This document shows, in pieces, positions 1-64,000 of a stretch of DNA of 64,000 nucleotides (positions within the stretch are counted from its first letter, which is position 1; the number at the start of each line of letters is the position of its first letter). The stretch lies in NCBI GenBank assembly GCA_037043015.1, contig CM073325.1:10085001-10149000 (forward strand), written 5' to 3'. The translations under genes were made by a program, and so were the position numbers. The notes beneath the pieces were generated by a model. It was not told the DNA's origin and did not search any database. It saw only the letters and a program-made list of their open reading frames with translations. The stretch is from Bryum argenteum. Lineage: Eukaryota > Streptophyta > Bryopsida > Bryales > Bryaceae.

Positions 1-260
1 CACATAATTGGCTTGCAATGGTAATACATGCCCCATGCTTGGAAACCCAAAAACAAGAGTTGTTTTCACTAAAGTGCATTGCATTAATTCATACTTTATT
101 TTATGGGCTTGAAAATTTTACAGCACAAACTAGACTTGATTTGGAACCTAATCCAAGTGATTTCATCCAAAACGGACCTCGGATGAAGAAGATATGGCTC
201 TTCAAAGTTTCTGGATCTACATCCAAAATGTCGTTTCTCGACATCGTGGGCGTTTAAGGT
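1..260. mobile_element. Partial TTAA-flanked element, right end
   Basis: This is the right part of the same repeat that is complete at 958-1932. It shares the stretch running from ATAATTGGCTTGCAATGG through the long A-rich block to the terminal GGGCGTTTAAGG, followed by TTAA at 261-264. The left end lies outside the window. No coding capacity is seen; short frames are repeat sequence. Confidence 0.6.
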
Positions 261-264
261 TTAA

Positions 265-953
265 GCATCACGTTATCCTTTGCACAAAGTACACTATGTC
301 TGCTGAAAAAAAGTTTGCATCAATTTTGAATGCTATGATCTTACAAATGGCAATGATCCAACAGTTGAAATTCTAAACACTACCTTTGATGGTAGTTATT
401 TTTAAGATTGTACGGTTGAAAATTTCAAAAATTGTAAAGGAAATTCTCATACTCCAATGTCTACACGGTGGTATAAAATCGCAGTTCTGGAGTTTGGAGC
501 TCTCAAAACACCATGGTCGTTTAGGGGTTAAATATATCCTTCTACCACGAGTTTTTGATTTGACCTCAAATGGTTGTCGTCTTGGTAGGGTGCTTAAAAA
601 CATCAAAGTTATTCTAGGTCGTGCCAATCAAAATTTGACACATGAAGTGTCATGTATTGCAAACTTACTGTACCAAAAAATGAAAATACAAATAAATTAA
701 ATTCCATGGTATTCACTTATAAGCGGAGATATTACAAATAAACCTAGTGCAATCAAAAACTCATTGATTAGAGAGTTGATCACCTTCATCTTAATAACAC
801 TCTTGACTCAAAATAATTACTAAAAAGATTTCTTGGCTCAAAAAGTAACTTTGTAAACTAAGGTGAAAATTGCCTCAAATTAAAAAAAAAAAAAAAAAAA
901 CTCAAAGTTAGACCTCTTGCACTAAAATGCATGCCATGTATTTTTAGAGCATC
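265..953. other. AT-rich spacer with element relics
   Basis: No gene is seen. A further element-like terminus (GTCGTTTAGGGG followed by TTAA at 528-531) shows that an older, decayed relative of the neighbouring TTAA-flanked elements lies here. An A-run is present near 880-900. Confidence 0.5.
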
Positions 954-957
954 TTAA

Positions 958-1932
958 CCCCTAAACGTCCCAGCCTATTTTTAGCAGAAAAGCACATTTC
1001 CATAGAAATCGTCATAGATGAAAATGAAGAGGAGCTAATAAGATCTCAACCGTACAAAATTGTAATAGACTTATCGAAGATCATGTGGACCAAAATTTGA
1101 GTCATGAGGCCCTATAGATCGGGAGATCATAACATATCAATATCAAAAACAAACTGCAAAATTTCATCATTTTCACTTTGAGGTGGAAATGCTACCAATA
1201 TACCTATTGCAATGAAAAAGTCACCAACTAGAAAGATGTTCACCTTCATCTTAATAAGTCCTTTACCCAACAAAAATTCATCAAAAAAATTTCTTGGCTC
1301 AAATAAAAGCCATGCAATGATAAAAACTCTACTTAAAAAATTTACAAAGGAAAAATAGTCCAAAACTAGACCCTTTGCATTCAATTTCATGCCTTATCTT
1401 CAAAACATCTTCGATCTTGTTAAGGTTTCTACCACTTAGACTAGACTCTAATCGGAGGCCTTTCCAAAAAATTAAGTTGAGATCCAACGGTGGATGAAGG
1501 AGATATAGCTCCTCAAATATCATCCATTTTCTCACTTTTTCTGTTGACAAAACATCATTGCAAATCCAATAGCAAAATCATTTGGATCAAAAAACTTCTC
1601 ACTACAAAGTTGTTAAGAATCACCTTAAAATCATGACCATGAAAAAAAAATCATGAAAAACTATTTTAAATTTCACATAATTGGCTTGCAATGGTAATAC
1701 ATGCCCCATGCTTGGAAACCCAAAAACAAGAGCTGTCTTCACTAAAGTGCATTCCATTAATTCATACTTTATTGTATGGGCTTGCAAATTTTACAACACA
1801 AACTAGACTTGATTTGGAACCCAACACAAGTGATTTCATCCAAAACGGAGTTTGGATGAAGGCGTTATGGCTCTTCAAAGTTTCTGCCCTCCATCCGAAA
1901 TGTAGAAAAACGACATTGGGGACGTTTAGGGG
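958..1932. mobile_element. TTAA-flanked terminal-inverted-repeat element, 975 bp
   Basis: The element starts CCCCTAAACGTCCC and ends with the exact reverse complement, GGGACGTTTAGGGG, a 14-bp perfect inverted repeat. TTAA sits immediately outside both ends (954-957 and 1933-1936). An inverted copy of almost the same length lies at 8734-9704, and similarity between the two stops at these ends, which confirms the boundaries. No transposase is encoded, so it is non-autonomous. TTAA target sites and CCC termini are typical of the piggyBac superfamily; that assignment is an inference. Confidence 0.75.
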
Positions 1933-1936
1933 TTAA

Positions 1937-2515
1937 AATAGAGTGAGCTTTCCACCACAAAAAGTACACTTAAATTGAAATCAACTCAAAAACTAAGATT
2001 GAAATCCAACGGTGGATGAAGAAGGTGTAGTCCTCTAGGACCACACATTTCTATTATTCTTTTTCTATATAGAAATTTCATAGTAAAGAATGTGGATTAA
2101 AATAAATTCCAACTAGAAAGTTGTTGGTATTCATCTTACAATCATACATATGTAAAACAAATTCATCAAAAAAAAAAAAAAAATCTAATTCCATATAATT
2201 AGCATGCATTGGTAAATCATGGCCTATGTATGAAAACCCCAAAGCAAGAGTTGCATTCACTAATATGCATGGCTAGATTCATACCATATTGGACGGACAT
2301 GAAATTCTAACTACAGATAACATATTTGATATGGCACCAAAATCAACAAATTTCTTTGGACTAAGAAGTTATGACTCTTGAAAATTTCCGCTTGTCAAAA
2401 CGTCACTTTTGAATGGCAAGGACATTCAGAGATTGAATCCAAAATGATAAGTGTCCTTGAGGATAAATGAATTAGTGAGCGATTATTGAACATGCATTAA
2501 ATTTGAGCAATAGCA
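1937..2515. other. Spacer with a diverged element fragment
   Basis: No gene is seen. Around 2180-2300 a decayed copy of the internal part of the TTAA-flanked family is recognisable (AT-rich block, then CATGCATTGGTAAATCATGG). The last 12 bases, TGAGCAATAGCA at 2504-2515, are the left target-site duplication of the adjoining SINE. Confidence 0.5.
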
Positions 2516-3080
2516 CCACTTTAGTCCACTCATCTATTGTGGGGGTCTTGAACCTTGTTGTATGGGTACCTCAAAGCCCTTTGGGGATACTATGTCAAGT
2601 ATCTTCAAGGCACTAGTAACTAACTAGAAACTATGGTGAAACAACCTATAAGCGGGCACCTACCCAAAGGCGTGCACCCAAGATTCTTCCTTTCATAAAG
2701 ATCTAACCTCCCTTGCATGTACCTCATGCAAACATAATTAGGGTGCCCGCCTTTAGGCTACTGCTTCTAAAAATTGTATTTAATTATGTGTATTTTTTTT
2801 TAAACCACAAAAATAGGGAAAGTGACTCTTTTCCTATTCCTCATCCCAGAAAAATAGTAACCCACTCAATTCTCTTTCCAAGTATATAGATTCCCTCAAT
2901 TTCCCTTAAGTGCACGACAATAGGTGGTTTCACCATAGCGTAGTTATAGTGTCCACCCTCGAAAGGGGGAAGTAGTATTGTCCCAATTTCCCCTTGACCT
3001 ATGGGTATCGGGTTATTAGCATTATGAACAGACACTCGGTTCACACCACTTAGAAAGGGACCAAAGTTTCTATCTATCTA
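2516..3080 (+). mobile_element. 5'-truncated SINE split by a MITE
   Basis: This matches the full-length SINE at 34722-35078 from its ACTATAGTCCACC segment to the 3' end AGTTTCTATCTATCTA. The insertion is flanked by a perfect 12-bp duplication, TGAGCAATAGCA, at 2504-2515 and 3081-3092, as expected for LINE-mediated retroposition. About 85 bases of the tRNA-like 5' head are missing. The SINE body is interrupted at 2634-2935 by a separate inverted-repeat element. Confidence 0.8.
2634..2935. mobile_element. 302-bp MITE-like element inside a SINE
   Basis: The ends are inverted repeats: TGGTGAAACAACCTAT on the left and ATAGGTGGTTTCACCA on the right (16 bp, one mismatch). TA flanks both sides (2632-2633 and 2936-2937). 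The uninterrupted SINE at 34722-35078 has a single TA at this point, so it serves as the empty site. No coding capacity. TA duplication suggests the Tc1/mariner-Stowaway group, but the family is not identified. Confidence 0.8.
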
Positions 3081-3092
3081 TGAGCAATAGCA

Positions 3093-3420
3093 GAATTAGG
3101 ATTAAGTTTTGCACTAAAACAAGCCTTCGTTCTTCGTCCTCTTCAGGATAAAGGAAACAATCCAATCCCGACGAATTCCGACTCCAGCAGAAAGCTTCAT
3201 CGAGGAGCTTGTTTCCAGGATAATCAAGGCGTCGCAAATCGTAAAAACGGCCGTGGCTAGTAATCAGATTCGACATTCCTGTAGCTGCCGAACAATTATT
3301 CGTGAGAGTATTTCTGTGAAGGGAAAGGAGGATCAGGCTGGGGGTTCAAGGGAGGTTTATCAAGCTTACAACGGAGCAAGCTTCCTTGCGTTTTAGAATC
3401 ACAATAGCGGCAGAATTGCA
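3093..3420. promoter_or_regulatory. Upstream region of the Obg gene
   Basis: This is the non-coding stretch between the SINE and the Obg start codon. It is richer in GC than the repeats on its left and should contain the promoter and 5' UTR. I see no clear TATA box or other element that I can name. Confidence 0.35.
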
Positions 3421-6139
3421 ATGTCAATTTGCAGGATGCAAGGGCCAGCGAGCACGCCATGTGCGAGCTCCGCTGTAACTCGCAAGCTGCCAAGTTATCT
3501 TCACCTCTGCTCTCATTCCGTCACATTTTGCATACAACCACAAAGCCTTCGGTACAAGCATAATTCCGCTCGAATCAATTTTGCACTTACAAGGGAGAAC
3601 CCTAACTCTTCGGCGCTTCGAGAAGGGCCGAAGAATTTAGAAAATGAGCCGCACAAGTATTTCGACCAGGTTGTGATTACAGTGCGCTCGGGCGACGGAG
3701 GCAACGGCGCAGTGCTGAAGCTGCCGAAACCGAAAGTAGTCGACAGTGAGAAGGAGAAGTATAAGAAGAAGGACAAGAAACCGGCGGGGACGTACAAGCG
3801 CGGGAACGACGGTGCTTTGATTTTGCCTCTCGGCGGCCAGGGCGGCGATGTGATCATTGTGGCTGATGAAAGCCTGGATACGTTGTTGCCTTATCACCAG
3901 CGACGGCGTCACAATGCCAAACGGGGCGCCAATGTTGACACTCTTGGAGTCCTTTCTCCGTCTCTACGTGACGGACTCAACGCTTCTGTGCTCCGAATTC
4001 CTGTCCCCGTCGGTAAGACTCTTGCGTATTTGCAATTTCTGACTGTGACATCTGCTTGTTGTACTCTGAACGAAAGAACTCTTGGCTCAGAGTATTCATT
4101 CGCACTATCCTTGATCTCTGGGATATAGCACCATTGCTGATTGTTGTACTGCACCAGTGGAGTTTTTAGGTTCCTTTTCTCTCATTTCTTGGAGTGATTC
4201 TTTCTCCTTTTGTGGCAATGCAGGCACAGTGGTGAAAAGGAAAAGAGGAGGAAAGTTCATAGCTGACCTTGCAAAACATGGAGATGAAATCATGGTTGCT
4301 CGAGGTGGTCGTGGAGGGGTACGATTGTAATGCTGAAAGATACAATGGAGTTTTCCTATTTTTCTGACCGGATGAGCTCCGTTATATTATCGTAGAAACT
4401 CGTGCCTTTCATTTCGAAGTTCTAAATGAGCAACCAGACTGATATGATGGTTGGTTGCAGATATGTGTTGTGGAAAGTAAAGACAGCAATCGTCTCAAGC
4501 GTAATGGTGTACTAACTATACAGGATTCTGATGAAAAGGTGATGCCCGATTTCGTCATTGTGGCTATATCGCAGTGATGTTTTAGGGATCCGCTTTTGTG
4601 ATACTAAGCTTGCTATTACAGGTTGCGACTCTTGGAGGTCCGGGAGAAGAGATTGCACTGGAGTTGACGCTGCGAGTTGTGGCAGATGTTGGACTTGTGG
4701 TATGGCTTCTGCACTAATGTGATTCTCCAAACAATGGCGGAGTGGGAAGTTATTTATGTGCTGAATATGGTTGGACTACAGGGATTCCCGAATGCAGGGA
4801 AATCATCATTATTGGCAGCAGTGACGGCTGCAAAGCCTGAGATTGCGGCATATCCTTTCACTACACTTGTGCCGAACTTGGGCTGCTTGGAGGGTGATCC
4901 TTTGAAGAATGATGGGGGTTTCTCACGCGGTGCAACGATGGCTGATCTCCCGGGGCTCATCAAGGATGCTCATCTTGGAAAGGTGATCAGCATCTGGAAT
5001 CAAACTTGCCATGAATTAGATTGTCCCCGCAATTTCTTGAAACTTTCAGTAGTCTAATCCGTGGTTGGGATGATGCTGTCGTCCATGTGAGGTTTTTAAT
5101 TATGCTTTGTAGGTATCGGCGCTGATTCAATCTTCATTTTTGGGTTCAGGGACTAGGAAGGATGTTTTTACGTCATTTGAGAAGAACTAGAGTTCTTGTA
5201 CATGTCGTAGACGCGTCGACTCCAAACCCAGTGGAAGATTACAGTATTTTGCGTGAGGTAAGTCGCCGTTCTTTGCTTGAAATTGCATTGCAAGAATGTA
5301 GGGGCTGTATTGAATTCATAGCCATGTACAAGCGCATTATGCTCCTCTATATTAATGGTTTGTTGTCTTGATTATGCAGGAGCTTCATCTTTATAATCCA
5401 GAGTACACCAGACGACCTCATGTTGTCGTTCTGAACAAGCTTGATATACCGGAGGTGATTTACCTTTCTCTACCCCTTGATTTTCTTCCTCGCACCTACT
5501 TTTGGACTAGTCCTTAGGTCCTTACATTGGGATCGAAGTTGTGAAGTTGTGTTGTTTCAGTTCTGATTGGCTACAGAAGCTGAAGTGAGTAACAGAAGTC
5601 TGCTTATTTGTGTCATTATTTTATCTTATTCAGGCCAGAGAGAGATTCGAATCCTTGAGGGAGACGATTTTAAATATGGGAATCGAGGAAACAGTCGCTG
5701 ATGATGCAGAGAGTCCTCGTCTTCCCAGATTAGACAACGCAGAAAGAGACAGTAGCTCGGTACAAGAGCAATCTTTGAATACAGTAGAAGAACGGAAAAT
5801 CCAGAACCAGTCTCGTCCAGCTGCTGTTGTTGGCATTAGTGCAAGGTATGGTTCTAGTTCCAGCAACTCTTTTACACGCTTTGATTGGACTCACCATGAA
5901 AGGTTTCATGGCGCCGAAACAATTTAAAGTCGGGCATATAGCTCATTGTCGCCTTCTCGTACCGTACTCATTTTTATGCTGTGGTCAACAAACGCAGGGA
6001 AGGAGAGGGAATGGAAAAATTGCTCGAAGTGATTCGGGATACGTTGCAGAAAGAGCAGAAGCAGGCCCGGAAACTCAAAACAGAGCAACAACGTTCAAAA
6101 ACGATGAAACACGGCAAAGCTCCACAATGGCAACTTTGA
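3421..6139 (+). CDS. OBGC: Chloroplast Obg-type GTPase (ObgC/CPSAR1-like)
   Basis: A nine-exon gene encoding 526 aa. Exons: 3421-4012, 4224-4318, 4461-4538, 4622-4699, 4782-4982, 5150-5257, 5380-5454, 5634-5845 and 5998-6139; all junctions are GT-AG and in phase. The first ~75 residues are rich in Ser, Arg and Lys and look like a plastid transit peptide. The glycine-rich Obg fold follows ([16 protein letters not shown], later [13 protein letters not shown] and RGGRGG), then the G domain with G1 [10 protein letters not shown]3 DLPG, G4 NKLD and a G5-like SAR. Family members act in plastid ribosome (50S) assembly and thylakoid biogenesis. An acidic insertion lies between G4 and G5, and a basic Lys/Gln-rich tail ends the protein. 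It converges on the PAP8-like gene. Confidence 0.95.
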
Positions 6140-6750
6140 ATAGGACAATTTATTATAATTTAAATGTCATGAAATATATTTAAACGGATTTGCAGAGCAC
6201 GGTTTGTACACCACTGCCACTTTACAATAGGCATATGGCATATCTTGTGTTCATCTTAACCCTGTTAATGTGCCAATCGCACCCGTCTTGAATATTTATT
6301 TGGTTATGGGTAGATTAAACCCCTCTTTCTGTCAACATTCTGAGATGTTGCGGTACTCTCACTTGTGAACATTCGTTGCAGAGTGTGATTTGGGTGACCT
6401 GAAATCATTGATAAAAGTGCTCTAAACAACTGAGGTTTTGCGCAGCAAGTGTTGGAGTAGCCTTGAAATTGAATCACACCATCGGCCAATATCTATTTCA
6501 AAAGTTGTTGTCCAAACAGAAGCTCACATGGTTTTTACTTGAAACTTTTTTTTCAACGAATGCTTGTGCTATTTCCATCAAAATCTTGGGAACTCATCTT
6601 TTATAGGTAATTTGCATATTCTACATACTCAGCATGCACAATTTGTACATCTTGTGAAGGAAAGGTGACCCTTCTTCTCACGAGGGGCTCAATATTCTAC
6701 ACGTCTTTGCAGCTTTCTAACATGTTACATGGTGTCAACCTTTCTGGCCA
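6140..6750. other. Convergent 3' intergenic region
   Basis: The 3' ends of the Obg and PAP8-like genes face each other here. The region is AT-rich and should hold both 3' UTRs and polyadenylation signals. No separate gene or repeat is seen. Confidence 0.5.
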
Positions 6751-8099
6751 CTAGCTCCCAGGTAATGTTGCGGGTGTCCAGTCGTAAGGAGCACGATCTA
6801 CCACAAGGTAATCTCCGCGGATGTCCTTCGCCACTCGAATGTTGTCGTCTAAGTAAACCGACTCAAACCTGCATCATTAAGAATGTACATTCTATCATAC
6901 ATTTGCAGCTACACGGGTGCAATAAGCACTAACCAAGTGCTTCAATCAGATGTGTACCACCGTACTTCTTGCATCTAACATCAGTACAGAAGATTTATGC
7001 TCTTAATCAACTGTTACGACGTACCAGCCCTGACCGAAAGGCGGAACTCCGAACCTCCGGCCGTTCACAAACAGTGCTGCTTTGGTGAACCTGCCATAGT
7101 GATCCGCTCCATCAGATGCACACGGGAGAGCTTCATGTTGCAAAGAATGGATTGTACACTACAACAACCTCTGGTTCGATGTTTGTATAGAAAACTGACG
7201 AGCTCTTCTTACAAAAGCTTTCAAGAGGAATTAGTTCAATCACATACAGACACTCAATTGCTTGTTACCTGAAATTCACTCGCTGGGATGACACGACTTC
7301 TATCGTGGAGTCCACTACGAACGACCCTGTCGGTGGGAAAGTTATGACATTGTTTAGGGTTCCCTTCTGCACATCGATCACCTGCACAAGAAGCAAATAC
7401 ACACACTTAGCGATGATTTCTACCTCTCAAATGTAAAAGTGTCCACTCCCAGTCATTCTTTTACACATCTAGCACTGTCAAGATATAATCAACCCCTCGC
7501 AAATTGATCATCTGTAAGGTGAGAATACATACGACTAATTGAATGTAACAAAAATGACGATGATTACTGCTTATCAAATGTGATGGTGTCCACTCCACAC
7601 CAGGTCATGTTCCAAAGCATTCGTTCCACCTCTAGCATGGGAAACTCCTTGCAAATTTATAATCTCTAAGATGAAAACAAAGTGGCAGTTACATAACGAT
7701 GACCAGGATGACGATGATTGTTTAAAAAAGAGGAGGGACCTGGAGAATGTCGCCGGCTTGGGTGCCGAAAATGGGAGCCTTCTCCACGATGAACAGCTGC
7801 TCTTTCTCCGTGGTCCAGAGCATACGCCAAGTGCCGCTCAATCGGTCGTCAGTCGTCGTCTGGTCGCGGCTCGCCACGGCCAGGGCATCGATGGTCTTCA
7901 CAATCTGCGCCCGCTTCTGGGTCTTCACCCCTCGCTCCTCACTGGCGATGAGGCCCAGCAAGTCGTCCCGGGCTAACCTGCTGCTGCTGCTAGTGCTCGC
8001 CTGCTGGGATTGGGATGATGATGATGATTGCGCGCGGCAGCCGTAGAAGTGGGTGCTGCGAGGCGCCCAGCATGGAGGAGTCGCCAGCGCCATAGCCAT
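6751..8099 (-). CDS. PAP8: Plastid-lipid-associated protein / fibrillin (PAP8, FBN6-like)
   Basis: A four-exon gene of 218 aa read right to left: 8099-7740, 7381-7269, 7090-7025 and 6868-6751; exon phases join exactly and the total is a whole number of codons. Residues 1 to about 45 are Ser-rich and resemble a chloroplast transit peptide. The PAP/fibrillin domain follows: LSGTWRMLWTTEKEQLF, GDILQVIDVQKGTLNN VITFPP, QRVNFRFTKAAL, PPFGQGWFESVYLDD and RVAKDIRGDYLVVDRAPYDW. The lipocalin-like domain of this family binds plastid lipids at thylakoids or plastoglobules. The wording of the motifs is closest to what I remember of Arabidopsis PAP8 (At5g19940). The donor of exon 1 (CAG/GTCCCT) is weak but forced by the conserved sequence. 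Confidence 0.9.
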
Positions 8100-8253
8100 T
8101 GCCGTGTCGGTGCTCGAAAAGCTCTGAAAAAGCTTGGGGTCTGCGTACCCCCTCTAAGTTACATCTTCAAATTCTGGATGAAAAGCTACAAACTTGTCTT
8201 TGGAAGATATTCTTTGCTTTTGTTTAGAAGAAGAAGAGAAACTCAGGTTGAAC

Positions 8254-8473
8254 ACTACGGTATGCTAGTTCCTAGCTAGCCATAGTGGCTTAGAGATGCC
8301 CAACATGGTATTCCCCTAAAGGGCTTTGAGGTACCTATACAACGAGGTCCAAGAAGCACACATCATAGTTGGGTGTATTATGGTGGTGAGTGCGTCGATA
8401 TGGAGAATAGAACCCACAACCTCTTCATGGGGGCCATGAGTCCTAACCACTAAATTAAGGTTGTGGTGCCTAT
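8254..8473 (-). mobile_element. Diverged SINE copy
   Basis: On the minus strand this reads as the same SINE family as 34722-35078: the box-A-like TAGTGGTTAGGAC, the box-B-like GTGGGTTCTATTCTCC, then CTTGGACCTCGTTGTATAGG, GTACCTCAAAGCCC and a CTAGCTAGGAACTAG segment. The 3' third is not recognisable, so it is truncated or heavily mutated. No target-site duplication was found. Confidence 0.65.
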
Positions 8474-8729
8474 GCTTTTGTGTACTATAAGGTGAACTCC
8501 TTAATTGTGGAGGAAATTTTAGTGTGGAAGTTGACAGTGGAAGCAATTTTTAGTGCATGGGTAAAGTAATTGTTAGACAAGATTAAGTGATATTATCATT
8601 TTGGTACTCTTCGACAATTTGTTATGGATTTTGAATCAATACTCAAAATGGTATTCATAAATTGCATCCTGTAATGATCATTGTGAGCACATGAAAAACC
8701 AAAGTGCAAAGCTACTATGTACCTCTAGC
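8474..8729. other. AT-rich spacer
   Basis: Between the SINE relic and the TTAA-flanked element. No gene, ordered repeat or RNA is seen. Confidence 0.4.
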
Positions 8730-8733
8730 TTAA

Positions 8734-9704
8734 CCCTTAAACGCCCACGATGTCGAAAAACGACATCTTGGATGTACATCAAAAACTTTGAAGAGCCATA
8801 TCTTCTTCATCCGAGGTCCGTTTTGGATGAAATCACTTGGATTAGGTTCCATATCAAGTCTAGTTTGTGTTGTAAAATTTTCAAGCCCACACAATAAAGT
8901 ATAAATCAATGGAATGCACTTTAGTGAAAGCAACTCTTGTTTTTGGGTTTCCAAGCATGGGGCATGTATTACCATTGCAAGCCAATTATGTGAAATTAAA
9001 AATAGTTTTTCATGAAATTTTTTTCATGGTCATGATCCTAAGGTGATTCTTAACAACTTTGTAGTGAAAAGTTTTTTGATCCAAATGATTTTGCTATTGG
9101 ATTTGCAATGATGTTTTGTCAACAGAAAAAGTGAGAAAATGGATGATATTTGAGGAGCTATATCTCCCTCATCCACCGTTGGATTTCAACTTAATTTTTT
9201 GGGATGGCCTCCAATTAGAGTCTAGTCTAAGTGGTAGAAACCTTAGCAAGATTGAAGATGTTTTGAAGATAAGGCATGAAATTGAATGCAAAGGGTCTAG
9301 TTTTGGACTATTTTTCCTTTGTAAAATGTTCGGTAGTTTTACCATTGCATGGCTTTTATTTGAGCCAAGAAACTTTTTTGATGAATTTTTGTTGGGTAAA
9401 AGGACTTATTAAGATGAAGGTGAACATCTTTCTAGTTGGTGATTTTTTCATTGCAATAGGTATATTGGTAGCATTCCACCTCATAGTGAAAATGATGAAA
9501 TTTTGCAGTTTGTTTTTGATATTAATATGTTATGATCTCCCAATCTATATGGCCTCATGACTCGAATTCTGGTCCACATGATCTTCGATAAGTCTATTAC
9601 AAGTTTGTACGGTTGACATCTTAATAGCTTCTCTTGATTTTCATCTATGACGATTTCTATGGAAATGTGCTTTTTTGCTAAAAATAGGCTCGGGCGTTTA
9701 GGGG
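8734..9704. mobile_element. TTAA-flanked terminal-inverted-repeat element, 971 bp
   Basis: This is the inverted counterpart of 958-1932. The left end is CCCTTAAACGCCC after TTAA (8730-8733); the right end is GGGCGTTTAGGGG before TTAA (9705-9708). Just inside the left end is a hairpin, GATGTCGAAAAACGACATC. Frames within it resemble frames in the other copy but carry no recognised domain. It is non-autonomous. Confidence 0.75.
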
Positions 9705-9708
9705 TTAA

Positions 9709-10110
9709 CCCCTAACCTCCCCAGTGTCGTTCTTCTACATTTTGGTGAAGGGCTGAAACTTTGAAGAGCCATAACTCCTTCATCCGGAGTCTATTTTGGA
9801 AAAAATCACTTGGGTTAGGTTCAAATCAAGTTTACTTTGTGTAGTAAAATTTTCATACCTATACACTGAAGTATGAATTAATGGCGTGTAGTTTAGTTAA
9901 TGCAACTTATGATTTTGGGTTTCCATACATTAGTCATGTTTAACCATTGTAAACCATTTATGTTTGGTTTTGGGTTTCCATACATTAGTCATGTTTTACC
10001 ATTGCAAACCAATTGTGTGAAACGAAAAGTAGTATTTGATGAATTGTTTCATAGAATCATGATCTTAAGATGAACTTTTTAGTTGGGAGATTTTTGATCC
10101 AAATACTTGT
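9709..10110. mobile_element. Truncated TTAA-family element abutting the previous one
   Basis: It begins CCCCTAACCTCCCCAGTGTCG directly after the TTAA that ends the 8734-9704 element, so the two share one TTAA. The following sequence (TTTGAAGAGCCATAACTCC, then TTGGGTTTCCATACATTAG, which occurs twice) belongs to the same family. No right terminus is found; it fades near 10110. Confidence 0.6.
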
Positions 10111-12142
10111 GGCATTAAATTTTCATTGATTATTCCACAAAGGTTCAGAGTTTCAAATCTAATGAGACAACATCTTCATGAAAATGCATGTTACCTGCAT
10201 ATCTCACAATCCAAGGTCCCATATGTCGGGTATCAAATCAGGACTCGGGTATCAAACCAGGTATCGTCAAATTTGAACCGAACGGGGGCCGGGCGACCCG
10301 GCCCGTGCCCACCCAGTGCTCCCCATCAACGGGCCAGTCCGTCGCCATGTTTGGCGCAACTCCCACAAGCCAGTCCTTCGTGCTCGCTCGCAACTGAAAA
10401 TCTTCCGTCGCATTGATGCGCGTCCCAGTGTCTCGATCCGCGTACCCCGCTTCGATCCACAGGTCCAGTCCAACTGCCCTAGTCAGCTTTTCAATGATCC
10501 CCTCACCAACTATTTTGCCCCGCCCATTCCCAACCTGTGAGCTCTTGTCCTTAATCTCGCGGAATAGCTCTGATCACAATCATTTTGTAGAGTGGATCAG
10601 CCATTGCCGCTTTCTTTCCTGTCTTGTAGGATGTGACTGCCCCAATTGCTCCCATGTAACCTCAGATAGTTGAACGGTAGTTGAACTGATGGGTGGTTTT
10701 TCCCACACTCTGTCTTACGGTTACACGAGTGTACCGAGCGTGGCGGGGATGTACTTTACAGTTTCGTAGTGGGAGGTGGAGTGTGCGGATTTTTTATACT
10801 CGATTCATTGCCGCCATTTTTGTGGATTGTCACTATCGGTAGTTTCATACTGTTATTGCTTGATTTGTAACAGAGGGCGTGATGAAGAGAGGGTGATCAG
10901 TGAGCTACGGTGGAGCATTTGAATTTTGGCGGGTAGTATTGCGGGCTTCTTGGAACTCAATTAGGTGTGGTTTATCTTGCTGTAATTACTCCTCAGATCA
11001 GTTTGCTTAGGTTTCAGGAGGTGAACGTTTTATTTTAATTTTATTGCTATTTCGGTCCATGATCTTCCCGTATTAGCGTTTCTTTCCCCTGATTACGACC
11101 TTTGGAAGCTGTTTTAAAACTCGTTATCAAAATTTGGTGATCGGTGATTCTTTGAAGAGAATTTACTTCGGCGGTAAAGCTCAGGTTTAGTTACATTAAA
11201 AGGACTATTGTGCACTTTGTCTGTCGCTGCGTCTTCTCAGTGGCTAAGCAGTTCGCCTGCTAAGCAATTTCTCTTGTAAACGGCTTAGAGCTAGAGTTAC
11301 TCCGTTTTTTGAGTTCTCAATTCGGTCGTAAGGGCGCAACGCCCGCAGTAACCTTCATAAGACAATTTTCAGTGGGGATTGGTTAGATGTAGTTCTCCTG
11401 TGCCACATTTATCAGAACTTTTTTGCTGCATATAGTTGCTGCAGTTCAAGGAATTCTTCCTTGATCTTTTACTAGTTGATTCTTCAAATTTTCCTTCAGT
11501 GATTGTCTGATATCCGATACCATAGTGGAGGCTATGAAATTCCATAGTTATAGATTGGTAGCCATCGTGCTAGGCCTTGGAATCCTTGAGAACTCTTCTG
11601 AAGATTTCAAAGATCCTACGGGGGATCGATGTTTCTAAGTCCTTGATCTCTTTTCAGAATTTTCAGACAGGATTTTTAATGACACGAGAGTGTCCCTCTT
11701 AAGCTCCTCGATGTTTTCGCCATTCCGCTCTTCCTGTGCGATATCTTCTGCTGTCGATGTAGTTTTCTTGCTCTCGTTAAATATCTAGCTGCTTGACCGT
11801 AGCAAAGTTCTAGCTTAATGTTTTCTCCTGGTCGTTAAAGTTCTACTGTAATGGTCTAGTTTCATGATTTCTCCTGATCAATTAAACTCTGCATCAATGG
11901 GGTCAACCGAGAGTAAGTGTAGGACTGTGCTCTTAAGTTTCTGCTTTACGAACTATTCAAACATCCGCAACAAGGTTGTTTGATTTTATCAGTAGTAGAT
12001 TGGACGATGGCCTTCGTCACATGGCTAATACGGTTCATGAGAAATCTGACATCATGAAATGCTCGTACTGTCTGCAGTCAAGGCATGCAACTCTTATACT
12101 TCAACATCTGGAGCGTGAGAACTTAGTTTCGTAGTAGTAAAA
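10111..12142. other. Two-kb upstream region of the MSD1-like gene
   Basis: No protein-coding gene can be supported. A GC-rich block at 10260-10450 and the long, repeat-free T-rich stretch that follows look like promoter plus 5' leader, possibly with a leader intron, of the gene that starts at 12143. Other strand: nothing convincing. Confidence 0.4.
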
Positions 12143-15100
12143 ATGGGCATAAGCGACGGTGAGGCTGGTTACATGGTAAGTTTTCTTCTCACTCCGGAGG
12201 CATGCTCAATCTGTCTGATAGTAATTGAAATCACACGCTTTCCAAGAATGATGTGCCCTTCTAATCTGTTTGGATCGGTAAAATAGACCTCAATGACCTA
12301 GCAGTCAATGATCTGCAGTACATGGATGATGGCTACCGAGTCAGTAAAATATCCTTCAATTTTGATTCGAATGTCTTAAGTGACCAACCCTATCAGCTTC
12401 CTGAAATTCTTTGGACTTGCACCGAGAGAAATTCTTTAACATCCATAACCCTTCCAATCAATCAAACAGCTAATCTAATCTAATAGTGTATGCCAGATTG
12501 CCTGGTAAACTAGCTTTTCAGTGGACGACTGTTGTTTGATTGACATTGCGACGTCTTGCTCTTTGCAGGGTTCATATGATACCAGCTACACCTCTGGGTA
12601 ACTTCTTCTCGCCATATAACCGCCTGTTTTACGTAAAAATCCATCAGGTTACTAGTCAAAAGAAATGTTGCCATTCCGTTAACTTTTGGAGTATTAGTGA
12701 GGTTATAGAAATTATCATTGATGATAACCTCCAGGAAATTACCTTTCCATATGACGAGAGTATTTGATCCGTTGTACTGACCTTAACCTGTCTCCAATCT
12801 GCAGGGATGATACTTTTGCTGATATTCACAATTTGGACCACTGCATTAAGTACCTCAATCAGTCTTTAGTCACTTTTGGCTTTCCTTCCGGTCTAAATCT
12901 TTACTCCAGTGAGCCTGTAAGTATGCTGAAGTTCCGTCCATACGATTCCTTACCTTTTTATGAGCTTGATCTGTTGTGCGTTAAGGAACAGGCCATCCGT
13001 ACTACCAGAGATTGAATGTTGAGTCTGATATTGCATTATCTTCAGGGTTCGATTGTGCGAACATGCAACTGCATATACGCCATGATTCAGCAGCGGCAGC
13101 GGGATATAGAGTACCGTGAAACAGCCAATGAGACAAGGCAAAGGTGTAAGCTCATGCTTTCCATGGCAAAATGTGTTGTCTCCATCATCGGAGTTTCGTA
13201 ACTACGATATCCTGAAGTTGTTCATACAAATAGACAATCTCTCATACTCATACTGAGAAGCTGTTGTAAATTTCGCAGGCTCATGTCTGATATGTCAAGG
13301 CTTGAAGCCAAAGTGGAAAGGCTGACCGATCAACTGGCTAGTAAGGAGCGTGAATTACAAGCCATTACGAGCAAGGTATCCTTTCATAATTAACTATATC
13401 ATTGTCACAAATGGGTTCTTGGCAAATGGGTTTTTCTTGTAACCCTGTATAATATAACATAGTATACAAATTTGCGGACTACCTTATACCTTCTGATGAC
13501 AGGAAACTAGCTGACGTGGATTTGATGGTGAATTAACATTTCGAATCAGGCTGGAATCAATAATCTCACAGGCAGTGACTTGTTTAAATATAACTTTCTT
13601 TTATGAATACCGTGTACCATTGTAGATGTTCTGAGTAGATTATCACTTTGGTAACAGGAGCAAAAGGCTGCGGCTGCAAGCAGGGCGCAGATTGAGCGGC
13701 TGCAGCATGAGAAAGATGAGTTTCAGAGGATGGTGATCAGTACGCAGGTTAGTAATGAGTTCTTTGGATTGATCTGCAGTTTCCATCAGTTGTTCAATAC
13801 TTCGTGGTAAACTCAGAGGGTTGTATTCTTGTTCTGTCAGCAAGTGAAGACTCAGCAGATGCATGAACTGAAGAAGAAAGAGAAAGAATACATCAAGTTG
13901 CAGGTACAGAAGGTTATAAATGATGCTTTGTGTTTATAGATGATGCTTCATAAATGACTTCAATATCGCTTAGTGTTTGATACTCCTCTAAGATCCGTTG
14001 CTTCCGGTGCAGGAACGACTAAACCAAGTCCTCATGGAAAAAAAGAAAGAGTCCAAGACTGGAATTGAAATTATGAATTTACTACAGGTATTCTTCCCCT
14101 CTGGAAGTTACTGCATGCATATTCATCAATCCTTGGCATACTGAAACTTGTGAAGAAGCGATCTGGTCTGTCATGCGAAGCTTTTATTACACACATCACA
14201 TGTTCATGTTTTAACATCTCTATCTTTAGTTGTGTTTTTTCTTCATTAAAAAAAAATCCAAAAACCTCAATTTTGTTTCTCAGAAAGAGGGAAGGCAGCG
14301 CGGTACTTGGAACGCCAAGAAAGCGGATGGCGACTTTTATAAGATGATTGTAAGAGACCTTTTACGACTAGAGTTTGAGCTTGTGATTCTTTTCTATCAT
14401 GCATCGTTGGTCTCTGACATGACGAGGAATCAATGTGTAGTATTCTGAGTTTCATATCCTTTTGATTTTTTCTATTACATTGCGTATTGACAGTAGCTTT
14501 TGTTCAGGTGGATGCTTACGAAGCAAAGAAGCAGGAACTAGTGGCTGAAAACTCTGACCTTCGAGCATTGCTTCGGTCTATGCAGGTTTGCTAACATTTT
14601 TCTTCACTCCTTTGCGGTTGGTTCTGACTTTGTGGATCATCATGTATGGAGATATCAGATTCAGGACGAGAGTTGATTCAATTGATTGTAATGTGATACC
14701 AGGGGGATATGCGTGATTTCTTAAATACCCCGAGTGGTCTAATTCGACCAGGTACTGCAGCAAGCTCTCATGAACTTGAACCACCACCCACACCACTGGG
14801 AGGCCGCACGGTAATGAGTCTAGTCATGACTTGCTTTGAATCCTTCTATTGCGATCCTATTGTATATCAAATATTGTGCTTATTGTGCAGGATGTGTTCG
14901 ATCTTCCCTTTCACATGGCCAGAGATCAAATTGAACATAGCCTGCGTGCTAAAATGTCTACTATTAAGGTAAGAACTATTGCATCTGTTCATTGTACTCG
15001 AGAAATCTTCTATACGTTCTGTACTATTGAGCAGATATGTTAACTCGCACCATGCTTTCTAGAAGATTGCTAATTTACATTTTTGATGTCCTTTTCCTCT

Positions 15101-16069
15101 TCTGCATATCCACACAGGTTGCTGATGCATTGCTTCCCTTGACAGGAACGCATGACGCAGCTGCAGGAAACTCAGAAAGGACTTGGCTCAGGAAGTGAGC
15201 GTGAGCAAGCTCTTGAGGCACAATTGGTAGAGGCACGATCTATTATCTCAGAACAGGTACTGGCTCCATCCCTCTACCTGATTCGTTGCCTAAATCCTGA
15301 TCATCATATGGGAGGGATACAATACCTGCCGCAATAGAAGATGACTTTACCTCAGAATTACTCTGGGATGCCAGTATGTAGATTGATGGATGTCAAGCAA
15401 ATAGCTGAATGTACTTAGCAATGAGTAAGATTTCAATGAACTCCCAAAAGAGGAGCCAACAAGCAGATGTCACAGGTCGAATCTTCACCTCCTGTATGTA
15501 TGTTTCGCATTGCCGCTTATTCGAAGTCCTAGTTTATGACCTCTCTAATTGAATGATTTGCAGGCGAGTTTAATGAACAAGCATTTGTCTGAAGAGGATG
15601 ACAGCAGGTACAATGGTTTCGTCCTTGTTCCTGAAAGGTGATCCATGTAATCCTCATGAGATTAGGACTCTATATTCAGAGTGGATTTATAGTTGTAGAT
15701 ACTCATTGCTGTCTCGATACAAATCGTGCTAGCTTTTCTCTGGAACTTACATGATTCGTTACTTTGCAGACATGTCATTGCCGAGCAAATGGAGTTAGAG
15801 AATAGATCAAGCACAGCACAGGGCGTATGTACAAATACCGACCACTCACGACTCTAAATCGGTTTCAAAATAGGATACATGTGTTTGAATGCACTGAATG
15901 AAAATACAGTTGAAGTTGCTCCATGAGGCTCTCATTGATGATATTCTGATCTCTATGCGATGATGTACCTGTACAGGAAGAGCAACGATTATCAAAGGTG
16001 AAGACCTTTGAGCAGCCAAGTTTATCCAAGGTTTTCTTATCAAGTGCCAAACGACTCGAAGCTGTCTAG
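12143..16069 (+). CDS. MSD1: MSD1/SSX2IP-like microtubule-anchoring coiled-coil protein
   Basis: A sixteen-exon gene of 409 aa. Exons: 12143-12175, 12569-12597, 12805-12916, 13046-13143, 13279-13375, 13658-13747, 13841-13903, 14013-14087, 14284-14349, 14508-14585, 14703-14810, 14891-14968, 15146-15256, 15564-15607, 15770-15824 and 15977-16069, all GT-AG and in phase. The N-terminal part carries the family signature (HNLDHCIKYLNQSLVTFGFP, then RTCNCIYAMIQQRQRDIEYR), followed by long coiled coil (RLEAKVERLTDQLASKEREL and others). Plant and animal relatives (afadin/alpha-actinin-binding, Msd1) anchor or tether microtubule minus ends with gamma-tubulin complexes. The first two exons are tiny (33 and 29 nt), typical of genes missed by ORF scans. 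The C-terminus is uncertain because an alternative exon exists downstream. Confidence 0.88.
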
Positions 16070-16227
16070 ACTAGCATTCAACTCTAGAGTGACCTTGGTG
16101 CAAAATCTGTCCTTCCTTCAAATTTTGGTATGAGACTCTGCCCTTGGTTCACAAAACTTCTTCTAGTAGATACTCTGTTGGCATCGGAGCACTTTTTGTT
16201 TAACATAATCGCCGTTCTGCTCTGCAG

Positions 16228-16350
16228 ACTAGCAGTGAAGAATATAGGCATGAGCGGGAGCTACTAATGGTGCTACAAGCGGTGGAGATGATTACTGGAT
16301 GGAGCTATCAAATGGATTACTTGGACTATTTCGGATACTACTTGTGTTGA
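16228..16350 (+). other. Possible alternative last exon of the MSD1-like gene
   Basis: After an acceptor CTCTGCAG/ACT there is an open stretch in phase 0 that reads TSSEEYRHERELLMVLQAVE and ends with TGA at 16348-16350. Donors in phase 0 exist inside exon 16 (AAG/GTGAAG near 15997 and AAG/GTTTTC near 16030). Splicing there would replace the last residues of the 409-aa form. The charged, helical sequence suits a coiled-coil tail. Confidence 0.4.
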
Positions 16351-16812
16351 CTGGCGAACAGTAGCAGTTTTGATTATCACTATCATTCTTCGAAGACTTG
16401 TTTCTCTCTAATAAACAGGCATTGATTTGGATGAAATGAGTCCTCCGTCTGTATTCTTCTTCAATGGCAGATGATCTCTGCTACAGTAGTATGTATCAAT
16501 TTCTGGAATGTGAAAAGCGAGAAGTTGCAGTTTACGTGACTACATATTCTTCAAAGAGAGATACGTGCATTGACGTTCCTGCGAAATGGAATGAGAGCGA
16601 TATTTCACCACATAAACAGCTGCCATTCTCAAACGCGCATTATTTTGGAAAAGATCTTATTTCGCAGCACACTACCACAGAATATGGTTGTGCAAGTGGT
16701 ATGCAATAGCTACAGAGTGAAAAAGCGGCAAATGAGGACTTCTATCATGTACACTACAGTAAATGTGACATTTTACAAAGCATGGTGGGAACGATGTTGT
16801 ACATTTTCCTTC
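16351..16812. other. Convergent 3' region between MSD1-like and SMC1 genes
   Basis: Tail-to-tail spacer that should hold both 3' UTRs. Short frames present on the plus strand show no family resemblance. No repeat is seen. Confidence 0.45.
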
Positions 16813-19800
16813 TCAAAGACCACCGTACTTCCCTAGGTCGAAGGTCAATGTTCTTGAGCAACTGCACGGAGTCGACAAACACGAACGTTAGCATGTACAC
16901 GTTAATGAAAGCACGAATGTAACATACAACTGAAAACCCAAGCGTACCTTTGGTCTCGATACACTCCGATCAAGGCATCGGCCTTATCATAGAATGTATC
17001 CTTCAATGAAATCACGACACTCTGGAATCCGACTCCCTTTCCATTCCCATCACCGTCTTTCACCTCGGAACGTGATTTGGCGCGGATGTACGCTGCTACT
17101 TTCGCAACATTCAGATTATCTAACGCAGCATCCACCTCATCTAGCACGAAAAACGGCGACGGCCGGAAGCTGCACACACGTCGATCCTTTAGGTTCAGCA
17201 ACCATAGCTGAGAAATTTTGTTAACCAGCGATATTCAATACATAGTTAAAATACCTGTGAATGGCGAATAAAAGCGCAAGAGCTGCCACAGTTTTCTCTC
17301 CACCAGAGAGTTGTTCCATATCCCGGAATCGCTTTGTAGGAGGCATGGCTGTGTACTTGATTCCGTTCAGATATGGTTCATCCTCACTCTCTAAACTCAA
17401 ATACGCAGTGCCTCCCAAAGGATGTGTGCTGCTCTGAGTTAGCTGTTTGTATATTGCATTGATGTTCACCGAGATGTGGTTGAATGCATCCATGAACTTC
17501 AAATATCTGCGAATCAACAGATGAGAATGAGACCATGCGACATCAGGTTTCATGTTAAACTTGAAGGACAGGAAACGAATGATTGGAGCTTAGTGTTTGT
17601 ACGTTAGGAATGCTCAAAATTTAGCATTTGGTAAGCTCTTAATTCAACCAGCTTAGTATCTACACAGGTCCTGATCCTCACCTCTGTTGCTTTATCGCGT
17701 TATACTTGTCCGCAACTTCCTTCCCAGCCCTCCGTGCGGCATCAAATTCTTCGTTGAACTCCCTCTCCTTCTCGCGCAAACTTTCGTATTGATCTAGCGC
17801 CTTCAAGTTCGGAGCTGTCCTCTCAATCTCCGTAGAAATTGCTTCCATTTTGCTCTTGAAATCCGCTTCCATCCTCTCCTTGTCTGCTGGTCTAAGATCC
17901 TGGAAGAATGACATGTGTCAGGAAATATTCAAACAGCGCACAGGAACAAAGATGTAGCAGCTCCTATCGAAGGTTACCTGTCGATGCGCCCGGTCGAGTT
18001 TTGAAAAATCAAATGATACATCCGTTTGTGGTGTTTGCTGTGAAGAGCCGGCAGAATCAATCTCCATTGGAGTATCCGTTGTAGGTAGCTTGATTTGATC
18101 TAGCTCGCAACTCTCAACGATTTCTTGTTTCCTCGCTTTCAGTTGCTCAATGTGGGTTTCCTGGAGCAATGTAACGAATCAGAGACCATCTACAACGTAG
18201 ACAAGAGGCCAAACATACGACAGGTAGAGATCTAGCCCAACATGCAGACACTAACTAGATATCTGTATAGAGCGACAAGTTGTCAAGGTGTAGGTACTTC
18301 AGCTCTACCTTGGCTGTCATTTGCCGCTTAACATTTCCAAGACTGCTGGTGTCACTGCTTCCTCGCCTTTTCAGTTCCTGAATCTCCTCATCAACACCTT
18401 CAACTTTACTTCTCAGCTCAGCCATATCTTCCCTAAATTTCTCAACCTGTTCAGTTAGCTCCTCCATCTCTGCTTTGACTTGTGTTTCTCTACTTTCCAC
18501 TTTCACAAGATCTTCCCTCAAAGCTGCGAGCGTATCTGACATCTTCCGTATGGGTCCATCGTGATCCTTTCTCTGCTCGTACTCCAGCCTGTAAATTATG
18601 ATGCCGACAGTTAACAATGAAAGATACATGGTGGATGGAACAGGCTAGACAGTGAACATAATGCCTAGTCTTCCTGCATAAAAAGAGTCCGACGTATGAG
18701 AATGAAGAGAGTACTGAACTCACTGATTTCTCAGTTTTGACATCTGGCTACTCAGACTCATCTTCCGCTCAGCGTGCTCTTGAGCAGCACGTAGCTGATT
18801 CTCTTCGTACTCCCGTATGTTTGCAACGCCCACTGAAGCGCTAAAATCTCTGTAAATTCGGTCAATTATGTTGTTGATGTTACTCTCAAGCTCCGCAACC
18901 TCTCTGTTCTTGGTATTTATAGCATTCTGGAGCTGTATAGAACAACCATCAACGAGAATACGTCAGTGACAGTTTCGACTTAAAACAGTCGTGTAAAAAA
19001 GAAGCCTTGCAGTGCTAGCAAATCAGAGTTGCACAAATCACTAGGACGTCACATCTCCGTCTTCCCTCCACTCAAAAGCCGCTAAGTATACAATCTCATG
19101 GACCAGACTTTTGATTGACCTCGCCCACAAAAATCTCACAAGCAAGGAAGAGATCGAAGGTTGAAAAAGGAAGATGGAATAAAACCTGAAGTATTTCGGG
19201 TCTGTGCCTCTCTATCTGATTAATATTGGTAGCTCGCTCTTGTGCAAGCCTTGTAAGCTTGTCTTCGATGGATCTCTGGCACAATCGCGAGAAGTAACTT
19301 GTTATAAAATATTTGTCATAGGTCACCGTAGACTCGAGGATCTTCCTCAAGTTCGTCTTAACAGATTCGAATCTGCATTGGGTATCACTGGAGCTGTAAA
19401 TCACAAAGTAATGCCCTTTCATCTCTCTGAAGTGGGGAATTGACATACCCTATCAGTCGTGACATACTGAATCTTTTTCTTCAGGCCAACTATCCTTCCG
19501 GCTGCCTCCGATTCCCTGCCTGACATATCCCGAGATGATCCGAGCTCTGCCATCTCATTTTCAAAGCGCTCCTTGCTCTTCTTAAGCGCTGTAATTGAAC
19601 CCAATATTGTCATCACACAGAAAAGTCAGGGGATCCGTACAAGGATACGAAAAAAAGGTCCTCCTGGTACAAATCACAAGGTCCAAACTGAGGCTCCTCC
19701 CAATTCATATGTAAGATCTAACTGAAAGATAGAATGCACCCGAATAAACTGGCTACCTAACCATGATCCTTATCAAGTACGGAATATCCATAAAAGCTTC

Positions 19801-22800
19801 ACCTTAAATAGACTAACACAAGACATGCGTTCATGTTAGATATGATTTCCTCAGCAAGTAGCAACAACAACTCACACCTTCAACTGCTTGATTATCCCAT
19901 TTCTGAGACCTTGATTCCATGCCTCCACTAACACCTCCAGTCATCATGCCTGACTTTGCTAGAAGAGTCCCATCATATGTCACAACTGTAATCGCAATCA
20001 ACATGCCACAATATAAGTTACATCATAATGATGAAAATTGAAACCTACAAAGTAATATCTCACTTTCCCTGCAGAATGTGAACTACAATTTCAACCACAA
20101 AACAGAAGCAAATAAAGTAGCGGCTTCAAGTCATGGAATGCTGCCTTACTGTCTAAAAAAGTAGCATAAATGACAAAAATTTACTGCGGAGTCATAAAAT
20201 GTAGAGAGTATGTAGAAGGATGACCTTTGTGGCGCTCAGGGCCCCAAGCAAGCCCCTTAGCTTCCTCAAGTCGATCGCACACCAAAGTGTTGCCAACCGC
20301 GTAAAGAACAGCTCTCTCAAGAGCTGGATCGAATGTGAGGGCAGTCAAGGAAAGAACGAGTAGACTCAGAAGTATGACATTGCAGTTATGTCATCAGTCC
20401 GTAACCTAAAGACGACAATGAAACAGGCTCTCTTATCCACTTGTCGACAGTTGTTGCTAGCTCCCTAACAGTACGCACTGTAAAGTTAAAGCATAGGTTG
20501 CCCGCAAGACCCTCGACAGCCTACTCAATTAAGCGCTTACCCAGGCAAAAAATCAGTCACGCAAAAGCGCAAATCCACTTCTAGAAGAACAAAGAATCAG
20601 TCAATGAACCGAGGAAGAAACCGGAAAAAAACGGGCTGCTATAACGCGACACAGAACGACACAAGACAGCGCAATTGCAGAGCTTCGGCCCCGACAGGTA
20701 AGAGGACATCAAATATCTAAATCACACGATTGAGAGGATATTGTATCACATCGTAGACCAGCTTTGCTGTGCCACCAAGCGTCCGCAACCTCTCTTGGAC
20801 TGGCTTCACTCTGATTGACTGCAGAGGTATGAAGGTTTGAGGCTGCAACCGATGCTCCTTCAAGTACTGATTACACCAGGAGGGACGAATTTGTCAAGTC
20901 ACCTTCACGAGAACGGCTTACAAAAAGTGCAGGAAATATCTGACAAACTTTCAATCCTGCACAAAAATTCACGATACCGAAGCGAAACTCTAATTCTACC
21001 ACTCCGCCCAAGCTAGAAGGTCAAGCACCAATGCAGAGCTTGAGGGCAACAGCAACCATGCGGCGTCACACAACAGTAACAGCAAAAAGACACTGAGATC
21101 AACCTTGATGCACTCCTTTCCAGTACTGTCGTCCTCCACCACAACTGCGTCCATGTACCTGCCCATGGCCACAGTTACAGCCAAATTGAATTTCTTCTGT
21201 GTGGGTCTGCAGAGATCTGTCATACGCCCGTGCACACCAGGAAACAAACGCTTCAGACTTGCAACAGCCTCTGCTGTCCTCTTGTCTCTTTCATTCTCCC
21301 TCTTGTCAGCCTTCAGTTCTCGTAGCTGATTATCAATCTCGTCCAGTTTAGCTCTCAAGCTCTCGGACCGGGTCCTACATCAGGAAAAACCAGGATAATA
21401 AATAAGTGAAGGTACTCACTTTTTGGTAGCTAAGATCATACAACCGGGTGTCAATCCAAAATGAATAAACATGTGCCAACTAACATCTACATCGCGCTCG
21501 AGATATGCACCTAGTAGCGGACTCTCACATGCTTCTCGAAAAGTTGGACGTGTGATACTCTGCTACTGTCACTCATATATACCTCACTACATACTCAGAC
21601 CTCCCTAAATATTCTCCGAGAAAACAGGTAGAGATAAGTACTTGGATTTTCGATGTCTGTCCTGCATTTCCAAGAGTTCTTTCTCAGCCACTCGAAGATC
21701 CTCAACGTGTTTTGCGTATGCTTCCGTACACCTGGCCATGCGTGCTTGTGTTTGTTCCTCCTGGTGTAAACAAATAAAGCATGGCGACGTATTCAGCATT
21801 CAGCATATTCATACAAGAAGCCTGGTCAAATGTGACTTCCCCAACAACCTAACGTCCGAGACAAGTAAACCATAGCTCTACGTTCCAAGATACACAACCG
21901 ATCATCTAAAACACCCACTATAATACACCGCCTCACTTCTACTACAAGATTCATTGAGGAGAACAAGCATTTACATGCAGAGTTTCAATAGGCCACATTA
22001 TTTTTCAACAGAAATCCAAAGAAGAGATCGTGCAGAATATGAAACAAGAAACCGCCCTCTTCGTCAGAGTACACATATGCTATGACTCTCGACACGTATC
22101 ACCCGCCCCAATCTTCTCCCACAAAAGTCAGTATCATGGCTAGATCTGATATATGCTCAAAACGCAACCGCGGAACTTTGGTAGCTATACCTGAGCTGCA
22201 AGCTGCTGATCCCGATCGGTGAGTTGCCGGAGATTCTCCTCAAGATTCTTTAAAGCCTCTACATCTGCTTGCAAGAGTCGGTCTTGAACCTCCTTTTCTT
22301 GTCTCAACTTAGCTGTTCTTGTGCCCGCTTCCTCCTTACTGCAAGCGCAAAGGAGATTAAATAATGACAAGGAGCTAAGTCGTAACTTTGACTCTAATAT
22401 TGGTAAATTGGAAGTTCCAAGGAGAAAACACCAACGCTGACTTCTCCATTGAGCTCAAGAAACAAACACGACTGGTAACCAATGTCCTCACATTCGGTGA
22501 TACTCCAACATTTGATTCTCCGCAAGATGCAGGCGCCCTTCACCCTCTCGGCCTTGTTGCGCGATAAGCTCATTCATGGACTGAGTAACATCCTGCAGAC
22601 TACGCTGTAGGTTCTCAATTTGGCTTCCCTGCTTCCTCTTGTCTTCCTTTTTCTTTTCTAGGTCCTTCTCACAGTTCTTGATTTTCTGGGAAATTCGAGT
22701 GATTTCTTCTTTTAACTTCAGCAGCTCCGGGTTCTGCAAGGAGAGGAGATAAGGTGGGATTGAGGAAGATTGCAAGCATTCATCACAAAAATCATATAGA

Positions 22801-24133
22801 CAGCAATATCATATGTAGAACAGATTGTTCAGGGCTGTTTTTAACAAAATATCAGATGTAATTTGGACTACAATATCCGACCTTCTTGTCCAGATCCGCT
22901 TTCTTCTTGGCTATCTTCTTGTCCAACAGAAGAGCCTCCTTTGAATATACTGCTTGATTCTTCTTTTTGGCTTTGATTTCCGATTCAAGCTGTTCTTGTT
23001 CGCGGTTCAGCTCCTGCAAGGTTGCTTTATCCACCTCAAGCTGGGCTAAAGTTTTTGCCACATCTTTTTCAATATTGAACAATTGCCAAAGAGAATACTC
23101 CATCTTCAACTCTTTCTGTGACAAAATAAAGTGATAAAGTCAAAAAAAAATCTCTCTGCTGATTAGTGTAGAACAATTAAAAGTCAGCTTCAATGGTAAT
23201 CAGGCGAATGGAGCACAGGAACTCTGTAATTTCAAGGAGAAAGTTCTTTCAGAACACGTCTTTCAGTCACAACAAATTGACTACTTACCAACTCTCCCTG
23301 GAGTCGAAGATGCTTCTCGGCTTCCTCTTTCTGCTCCTTCTTCTGCTTCCTCTCGGCGGCGACCGTCTTCTTCTTTTGGTACATAAAGACCGTCGTCTCT
23401 TCCGCACGTGCCTTTTGGACCTCTAATTCTTCGTAGTCCTTCTTCAACTCTTCTGAACCCGAAATTTGCTCAAAGAGACCTGTCAGCTCTTTAGGATTCT
23501 TGGAGGCTATTGATTCTACATCTCCCTGCACCACCGTTATTAAGACAATTTAGCCATTTAGCCAACGCCGAAGCAGAGGGAAGATGCATCCTCTTGATTC
23601 ACAAGTCGAACGCACTGCAAAAGCAATCGAATCTGTACAAATATGGTCAGTCGGCGAGAATTTCTCCCTGAATAACGAACGGAGTGTATGAATACCTGAA
23701 AAACGAGAAAGTTTCGTGCTTTCACGAGAATTCCAAGCCCCTTCATCGTGTTGTTGTAGACGTCCCAAGTGACAGTTTTGTTGTTAATGCGGTATTCACT
23801 GGATCCACTGCTCGTGATCGTTCTAGTAAACTCCATTTCCTCCCCATCTCCTGTGATGAAGACAAGCTTCACAAATGCTTTCCTTCCCCTCTGTTCCCTG
23901 TCTTTGTCGTCGTACGCGTACAGTAAATCTTTCAGCTGCGCACCTCGTAGCTGCATGGAGCGAACACCAAGGACAAAACTGATAGCATCCATGAGATTGG
24001 ACTTTCCGGCTCCATTAGGTCCAATGATGGCCGTGAAGTTCTTGAACGGCCCAACGATCTGATGACCCTTATAAGACTTGAAGTTCTCGATTTCAAGCCT
24101 TTCGATCCTCCCCGGATTTACCGGGCCGGGCAT
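16813..24133 (-). CDS. SMC1: Cohesin subunit SMC1
   Basis: A nineteen-exon gene of 1224 aa, the usual SMC1 length. Exons from the start: 24133-23696, 23525-23289, 23115-22882, 22733-22492, 22338-22191, 21760-21642, 21374-21104, 20866-20742, 20334-20225, 19985-19878, 19588-19449, 19275-19186, 18932-18724, 18588-18309, 18160-17978, 17899-17682, 17506-17255, 17169-16948 and 16861-16813. Walker A is GPNGAGKS (residues 38-45); the SMC1 mark [14 protein letters not shown] follows. Next come a coiled coil, the hinge ([13 protein letters not shown] to the [11 protein letters not shown] region), the return coiled coil, the signature LSGGEKT and Walker [13 protein letters not shown], ending [19 protein letters not shown]1 pairs with SMC3 in the cohesin ring for sister-chromatid cohesion and repair. 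ATG 24133 was chosen because the frame upstream has only a GTG. Intron 8 is AT-AC; all others are GT-AG. Confidence 0.97.
20335..20741 (-). other. U12-type AT-AC intron in SMC1
   Basis: The intron following the hinge exon starts ATATCCTC and ends TCAC, and contains TCCTTGAC at 20351-20344, an exact U12 branch-site match whose branch A is 10 nt from the end of the intron. Using these ends, codons join CA/A to give [12 protein letters not shown], which is the conserved SMC1 sequence. No GT-AG pair gives that join. The intron is 407 bp long. Confidence 0.88.
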
Positions 24134-24147
24134 CGTGAACACTCGCT

Positions 24148-25440
24148 CCTAATCACAACACACCACCAAACTTCTTCCGTCTAGTATTTAAACCTTGCGT
24201 CCCCAGCTGCCACACGATAAGACGAGTTAACATAACACTACAATGAACACAAATCTTACTGAAAGTTGCAAGACAAACCCGATGATGGCAAAACCGTCTC
24301 AACAAATATCTCCAAAATGCTCTTGGACAAGACAACATAAACATTCCAGTATGCAAAACCTCGTATATTCTTGAAAAAGCATCACAAGCACATACTCTTG
24401 ATCCAAAGTAAACAGAACTCCTTAAAGAAGATAAACACTAACACTCGCACACACAGAGCTTAGAAAATTCAAACGAAGCTCGTCACTATCTTCGAAGAAT
24501 TGCAGCTAATAAATCCTTCACAAATTCGCCCTACAACCTCAATGAAGTGGGGGAAAACCTTAGCACGCAAAGCGCTCACCAACTCTCAAAAAATCATCCA
24601 GCGTAGAAAACAGAGACTCCTCATATCGATTGAGGTAAGGAGGAAACTCAGCTACTGTCGAACATAGTAAAAATAAAGAGAGCGACAAAGAGCATACATT
24701 ACCTTAGCATTTGCTGATGATTTCCCGCTAGACTCTGCCCTCCGTTAAATTCTAAAAGCAACTGCCAACGCCACATTCCAGTAAGCATTGACCTCGTGTA
24801 CTCTTAAAAAAACGTCACGGTCACATATTCTTAATCCTCAGTGCAAAGAAAATCAGCACTACTACTCGCACACAGGAAAATAAACCGATGTTCGTCTTTC
24901 CCTCCGAAGACTTGCAGAATAACGCACGAGAAACCTAACGACGCTGAAACTCTCAAAAAGTTCGCCAACTCTCAAAAAGCCACCCACCGCAGAAAACAAA
25001 CATCTAATTCTTCAACTCAGACAATGAGGGAATACACTGGGGGAGCTAGCCACTATCTTAAATTGAAAGAACGGACAGACCGAAACAGAGCTTACATCAC
25101 CTAAGCATCCGATTAAAAAACATCACGATCATATATTCTTGATCCTAGGTAAGAAAAAATCCTCACACGACCATCCCCACTCTTATAAAAATCAAACAAA
25201 GCTCATCATTCTTTCCAAAGCCATGGAGCTACTAAAACCATAACAAAAACGGCCTACAACCTCAAAGTAAGCAGGAATAAACCTAAGGAAGCTAAACCTC
25301 GCACCTTCTCAACAAAGTCATCCACCGCAGAAAAGATAACTTACTTACTTCAATTCAGTCAATGAGCAGATTCGGCTACTGACGAGAGCGAAACAGAGCA
25401 TGCATTACCTTAGCATTTGCTGTTGTGTTTCCCGCGCTAG
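24148..25440 (-). repeat. SMC1 leader made of three diverged tandem copies
   Basis: Three copies of a 300-400-bp unit lie head to tail. Shared landmarks are a CACAT/ATTCTTGATCC-like start, an ACTCGCACACA stretch, CTACAACCTCAA, CTCTCAAAAA with GCAGAAAA, and an end containing ACCTTAGCAT. On the minus strand each end reads CTTAG or CTAAG followed by GTAATG or GTGATG, a usable splice donor (donors at 24702, 25100 and 25408). A matching acceptor, GATTAG, lies 15 bases before the SMC1 ATG (exon start 24148). The array therefore probably encodes alternative non-coding first exons plus a leader intron. Confidence 0.6.
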
Positions 25441-26339
25441 AGTCCGCTAAAATTGGCCGTTTCTTAGATTCTGAAAGCCACAAAAATGCTGCAAAATGCT
25501 TAGGGGAGGAGGATGACCAGAATCGATTACAAAATGCTTGTGATTCGGAAGTGGTCGTTGATGTTGTTGCCGCGAACAGCGTCGCGGCCTGCTGCTTGCG
25601 CGGGAGAGGAGAGCGATGAATGCGACTGGTGAGACCAAAAATGTCCCTGGAGAGTTTGATATCTTCACTAAATGATGATCCTGTGATCTACTAAATGTGT
25701 AGATTCGAGAGGGTGGGAAAGGACAGTTGCTGGTCAATTGTATGTATTTTTTGATCAGCAGTGAGATGGCCTAGTTTTGGAAGTAAAGCTATTTTTGACA
25801 TAACATTATAAAACAAGGATAGTAGAATTTTTAACTATGTTAATCAAGTGGAAGTACAAGAACAATATTGTAAATAATTTTTTTGGAGATAGGGTTGTCA
25901 ATGATTTTCATGACTTTTTGTGTATTAGAGCATTAAAACATAAGGGACGTTCATGTTGCCTTATTTGAATTTTACAACTAATATTTCAGTCAAGGAGTTG
26001 AAGTATGACAAACAATTCCATACCAACTCTTGGGTCTTCAACTTTGAGCTCCCACATCACAGGCTTTAATAGAGTTATTCAAGTTATTCTTGAAGTGGTA
26101 TTCACCTTCTCACATCCCAAAGAATAGCCTTGTATGTAAGCTGGATACAATTTGCAAAAGCCTGATTCACTCACCTGTAAAACATTTGTCAAAAAAGGGG
26201 TAAACCCAACTCCTTGACTCCAATATTGGTTGTTAAGGTAAAGCTCACATGAAGAAAAATGTAATGGACGTGGGAAGGTTATCTGTATAAATTTTTGAGA
26301 AGTGGGATGGTCACATGTATCAATGAATATGACGTTTCA
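25441..26339. other. Upstream spacer of SMC1 and repeat-rich flank
   Basis: A GC-richer stretch to about 25620 may be promoter of SMC1. The remainder is AT-rich with no gene, RNA or ordered repeat that I can identify. Confidence 0.4.
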
Positions 26340-26593
26340 TATAACCGGCTTGCAATGGTAACACATGCCAAACGTTTGAAAACCCTAAAACAAAAGTTGC
26401 CTTCACTAAAACACATGCCATTTATTCATAATTTACTGTGAGGGTTTGAAAATTTATTACATAAACTAGACTTGATTTTGACCCAATCCAAGTGATTTTG
26501 TCCAAAATAAATCTGGAAGAAGAAGATATGGCTCTTCAAAGTATATGCCCTTCATCCAAGATGTCGTCTTGCAGCACTAGGGGCGTTTAGGGA
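26340..26593. mobile_element. Right end of a TTAA-family element
   Basis: It contains the same block as positions 1-260 (AACCGGCTTGCAATGG, ACATGCC, a GAAGATATGGCTCTTC stretch and a GTCGTCTTGC remnant of the subterminal hairpin) and ends GGGCGTTTAGGGA followed by TTAA at 26594-26597. No left terminus is found. Confidence 0.6.
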
Positions 26594-26842
26594 TTAACTA
26601 ACAAGAGATATTGGGCCACAGAATGAACAAAATATCCTTCTCATGTGATTGGTTTAATTCCTGAATTCAAGAATTGAACCAATAAAAAGACAAGAATTAT
26701 TGACCCTGTTTAGTCCCATGTACGGCTTGATTTTACATGTAAGATGTCCCTAAATGTTCAAGTACCATTACCTTGTGGTGATGGTGGAACCAAAATGTTC
26801 ATATCTTTCTTTAACCCCAAAGCTCTAAAAACTACATCTTAA

Positions 26843-27269
26843 CCCCTAAACGCCCAAGGGAGGGTAAAGCTCCTAACAGTTGGTAATAATTATGATTTTT
26901 TCAAAACTGCGTAAAAACGAATAAAAGATGAAAATGGAAAATCCAACCGTAGGATCTTCTTTGGAGCATGGCAATTAGTATGTCTGTCAAGTTGCATGCC
27001 ATTTGGAGGTATGGATTTCAAGATCCATGCAAAAAAGGGGTGAAGATCACACCACCAAAACTTTCATGAAAAATCTCTTTCGCCCACTCTCACAAATTGA
27101 GGATCAAGCTTTTTACTATTTATCCAAGGAGGGAGTAGAGTAAATCCACCGAGGAGTTGAGCAAAAAAAACGGCGGATGAAAAATCGATGGTATGAAAGC
27201 GGGGCTGTGCACCAAAGACGGAGCCTTACATCCAGAATGTCGAAAAACGACACTGTGGGCGCTTAAGGG
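26843..27269. mobile_element. Short complete TTAA-flanked element, 427 bp
   Basis: TTAA at 26839-26842 precedes CCCCTAAACGCCCA, and TGGGCGCTTAAGGG precedes TTAA at 27270-27273. The right end holds the family's hairpin (GTCGAAAAACGACAC). Its interior differs from the ~970-bp copies, so it is a deletion or MITE-sized derivative of the same family. Confidence 0.7.
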
Positions 27270-27273
27270 TTAA

Positions 27274-27534
27274 AGAATAAACAATGTAGCAAGCCAATAC
27301 CAGTGTATGCACGATGTGGACATAAGTACCTTACATTTATACTCACGTGTCAAACCTCAAAAGAGTTTTACATTATGTGAAAGACAAATATGTATGATAT
27401 AAAATTTGTGCAATTTAATTTATCAATAAATTTTAAAAAAAAAACATCGACTATTAACTTCAAAAGAATACTCTTCCACATATTTATCACAACCTTTGTG
27501 TCAATAAGTTTCTCTCATTCAGGCTGATGTAAAA
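27274..27534. other. AT-rich spacer
   Basis: No feature other than the SINE's left target-site duplication CTATGCAAT at 27535-27543, which follows it. Confidence 0.4.
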
Positions 27535-27543
27535 CTATGCAAT

Positions 27544-28431
27544 GAGGAGGTCCTGGATTCTATTTCCCATACCAGCGTGGTGTTCACCACCATAATCCAC
27601 CTAACCATGGTGGGGTCTTTCAACCTTGTTGTATGGGTACCTCAAAGCCCTTTCAGGAATACTATGTCAAGTATCTTCAAGGTAGAAACTAGTGTAATTA
27701 CAGTGTCCACCCTCGAAAAGAGGAAGTAGTATTGTCCCAATTTCCCGTTGTCCGATGGGCATCAGGATATTAAAGTAGAGGAACCCATAGTCGATAAGTT
27801 AAGGCGATTTGCATAGTAGAAGTTGTATTACTCATGGGGAGAAATTTTTCTCGTGTAAGGAAATAAGGTTTAGGTAGAATGCACATTTTTCCAATTTTTT
27901 TTTCTCAAAATTGAAATTACTACAAATTAAAAAGGTGAAAAGTTGATCCGGACTAGTTACCAATATGTAGCTTCACCTGTAACTGATAACTATGAGACTA
28001 GTTCACAAACACAAATTCACTAATTCCTGTGATGGAAACTGATGTAATTGAGCTAATTACATAACTAATAGTTGATACCATCGTTCAGTATAGGCCGGTC
28101 ATGCTTAAAGCCGAGCACAAGGCTAACAATAACCAAGGAGTCCGAAGTTGGAAAACCAGCACACCATGGCACCTAATTTTGCTGCTTAATTTAGTGCAGC
28201 CATTCTAAACCAGGAAGCCACCATGCACAATCTCAGAAAGTTGCCATGATTTTCACTGTTTGCCAAAACCAAATGTCGACAATTGGTCAATAAGACCATG
28301 GCAATTGGAGAGTCTACAACTTGGGCATGGGGACCATATCGACTATGGGTTCCTCTACCATAGCATTATAAACAGACACTTCATTCACGCAGGCCCCTTA
28401 GAAAGGGACCCGAGTTTCTATCTACCTAGAG
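27544..28431 (+). mobile_element. 5'-truncated SINE split by a 588-bp MITE
   Basis: The SINE body starts at GAGGAGGTCCTGG (box-B region GGATTCTATTTCCC) and ends AGTTTCTATCTACCTA. CTATGCAAT at 27535-27543 is repeated at 28432-28440 as the target-site duplication. Removing the inserted element at 27773-28360 and one TA restores about 298 bp collinear with the full copy at 34722-35078. Confidence 0.8.
27773..28360. mobile_element. 588-bp MITE-like element inside a SINE
   Basis: The left end has GTAGAGGAACCCATAGTC and the right end its exact reverse complement, GACTATGGGTTCCTCTAC (the match extends to about 22 bp). TA lies outside each end (27771-27772 and 28361-28362). The SINE at 34722-35078 has GATATTAGCATTATGAAC at this point with a single TA. 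The terminal two bases of the arms differ. No transposase is present. Confidence 0.85.
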
Positions 28432-28440
28432 CTATGCAAT

Positions 28441-28513
28441 TTCAACATTAGTAAGCTGCACATAGGTTCGTCTAGTCTACCTTTGATGTGACCCTTTCCC
28501 GCTGCTGCTGTTG
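28441..28513. promoter_or_regulatory. Immediate upstream region of the SET-domain gene
   Basis: A short leader directly after the SINE. Because the SINE and MITE sit within about 75 bases of the start codon, promoter elements of this gene may lie inside or beyond the transposons. Confidence 0.3.
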
Positions 28514-29725
28514 ATGGATTCGGAGGTAGTCGATGGGCCTGTCCCCGACCTGTATGAAGTCTTCTCCACTCCTTACACGGGAGAGGATGTTGCTCGAGGT
28601 CAGTCTCCTTTTCGAGCTTCTCAGCTTCCAGCTTCTCTTTTTGCTGTTAACTGCTGCATTGTTCAGGAGTTAGGGCAAAAACGAGTATCGAAAGAGGCGC
28701 GCTTGTGGAGGTCGCGCACTGCATTCGCATACCGAAGAACGAGTATGCGCATCATTTAAGGTAGCGAAACCGGACTTTAACTATGGATAATTTCTGAGAA
28801 TGCGGTGTGGTCAATTGAAGAGGATACCGTGTGATCAAATTTTAGGGAATACAGAGTGATAAGTTTTAGAGAATACAGAGTGATAAGTTTTAGAGAATAC
28901 AGAGTGATATGATTTAGAGGATAGGGTATGATCTATATCCGAGGATGCGGTCAGGAGAGTGATCAACCTTACGAGGTTTTCTGTGTTCAATTTGAGAGGA
29001 TGAGTTCAGTGGAATGATCAGCTTTAAAGAATTAGTAAGTGATCAATCTCAGCGGATGCTGTCATGAGTGATAATTTTTAGAGGGTCTCTGAGTGATCAG
29101 TTTTAGAGGATACAGTTGTTAGAGTGATCAATTTTCAAGGATTTCTGGGTGATAGAGAGGATGTGGTCATAAGAGTGATCAATTTCAGAGAATGCAGTCA
29201 CTAGAGTGTTAAATCTTAGAGAATATCTGTGTGATCAACTATAGACAACACGATCATCAGAGTAATCAATGTTAAAGGATTCCTGTGTGAACAAGGTAGA
29301 GGAATATATTGTGATACATTTTAGAGGATGAGGTCATATGAGGGTGAGGACCTAATGGTAATCAGTAAATGACTCAAGAGGGGTGCGATTGATGTTGCAG
29401 GTATAGTGTGCTAGAGCATTACCTCTACGTTGGCCGAAATGGCGATATGCTGATGGCGTTAGGTGTAGGATCACTGTTCAACCATAGCCAGCAACCGAAT
29501 CTCAATTACAGTATTGACCACGACCAGCTCGTCATCAGGTACCGTGCAGCGCGGGCCATTGCAGCGCACGAGGAACTGACCATCACCTATGGTAGCAGTA
29601 GCAAGCTATGGTTTGAGGACAAGACCGTGGATGCCACAAAGAATAACATGTTGCATGAGTACATGGATGACGAGAACGTATTTCTTGGAGGTCTGCAAGT
29701 CGACGATGGCAAATCTAAGGCATAG
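28514..29725 (+). CDS. Small stand-alone SET-domain protein
   Basis: Three exons (28514-28598, 28667-28760, 29401-29725) join in phase to give 167 aa. The protein is essentially one SET domain. GVRAKTSIERGALVEVAHC is the N-terminal strand, GVGSLFNHSQQPN holds the cofactor-binding NHS-x2-PN motif, and EELTITYG holds the catalytic tyrosine. No pre-SET, post-SET or other domain is present. SET proteins transfer methyl groups to lysine; the substrate here is unknown and could be a histone or a non-histone protein. The start is ATG 28514, since the upstream in-frame codon is TTG. Its last intron is 640 bp of degenerate tandem repeat. Confidence 0.8.
28761..29400 (+). repeat. Degenerate tandem repeat filling a SET-gene intron
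   Basis: The intron consists of variants of a roughly 24-30-bp unit containing AGAGTGATCA, TTTTAGAG and GGATAC. Two 24-bp units at 28847-28894 are identical and a third starts at 28895. Units decay towards the 3' end of the intron. The ends have a GT donor and a TTGCAG acceptor, so the array lies cleanly within the intron. Confidence 0.75.
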
Positions 29726-30916
29726 TCTGGACATGTAATGAAAAGGACCATGTGGTCTAAGCCTCTGGCAAGGTTGCAGAATGTTTTGAGTGATTGTTGA
29801 GAACTCTGTAAGAGCGTGAGTTGATGATATAGTACCTATCTTTCATAATCAGATTGATGCACAAGGAGATGCAGGCAGGTTCGGCATTCCAGCAGTTGAT
29901 TGATCCACAATGTCCTACCTGCTTACATGGCCTCGAGCGGTGCAGCATTGAACTGCCCTCGCATTCCTGCAGCAGCTTAAGACACAGCAGAGCCTTCCTA
30001 CTTTTTAAAACATGTGAAAATCAACGACTTGAGAAAATCAATACGGTGTTCAATGAAATAAACTCTATCATGAGGAAGGAGAGCTCTCATCTCCTGCAGT
30101 ATCTCAGCACCAGAATGAAATCCTCGTCATTCGTGAGGTGAACCTTCGCTTCGAAAACAGGATCGGACGGTCCTTGGAGTACACAATTCATTCACGGTAA
30201 CTGAATCCTCAGTCCCAGTGAGTAGCACAGATACTTTCTCCAGAATATGAAAGAGCGAGTCTCGCTTCTCCAGGAAAATTACGTAGCGCAGGCGGGGATT
30301 AGGAGCCTGAGAGATTGCTTGAGGTCGGCCACGGGCACACGGCGGACGAATAGGATTCACCAACGAGGTGACACCAACGAGCTTCCCCGTCTTCCTCGGC
30401 GTCCTGCATTGAATTCCGACATCGCTACAACCTCAATCCTCGTACTAGCTCAACTGTGAACCAATTACACTCCGTTGTAGAAATTTTCTCTTGCTTCTGG
30501 TGGTTCCGTAAATCGTGCCAGGTGTACCAAACATCCCAATCATCTAGGTTTTGGGTACCGTAAGAGCTTCGGGCGTGAATGAAGAGTCTTTTCACAGGGC
30601 TCACGCAGTGTGTCCGGGTGGGGTACCGTGCTATCAGATCGCAAAGTTTCGCTTCGGCGACTTGTAGCCAAGCCGCACACGGCAAAGCGACTGGAGTGAG
30701 CTTTCTTCTGTTGTGAGGATTCCACGTTCTCGTGGAAGTTTGAAAGTTCGCCACTTGTCTGTTTCATAGATTTGCTCTTGCGTTGACCTAAATTATTTTT
30801 TATAAGCATTTGAGCGTGGGATTTAGTTGAAGAATTTCCCTGCGTGCTTGTTGAATTTGTTCCTTTCCGTGAGTGGCGTGAGTTAGTGCCGGTCACAACT
30901 GCTCGCTCTTGCAATC
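29726..30916. other. Intergenic region
   Basis: The 3' flank of the SET gene and the upstream region of the small membrane protein. Frames of 60-125 codons occur on both strands, but none has a recognisable domain or a splice-consistent extension. No repeat is seen. Confidence 0.4.
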
Positions 30917-31499
30917 ATGTATCGCCGCCCTCGCCTTCCTCTGCCGCTTGTCGCTGGCGCTATGGGGTGAGTTTCAGTACCCTTCACTCATCCTCTCCTC
31001 GCTTCATCCTATTAGGGTTGCATCCTTTCTTCCCTCTGCATTCGTTCGTAGGAGCCCACTCTTTCTCTCGTCACTCCGCCAGCAATTTTGTCCACTCTAC
31101 ACTGTCTCTGTAGAGTTGCTTTTGCTCGCGATCGTCGCCAACTAGTATGGATTCTGTGGGCTATCCGCTTTCCATTGATTTGTGAATTGCGTCTGCATGT
31201 TGCGATCGGCAATGTATGGGTCAAGCTCCTCTTCGTTGTCGTCAACAAATGCTACCATCTGTTGTCGACAGTCTGTTCTCATCGTGCGAATTGTTTTAGT
31301 ACACTTTTCAAAAACGGATGATTGTAAATGATTACACCTTTGCAGGATTGGTATCATGTCCGGAAGCTTCATCTTCCGTCCCGCCCTGGAGGAATACTGG
31401 TCTCAACATCCAGCTGGTGAAGGTACCGATGCACCTGTTGCAGCTCAGTCTTCTCAGCCTACCTCATCAACAGAAGCAGCGGCTACGGTGAAGACATAG
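30917..31499 (+). CDS. 67-aa single-pass membrane protein of unknown function
   Basis: Two exons (30917-30966 and 31346-31499) join in phase: ATG GG/G ATT. The protein starts MYRRPRLPLPLVAGAMG and continues IGIMSGSFIFRPALEEYW, giving one hydrophobic segment at about residues 8-29 preceded by Arg residues. A Ser/Ala/Gln-rich tail follows, ending VKT. The pattern resembles small organelle membrane proteins, but I cannot name a family. Splice sites are good (GG/GTGAGT and TTTGCAG/G). Confidence 0.6.
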
Positions 31500-31557
31500 A
31501 CATACGATGGAGGTCCAGATACTCGTATTGCTCCCTCTATGGTGAGTGGTGAGAGTA

Positions 31558-31602
31558 ATTACACTCGATTGGAAGCGGCTTACACTCGATTGGAAGCGGC
31601 TT
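31558..31602 (+). repeat. 21-bp direct repeat, two copies
   Basis: TACACTCGATTGGAAGCGGC occurs twice in immediate succession in the presumed 3' UTR of the small membrane protein gene; a third, partial start (TTTCACCC) follows. Confidence 0.7.
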
Positions 31603-32084
31603 TCACCCGGCATTACCGACTGATGAGCCTGTTGATGAATGCGTCAAGCACGTGGAATTAGGAGGTCTTGTTGTAGAAACGACAATGGAGAATATGTGCA
31701 AGGAATGCATGAGCCGTAAAGCAAGCTGCTGGTTAGAGATTGAGTGGGTTAGGGCTGGAAAAGTTGCAGAGTCGGTAGATTATACCGGTTGTAACCACCT
31801 TGAGGGGGAATCGCCATTTTTGTATTCACTTTTTTCTTGGTCTTTTAGTATCATGTCCCATGACATCCCAATGTCGGCAACCAACCTCGCTCTTTGCGAT
31901 TCGAGTGACTCTTGCCCAGTAACTGTGCTCTTGGTGCCGAAGCAGTTTCGGAACGGCCTTTATCTTGATGATTGCCCAAGACTTGCTCTGTGGACTCTAA
32001 TGCAGGAAGGGTCAGTGTGTGGATTGCGTGCTGGAGTGAGGGTGGTGGTGAGCATATAGCAGAAGCTGCGAAAGGGAGGGCAAG
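31603..32084. other. Spacer
   Basis: A 135-codon frame occurs at 31652-32059 but it has no recognisable domain. It could be an upstream exon of the next gene. No repeat is seen. Confidence 0.3.
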
Positions 32085-33059
32085 ATGTCGTCAAGCCCCG
32101 AGTGGGAAATGATCGGGGGTTTTCCATGTTGTGGTTGCGCCACGAATGCAGCGCAACTACCGAGCGAGCTAGGGCCAGGTTGGCCCGCGGCGTGCAGCCA
32201 TTTGTATGTGAAGAAACCTGCTCATTTGAAGGGCATCTTCGACGTCTCCATTAGCGAGGCGATTTCCACGGGTACCCCGGAGGATTGTGAAAGACCTCAG
32301 GGCGTGCGCGTTATGCGCGGTGGCCCGATGACAATTGTAATCCATCCCACGCCGCCTTGGCCCAAAAATGAGAACCCTCGCTCTGGACAGTCTGGGCCGG
32401 CCTTCGCCAGCCTCGCCGATGAACGCGCCGCGGACGATTTGGGCGTGCTCTTGATGGGCCAGCACCAGTCTCGTGCCAATTCTCCTACCGCTTGGAAGAG
32501 GCGAAGCGTGCCCAAGGGTCGCCGCTGCAGGTACCCATCCTCGACATCTCCCGTTTCGCTTATGACTCGACTGGATCCTACACCTCAATCACGCGTTTAA
32601 TGTGTTTGGCAGAGCCTCATCAGCAGAAAGTCGAGCTCGCAGGAATTGCCCCATGCAGTCTGTCACTGTAAGCTTCTGTTATGAGCTAATTTCCTACTGT
32701 CTGGCGTTTGTATCCAGCCCGCGCCACTGTATCCTTTGATGCAAATTTCGTCGAAGGAGGCATTGCTACATTTCGGCACGGGCGTTATCTATGGGAGCTT
32801 ACACAGCGTAGGTGTTGAATACCGACAGGAAAATGCACGCTCTACATAAGTAGGTCAATCTTGCATGAAGATCTTCGTTGGAGTGGATTCCTTTACACTG
32901 AGAAGCAGGCCACTTATCTACTTGCAGGTGAAAATGCCCAGCAGAGCTTTCGAGGTGGACATCAAATTGGAAAAGATGTTGAAGGACTCCGCGGCGAGCA
33001 CCCCGAAGCTGCAGGCCAGTAATACCTGCAGGCTCGGCCCGTCTGACGATGATGAGTAA
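32085..33059 (+). CDS. Unrecognised three-exon gene
   Basis: Exons 32085-32530, 32613-32667 and 32928-33059 join in phase with good GT-AG sites to give 210 aa from MSSSPEWEMIGGF to an acidic SDDDE end. The first exon is GC-rich with Cys, Pro and Gly clusters (GGFPCCGCATN, GPGWPAACSHLY). The tail has VDIKLEKMLKDSAASTPK. No domain is recognised. A GTAAGT overlaps the stop region (GA/GTAAGTAA), so the gene could continue. The opposite strand is also open over part of exon 1, which is expected from the high GC. Confidence 0.45.
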
Positions 33060-34706
<1,647 letters not shown>

Positions 34707-34721
34707 GAAGGGGATGGAGGC

Positions 34722-35078
34722 ACCACACGCCTTGGCTTGGTGGTTAGGGCTTAGGCCTCCAATGAGGAGGTCGTGGGTTCTATTCCCCATGCCGGCGTGG
34801 TGCTCACCACTATAGTCCACCCAATTATTGTGGGGGGCCCTTGGACCTTGTTGTGTGGGTACCTCAAAGGCCTTTGGGGGGATGCTATGTTAAGTATCTT
34901 CAAGGCACTTGTAACTAGCTAGAAACTAGCGTAGTTATATTGCCCACCCACCCTCGAAAGGGGGAAGTAGTATTGTTCTGATTTCCCCTTGTCCGGTGGC
35001 CATCGGGATATTAGCATTATGAACGGACACTTCATTCACGCCGGCTCCTTAGAAAGGGACCAAAGTTTCTATCTATCT
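34722..35078 (+). mobile_element. Full-length tRNA-derived SINE, 357 bp
   Basis: The head is tRNA-like: a box-A-like TTGGTGGTTAGGGCTTAGG near 34737 and a box-B-like GTGGGTTCTATTCCCC near 34774. The body contains TTGTGTGGGTACCTCAAAGG and CCACCCTCGAAAGGGGG, and the 3' end is AGTTTCTATCTATCT. An imperfect 15-bp duplication flanks it: GAAGGGGATGGAGGC (34707-34721) and GAAAGGGATGGAAGC (35079-35093). It is the reference copy for three other SINEs in the window. Confidence 0.85.
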
Positions 35079-35093
35079 GAAAGGGATGGAAGC

Positions 35094-35934
35094 TTCCTTG
35101 TCTCATCTACAACTTCTCCCCTTTGAGGTTCATGGATAATGATCTCATCTAATAATGATCTCATCCACTTGGTAGTGTGCTTAGTAGCTGTTGTTTTGTA
35201 CGAGATTATGTGAAAATTTGTAAGTGTAGGTTCTTGTAGAGTACTACGGTAGTGTGAGAATCTTTTAGAGAAACCAATGATTTTATCTTACTATGAGATT
35301 TAGAGGTCCAAGCATTCAATGGAAATAGGCACTTCAAATATTTAAGTAATTTTCATTGGGCAATTGACTTCAAGCAAGCATTATGATTTTATACTATATT
35401 TATAATGTATCCTTTCTTCCATATACATTGCACAATATTGTTACAAACCATTCTCCTAAGTAAACAATCATAGAATGATTTGCAAGTTTCTTAATAATTT
35501 GTGAGGCATGCCACAGGTGAAGGTACACAAGTTATTCTCACATCATGAAGTGAATCGAAAAGAAGGTTATCTCCATTTGGAGCTCCTTGTCTAACCTTTA
35601 GATGTCTAAGCTCTTTTGGGTTACTCAAAGCCTCTAGAAAATTAGAAAATTAATTGTATATAAAAAATAAGAAGATAGGTAAGGAAACTAACTAAGAGGC
35701 AAGAGTGTCTCAAAACCACAATACATGGTGAATTCTTGGACAGTAAATTAAACTTCGGAGCCCAACGAGCACCAAAAAGTGAAAGAGACTTGGTCGAAGA
35801 AGGACCAAGTTGATGTTTTAAGACATTTGAGAAAGTGCTCAAGAATGCATGCTCTCTCAAATACATGTTTTTTTTTGAGTTTCCATCAAGCCGATTTGCA
35901 TTCACAATTTATTACATACAACATATGATTCATG
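35094..35934. other. AT-rich intergenic region
   Basis: No gene, RNA or ordered repeat that I can support. Confidence 0.4.
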
Positions 35935-36507
35935 TGGACACTAGTATGTCCACGTGGCGTTGCCACACCCACTTGAATACTTTGACCATGCCCTTCTTGA
36001 TTTTTGCTAAATCTAAAATTAAGTATTTTTTGTAGTTTTTTGTGATTTGGTGGCCATGATTACTTAGAAATTCAATATCTTAGGATCTGTTGACCCAATC
36101 TGCAATTTGATTTTTGCGCCCACCTCTACAAGCAAACATGCTTCCAACGACACCTCATGCTGTCCAATCCGACCGGTAGTGCCTGAGATGAGAATGTCAC
36201 AAAACAAAACATTCAAGACATAAATAAAGTTCTAGCTCTTTTATAATAATAGAATATAAGTGTGCCCTTTGCGGCGTTGCCACATCGACTTTAATACTTT
36301 GACTGTTTTGATCTTTTTATTCTGCTAATCTAAATTAGGCCATTTTTGTAATTTCTTGGTGATTAGGGGGCCATAGATACCTGTAAATTCAACATCCTCA
36401 AATCTGTTGACTTGTTTTGCGATCCAATTTTTGACAATTCTACAAAAAAACCTGCTTCCAACAACACCTTACGGCCAATCCGACTGGCGGCCCCCTCGAG
36501 ATCATAA

Positions 36508-36541
<34 letters not shown>

Positions 36542-36935
36542 CACTATTTGCCTTAACTAATAGACTAGTATGTCCTCGCAGCATTGCCACATCTACTTGA
36601 ATAATTTTATCGAGCCCTTCTAATTTTTTCTACTAGATTTATAATCAGGCCATTCTTGTAATTTTCAGTGACTTGGAGGCCAAATCACTTGGAAATTCAA
36701 TATCCCATGATTTGTTGCCTCAATTCGCAATCTGATTGTTTCCACAACTTTACAAAATAACATACTTTTAAGAACACTTCATGCGCCCTTATCTGACTAG
36801 CCATGGGCGAGATCATATTGTCACATCCAAAACAAAACAAACAAACTATTTGCCTCAAGTAACAGAGTAGTATGCCCTTGCGGCGTTGCCACACTTATTT
36901 AGATTCTTTTGAATTCTTTGACAACGCCCCTCAAC
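35935..36935. repeat. Tandem array of ~305-bp units, 3.2 copies
   Basis: Each unit starts near AGTATGTCC...GCGTTGCCACA (35942, 36257, 36567 and 36868; spacing 315, 310 and 301) and contains a GTTGACCCAATCTGCAATTTG-like stretch and a TTCCAACGACACCTCATGC-like stretch. The third unit is preceded by a run of 29 A at 36511-36539. Units are well diverged from each other. No coding capacity. Confidence 0.75.
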
Positions 36936-37029
36936 TTCCATGCCGATGAACTTCCATGCCGATGATGATATGTTTGTGAATTGCAAACTTAAGGAAATGT
37001 ACTGCTCGATCTGGAGAAGCACAGATCCG

Positions 37030-37706
37030 AGGTACCATCGATATCCTCATCCATTTCTTCGGGGAGCTTGTTTATCCCGATCCTACAGTCGAGGTCCACA
37101 CGGTCATGCTTCTATATAAAGTCAACATCTCATGTTCAAGTCAGGGGCAGATCATCTATTGCTGCAGCCAAGGTCAATAGCAACTGGTATACTCAGGAAT
37201 TCGATAGGATGTGAATCTTTTGATATTCCCGTTTTTCATGCAGAATGTGCAGGTCGATCACAGGCCTGTCATGATTGTGAAGAGACTCTTTGTTTATTCA
37301 TTCTTAGTTTTCCCGCCCTGATTGCTTTGATTCCCGCTCTCCCATGTTCAAATAGCTTTCCAGTCACATCAAGCTGTGAAGCGAGGTCAGGATAGTTTGT
37401 AGAGCCTCGTATCGAGTATTCATTTCATAGGAACATTTTGCACACCTGTTCTTCTTGTCGTAAGTTGCTTTTTCTTCAGGAGGTAATTTCTTCCACTTGC
37501 AACCTTAACTGACTCCATGAGATGATTCTGCGGACTCTGCGAATGCAAATACAATCTGTGGCCCCCGATCGAGACTTGGTCTGCACGTTCTTTTTAATTG
37601 ATGGATTTTTGCTTTTGATTAAGAATCGAGGAACAATTTCGGAGCAACAATCTGTGACCGCCGACAATTTGTCTGCACGTTCATTCTTAATTAAGAATCG
37701 AGGATC
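37030..37706 (+). other. 5' part of RING-CH duplication unit 1
   Basis: This stretch is repeated upstream of the other units: the GATCCTACAGTCGAGG block recurs at about 40040 and 41875, and the AATTTCTTCC(A/T)CTTGCAACC block at about 40440 and 47830. It probably contains promoter and 5' leader. Confidence 0.55.
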
Positions 37707-39114
37707 ATGGACCCGGAGCCGAATCGAGAGTCGACGATGGACGAAAGGGCCCTTGCTAACGATTTACAGACAGCAGACGTGGTCGAAACCTCAAATACCA
37801 GAGACGATGGTGAGGAGGGTCCAGAAGAAGAAAACCTGCCAGATTCCGACCAGAACTTTACGCTTGTACAAGAGGGGGACTGCAGGTGCTTTTACATTCT
37901 CGTGGTGCACTGATAAAGCCGAAGGATAATGTGCAGTTGTGTCGAAATCAGCAGAGACGCTAGTTCTTATTATCTGCATTTGGTATATTTATCTCCTTTG
38001 ACCTTGTTAACATCGGTATTTTATTGTATTTGTGTTATGTTCGATCGTTTCGTTACAGAATTTGTTTCGATCCGGCGAAAGCAGCACTTCCCATTATTGA
38101 AGTCGGTTGCCAATGCAAGAATGAGTCCCGCTATGGACATCAATCATGCCTCACGAGGTGGTTTGTAGGACAACTGAACAGATGTGGAACTTCGGATTGT
38201 GAAGTATGCAGGTAACATGCTTGACAAAGATGCTCTCTCACTAAAGTTGGAATTCTAAAGCCTTCTTAAATACCTGGGCAATCTTGTCGTGAACAACCTT
38301 CATCAGCGATTCGACGATGATGAATTGATGATGAAGAATTGCGGGCACCTGTTGTAGGAGTTCACTGGGAACACATCTTGAGACAATTGTAAGGACGACA
38401 TTCGAGGAAGCATCTCAGGCTCGAGTCGTTCGGTCGATACTAATCTTGGTTGAGCTTCCAATCGAGGAACTAGATCGTCTGCAAGTGCCAATCGACACTC
38501 CAAACTTCTATCAGCTTCCGCGAGCGAGAAGGCGGGCTTTGATTGCTTCTATGAATAGGCAAGAGGAATTACATCTCCGTGGTGGGACTCGTCTGATTAT
38601 TGCAAATCATGTATTTGCATACTTTCTTCCTGATAATGCTGGAACGTCAGTCTCGGTGCACTTTCTTGTTGATCATGCTGAAAGCCAAGCTAGTGCCCGT
38701 GAGGCTGCCGAGCTAATGGCTCGAGTCCTTTCTGGATCAGTGGAGCTCGTAGCTCAGTTTCCGAATGACGAAATCGGAGACATGCACGATACTCTCGGGG
38801 ATTTAAATAGCCCTGCACAGTGGGATAGGCACGTCGAATCAATCGGTGTGGACCATTTAATGCCTTCAGGTGATCAGCTTGAGAACCGGCTCAACGAGTT
38901 TTCTGAATCTTTCGACCTCCTTCCGGCAAATGCGGCAAATGCAAGTGAGGCTACGAGTGAAGCCATGCTAACCGAGTTTGTGCCACATTCTATGACTGTC
39001 GACCCATCATCTGATGAGGATATTCGCAGAGACGCTGATGAGCGCAGAGTTCGTAGTCCTAGACAGTGGACATATGGCAGGTTTCGGACATATTTGCTTC
39101 GCGACATTCCTTGA
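37707..39114 (+). CDS. RING-CH (MARCH-type) E3 ligase-like protein, intact copy
   Basis: Three exons (37707-37885, 38059-38211, 38337-39114) join in phase to give 369 aa. Residues ~58-110 form a complete C4HC3 RING-CH finger: CRIC, then GCQC, GHQSC and CEVC, with family-typical spacing (C-x2-C-x14-C-x-C-x7-H-x2-C-x16-C-x2-C). RING-CH proteins recruit E2 enzymes and act as ubiquitin ligases. The N-terminal ~57 residues are acidic. The ~260-residue C-terminal part (VELPIEELDRLQVPIDTP, MNRQEELHLRGGTR, MPSGDQLENRLNEFS, YGRFRTYLLRDIP) is not recognised. No clear membrane segment is seen, unlike many MARCH proteins. Exon 3 uses an AAG/A acceptor that I inferred from the long open frame. Confidence 0.75.
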
Positions 39115-40590
39115 TCGATTGGGACTATTGTGCTACATTTTTGTAGTTGATTGATTTGAAACTGTGATTTGTTCAGTTTATACTGGCTAGATTTTTGTGA
39201 GGATTGAAGATGGAAGTCCTTGGAAACCACATGACAAACTTTGCAATCGAAAGTTGTCTGATATGACAGTCTTGAATAGGATGCTGATTGTCACTCTCGG
39301 GGTAGCAAAGCTTAGTCGAAAGCTGCCTTCAATAAACGCTACAACTCGAGTCATCTCGGAGCAACGCACCATGACATTCATGGCACCCACTCTTCATATT
39401 CACAATTTACAATGTTCGTCTTAGCCGACTGGTTTCATGCATCGGTTCGTCCGTAGCACCAGTAATTCTTCTCAGTACTTGTTAATTTCATTACACGATC
39501 CTGCATTTGATCAAGAATGATGTGCATCGCGGTTTTGAGCGTTAAGGATTAGTTTTATTGGCAGGCTTCGAATGCACACGTATTTATATACTCTTAAGTT
39601 TTCTGCAAAATGCCGCAACGATTCGCTGTGCGTGCTCTAGAGTCTGGTTTGCGTTACTATACTACCAAATCGGTTTGAGCTGGAAGGAATCATTATCGTG
39701 ATCAGACGCTTCATTTCCAATCCTTGTCAAACGGTGATTTACATCATCACGATGTCGTGTATCTTCAGGATCATAATGAATTCAGGCTCTAAGAAACAGG
39801 CGACTATGTTCTAGATTGCGCAAGAGTCATTATGAAGTGCTTTTCGTTCAATAATGATATAGAAACTGACTTCATCAATTGGTGTGGTTGCTTGGAGTCA
39901 AAATTCAAGCGGATGATGTCAATTTTTTCAACTCCGAAGGCGACGCGCTGCTCGATCTTGAGGTATATTGATGTTTCAGTTGCCAGCGTCCTTTCGAGGC
40001 TCAGATACGTCCTAATCCATTCTGGCGGGGCGCTTAATTACCCCGATCCTACAGTCGAGGCCCACATGGGCCTGTCTATACAAAGAGTCAACACCTCAGG
40101 TTCAAGTCAGGGCAGATCAAGCGTTGCTGCAGCAGAGAGGTCAATAGCAACTGGCATCAGGAGTTCGATGTTAGCATTTCGATACACCCGGTCACGAAGG
40201 CAGGTCACGCATGTGAGGAGGGTTTAGTTTTTCATACTTCCGTCTAAGGGAAGTTATTACCTCGCTCAAATTAGTTTCCCGCTCTCTCATGTTCAAACAG
40301 CTTTTGAGTCACATCAAGGTGTGGAAAGAGGTCACGACAGTTTGTTAAGCCTAGGTAGTATTGAGAATTCATTCCTTCGAGGACCCGTAGGAACTTTTGG
40401 CACATCGGTTCTTCTTGTTGTTGCTATTACTGAGGTGATTTCTTCCTCTTGCAACCTTGACCGATTCCATGAGATTCAGAATTCTACGAATGCATATATA
40501 ATTTCGGAGCATCAATCGAAACCGCCGAAATTTTGTCTGCACGTTCATTCTTATTTGATGTATTTCTGTTTCTTATGTGTATCAGGGTTC
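39115..40590. other. Spacer between RING-CH units 1 and 2
   Basis: No gene. From about 40020 the 5' part of unit 2 repeats the sequence found at 37060-37290 and 37380-37500. A 131-codon frame at 39832-40227 lies partly in this repeated leader and is not considered a gene. Confidence 0.45.
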
Positions 40591-41675
40591 ATGGACCCGG
40601 AGCTAAAGCGGGAGTCGAGGATGGACGAAAGGGCCCTTGCTATCGATCTGCAGACAGCGGACTTGGTTGAAGCCTCAATTATCAGAAGCGGTGATGAGGA
40701 GGGTCAAGAGGATGAAATTGGTCTGCCAGCATCCGACCGGACTTTTACGCTTCTACAAGACGGGGACAGCAGGTGCTTATAGATTTTCTTGGTGCACTGA
40801 TTGAGCCATAATTTTGGACATGGAACTTCTGATTGTGAAGTATGCTCTCTCACTTATTTTGAAATTCTAAACCCTTCTTAGATACCTGTAGTTCAATTTT
40901 TTCGTGATTGGCCATCATCAGCGATCTGACAATGATGAATTGATGATGGTGATGGATTGCGGGCACCTGTTGAAGGGATTCATTGGGAACACATCCTGAG
41001 ACAATTGTAAGGACGAGCTTGGAGAAAGCATCTCAGGCTCGAGTCCTTCGGCCGATACTACTCTTGCTTCAGCTTCCAGTCGAGGAACTAGGTCTTCTGC
41101 AAGTGGATGTCGACACTCCACCCTTCCACGATCTTACGCCAGCGACAAGGCAGTTTGTGATTGCTTCCATGGATAGGCAAGAAGTAATGCATCTACGTGG
41201 TGAGACTCGTCAGAGTACTGCAAATCATATAATGGCGTACTTTCTTGCTGTTATTGCCGAAGGGCCACTCTCCTTGCACGAGATCCAAGCTAGTGTCCGT
41301 GAGGCTGCCGAGCTTCGCGATCGAGTTCTGGCTGGATCAGTGCAGCTCGTGACTTTCGTAGGGAGAGGCATGCACGATAATGTCATGGAATTAGGGGACT
41401 ATGCGCAGTGGGATGGGCGGATCGAACAATACGGTGTGAAGCGGATAATGCCTTCAGGTGATCAGCTTGAGAACCGGCTCAACGAGTTTTCTGCGTATGT
41501 CGAGCACCTTGCAGCAAATGCGAGTGAGGGTACGAGTGAAGCCATGCTATTCAAGTTTGTGCCGCATTCTATGACTGTCGAACCATTCTCTGAAGAGGAT
41601 TATCGCACAGCTCCTGGTCTAAGAAAGTGCACATATGGCAGGTTTCGGGCTTTTTTGCTTCGCGATATTCCTTGA
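40591..41675 (+). pseudogene. RING-CH family copy that lost its RING exon
   Basis: Exon 1 is present (40591-40772, starting MDPELKRESRMDERALA), but its last cysteine codon, the first zinc ligand, is AGC (Ser): DGDSR instead of EGDCR. The RING exon is missing; only a short piece of its end remains near 40812-40845 (GGACATGGAACTTCTGATTGTGAAGTATG cut before the CAG/GT). The third-exon frame has a TGA where copy 1 reads Cys-Cys. A clean 230-codon frame at 40983-41675 still encodes the C-terminal domain, ending FLLRDIP. It is either a pseudogene or a RING-less derivative. Confidence 0.7.
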
Positions 41676-42082
41676 TCGATTGAGAGTATCGTGTGTTTCA
41701 TTCGTGTAGTCGATTGGAAATGTGATTTGTTCAGTTTGTTGTTGGTACTGGCTAATATTTTTGAGAGGATCAAAGATGGTCCAAGTCCTTGAAAACCACA
41801 TGAGCTTAGACCTTCCGAGGTGCTTAGATATCCTCAATCATCCATATCCTCGGGACTCTTCTTTATCCCTATCCTACTGTCGAGGTCCACATGGTCGTGG
41901 TTTTAAGTAAAGCCAACACCTCATTTTCAAGCGAGGGTAGGTCATCTGTTGATAGAACATAGGTTAGTAAAAAGTAGAAACTGGCACAAGCTCGACGTGA
42001 GATTATTGATTTTCCCATTTTTTATGCATTACTTGATGTTAAGTTAAGACAAGTTCCAAAGACAGGTCATGCGAAGAGCCTA
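41676..42082. other. Downstream part of unit 2 and start of unit 3
   Basis: It repeats the region after copy 1 (CTGGCTA.ATTTTTG, AAGATGG.AAGTCCTTG) and then the GATCCTAC.GTCGAGG leader block at about 41870-41950. No gene. Confidence 0.45.
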
Positions 42083-42328
42083 AAACCCCAAATCCGTTAA
42101 AATGACATTATTCCGACCGGTAAATTGGTACACCTCAACTTTCTGAACTATAGTTCAAAAACCATGTGATATAACAGAATTTTAAGGTGATATTAGGGAA
42201 AATGAGTGACAATGTATATAAAGAAGTGATATTACAAAAAAACTGTGATATTACAGAATATACCATTTTATATGTAAGATGGCACAAAATGGCACATGGC
42301 ATAGTGCCATTTTAACGGAATTGGGGTT
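42083..42328. mobile_element. 246-bp MITE-like element
   Basis: AAACCCCAAATCCGTTAAAA at the left is matched at the right by the reverse complement of TTTTAACGGAATTGGGGTT (one or two mismatches). CTA flanks both sides (42080-42082 and 42329-42331), a possible 3-bp target duplication as in PIF/Harbinger elements. The interior is AT-rich with repeated GTGATATTACA. No coding capacity. Confidence 0.65.
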
Positions 42329-42331
42329 CTA

Positions 42332-43425
42332 ATTAATATAGAGTGCTCAAAATCTGTCACTCAGGCGTAAGGAACTGTTCGGTAGCTCTATTCACGCATG
42401 AGAGACCTTGGAGCTTCATCTTCATCTTTTGTACATTTGATATTGAACAGTTTTTCGTATTATTACAGCTTTCACTTCAAACATTCATGACAAATCGAAG
42501 ATCGATTCACGAGTTTTGCTTTAATTACTTCAAGCTAGAATTACCGCATACTTTGTATTGAAGAATAAAATCAAGCTACAGTACTGACATACTGAATGCA
42601 TACATCAGCATACACAAAAACCAGGAAACAGATTCTCACACACTTTGCAAGCAATCTCCATGTATTACATAAGTGGTCACTACATACGCTCTGTACTAAT
42701 GCATAGTACCAGAGTTCACTGCATACTTAGACACCATAGCTGGAACACTAGCTAGACACAGCTCCGTCACTATTCACAGGACATACGCACTCACAGACAA
42801 AGATCAAAGATCCTGTGTCCAGTCCTATCAATCATTCCATGAGCGGGAACTTCTGATGATTGCTTGCACTCTCCTGTAACCGTAATCCTGAGCCACCAGT
42901 TTCAGCCACGTGTTGAGTCGAGTGTGCTGACATGGAATTCCATAAGATGCTGATATGGAATCCTCCAATACTTTGCCCATGTACCAAGATTGATTTTTGG
43001 TTCTCCTCCCAATGAGCTTGCCAATTTGAATCTTGAGAGGTATCGAGCACACTACCTTGATTTTCATTCCTCCGTCCAAGGATAGTTTTGATTATTTCAG
43101 ATCATTTTCCTGCCTTCTCACGGACAAATAATTTCCATTCACAACAAGCTGTGAAGAGAGGCCAGCACTTTTTTGAGCTAATTGAGTTTCTTTTTCCGTC
43201 GGTAGGAACTTTTCTCGCATCGGTTGTAGTTGTCGTTGCTTTCCATGAGGTGGAAATTTCCACTTACAATCTTAAAGGATCGTATCAGATACAGAATCGT
43301 GCGGAATGTAGTTGCAATCGTTACGACGTCGGAGTACCGATCTGTAACCTCCGAGACTTCGTCTGTGATCCTTATCTGATCATGGATCCGAGGGCAAATC
43401 GGATAAGGATCAAGAATCGAGGATC
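42332..43425. other. Spacer and 5' part of RING-CH unit 3
   Basis: From about 43080 the sequence repeats the leader of the other units (TAGGAACTTTT.GCATCGGTT, GAGGTGGAAATTTCCAC). Before that no gene or ordered repeat is seen. Confidence 0.4.
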
Positions 43426-44150
43426 ATGGACCCGAGGGCGAATCGGGGGTCGATCGTCAGTGCCCTTGCTAACGATCCGCAGACAGCGGCCATGGCGGGA
43501 ACCTCGAATTCCACAGGCGATGACGAGCAGGGTCAAAAAGAAGAAAGCTCGCCAAACTCCAGCCACAACTCCTCGCTATTAGAAATGGGATATTGCGGGT
43601 CTTTTTAACTTCTTACTAGTGCACCGATCGAGCCCATCGATCATGTGGAATAATGTCGATATCAGCAGAATTGCTAGTTTGAGTTGTCTGTAATGCATAG
43701 AATGGCATACTTTCTTGCTATTATTGGTGAACGGCCACTCTCGGTACACGAGATCTAAGCTAACGTCCGTGAGGCTGCTCAGCTTCGTGAACTAAGCAGT
43801 GGCGGATAGTGAAACTCGTGGATCTCTTCCCATATGACAAGAAGCAGGAGACAAATGCAAATGCCGTAGAGGAAGACAGAGATGGGAGTGACGATGAGAA
43901 AACTCTGAATTTCAGTGACTCACAATGAGTCACACACAGCTGAAATTGACGAAGACTCAGAAGTTGATCGATGACATCATGACATTTTATGCATACTTGG
44001 ATAGTTGGATTGGCGCGTCGAACAAATCGATGTGAGCCCTGTAATGCCTTCACGTGATCAGTTCGAGAACCAGCTTAACAAAATTTGTGCGCATGGTAAC
44101 CTCATTGCCGCAGGTGCAAGTGATCCTACCAGTAAATCCATTCTATAGAA
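43426..44150 (+). pseudogene. Degenerate RING-CH family copy
   Basis: MDPRANRGSIVSALANDPQT at 43426 corresponds to the N-terminus of copy 1, after a partial duplication of the same start at 43382. The RING exon is absent. Shuffled and frameshifted remains of the C-terminal domain continue to about 44150, including CAGCTTCGTGA, ATGCCTTCACGTGATCAG and GAGAACCAGCTTAAC pieces that match the MPSGDQLENRLNE region. Confidence 0.7.
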
Positions 44151-44158
44151 GTTCGTTC

Positions 44159-44460
44159 GGTGACTATCGATGACTATCGTTCTGTGAATATCGATGACTA
44201 TCGTTCTGTGACTATCGATGACTATCATCGAACGATTCGATGACTATGGAACGATTGGATGACTATCGAATGATTGGATGACTATGGATTGATTCGATGA
44301 CTATGTATTGATTTGATGACTATGTATTGATTTGATGATGATTATGGAACGAGTATCTATGGGGAATAATCTATGTAGATAATTTATGGAGGAAAATCTA
44401 TGTAGGATAATCTGTGGAAGATAATTTTATGTAGGATAATCTATAGAGGATAATCTAAGG
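44159..44460 (+). repeat. Minisatellite of GATGACTATCGTTC-type units
   Basis: Short units built on TCGATGACTATCGTTCTGTG, then GATTGGATGACTATGG, then TGATTTGATGACTATGTAT grade into TCTATGTAGGATAATC units. The units change progressively from left to right. It lies at the decayed end of RING-CH copy 3. Confidence 0.75.
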
Positions 44461-44627
44461 GTTGGTGGTCCTTAAGACCTTAACTGTGAATGTACAATAT
44501 ATGGCACGTTTTGGTTGTTTTTGCTTTGCGATATTGCTTGATTGTTTGAGACAGTTGTGCACAACATTCACCCTTTCTAGAAAATCGTACACTATAAATT
44601 ATTGTTACTGGAGTGATTGAAAAGATA

Positions 44628-46219
44628 CAGTGACCTTCAAAAGTGTCCCAATGTTTATAATTTGAAAGTTTTGTGAGTCACCACATAGTGATTGCATGCT
44701 AGACTGACATGGCATCAATTTAGTTACATACTATCATTAGTAAGGTAATCAAGGAGCAAGGCTTACCACTTGTCTCTACATGTATGTGCATGAATTGAAG
44801 CTTCAGATATTTTCTCTTCATTGGGTGAATCTTGTATGAGTGAATCTTGTATGCATAGCAAGTGAAGTGTACATGCATTGTGAATTGCTTGGTTTGTGTT
44901 CTGTTGTGTGTATTTGTTCTTCTTGCGTCATATATTTGTTTCTTTCGTGTTTAGCTTCACAAGTGAAAATGGTGAGACCATTGTCCCAGGGGAAGCAACA
45001 AGGTATACTCTCTTTGCTTCAAAAAGGTTGTAGTGTGAGAGAGATAGCAAATTCTTTGCATGTTGGTAAATCAAGTGTACAGAGGTTCCGTAAGAAGCAT
45101 TTTCCAGATGCAAAGCTTTTAGTTGGAGGTAGACCACGCAAGTTGACAAGTGCAATGGAGCGGTCTTGTGTAACTAGTATAACAAGAGGGAAGGTGTCTA
45201 CTGCAAGAGAAGCTACTAAACATGTGCAAGAAGTTTTTGGAGTACAAGTCAGTGAAGTTACTGTACGCCGTGGACTTTGTAGAGCAGGTGTGCAATCGCA
45301 TGTGAAAGAAAAGAAACCACATTTGTCACGCAGTAATATTAGGGCTCGCTTAGAATTTGCCAGAAAGTATCAGCACTATACTATTGATGACTGGAGTCAC
45401 GTGATATTCTCAGATGAGACTAAAATTAACAGATTTTCTTCAGATGGGAGAGTTTGGTGTTGGGTTCGTGATCTACACAGGAACTTTCAGAGCGGACCGT
45501 TATTCCGACTGTTAAGCATGGTGGTGGTTCTGTGATGATATGGGGATGTATGTGTATACATGGACCTGGCATGATGTGTAGAATTGAAGGTCGCCTCAAT
45601 CAGCATGGTTATCAAAAAATCTTGGAGGAGCATCTCCATGGTACAATTCAAAAATATAATTCAGATCCATCGGGAGTCATATTTCAACAGGATAATGCAC
45701 CTATACATACCAGTAATAGTATGAAACAATGGTTTTCTAGGCAACCTTTTGGTGTCTTATCTTGGCCTGCTCAATCTCCAGATTTGAATCCTATAGAAAA
45801 TCTATGGGCAATTTTGAAAAGGAGATTGAATCGATATGACACACCACCAAAAGGGATACTTGAATTATGGTCTCGTGTGGAAGAAACCTTCCCTTCTATC
45901 ACTGTTGATGATTGCAAGAGACTTATAGAATCAATGCCCAGACGAATAGCAGCTGTATTAAAATCCAGAGGAAAATGGACAAAGTGGTGAGGAATTTCCA
46001 TGTTGGACGTTCAAAAGTGTACCAATGTACACAGTAGCTTTAAGTTTTTTTTCCTTTCTCATTGAGCGCTTCAATTTTGTTTGAATTTTTGTAATCAATT
46101 AGTACATTGTATGTACTATTTCAATAAATTTACTACATTCCATTCCATGAGTTTCTCTTACCTACATTATTTTTTGAATGTAACATGTACAAACATTGGG
46201 ATAGTTTTGAAGATCACTG
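44628..46219 (+). mobile_element. Tc1-like DNA transposon, 1592 bp
   Basis: The left end CAGTGACCTTCAAAAGTGTC and the right end, which reads CAGTGATCTTCAAAACTATC on the other strand, form inverted repeats of at least 32 bp with a few mismatches. TA lies immediately outside both (44626-44627 and 46220-46221). Length, TA target and transposase type all fit Tc1/mariner. It sits between RING-CH copies 3 and 4. Confidence 0.92.
44969..45990 (+). pseudogene. Tc1-family DD34E transposase with one frameshift
   Basis: MVRPLSQGKQQGILSLLQKG starts a helix-turn-helix pair (VREIANSLHVGKSSVQRFRK; GRPRK hook; a second HTH to about residue 110). The catalytic triad is complete: FSDETK, QQDNAPIH and NPIENLW, with 34 residues between the last Asp and Glu. 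A single-base change near 45485 shifts the frame; VKHGGGSVMIWGCM continues in the next frame to 45990. Apart from that shift no stop is seen, so the insertion may be fairly young. Confidence 0.88.
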
Positions 46220-46221
46220 TA

Positions 46222-47569
46222 TGAAGATTTCCTCCTTACTATGGCCAAAAATTTGTGTAATTATATCAATCTAATGTTTTAAGTTGAGAATCTGTTGAAA
46301 TCAAGAATCAAAGTTATACTACAATGATAGACTACAAAAAGTTCTCACATTTTACAAATCTCTGATACAGAAGAGGAAGAACAATGACACAATATGATAC
46401 TTAGGGTTTCGTAATTTGGATTCGTAATTTGGAATAATCCCTCAATATAGTACTTAGAGCTTCGTAATTTTCTTTTCTAATATCTTATGATCCCTCAATC
46501 TATTGGGCCTCATTCACTTTTTTATTCGTTAGCTTTGATTCATGAAATGTTGAAATCCTGCAAATGAATATAGATTTTAAGAAAAGGTTGTATTCTCAAA
46601 AATTGATAAAAGGCATTGTTGTTACGATAATTAATTATTTGTTGTTATTGTGATTAATTATATTATTATTTGTTGTTACTATGTTTAATTATTTGTCACT
46701 ACGGGCGCAAATTTGTTGAAATGAAAAGGTACAATGTGATATATTCACTTTTTTCTAGCTAAATTGAATAAGAACCAAAGATGGAAGTCCAAAATAAAGC
46801 TGTGGAAGTCCTTTTTCAAACAACATATATTTTCATAACCCCTAAAAGAGTAAAAGAATTTGTTCATCATTTGTGTAGAATTAGTGAAATATGAGTTATT
46901 TGAAGAATGACAATGCACTGAGAGTACAAAGTAGGACAAAGTAGTAGAAAAAAGTACACGGAGTACAAGCTCACCTTTGTAAAAATAACAATCAAAATTA
47001 TAATTATCCTAAAATTAACTAATTCACCACTGTGACACAGTGAGAGTGTGAGCAGCTCAGAAGTGACATATAAGGAAGAGTGCTAAAAAATGGCTCAAAT
47101 TTTAGATTTCCCAATCTGTAATAAAAAAATAATGGAAGTAATTTTCATGCATGGGGAAAGTACTAAGTGCTATGATAGTTATAGTAAATTCATGAATGAT
47201 ATTTGAACTCTTCTACAATGTGCTATGAATTTTTAAAAGTGATCTCATAGATGTTTCTGAAATGTTGCCCTAGATTTACAACCTATAATGTCCGCCGTGA
47301 GTACATGCTACTATTGAGTGAAGAAAATATTACATACCTCTGGGTGATACCGCTCCAGTTTTGAACACTCTCCCCTAGGTACTCCTCTCATGACTTTGTG
47401 AACAAGACATGAAGTGAATGGGAAAAACCCTCGGGGTACCTCAGAATCTAAAATTATTTAGATTCCTTGTTTTGATTGTCAGATAGCACAGTACCCACCT
47501 CTCAAAACGGAGAAATCCAGGCACAATAACAATAGCATCTCGAGTTCGAATGTGAGCCTCTTGGTATTC
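46222..47569. other. AT-rich intergenic region
   Basis: No gene. A short T/A-rich repetition (AATTATTTGTTGTTA) occurs at 46620-46700. Nothing else stands out. Confidence 0.45.
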
Positions 47570-48059
47570 TCGTTTTTCATGCACAACGTGGAATTCAGTC
47601 GCGAGGAGTTTCGTAGAAAGGCCATTCATTCTTCCGTCTAAGGGAAGTTCTACTATTTTCAAATCACTTTCCCGCTCTCTCATGTTCAAATAGCTTTCCA
47701 TTCACATTAAGCTGCGAAGAGATGTCAGGACAGTTTGTAGAGCCTGGTATTGATTCTTGATTTCTCCGTGGACCCCAAGGAACTATTAGCACATCGGTTC
47801 TTCTGGTCGTTCTTCTTCCCGAGGTAATTTCTTCCACTTGCAACGTTAACTGACTCCGCGTGTGAGACAATTCTGCGGATTCTGCGAATGCGAATACAAT
47901 CTGTGACCGCCGAGACTTTGTCTGCACGTTGTTTTTAATTGATGAATTTTTGCTTCTGGTTAAGAATCGAGGAACAATTTCGGAGCAACAATGTGTGACC
48001 GCCGGCACTTTGTCTGCACCGCTGCACGTTCATCCTTATTTGATTAAGAATCGAGGATC
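47570..48059 (+). other. 5' part of RING-CH duplication unit 4
   Basis: This is closely similar to 37380-37706 upstream of copy 1 (leader blocks, a pair of TTAAGAATCGAGGA repeats before the ATG). Presumed promoter and leader. Confidence 0.55.
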
Positions 48060-49517
48060 ATGGACCCGGAGCCGAATCCAGAGTCGACGATGGACGAAAG
48101 GGCCCTTGCTAACGATCTACAGACAGCAGACGTGGCTGAAACCTCAAATACCAGAGACGATGATGGGGAGGGTCGAGAAGAAGAAAACGTCCCACATTCC
48201 GACCAGAACTTTACGCTTGTACAAGAGGGGGACTGCAGGTGCTTTTACATTCTCGTGGTGCACTGATAATGCCGATGGATAATGTGCAGTTGTGTCGAAA
48301 TCAGCAGAGAGGCTAGTTCTTATTATCTGCATTTGGTATCTTTATCTCCTTTGACCTTGTTAACATTGGTATTTTATTGTATTTGTTTTGTGTTCGATCG
48401 TTTCATTACAGAATTTGTTTCGATCCGGCGACACCAGAATGCCCCATAATTGAAGTCGGTTGTCAATGCAAGAATGAGTCCCGCTATGGCCATGAATCAT
48501 ACCTCACGAGGTGGTTTGTAGGACAATTGAAGAGACGTGGAACTTCGGATTGTGAAGTATGCAGGTAACATGCTTGACGAAGATGCTCTCTCACTAAAGT
48601 TGGAATTCTAAAGTCTTCTTAAATGCCTGCGCAATCTTGTCGTATTCAACCTTCATCAGCGATTTGACAATGATGAATTGATGATGAAGAATTGCGGGCA
48701 CCTGTTGTAGGAGTTCACTGGGAACACATCTTGAGACAGTTGTAAGGACGACATCCGAGGAAGCATCTCAGGCTCCAGTTGTTGGAGCATCTCAGGCTCG
48801 AGTCGTTCCGTGGATACTTATCTGGGTTGAGCTTCCAATCGAGGAACTAGATCGTCTGCAAGTGCCAATCGACACTCCAACCTTCTATCAGCTTCCGCGA
48901 GAGACAAGGCGGGATTTGATTGCTTCTATGAATAGGCAAGAGGAATTACGTCTCCGTGGTGGGACTCGTCAGATTATTGATGAGCATGCACTTGCATTAT
49001 TTCTTCCGGATACAACAGGAACGTCAGTCTTGGTGCACATTCTTTTTCATAAATAAATGCTGAAATGCCACACATCGCGCGCCAGAGCCAAGCTAGAGTC
49101 CGTGAGGCTGCCGAGCTTAGAGATCGAATTCTTGCTGGATCAGTGGAGCTCGTAGATCAGTTCCCTAGTGACGAAAGCCGAGATACCGTCGTGGATCACG
49201 ATACTGTTGCTGATATTAATAACCCTGCGCATTGGGATAGGCTTGTCGGAAGAAGCGCTGTGAACCGTTTAATGCCTTCAGGTGATCAGCCTGACAACCG
49301 GCTCAACGAGGTTTCTGAAACTGTCGACCTCCTTGCGGCAAATGCAAGTGAGGCTACGAGTGAAGGCATGCAATCTGAGTTCGTGCCACACTCCATGACT
49401 GTCGAGCCACCATCGGATGAGGATATTGGCAGAGACGCTGATGAGCGCAGAGTTCGTGGTCCTAGACAGTGGACATATGGCAGATTTCGGACATATTTGC
49501 TCCGCGACATTCCTTGA
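48060..49517 (+). pseudogene. RING-CH family copy with damaged finger and broken tail
   Basis: Exons 48060-48238 and 48412-48564 align with copy 1 without gaps, but the H-x2-C ligand pair GHQSC is GHESY, so one zinc ligand is lost (Cys to Tyr). Exon 3 starts at 48690. Compared with copy 1 it has a short in-frame duplication (GCATCTCAGGCT twice), then a TAA at 49054-49056 and a frame change caused by inserted bases near 49040-49080. The rest of the tail domain remains open at 49065-49517, ending YLLRDIP. Overall it is very similar to copy 1, so the duplication seems recent. Confidence 0.75.
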
Positions 49518-50314
49518 TCGATTGGGACTATTGTGCTACATTTATGTAGTTGATTGAATTGAAACTGTGATTTGTTCAGTTTATACTGGCTAGATTTTTG
49601 AGTGAATTGATGATGGAAGTCCTTGGAAACCACATGACCATCTTTGCAGTGGAAAGTTGTTTGATATGACAATCTTGAATAGGATGCTGATTGTCACTCT
49701 CGGGGTAGCAAAGCTCAATCGAATTGAGGTCGTTAAACGCTACAATTCAAATCATCACGGAGCAAGATGCATTATTTAAGTATATATGGACTTTGACGTG
49801 ATTTATGGACAGAGAATGGTGTGTAGAGATCGGGAGATAGCTCCATCATCAACACAGAAGATGAGAAAAAAAGTAGTTGCAGACGAAAAGAACATGTAAA
49901 ATAAAAAATACACGAAGAAAAACGGAATGACATGGTCTACGTATTGATTTGTTTACAGCATCCTCCGATGATAATTTTGTAATAGTAATATAGAATCTAA
50001 AGCAATGATGATTGAATGAGATGAGCAAAGCCTGTGAAACAATAGAGAATCCGAAGGAATTCAACAAGAGTGATAACCTCAATAGACCCGGGCGAGTAAT
50101 TATCAATTGGATTTTGAACGACTGTGTGAATTCAACCCAACGTGGAAGTGAAGGGCAATGATCAATACAAGTTCAGAACAGTGTCGAATACATCCATGAA
50201 ATTGAAGAAGTATCAATGGGGAGATCCACCGATTCAATCCTCGACCCCAATGTGGTCGTCAAAGGATTGCTAAGATTTTAAAGTCTATCTACTCTTGTAC
50301 ATAACAATTGCAGT
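49518..50314. other. Intergenic region
   Basis: To about 49740 it repeats the downstream flank of copy 1. The rest is AT-rich and shows no gene. Confidence 0.45.
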
Positions 50315-50893
50315 CTAAGCTCGCAGAAGCCGGCGACGGTTCTTTCCATCCATCTCAGAGTTGGCGAGAAACTTGCTAACACTTTGATAAGAACGAAGAG
50401 GCAAAATGAAGGGCAACAACGCCGTGGAGATATTAGGGATGATGTTCCGAGAATTAGGAAAGTCCATCTCCCCCTTCCAAGACTTCGGGAAGTAACAGCA
50501 CAAATCACCATTCCGCCTATTCCTCCATTGGCAGTCATCAACCATTAGTAAACGGTCGGGACGGCAAACTCTCCAGATCGGGTGATCCTTCGTTAAGCGG
50601 AGCAAAAGTTTTTGGCAGTAAGGGTACCAGTCCGGATTGTTGCACTTATTCCGTCCATAGACAAATAATAGCTTCGCTCGAATGTCATGGGGAAGTAAAT
50701 AGTCGATAACAAGACGTAATCGACCTATAGGCATAGAAGACCAGATGCCAACATGAAAATGCTTAAGGAGAATCCGAAAGAAAGAATGCAGTCCAGGCCG
50801 TCGACGGATTCTTTTTAAGTCGAACTGAGTTGGGTTACTTCCTCCGTAATCTTCGAAGCAAAGGACACCATTGACTGAGAACACAATCACATT
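50315..50893 (-). CDS. FCP1/NIF-like phosphatase fold, partial or degenerate
   Basis: After a possible acceptor (CATGCAG/AATGTG at 50894) a frame of about 192 codons runs to a stop at 50315. It shows the plant FCP1-like HAD pattern: NVIVFSVNGVLC at the catalytic loop, RRPGLHSFFRILLKHFHVGI, WSSMPIGRLRLVIDYLL, KLLFVYGRNKCN and RLLMVDDCQWRN. The catalytic aspartates are missing (SVN instead of DxD or DxN), so hydrolase activity is unlikely. No upstream exon with the N-terminus was found. It could be a pseudogene or the last exon of an undetected gene. Confidence 0.55.
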   Translation of the reverse strand, partial: NVIVFSVNGVLCFEDYGGSNPTQFDLKRIRRRPGLHSFFRILLKHFHVGIWSSMPIGRLRLVIDYLLPHDIRAKLLFVYGRNKCNNPDWYPYCQKLLLRLTKDHPIWRVCRPDRLLMVDDCQWRNRRNGDLCCYFPKSWKGEMDFPNSRNIIPNISTALLPFILPLRSYQSVSKFLANSEMDGKNRRRLLRA

Positions 50894-51496
50894 CTGCATG
50901 AACACGACACATTCAGAAAATGTTAGCAAAAGAGATTAGAAATAAAAATTGAGGAAGAATATCAGGGGATTCCCACTTGCTGTAAGGACAGACACTCCCT
51001 TATAATCGATGGCAGTCAGAGTAAACTCATCACAACAAAAGAACGACAATATAAGAGAATGGATAAGAAAAGGGTAAAGTCGAACAAAGTGAAACCTTCT
51101 GTATGGTGCTTGTAGGTGCTAAGTAAACAGACATAGATATGGATAACCTAGTGGCAGACGAGATAAAAAACCAAGTGTAAGTGGAGAAAACTAATCTAAA
51201 ACCCCATATTCGTTATATTGGGAAATATGCAGGACTTTGGGAGTTTTAAGAGTAGATAATCATCTGAAATATCTATGAATTTTAAGTATAAAGTACTAGA
51301 TGATGCATCAAACATGATATAAATATATGTAAAGAGAGACATAGCTTTGAAAAAACAATAAAAAAAGAATGGGAATAAAAGAATATTCCATTTATTCGCT
51401 TGTAAGTATCAAATCATGATTCACAAAATATGCCATGTAAGAGCGATGACTATCAAATCTATACAAAATTACTTCTGTAGTTAATAGATGTAACTA
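50894..51496. other. Spacer
   Basis: AT-rich, no gene seen. A CTAAAACCCCATATTCGTTA near 51200 resembles one end of the 42083-42328 MITE, but no partner end was found. Confidence 0.4.
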
Positions 51497-52246
51497 CTAC
51501 GGAGTTCCACCATAAGCAACAGTACGAGATTGGATGAATGCTCGTTGTCGCCGTTGTGTCCAGCTAGAATCAATGTCTTGCATCAATGGACTATCAAGAA
51601 GGCGTTGCAGTCTTTCGCGACGCCGGTCCTCAATGCTTGACTTAGGCAGCGAGTGACGGCGGTTTTCTGACGAAAGTTTGATTGCTCGTTGTTCCGTAGA
51701 CTCCAAAGGACATGCATTTGGACTCTCTAAAATAGGACCCTGGACAAAATGAAACAATGGCATTTGTTATAAGTGAACGAGCGAATAGATACATACATGC
51801 AATAGGTAGCATAAGAGTACAATGTCTAAGAATTGTGTAACATATAAGTGTGTAAAGCAGTAATTCTACAAATAGTTATTCGTTATTGCAAATACTTAAC
51901 TCAAGAGCACTAAATGCACAGTGGAACAAACCTTTACAAAAGCTTCACCAGAAATATCCGCATCAATGTCGTATAACATACGCTTCGTAGGCGTACATGT
52001 AATTTGAAGAGGAGACCCAATCTGATTTATTGTTGGAGGCGACACAGGGGAAGCCGATTGCAACACCTTTGGAGGTGTTGACTTAGTGACAGGGCTGTTA
52101 ACTACTCCATCTTCAACTGCCATTGTAGAGAAATCCATGGTAGATTGAGCCGTTTCAGCAGACTGCAATAATCGTCCTCTACTCCGAAGTGAAGGCCCGA
52201 AATCCGCAGCAATCATCAGAGAATCCACAGAAGCACGACAATCACC
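51497..52246 (-). CDS. Two exons of an unrecognised protein
   Basis: Exons 52246-51932 and 51739-51497 join in phase 0 with good sites (CGCAG/GGT, AAG/GTTTGT, TCCAG/GGT) and give 185 residues to the stop. The sequence is Ser-, Pro- and Thr-rich (SPVTKSTPPKVLQSASPVSP) and ends with a basic helix (SIEDRRRERLQRLLDSP). These may be 3' exons of the FCP1-like gene upstream, but I find no donor in that gene in the required phase before its stop. They may also be a separate gene whose start I cannot place. Confidence 0.4.
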
Positions 52247-52402
52247 CTGCGTAATCTATTTCAACAATTTTTCAAACTGAAAATTCAGAAACAAATGAAA
52301 AGTCCTACAAAGCTACTACGGGAGGCTCACATCGTAAGATACAAATTCAACTTAAAGTCAAAGGGTCGAAAATTACTTGACAGTAGAATATAAAATAATT
52401 TT

Positions 52403-53568
52403 TCATTCTATTAATGCCTTTTGTATATCATTATACAGATCTAATGATGCACGATCATCATATAACATGGCACGTCCAAATGGTAACGATGACGGAAACT
52501 TGCTAAGGGAACCGTCAAACTCATGGAACTCTAACAGATACGGCAAAATCTCATCTAACAAAATAGAATCCTCGTGTGCCCTATTGTCCTTGTGAGACCA
52601 GGATGGTAGTAAAATAACATTTTCCCGCTGATTAAGCACGTGCTTAACTGGACTATCATCTATGATGAGCGTATTAGCCTCTGTATAAAAACCATCAAAA
52701 CTATTGAAGAGATGAGCTGACAAGGTCTTAAGGAAGATAGACTTCTGAGTTCCCGGTTCCTTCATGAACAATGGTCTGCTCCCACCAGATTTCAAGGGAA
52801 TCATGTCACAGTCTTCTTGACCAAGAATTCGTAGTGGTCTTATAGGGATTATAGGACCGAAGAGAAATTCACAAATGGCCACTGTGGTTGTTCTCATCAT
52901 CGAACTCCAAACCGTAATGGTAGCAAACGATGCCACCCGAGAGAGGAAGTCCTTACAGTTGGGCCTCACCCATACAAGCTTCTTCCCCACCTCGGTTGGC
53001 AACGTGGCTGAGTGAATACGGAAGTCCCGATTTCTGTATCCTTTAGCTTCCCAAAATGGGGAACAACTGCAGAGGATACCATTGAGGTCGAGAACAACAT
53101 TTAACCAAGTACCGGAGGATTTGCTTGGAACCCGACCTATGTCTTCTCTAGAAATTAAATCATTGACCGATGCTTCGTTGACCTGAAATGAAAACGGCGC
53201 ACCACGACAAAATTACTGGGGAGCTTTCGTCACTGGTGCGATGAATTCAAGGTCAGAAACATAAAACACATCGCAACGAAGGCATGGGGTGAGAGTAGTG
53301 TTTGTAGAGCAGAAAATACCTGATTATCATAATTGCTCTCCTCTAAGTCAACTCGGACACCCATTGACCCGAGCGACTGCTCAGTGCAATCTATCTCATC
53401 ACGGACAGCAACCACATTCTCTGTATGTGGGACATTATGCATCTTAAGTGTGTTCTCCACGGATGGAACCCGCTCATGGTCATAACATTCAAGCGTGACA
53501 TCATCCATGACTGGAACATCGATTGCTTCGTCATCCAAATTAACATCTGGCAAGCAATACAAATTCAT
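52403..53568 (-). CDS. FCP1/NIF-like HAD-fold protein
   Basis: Two exons (53568-53320 and 53182-52403) join in phase 0 and give 342 aa. The first ~85 residues are acidic. The HAD core follows: NVVLDLNGILC (catalytic loop with Asp then Asn in place of the second Asp), KLVWVRPNCKDFLSRV, ITVWSSM, SIFLKTLSAHLFN and NTLIIDDSP, ending with the family's PFGRAM and helix. The DLNG variant is typical of a plant group of FCP1-like proteins (as I recall from Arabidopsis), whose phosphatase activity is unproven. It is next to a second, more degenerate copy. The upstream frame starts with TTG, so ATG 53568 was chosen. Confidence 0.7.
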
Positions 53569-53640
53569 GGAATCAGGAAACAATAAGATGGAGGAAATAA
53601 AATATGGGAGCCATCAAGATGCAGATAGAAAAAAGGGCAA

Positions 53641-53667
53641 CAGTTTAGCTCGAGTCGAGCTAAACTG
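53641..53667. repeat. Single copy of the 27-bp palindrome
   Basis: CAGTTTAGCTCGA, a central G, then the exact reverse complement. It lies 118 bases beyond the stop of the GQH/methyltransferase-like gene, probably in its 3' UTR. Confidence 0.95.
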
Positions 53668-53784
53668 CAGAATAGTAAAGGCCTGTATTAATTACAAAAA
53701 AATGTCTGAGTTCGATACAAAATTTCACATGTATATGTGTTTTCCGGCATTTACAGCTTAAATACTATACACTCGATCCAAAAT

Positions 53785-56700
53785 CTAAGTTGAAGGAGGA
53801 CCTGGAGATTCTTCTTCTTCGTCACCCACTGGTCCTCTTTCAGGTACGGGAGAGGAAGGCGTAGGTGCGGGAGGCTCGGTAGTTGGAGGCGGCAGAGACG
53901 GAAGTGGTTGCAGGGATGCAGGATCAGCACGGGTAGCAGTGGTTGCCATTGCCCGCACCGAAGATAATGCGTGGCCAGCCGTTAAACTCTCAAACATCTG
54001 CATCAAAGTGTCATGGCGTTCTTGTTCCCTCTTTTCGCGTTCCCGCTGCTCAAGGTTCTGCTGTGTGAGGAGCTCTTCCAACTTCTTCCGGTGTGCCATC
54101 TCCTCCTCAACCTTGCGCTGTAGTGCTGCCAATTCAGCACTCTCCTCGGCCTTGAATCTACTTGAGGGTGAGTCCCTCGACAGCGGATTACGTTTCCGCT
54201 TAGCACTCCCTCTGCCTCCTCCTCGCCCGGGAGCAGTCCGCGACTCCTGCGGTGTCCGAGGGGTCGTGTCGATTTCCATGTACTGCTCTTCGTCATCCCC
54301 TCCGGAACAAAGGCTGTAAGTGCTGCCTTCAACGTGAAGTTGCCTTCCACTTGACCCAGAGTCCTCCTGGTTGGGGACGTCTGCCTCATCCTCGAGTGCC
54401 TCGTCATCCAAAGACGCTACAGCTTTGCGCTTGCCTTTCAAGAGCATGGCGCCAACCTCCGGGAACTCGACTTTGTCGACAAAGTACCCGCTGACGGAGA
54501 AGTCAGTAGGATCCAGGGTAAGCCCTTCATTGTACGCCTGGTCGATGTCCTCTCTATCTTCGGCGTCAAAAATAGCGTAGGCGTCAAGAGACAACATCTA
54601 CAACGAAAACAGCGCAGCATCAAGAACTGATATAATCTGTAAGTAAAGCGGAAATTGTTCGGGAACAAGCTAGACGGTTTAGCTCGAGTCGAGCTAAACT
54701 ATCATGCAGTTTAGCTCGGGTCGAGCTAAACTGTCATGCAGTTTAGCTCGACTCGAGCTAAACTGTAGGGGTTCCTATGCGATCGAAGATAATCGGGTTT
54801 TGGTACTGCGAAGCTTACCATGCTTGCGCAAACTGCTTTCCCGCCTGCGTAGACAAGAAAGATATTCTCTTGCTCCTGACAGAATAGCTGGATGACCTGC
54901 AAATAGAAATCCATCCGTAACTCGATCGGGTACATGTGGTACCGTGACTCGTTGTATTTCCGTGGCTTCTCATAAAGCGCGTGCTTTGGAGCGCGGTACT
55001 CTGCATGAGGCATACGCGCGAGGTTCACGTTTCCCCGGATCATGAAGAGAAGACGCACCGGCTCCGAGGCTTGCTTCGCTTTCGCGTTGTATCCGGCGAG
55101 CCGTTCGTGCGGGGATGGATAGTACATCGACGGGATCAGCTTATAATTCCCTGGGAAGAATTCAGGATTGGTCGCGAACGCCTCAACTTGCGCATATTCA
55201 CTGTCACCCCCGCAAATAAATAACCAGCAGGGCACATCTTTCAGAGCTGGCTTGTTCTGGGACGACAGGATCGCCATGAACATTTCGAAGAATGGGTGGT
55301 CAGGCGAGGAATCAGCTGAGGTACTACAACTACCCGGAACCAATCTGAAGTCGATGATCCCGACGTTCATCTCCGGTGCAGGTTCTGCCCATTTGTTTTC
55401 AGGCCAGTCTTTCAGCCTCTGTGGTGTTTTGCGCTCGAAGGAACGGAATATGAGAGTACCAACCGGGCCAGTAAACTTTTCGCGCTTCTCCAGAAAAACC
55501 TCGAAGAACCTCTTCGCGTAGGGAGAGAGATCTTCGCAGCTGGTGTTCCTGTGCTGGGTTTGCCTTTGGTCCGCGTAGAACTTATCAGGTATCCCCCATT
55601 CCAGGAGTGCGCGCTTTGAGGCCTTCGTGACGTGGAAATCTTTCTTGAATTTCTTCCACGCGACCACGTCGAACTCGTTGTTCTTGAAGATTCCCAGTTC
55701 AGGTCTGATCTTGTGGATCTGAAGCTGGGCGGTCGCCTTACGCTTCAACCGTTCAACGTACTCCTTCACGGAGTAGCAATCTTCAAGAAGTGTTACTGGT
55801 TGTTTGAGAGTAACCTTCGGGTATTCCAGTTTACGTGACGGACCTGATCTATTCAACATATGTGAACAGAGTTTTCTATGGTCCGACTCCGAGAGGTTAC
55901 CGAGGTTCTTAAAAAACTCCCTCGACAAGGTTTGATCGCTGTCCGGTTTAAACCCTGGCTTGTCACATAACTGCCTCAAAGAGTAGGGGTCGATAAGCGT
56001 GCCTTGGGCGACACTTCCGATCAACTCTGCCCACAGGTTCCAGAGATCTTCAGGAAAGGTGATAATCTTCAGCTCATTCGTTAGGGACAAGACCTTGTGC
56101 TTCACCTCTCCTTGGGCCTTGGCAACGTCAATTATGGCGAACCTATGTTGGATGGAGTCCACGAATTTCTGCAACGCCACAAGTAAGATGTCAGAGTGGT
56201 AGAAAGCGGAAGCTTTTTCTTTCGCTTGCATATGGAATTCAATAGCTGTAAATATTTTTAGTTTATTAAGCAGATAGGACAGTTTAGCTCGACTCGAGCT
56301 AAACTGTCACAGTTTAGCTCGAGTCGAGCTAAACTGTCTTTGCTGTTTAGCTGGACACGACATTAAGTGCATAGACAGTTTAGCTCGACTCGAGCTAAAC
56401 TGCAATTACAGTTTAGCTCGAGTCGAGCTAAACTGTCTTCGATGTTCAGCTGGACACGACATAAACTGCATAGACAGTTTAGCTCGATTCGAGCTAAACT
56501 GAAACGACAGTTTAGCTCGAGTCGAGCTAAACTGTCTTTGCTATTTAGCTTGACACAACCTATACTGCATAGACAGTTTAGCTCGACTCGAGCTAAACTG
56601 TAATGACAGTTTAGCTCGAATCGAGCTAAACTGTAATGAGAGTTTAGCTCGACTCTAGTTACACTGTTACAGGAAACAATTTGCTATGATAGTAAATAGG

Positions 56701-58204
56701 TGTGATGCGACATGAGTTACCACTTACGTCGAAATTTGCGAATTGTGACACAACTCGCTTTGTTTGTACGCGCTTATCCGCCACCCCAGCTGCTGCATGT
56801 CTGTTCGCTGGGCGCCCGTAATTCTCCCACACAGTGCGGGCGGCAAGGATGTTCGATGCCCATGTCGGCTTAAATGGAGTGAAGTGGTTCACTCTGTTAT
56901 AAAACGCCGAAATCTTGCGGAGCTTAGCTTCATCCTTTGTCCAAACTACGAAAGCTGACCATACCCGGAAGTCTTTTCGGATCGTCTCTGGGACATTGGA
57001 CTCAAGCATCTGCTTTGAGGCGGCAACGCTGTGCTGGCCGTTGATGATCCAAAACTGGCAGTCCTGCATATCTTCCAGGCCGTTCGGCTTCACATCCAGT
57101 TTGGGCATGACGCAGAGCGTTTGCTTCTGGGACCTGTCGGGCATATTGATGAGATAATTCATCAAGTCTGTTTTGCCCTTCTTCTCGAAAGCCCGAATGG
57201 TCCATTCGGGGGGGGGACTCGATCATCCTCATCAAGTCGACCTCTATCTTTGTGTCAGGTTTCGGAAATACGAAACAGTCCTGACAGTCCGTGAAGAACT
57301 TCTGATAGATTAAGTTGACGTTCTCGAAGTCGATCTCCTCCACGGTGTTGACGTTCTTTGGAATGCATTTAATAGCATCGTTCAAAGCCGTTAGAGCATC
57401 CTCCTCGGGGATGAGCATGTTCTTTTTCTTCTTCGCCTCGGTCGACTTCTTCACGGGAGCTTCTCTCCTTATTAGAGGCGAGTCTGTAGTCGTGGTGGTT
57501 GTTGGAGTGGGCCTAGTTGCACGTTGCGTGCGCGTTGGGGTCCTGCTCTGTACGCCGCTCCTGGTTGCAGTCAGCCCAGATCCCTCCAGTGCCGCTTTCC
57601 CTTTCATGTGTATAGTCTTTGCCGTAATCTCAGCGTGTGTGAGAGCAGAGACTACGGATCGCAGTTTGATGGCGAGCTGCTTGGCCTTCAGCTCTCCCCC
57701 TTGTTTGGTGTGCCATGCTTTCATAAGCATATCCTGTTTCAGTGTGGTTTTGATATCGTCGAAACTGGACGGCTCCAAACTCTCAACTAACTGGCCCAGC
57801 TCAAAACCAGTCTGCTTGATGTCGATCAGTATGGTGTAGTTGTATGCTTGCTCCTTGTCCTTCTCCTTGAAGGTTGTTAGAGTAGCAATGATTTCTTTCT
57901 CCGTTTCGTGATCGAAGTCCGTGAGCTTGGAATCCATGTCGATGGAAATGGGGTCTTCTACGTTTCCTTCGTAGGTCACGACGAGTGTAAGGAATGCTGT
58001 ATACGGAATCCATCTGGCCGACCAGGACACAACTTTTGATGGGTCCTTGAATTCCCAGCAGTCCAACTGCTTCGTGTCGTCGCCATCGTCCTCGTCAACA
58101 TCCGATGGCCTAAGCTTGAAGAAGTGTTGGAGCGCCTCCATGACTCGTGCCTTCTCCTGACTGTGAATGGACATTGAATTAGTTGATGGAATGCCATGTA
58201 GCAT
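53785..58204 (-). CDS. Large GQH (ParB-like) and methyltransferase-like protein, frameshifted
   Basis: Three exons: 58204-56721, 56245-54819 and 54597-53785, phase-consistent, about 1240 codons once the shift at the G9 run (57208-57216) is allowed for. The N-terminal part is acidic (SDVDEDDGDDTKQ). The middle has DCQFWIINGQHSVAASKQM, which resembles the GQH(R) motif of ParB-like and DGQHR proteins. Exon 2 ends PIELRMDFYLQVIQLF and NIFLVYAGGKAVCASM; joined to MLSLDAYAIFDAED in exon 3 this looks like the motif-I region of a permuted DNA methyltransferase. A DPPY motif is not evident (IDFRL at the likely place), so activity is doubtful. The tail has a nuclear signal (AKRKRN), a coiled coil and a Pro-rich end. 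I do not know this architecture as a named family. Junction 1 uses GTAACT (A/GTGG/GTAACT) because it fits phase; the stronger GTAAGT does not. Leader, introns and 3' flank hold palindromes. Confidence 0.6.
54598..54818 (-). repeat. Intron 2 with three 27-bp palindromes
   Basis: Palindrome copies lie at 54675-54700 (first base pair altered), 54707-54733 (one arm A to G, a G-U pair in RNA) and 54739-54765. They occupy the middle of a 221-bp GT-AG intron (ATG/GTAAGC, TTGTAG/ATG). Short TCATG spacers separate them, spacing 32 bp. Confidence 0.9.
56280..56665 (-). repeat. Intron 1 array: eight palindromes in ~99-bp double units
   Basis: Copies start at 56280, 56310, 56376, 56409, 56475, 56508, 56574 and 56606, with a decayed ninth at 56641. 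Spacing alternates about 33 and 66 bp, so the higher-order unit is a pair of palindromes plus a spacer containing TTAGCTGGACACGACAT and TGCATAGA. The array fills most of intron 1 (56246-56720) of the minus-strand gene. Confidence 0.93.
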
Positions 58205-58293
58205 AGATTATAGTTCTTTCTAGTACTTGTAATTAGCTTATCTTTACGTTTTCATGTCCATACAGCTAGAAGACTTTGACTGACTACTTGAAA
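58205..58293 (-). promoter_or_regulatory. Short leader between start codon and palindrome array
   Basis: The sequence directly upstream of ATG 58204. A CATTCACAG acceptor-like site just downstream (near 58160) leaves open that the first coding exon begins there and that the array is in a leader intron. Confidence 0.35.
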
Positions 58294-59246
58294 CAGTTTA
58301 GCTCGAGTCGAGCTAAACTGGAGCTGCTGGGACCAGCTTCAGTTTAGCTCGACTCGAGCTAAACTGTAGATGCTTTTGTCGCCTTCAGTTTAGCTCGAGT
58401 CGAGCTAAACTGTTGACGGATGTCTCTTCTCTATTGACATTTGTTTTGTTAGTTTTAGTTCTTTACTGTTGGTTTGTCGGACTTTATACTTATGTCTAGT
58501 TTCTACGTTAATTAATAACTACCAATGGTGAACAGCTTTAACAGTTTAGCTCGACTCGAGCTAAACTGTAGAGTCTGGTGCCAGCTACAGTTTAGCTTGA
58601 GTCGAGCTAAACTGTAGAGTAACATGCCAACAACAGTTTAGCTCGACTCGAGCTAAACTGTTGTTAACAATTAATTTTGCAGTTTAGCTCGACTCGAGCT
58701 AAACTGTAGAGGCTTTTGCCACCTTCAGTTTAGCTCGAGTCGAGCTAAACTGTTGACGGATGTCCCTCCTGAATTGGATTTTGTCTTGTTAGTTTTATTT
58801 TTTACATGTTGGTTTGTTTATCTTTTTATCCGTATCTATTTTCTTCGTTATCAAATAGCTACTAACGATTTGTTAACATACATGTGATTTAGCTCGACTC
58901 GAGCTAAAATCAGAGGCTGATGCCCGACTTGATTTAGCTCGAGTCGAGCTAAACTGTTTTACGGGTTATTATCTGCTAGTGTTTATTTATTTTGGTACTG
59001 TATACCCATAACTATTTTATTTTTGCTTTATCTGTTGCAGCAGTTTAGCTCGACTCGAGCTAAACTGTAGATGCTGGTGCCAGCTACAGTTTAGCTTGAG
59101 TCGAGCTAAATCAGAAATAACGTGCCAACGATTTAGCTCGACTCGAGCTAAATCAGAAATAACGTGCCAACTACAGTTTAGCTCGACTCGAGCTAAACTG
59201 TAGAGGCTCCTGTCCACTACAGTTTAGCTCGACTCGAGCTAAACTG
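58294..59246 (-). repeat. Leader array: fifteen palindromes with 46-bp period
   Basis: Copies start at 58294, 58340, 58386; 58542, 58588, 58634, 58680, 58726; 58885, 58930; 59041, 59087, 59130, 59174 and 59220. Within blocks the period is 46 bp (27-bp palindrome plus 19-bp spacer; 43-44 in two places). Several spacers, such as TAGATGCTGGTGCCAGCTA, are themselves inverted repeats. Blocks are separated by T-rich stretches that are similar to each other (TTGTTAGTTTTA, TTGGTTTGTC / TTGGTTTGTT), so the blocks arose by larger duplication. Confidence 0.93.
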
Positions 59247-60960
59247 TAGCTGGCACCATGTAGGGGCATATTGCATGTTAGTGAATTTTTGTTGTTGATG
59301 ATTATCACCTGTGTGCCATTGATTTTGTATATTCTGGGATAGACTTCGGTGATGCAGTCCGCTTGGGCTTGCCCTGCACAAGAATGCGATTGGTAAAAGA
59401 TTAGGGAGGTGTGTGAGGAACTTCGTTTGCTTGGAAGCATTTGTGGTGTCATATTCAGAGTTCTATGAATACATATGGAATTGGAATCAGATGTTAATGA
59501 TACTTTCATCGAAGCGGAAGCGTAGGCATTCTTTTAACAAAATTAAGCAATCCAGCATAACATGCTGGACTTTACGTGAAATTCAAACATGTACGAGCTT
59601 GAGCCTAAGCATCACCATTGAATCTTGAAATGAAGTGCTAAGAACAATGCACAACAATGAAAGCTGCAACAGAAAGTTACGAAAAATCAGAGCTGAAAAA
59701 TGAAGTCCAGTTTGACGGACTCATACACAAACGTTTCTGTCACTTTACCTCGATATTCTTCTCCAAATACGACTACCTCGACGTTCCAGCAATCGAATCT
59801 CGAAACCGATTTCACCGGTTGTATCTCCCGCAAGATTTTCTACAAGCAATTCAAATACAAGTTACTGCAAATTCTAACTTCAAGTGCGCAATCGTTATTC
59901 CTAACTCTCAGAAGTAAGAGTTCACAAATTTCGTCAATCAAGGAAGTATTGGAGCTATCTACAATCCCACTCCTACTGGTGCCCTTCCGTCAGTTCCTTT
60001 AGGTTTCAGATTTAGAGAAAACCACATCACCCACTATATCTCAATCGAGAAAAGAGAGTCTTCCATTCACTCGAAAAGCGGGCTTCAGCCCAGAACGCAG
60101 CGTAACTTACCGTCCTGAGTAGAGTCCTTCTATCTCGTTCTCGCAGAATCTTGAGCTGTCTGAGAAAATAAACAACAATCAATGCCATGCATGATTCTCG
60201 TTCAAGTTCGACTGACAGCGGTGAGATCCAAAAAAATTACATAATCGATCTAGTATTACGATACCTCCCGAAAGTGCTTCCGCTCCTCGTCTTGACATCC
60301 ACGTTGCTGCGACGACCAGAATCAAGTCGTCACCGGTCGGAACTACCTGAAAAGTCGCACAAGGAGCAACAACCAAGACAACCCGAAAAACATTTAGCAC
60401 AAACGTTCCTCTTTTCTCAACATGCTTTGCAAAACCGGTGACATGTGCATTAGCAAATTATCTAAGCCGTTTAGAATGATGTAAGGTGCTACGCAAACGA
60501 AAATGCAAGTATTTACGGGCATTAGTCCGGATGCACGATAATTCAAACCGTAAGCACTGTGCAGTGTTGTATGATGAGCCTGTCTTACTGCCCGCTTCCC
60601 GCAATCGTTACTGTAACACAAGACTTAGATATCAGTTTCATGAGCGATAATTCGTTGGAACAAACATTGCACTTTGTAAACCCTAAACATCAGTTCTCTC
60701 TATCTCGTGCTAAATGCTTAGGTTGACCAGCATGTATAAAACGTGGATGCTGAGGATTGTGTTAACCGACGAAGAGCGCCATAAAGAATAGCGCTGACGC
60801 TAAAGACCTAATAATTTCTGCGGATGAGCGAAAATACCTACTTTCAGGCACATTCTGTGTCCTCTAACCTTGCAAAATGGACTGCATAGATAGAATGACA
60901 ACTGACACTCACCATTTGCCTCGCTCGACTAGCGCTTTCTATTTTCCATACCTGATTAGC
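59247..60960. other. Region without a supportable gene
   Basis: Frames of 70-110 codons occur (for example 59657-59917 on the plus strand) without recognisable domains or consistent splice partners. Part of it may be the promoter or distal leader of the palindrome-bearing gene. Confidence 0.4.
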
Positions 60961-60967
60961 ACAACGA

Positions 60968-61064
60968 GCGCCGACCTCCGCGAACAACGAGCGCAGCAGC
61001 GCCGCCGACCTCCGCGAACAACGAGCGCAGCAGCGCCGCCGACCTCCGCGAACACGCAACAGCA
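60968..61064. repeat. GC-rich 34-bp tandem repeat, three copies
   Basis: Units at 60968-60998 (31 bp, lacking one CGC), 60999-61032 and 61033-61064 (variant end) share CGACCTCCGCGAACAACGAG. The surroundings are GC-rich and open in several frames, which explains the long frames here. Confidence 0.85.
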
Positions 61065-61519
61065 AGCGCGGAATACTTCCGTGGAAGAACACCTCGCACT
61101 GCGCAGCGCGAAATGGCGCGAAAACTCTCCGATCCTCCTCGTCGACTATGACAATGAAAACCCCGATGACTCGCGCAAGAAGACAAGTGCCAGACACTGG
61201 CGCTCACTCCGAGGAAATAACCAGCAGACTAAAATTGCAGAAAAGCACAAAACTCCCGGAAAAGCAGGAGCGCAGTAAATAGACCAACGCCGGGAAAGAG
61301 GACCGCAGCGGAGCAGGCAAACGAGAGGACAAAGGCTGGAGAAAAGGAGCGCAGCTGAGCAAGGAAACGAGGAAGATGGAGAACGAATGGAGAACCTGCT
61401 CGTAATGGCAGGTAAGTGGGGGGGACGAGACTCCCAGGTAAGTGGGGGAAGTGGGGGGGGTGGGATGTGACCTCCGTGAAAAAGGCGGCGGTGGTGGGAC
61501 GTCCAATCCCATCACCAAA
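61065..61519. other. GC-rich spacer with G-runs
   Basis: G-rich tracts (AAGTGGGGGGGACG, AAGTGGGGGAAGTGGGGGGG) lie at 61415-61470. No gene can be supported. Confidence 0.4.
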
Positions 61520-61629
61520 GCTTTTTCATGCGTATGATGATGTGCATGGACATGGCCATGCACATGGGCATGCATACATACATGCATGACCATGTACATG
61601 ACCATGCCCATGCACATGATCATGGGCAT
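61520..61629. repeat. CATG-rich simple sequence
   Basis: About 100 bp made almost only of CATG, GCATG and ACATG words (for example CATGGACATGGCCATGCACA). It is rich in self-complementary steps. Immediately downstream composition switches to AT-rich. Confidence 0.85.
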
Positions 61630-64000
61630 GACAAAATGATTAATTTAGTATTTATTTTTCGCAATTTTGTTACATTTTAACTATGTTTTGAATATTATTT
61701 TAGTTTACTAATTCTTGGCTAAGTTTTGACATACATTTGACTATGTCCAAGTTTTGTCCCAATTTTCACTAAGTAAATGTCAAGGATTTTAGTGGAAGTT
61801 TTTTAACTAAATTTTGACTAAATTTAGTACATTAAAGAACTTCGAATTCTTAGGTTCAAACACAATACTTAGAGAGTACATTGTTGTCTATCTTTTGTAA
61901 AACAAAATCTATCATGTTTAATTTTTTTCCCGTGCACAATACCTCCATGAAACACCAATTTAGAGTTAAACAAATTCTATATAATTATGAGGTTGTTGAT
62001 TTTCTAACTACTCTGTATTTTTGGTTTATCTTCAGTATAACGAATAGGAAAAATATCTGTACCACATATTGTCCTAGAAATATTAATTTGTCTACTTCTA
62101 AAGTATGTACAACTTAAATTGATGATTATTTACAAGTATGAAACATAGTTTGTTGGTAGAAATATATATATATAACCGTAAGTACATATGCTAAGAATTC
62201 AAAGACGTGAATATTTTTCTTGTACTCTAGTTACATGGCAGTAAAGTATGACAAAATCTATAGGATTCCTATCAAAAGGCAAGACTTGCAAATAGTAAAC
62301 TGATGTGATTTTTTTAAAAATTAGGAATCAAAATGATCACTATTTATCATAACACTATAGTCTTCTATATGCCACCAAAAAAAAATATAAAAATAATAAA
62401 TAAATAAATAAATAAATAATTAAATAAATAAATAAAAATAATGGTAAATAAGTTATTTCGGTAATAGTCGATATTAAACGACATCTTTAATGAATATTTT
62501 ATTGGAAAATATAAATTTGGATGAAGAGATAATATTATACACATTAAATTTGTGAATCTATGGATATTTTATAGTTTTTTCATAAATATGCTAATGTAAA
62601 TAATTAAATAAAAGTCACCAGAAGCTAAAGTATCTTATAAATATAGTATTTAGAAAGATAACAGTTCTTAAGAAAAATTATTGAATACACATAGAAATCA
62701 AAAATTATTGATTAGACTATTTATTAAATATATTAATACATCTTAATATATATATATATCTCTAATTTAGAGAACTGATACGCCAAGAAATACATGCACG
62801 TCTGAATATAGAATTTGGAATTAATATGTCAATAAATAGATCATTTGGAAATTATAATTATTATTTTTATTCACATTAAAAGAATTAATAAATAAGGAAT
62901 CCAATAAATATAGTTTTGTATAGATGTTATTTGGGTATTAAAATTAATAAATTTACTATTTCATAATTGATTATTTGAGAAAAGGTTAGGAATAAAGTAT
63001 TAATAAATATGGAATACATTTGTTATTTAGAATAAGCAGATTGAAGTAGTAAAATGGGATGGTTGATTCAGTTACGATCATTGAAGTTTGTTGACGGTGT
63101 TTTATGATCACTATTACTATGTTCAAAGTCAAATTCATACACTATTGATTCAATGTTGGCTAGTGTTAGCTCCTTGTCTTCACCTTCGAAGTAGAAATTG
63201 GGTTAAAAATGCTCAGGATACATGTTTCTCGGCTAATGATCTTAGTGATCCCATCAATCAATCTCTGGTCATTCTTCGAATGGCTGTTTTAGTGTCACCA
63301 AAACGTCAAACTTAAACCCAATGTATCATTTCCCTTTTTTACGTCATCGAGAAACTCATATATTCAGAAGAAGTTCTCAATAAACCCTTTCTCTTAAAAG
63401 TTTTTTCTCGAGAGATATGATATTTTTTCAAATTTTGATATTTCAATAAATAGAGTATTTGGCAACAAAAGTTAATAACTGAATTATTAATTCAAAAATT
63501 GTATTAAGCGAAGTACCAACATTTTTAAAAAAACGATAAATACTTCTATTAATAGATAAGGATAAGAGATTCATAAATAAGACTAGGAAGAATGGTGAAA
63601 GTTCGCACAAATGTAAATTTGGATTTATTTGATGGCAAATATAAGTTAAGGACATTAAGTACTGTAAAACTATAATTGAAAGACATGTTATTGCATAGAG
63701 GGATTCAATAAATTTCTTAAACTGTAAGCTATAAATATTGTCTATTCTATAGAATTTTACAATTTACATACATCAAAAAGTAAATATTGTTGATAATATA
63801 ATGACTATGATAACAATTTAAAAATATGAAAGCATCTATTAGTTAACAGAGTTGCTTACATTGTTATTTGCACTGTACAACGATCATTTCTGTACATTCA
63901 TTGTTATTGCATGTTCATTTAATTAAAACCATTTTTGTTCATTAGTATGTGTTTAAATTTATTTATAAGGTAGTAGAATAAATTATTAAATAACAGTCAC
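61630..64000. other. AT-rich region without genes
   Basis: Strongly AT-rich to the end of the window. A TAAA-type microsatellite (AAATAAATAAATAAATAA) lies at about 62391-62446. No RNA gene, transposon terminus or domain-bearing frame was found on either strand. Confidence 0.6.

Follow-up and report, generated by a model that had tools for sequence, protein, structure and literature searches.

A LEAFY DNA-binding domain encoded in the genome analysed here departs from PDB chain 4bhk_A, of Physcomitrella, at 4 of 106 aligned residues (by eye), which makes a moss host very probable. The window analysed here, a stretch of 64,000 nucleotides of moss DNA, carries on its minus strand a three-exon gene and a gene for a NIF/FCP1-like phosphatase, together with a palindromic unit of 27 bp that is repeated around and between the three exons (Table 1). 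The unit is CAGTTTAGCTCGA-N-TCGAGCTAAACTG, with one free centre base. With up to five mismatches allowed, positions 53641-59246 hold 28 units, 20 of them exact, where base composition leads to an expectation of 1.4e-11 exact copies, and the remainder of the 64-kb window holds none. The earlier note on this DNA had reported at least 27 copies of the same arm-N-arm unit, with one in the 3' flank, three in intron 2, eight and a relic in intron 1 and 15 in the leader, and had seen none in the exons or elsewhere in the 64 kb; the scan returned the same distribution, the eight intron 1 copies being exact, and placed every unit of the window in the flank, the introns or the leader.

The leader spacers at 58300-59240, which follow the 46-bp period, contain in some copies a short inverted repeat, GCTGG-CA-CCAGC (by eye). 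The arrays also translate as open frames, for example at 56363-56683, with the repeated peptide SLARVELNC, and such frames could be mis-annotated as protein repeats in moss genomics. A literature search with the palindrome letters and LARVELNC returned only a lung cancer paper, as judged by its listing.

Table 1. Coordinates of the genes, palindrome arrays and transposon parts in the window
Feature	Position	Strand	Remarks
Left terminal inverted repeat AACCCCATATTCGTTATATTGGGAA	51200..51224	+	Same as the ends of other copies, whose matches begin at 51200
NIF/FCP1-like phosphatase gene	51896..53613	-	ORFs 51896-52255, 52403-53212 and 53230-53613
Palindrome unit between the three-exon gene and the phosphatase gene	53641..53667	.	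Exact
Exon 3, three-exon gene	53785..54597	-	ORF; homologues in other copies; splice site by eye
Intron 2 array, 3 units	54675..54765	.
Exon 2, three-exon gene	54819..56168	-	C-terminal half methyltransferase-like; splice sites by eye
Intron 1 array, 9 units	56280..56666	.	Mostly 33-bp period, diverged relics in between
Exon 1, three-exon gene	56728..58204	-	ORFs in two frames; C-terminal part with ParB/DGQHR-like motif INGQHSVAAS
Leader array, 15 units	58294..59246	.	Mostly 46-bp period; first unit about 90 bp upstream of the ATG
Conserved internal element part, running past the window edge	60993..64000	.	88% to L008

The three-exon gene and its product

The exon limits of the three-exon gene were set by eye, guided by splice signals and by agreement of the phases. 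The window copy is broken, with the exon 1 frame interrupted near 57165-57222; exon 1 is one open frame in L009, L011, L015 and L041. Exon 2 has at least 91 matches in the genome (88 of 1,076 candidates scored), some of which are fragments of one copy, and among the matches listed the sequence on both sides of the gene is multicopy together with exon 2.

Searches of the protein against Pfam, PHROGs, NCBIfam and the sequences of the PDB gave nothing credible, and the separate exon 1 and exon 2 pieces had no match in Pfam, including the VANC domains DUF1985 and DUF287. The predicted structure of exon 1 is too poor to use (pLDDT 33.5). Methyltransferases fill the best 50 rows listed in each of two fold comparisons with the PDB, and residues about 219-450 of exon 2 possibly adopt, in the model, the fold of METTL14-type and beta-class adenine methyltransferases. 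The catalytic DPPY/W is replaced in exon 2 by IIDFRL, with DFRL present in all 13 rows that cover the position. A structure comparison with a viral library ranked a phage protein named ParB/Sulfiredoxin second (E 0.014, probability 0.47, TM 0.25); at the site of the ParB P motif GxxR, GQHS is found in 11 of the 12 rows covering it and GQRQ in the other one. These comparisons hint at a product resembling a fusion of ParB-like and methyltransferase-like parts, with altered catalytic motifs.

Ends, size and gene content of the transposon

Both end regions were examined in seven copies of the element that carries this gene; both ends were found in five, and one end was not found in the other two. 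The five two-ended copies have the terminal inverted repeats AACCCCATATTCGTTAT (up to one mismatch) on both ends, measure 17,984 to 22,584 bases by coordinate subtraction, and are each bounded by identical 4-bp flanks, or target duplications (TATG, TATT, AACT, ATAC and TTAA). The element thus shows both the terminal inverted repeats and the fixed-length target duplication expected of a TIR (cut-and-paste type) DNA transposon. The window copy has an exact left end at 51200 and is cut at the window-equivalent of 68971, whereas other copies run about 1.1 kb beyond the equivalent of this position, up to the right end.

The three ORFs of the phosphatase appear to form one gene, with a Pfam NIF match at 52403-53002 (E 2e-10). 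The DNA of 51700-53640 is multicopy and up to 96% identical among the matches listed, and the gene is also present in a diverged subfamily (L021) at 69.5% DNA identity. The region 61400-63400 is likewise multicopy, with 90% in the best other copy among the matches listed. To the right of the window, the same copy encodes a DUF7869 protein (L025 2762-5113, E 3.9e-43), which from its context is probably the transposase of the element. A further array of five units (L025 2428-2711) lies just upstream of this gene, about 2.3 kb past the window edge.

The left end of the element is adjoined by a 1.43-kb repeat (49764-51200), which has at least about 30 relatives, mostly on contig C1, and holds a second NIF-like ORF (50315-50929). 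Directly right of the cut element lies a degraded remnant of a diverged DUF7869-type gene on the minus strand (L025 5882-9013). The window also contains a Tc1-like transposase split across two frames (44840-45990) and the related ORFs 38446-39114, 40983-41675 and 48688-49517 of the VELPIEELDRLQV family, apparently a local tandem family, the first two of which had no match in Pfam.

A literature search on DUF7869 found no paper, searches on palindromes in moss, on Sola and on large moss transposons gave no title on such an element, and the available part of PMC12695648 contains nothing on mosses. A viral origin was considered and rejected, as nothing related to exon 2 or to the transposase, and no exact palindrome core, turned up in the viral contigs scanned.

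Palindromes and element copies across the genome

The genome searched (258.8 Mb in 25 contigs) contains 1,323 exact copies of the palindrome and none of the reversed pattern that served as a control. This count rules out confinement of the palindrome to a single gene: what the earlier note had claimed holds inside the window, but in the genome the same element copy has an array beside its DUF7869 gene and the three-exon gene is itself multicopy. The complete set of 67 units that have A or T at the centre served to choose 22 loci, 20 on contig C1 and two on other contigs, which hold 26 of the 67; together with three in the window and L043, 29 of the 67 were inspected in context. Every one of the 22 palindrome-selected loci encodes the three-exon gene or the transposase. 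By coordinates alone, with incomplete lists of element features and the extent of two contigs guessed, 38 of the 67 units have a listed element feature no more than 20 kb away, against a mean of 3.9 and a maximum of 14 in 1,000 trials of random placing. The two loci outside C1 were unmatched by coordinates, and the element was present in both when inspected.

In the loci inspected the palindrome keeps the company of the mobile element, as had been suspected when its expansion was tied to that gene or to an element, and the 29 units inspected gave no picture of an even spread detached from the gene family. An assembly artefact, the other danger named at the time, is unlikely because diverged copies on several contigs show the same arrangement. 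The arrays almost certainly belong to the transposon.

Contig C1 (44.09 Mb of the 258.8 Mb) carries 71 of the 91 listed exon 2 matches and 43 of the 67 centre-A/T palindromes. Stop-free exon 2 matches make up 10 of 71 on C1 versus 15 of 20 elsewhere, among the matches listed, and old copies therefore accumulate on C1, possibly a sex chromosome of the U or V type.

Placing of the arrays within the element

Placing was surveyed in 28 stretches, comprising the window, the 22 palindrome-selected loci, L025 and four picked by gene. Arrays were found in the leader in 20 of 20 cases, in intron 1 in 15 of 15 and in intron 2 in 14 of 14; a unit lies within 400 bp of exon 3 on the 3' flank in 8 of 14 loci, and the 2 kb ahead of the transposase contain units in 11 of 12. 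These five fixed places of the element account for 624 of the 672 units. The remaining 48 include 35 at stretch ends, where the neighbouring exon is missing, three whose position or homology suggests units of the 3' flank or of intron 2, four that form a minor diverged pair common to L013 and L022, one unassigned unit in L044 and five in L013. The latter five (L013 9250-9461) are located 0.5 kb outside the right end of the copy and fall outside the fixed-place pattern. They have a 53-bp period and longer, symmetric arms with other outer letters (about GCCCATTTAGCTCGA-N-complement), match other loci through the units alone, and are possibly a relative family. That the palindrome propagates itself, as had also been suggested, is disfavoured because, these five units apart, so large a share of units stands at fixed places.

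The same placing is present in both subfamilies. Across 26 stretches none of 619 units overlaps mapped coding sequence (75,567 of 301,725 bases, mapped by tblastn with the three-exon gene and the transposase only and trimmed at by-eye splice sites), and the palindrome-free exons of the window are in line with this.

Our preferred reading is that a protein of the element itself recognises these arrays. They could instead be sites of a moss transcription or chromatin factor, exploited by the element as promoter and intronic enhancer. Such a role would suit the arrays directly upstream of two element genes (from 58294 in the window and at L025 2428-2711) and in introns, the L013 array just outside an element copy, and a core that is nearly the same across subfamilies at 57-59% protein identity, as a slowly evolving host reader predicts. 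However, the element is present in all 22 palindrome-selected loci, the five L013 units are the only ones clearly outside it in the loci inspected, which cover 29 of the 67 centre-A/T units, and tens of copies per element seem beyond the needs of a promoter; we regard a host factor as an unlikely alternative. Recognition by the transposase, as in transposons with subterminal repeats, is quite improbable. The element has its own DUF7869 gene, with one array beside it, but this explanation is disfavoured because the arrays are internal: in the window copy 2.4 kb separate the left end from the first unit (51200 to 53641), and within the L013 and L016 copies the right end is about 3.4 kb away from its nearest unit.

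Conservation of the palindrome core

The arms pair in 94-99% of 586 units at each of the ten innermost positions, partially at positions 11-15, and beyond ±16 within 0.09 of expectation; acceptance at low mismatch flatters this conservation, yet the numbers of units at 0 to 4 mismatches fall steeply (438, 124, 24, 19 and 14). Among the accepted units, 30 of 33 in L041, a member of the diverged subfamily, and 24 of 27 in the window have an exact core. Between the two subfamilies, exon 2 has a protein identity of 57-59%, and 71-76% of its fourfold sites differ, which amounts to saturation. The 196 core changes in 636 units include 64 CpG transitions, as expected where cytosines are methylated.

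A selfish micro-satellite, spread by tandem slippage within the element and without function, would account for the tandem periods of 33 and 46 bp and for the diverged relics between units, but it is made very improbable by the conservation of the core, set against near-background values beyond ±16 and saturation of the fourfold sites, and by the same placing in both subfamilies. Least probable is action by folding, through splicing, dsRNA or cruciforms, which the earlier note had raised as hairpins or pairing between introns: exact units are self-complementary over 13 bp, matched pairs at ±11 to ±15 are modestly above expectation (at position 13, 0.59 against 0.48) and symmetry is kept in the L013 variant despite its other outer letters, but the one-sided changes in the 21-bp core (166, against three complementary double changes, in 586 units) speak against selection for a core hairpin, and some arrays are not intronic but precede two genes.

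The pair excess at the outer positions and the longer-armed L013 variant argue against a reading of the flanks by sequence alone. Within the core, the one-sided changes together with saturated fourfold sites fit sequence-specific protein binding better than hairpins. A protein-binding site is therefore the best supported of the functions offered earlier, and the palindromes are probably sequence-specific protein sites.

Proposed mechanism

The palindromes would, on our preferred reading, be cis-acting protein-recognition sites of an 18-23 kb DNA transposon of the cut-and-paste type. A dimeric protein would recognise two identical half-sites, TCGAGCTAAA; the conserved two-fold symmetric core and the many copies in leaders and introns of one element fit a dimeric protein that covers the element. 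The most likely dimer would be the element's own three-exon, ParB-like/methyltransferase-like product, although whether this product is the binder seems to us evenly balanced. The protein would occupy the arrays in leaders and introns of the element genes and, along the whole element, would mark the DNA as self, thereby countering host silencing as VANC does on VANDAL transposons of Arabidopsis. An anti-silencing effect, rather than simple autoregulation, is suggested by this analogy and is held more tentatively. As a whole, the reading of cis-acting recognition sites, bound by the element's own three-exon product and countering host silencing, may be given an even chance.

A bolder version, which we consider doubtful, is that a moss transposon captured a phage- or archaea-style ParB-methyltransferase fusion and turned it into an altered DNA reader, with parS-like palindromes strewn in leaders and introns and a protein that coats the element and shields it from silencing. 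ParB-methyltransferase fusions have been described in phages and archaea, which suggests them as a possible source of the three-exon gene. Such a capture, if true, would mean that plants have seen sequence-specific anti-silencing invented twice, independently, VANC being, in the available portions of the sources, the described case encoded by a plant transposon. If an unrelated element has the same arrangement, together with a near-invariant palindrome and a second gene that is unusual, self-recognition would have originated repeatedly, and the element would supply a compact, testable targeting module.

Comparison with known systems

Orphan ParB fusions with N6/N4 (phages) or MT-A70 (archaea) methyltransferase domains are described in the available part of PMC12704722. 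The moss case resembles ParB-parS and these fusions in its palindromic site and in a protein that may recall ParB/DGQHR with an amino-methyltransferase-like fold behind it, but it is a eukaryotic transposon, has GQHS for GxxR and lacks a sequence-profile match. A fold may also be shared with METTL14-type pseudo-methyltransferases and with beta-class DNA adenine methyltransferases (MboIIA, CcrM and MTA1), the motif order having been judged by eye.

Ginger is a superfamily of DNA transposons with 4-bp duplications (PMC2836005, available part), as also found in the moss element. Compared with Ginger as described there, the moss ends are not TGTNR, the targets are not CCGG and the candidate transposase is a DUF7869 protein. 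Other superfamilies with 4-bp duplications remain candidates.

VANDAL elements have a Mutator-like transposase and a 9-bp target duplication, whereas the moss element has a DUF7869 gene and 4-bp duplications. According to the available parts of PMC5735166 and PMC10398659, the VANC proteins of VANDAL21 and VANDAL6 in Arabidopsis bind short motifs in tandem repeats, which lie in the introns and in the intergenic and terminal non-coding regions of the element that encodes them, bind much more weakly in coding parts, and remove methylation from their own VANDAL element. The moss element shares with this system, as far as those parts describe it, a second gene beside the transposase and motif arrays confined to the element's own non-coding parts, the five L013 units excepted. 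The two differ in the motif itself, a palindrome of 21-27 bp in the moss element and nine bases in VANC, and in its evolution, the moss core being conserved and the VANC motif quickly diverging; the moss protein, having no Pfam match, is also without DUF1985 and DUF287. The three-exon gene is not a VANC, since domains, transposase and duplication length are all different, and we propose by analogy that it may be a functional counterpart. The best reading is of a transposon with an unusual second gene, whose overall layout would recall the VANC system in another lineage.
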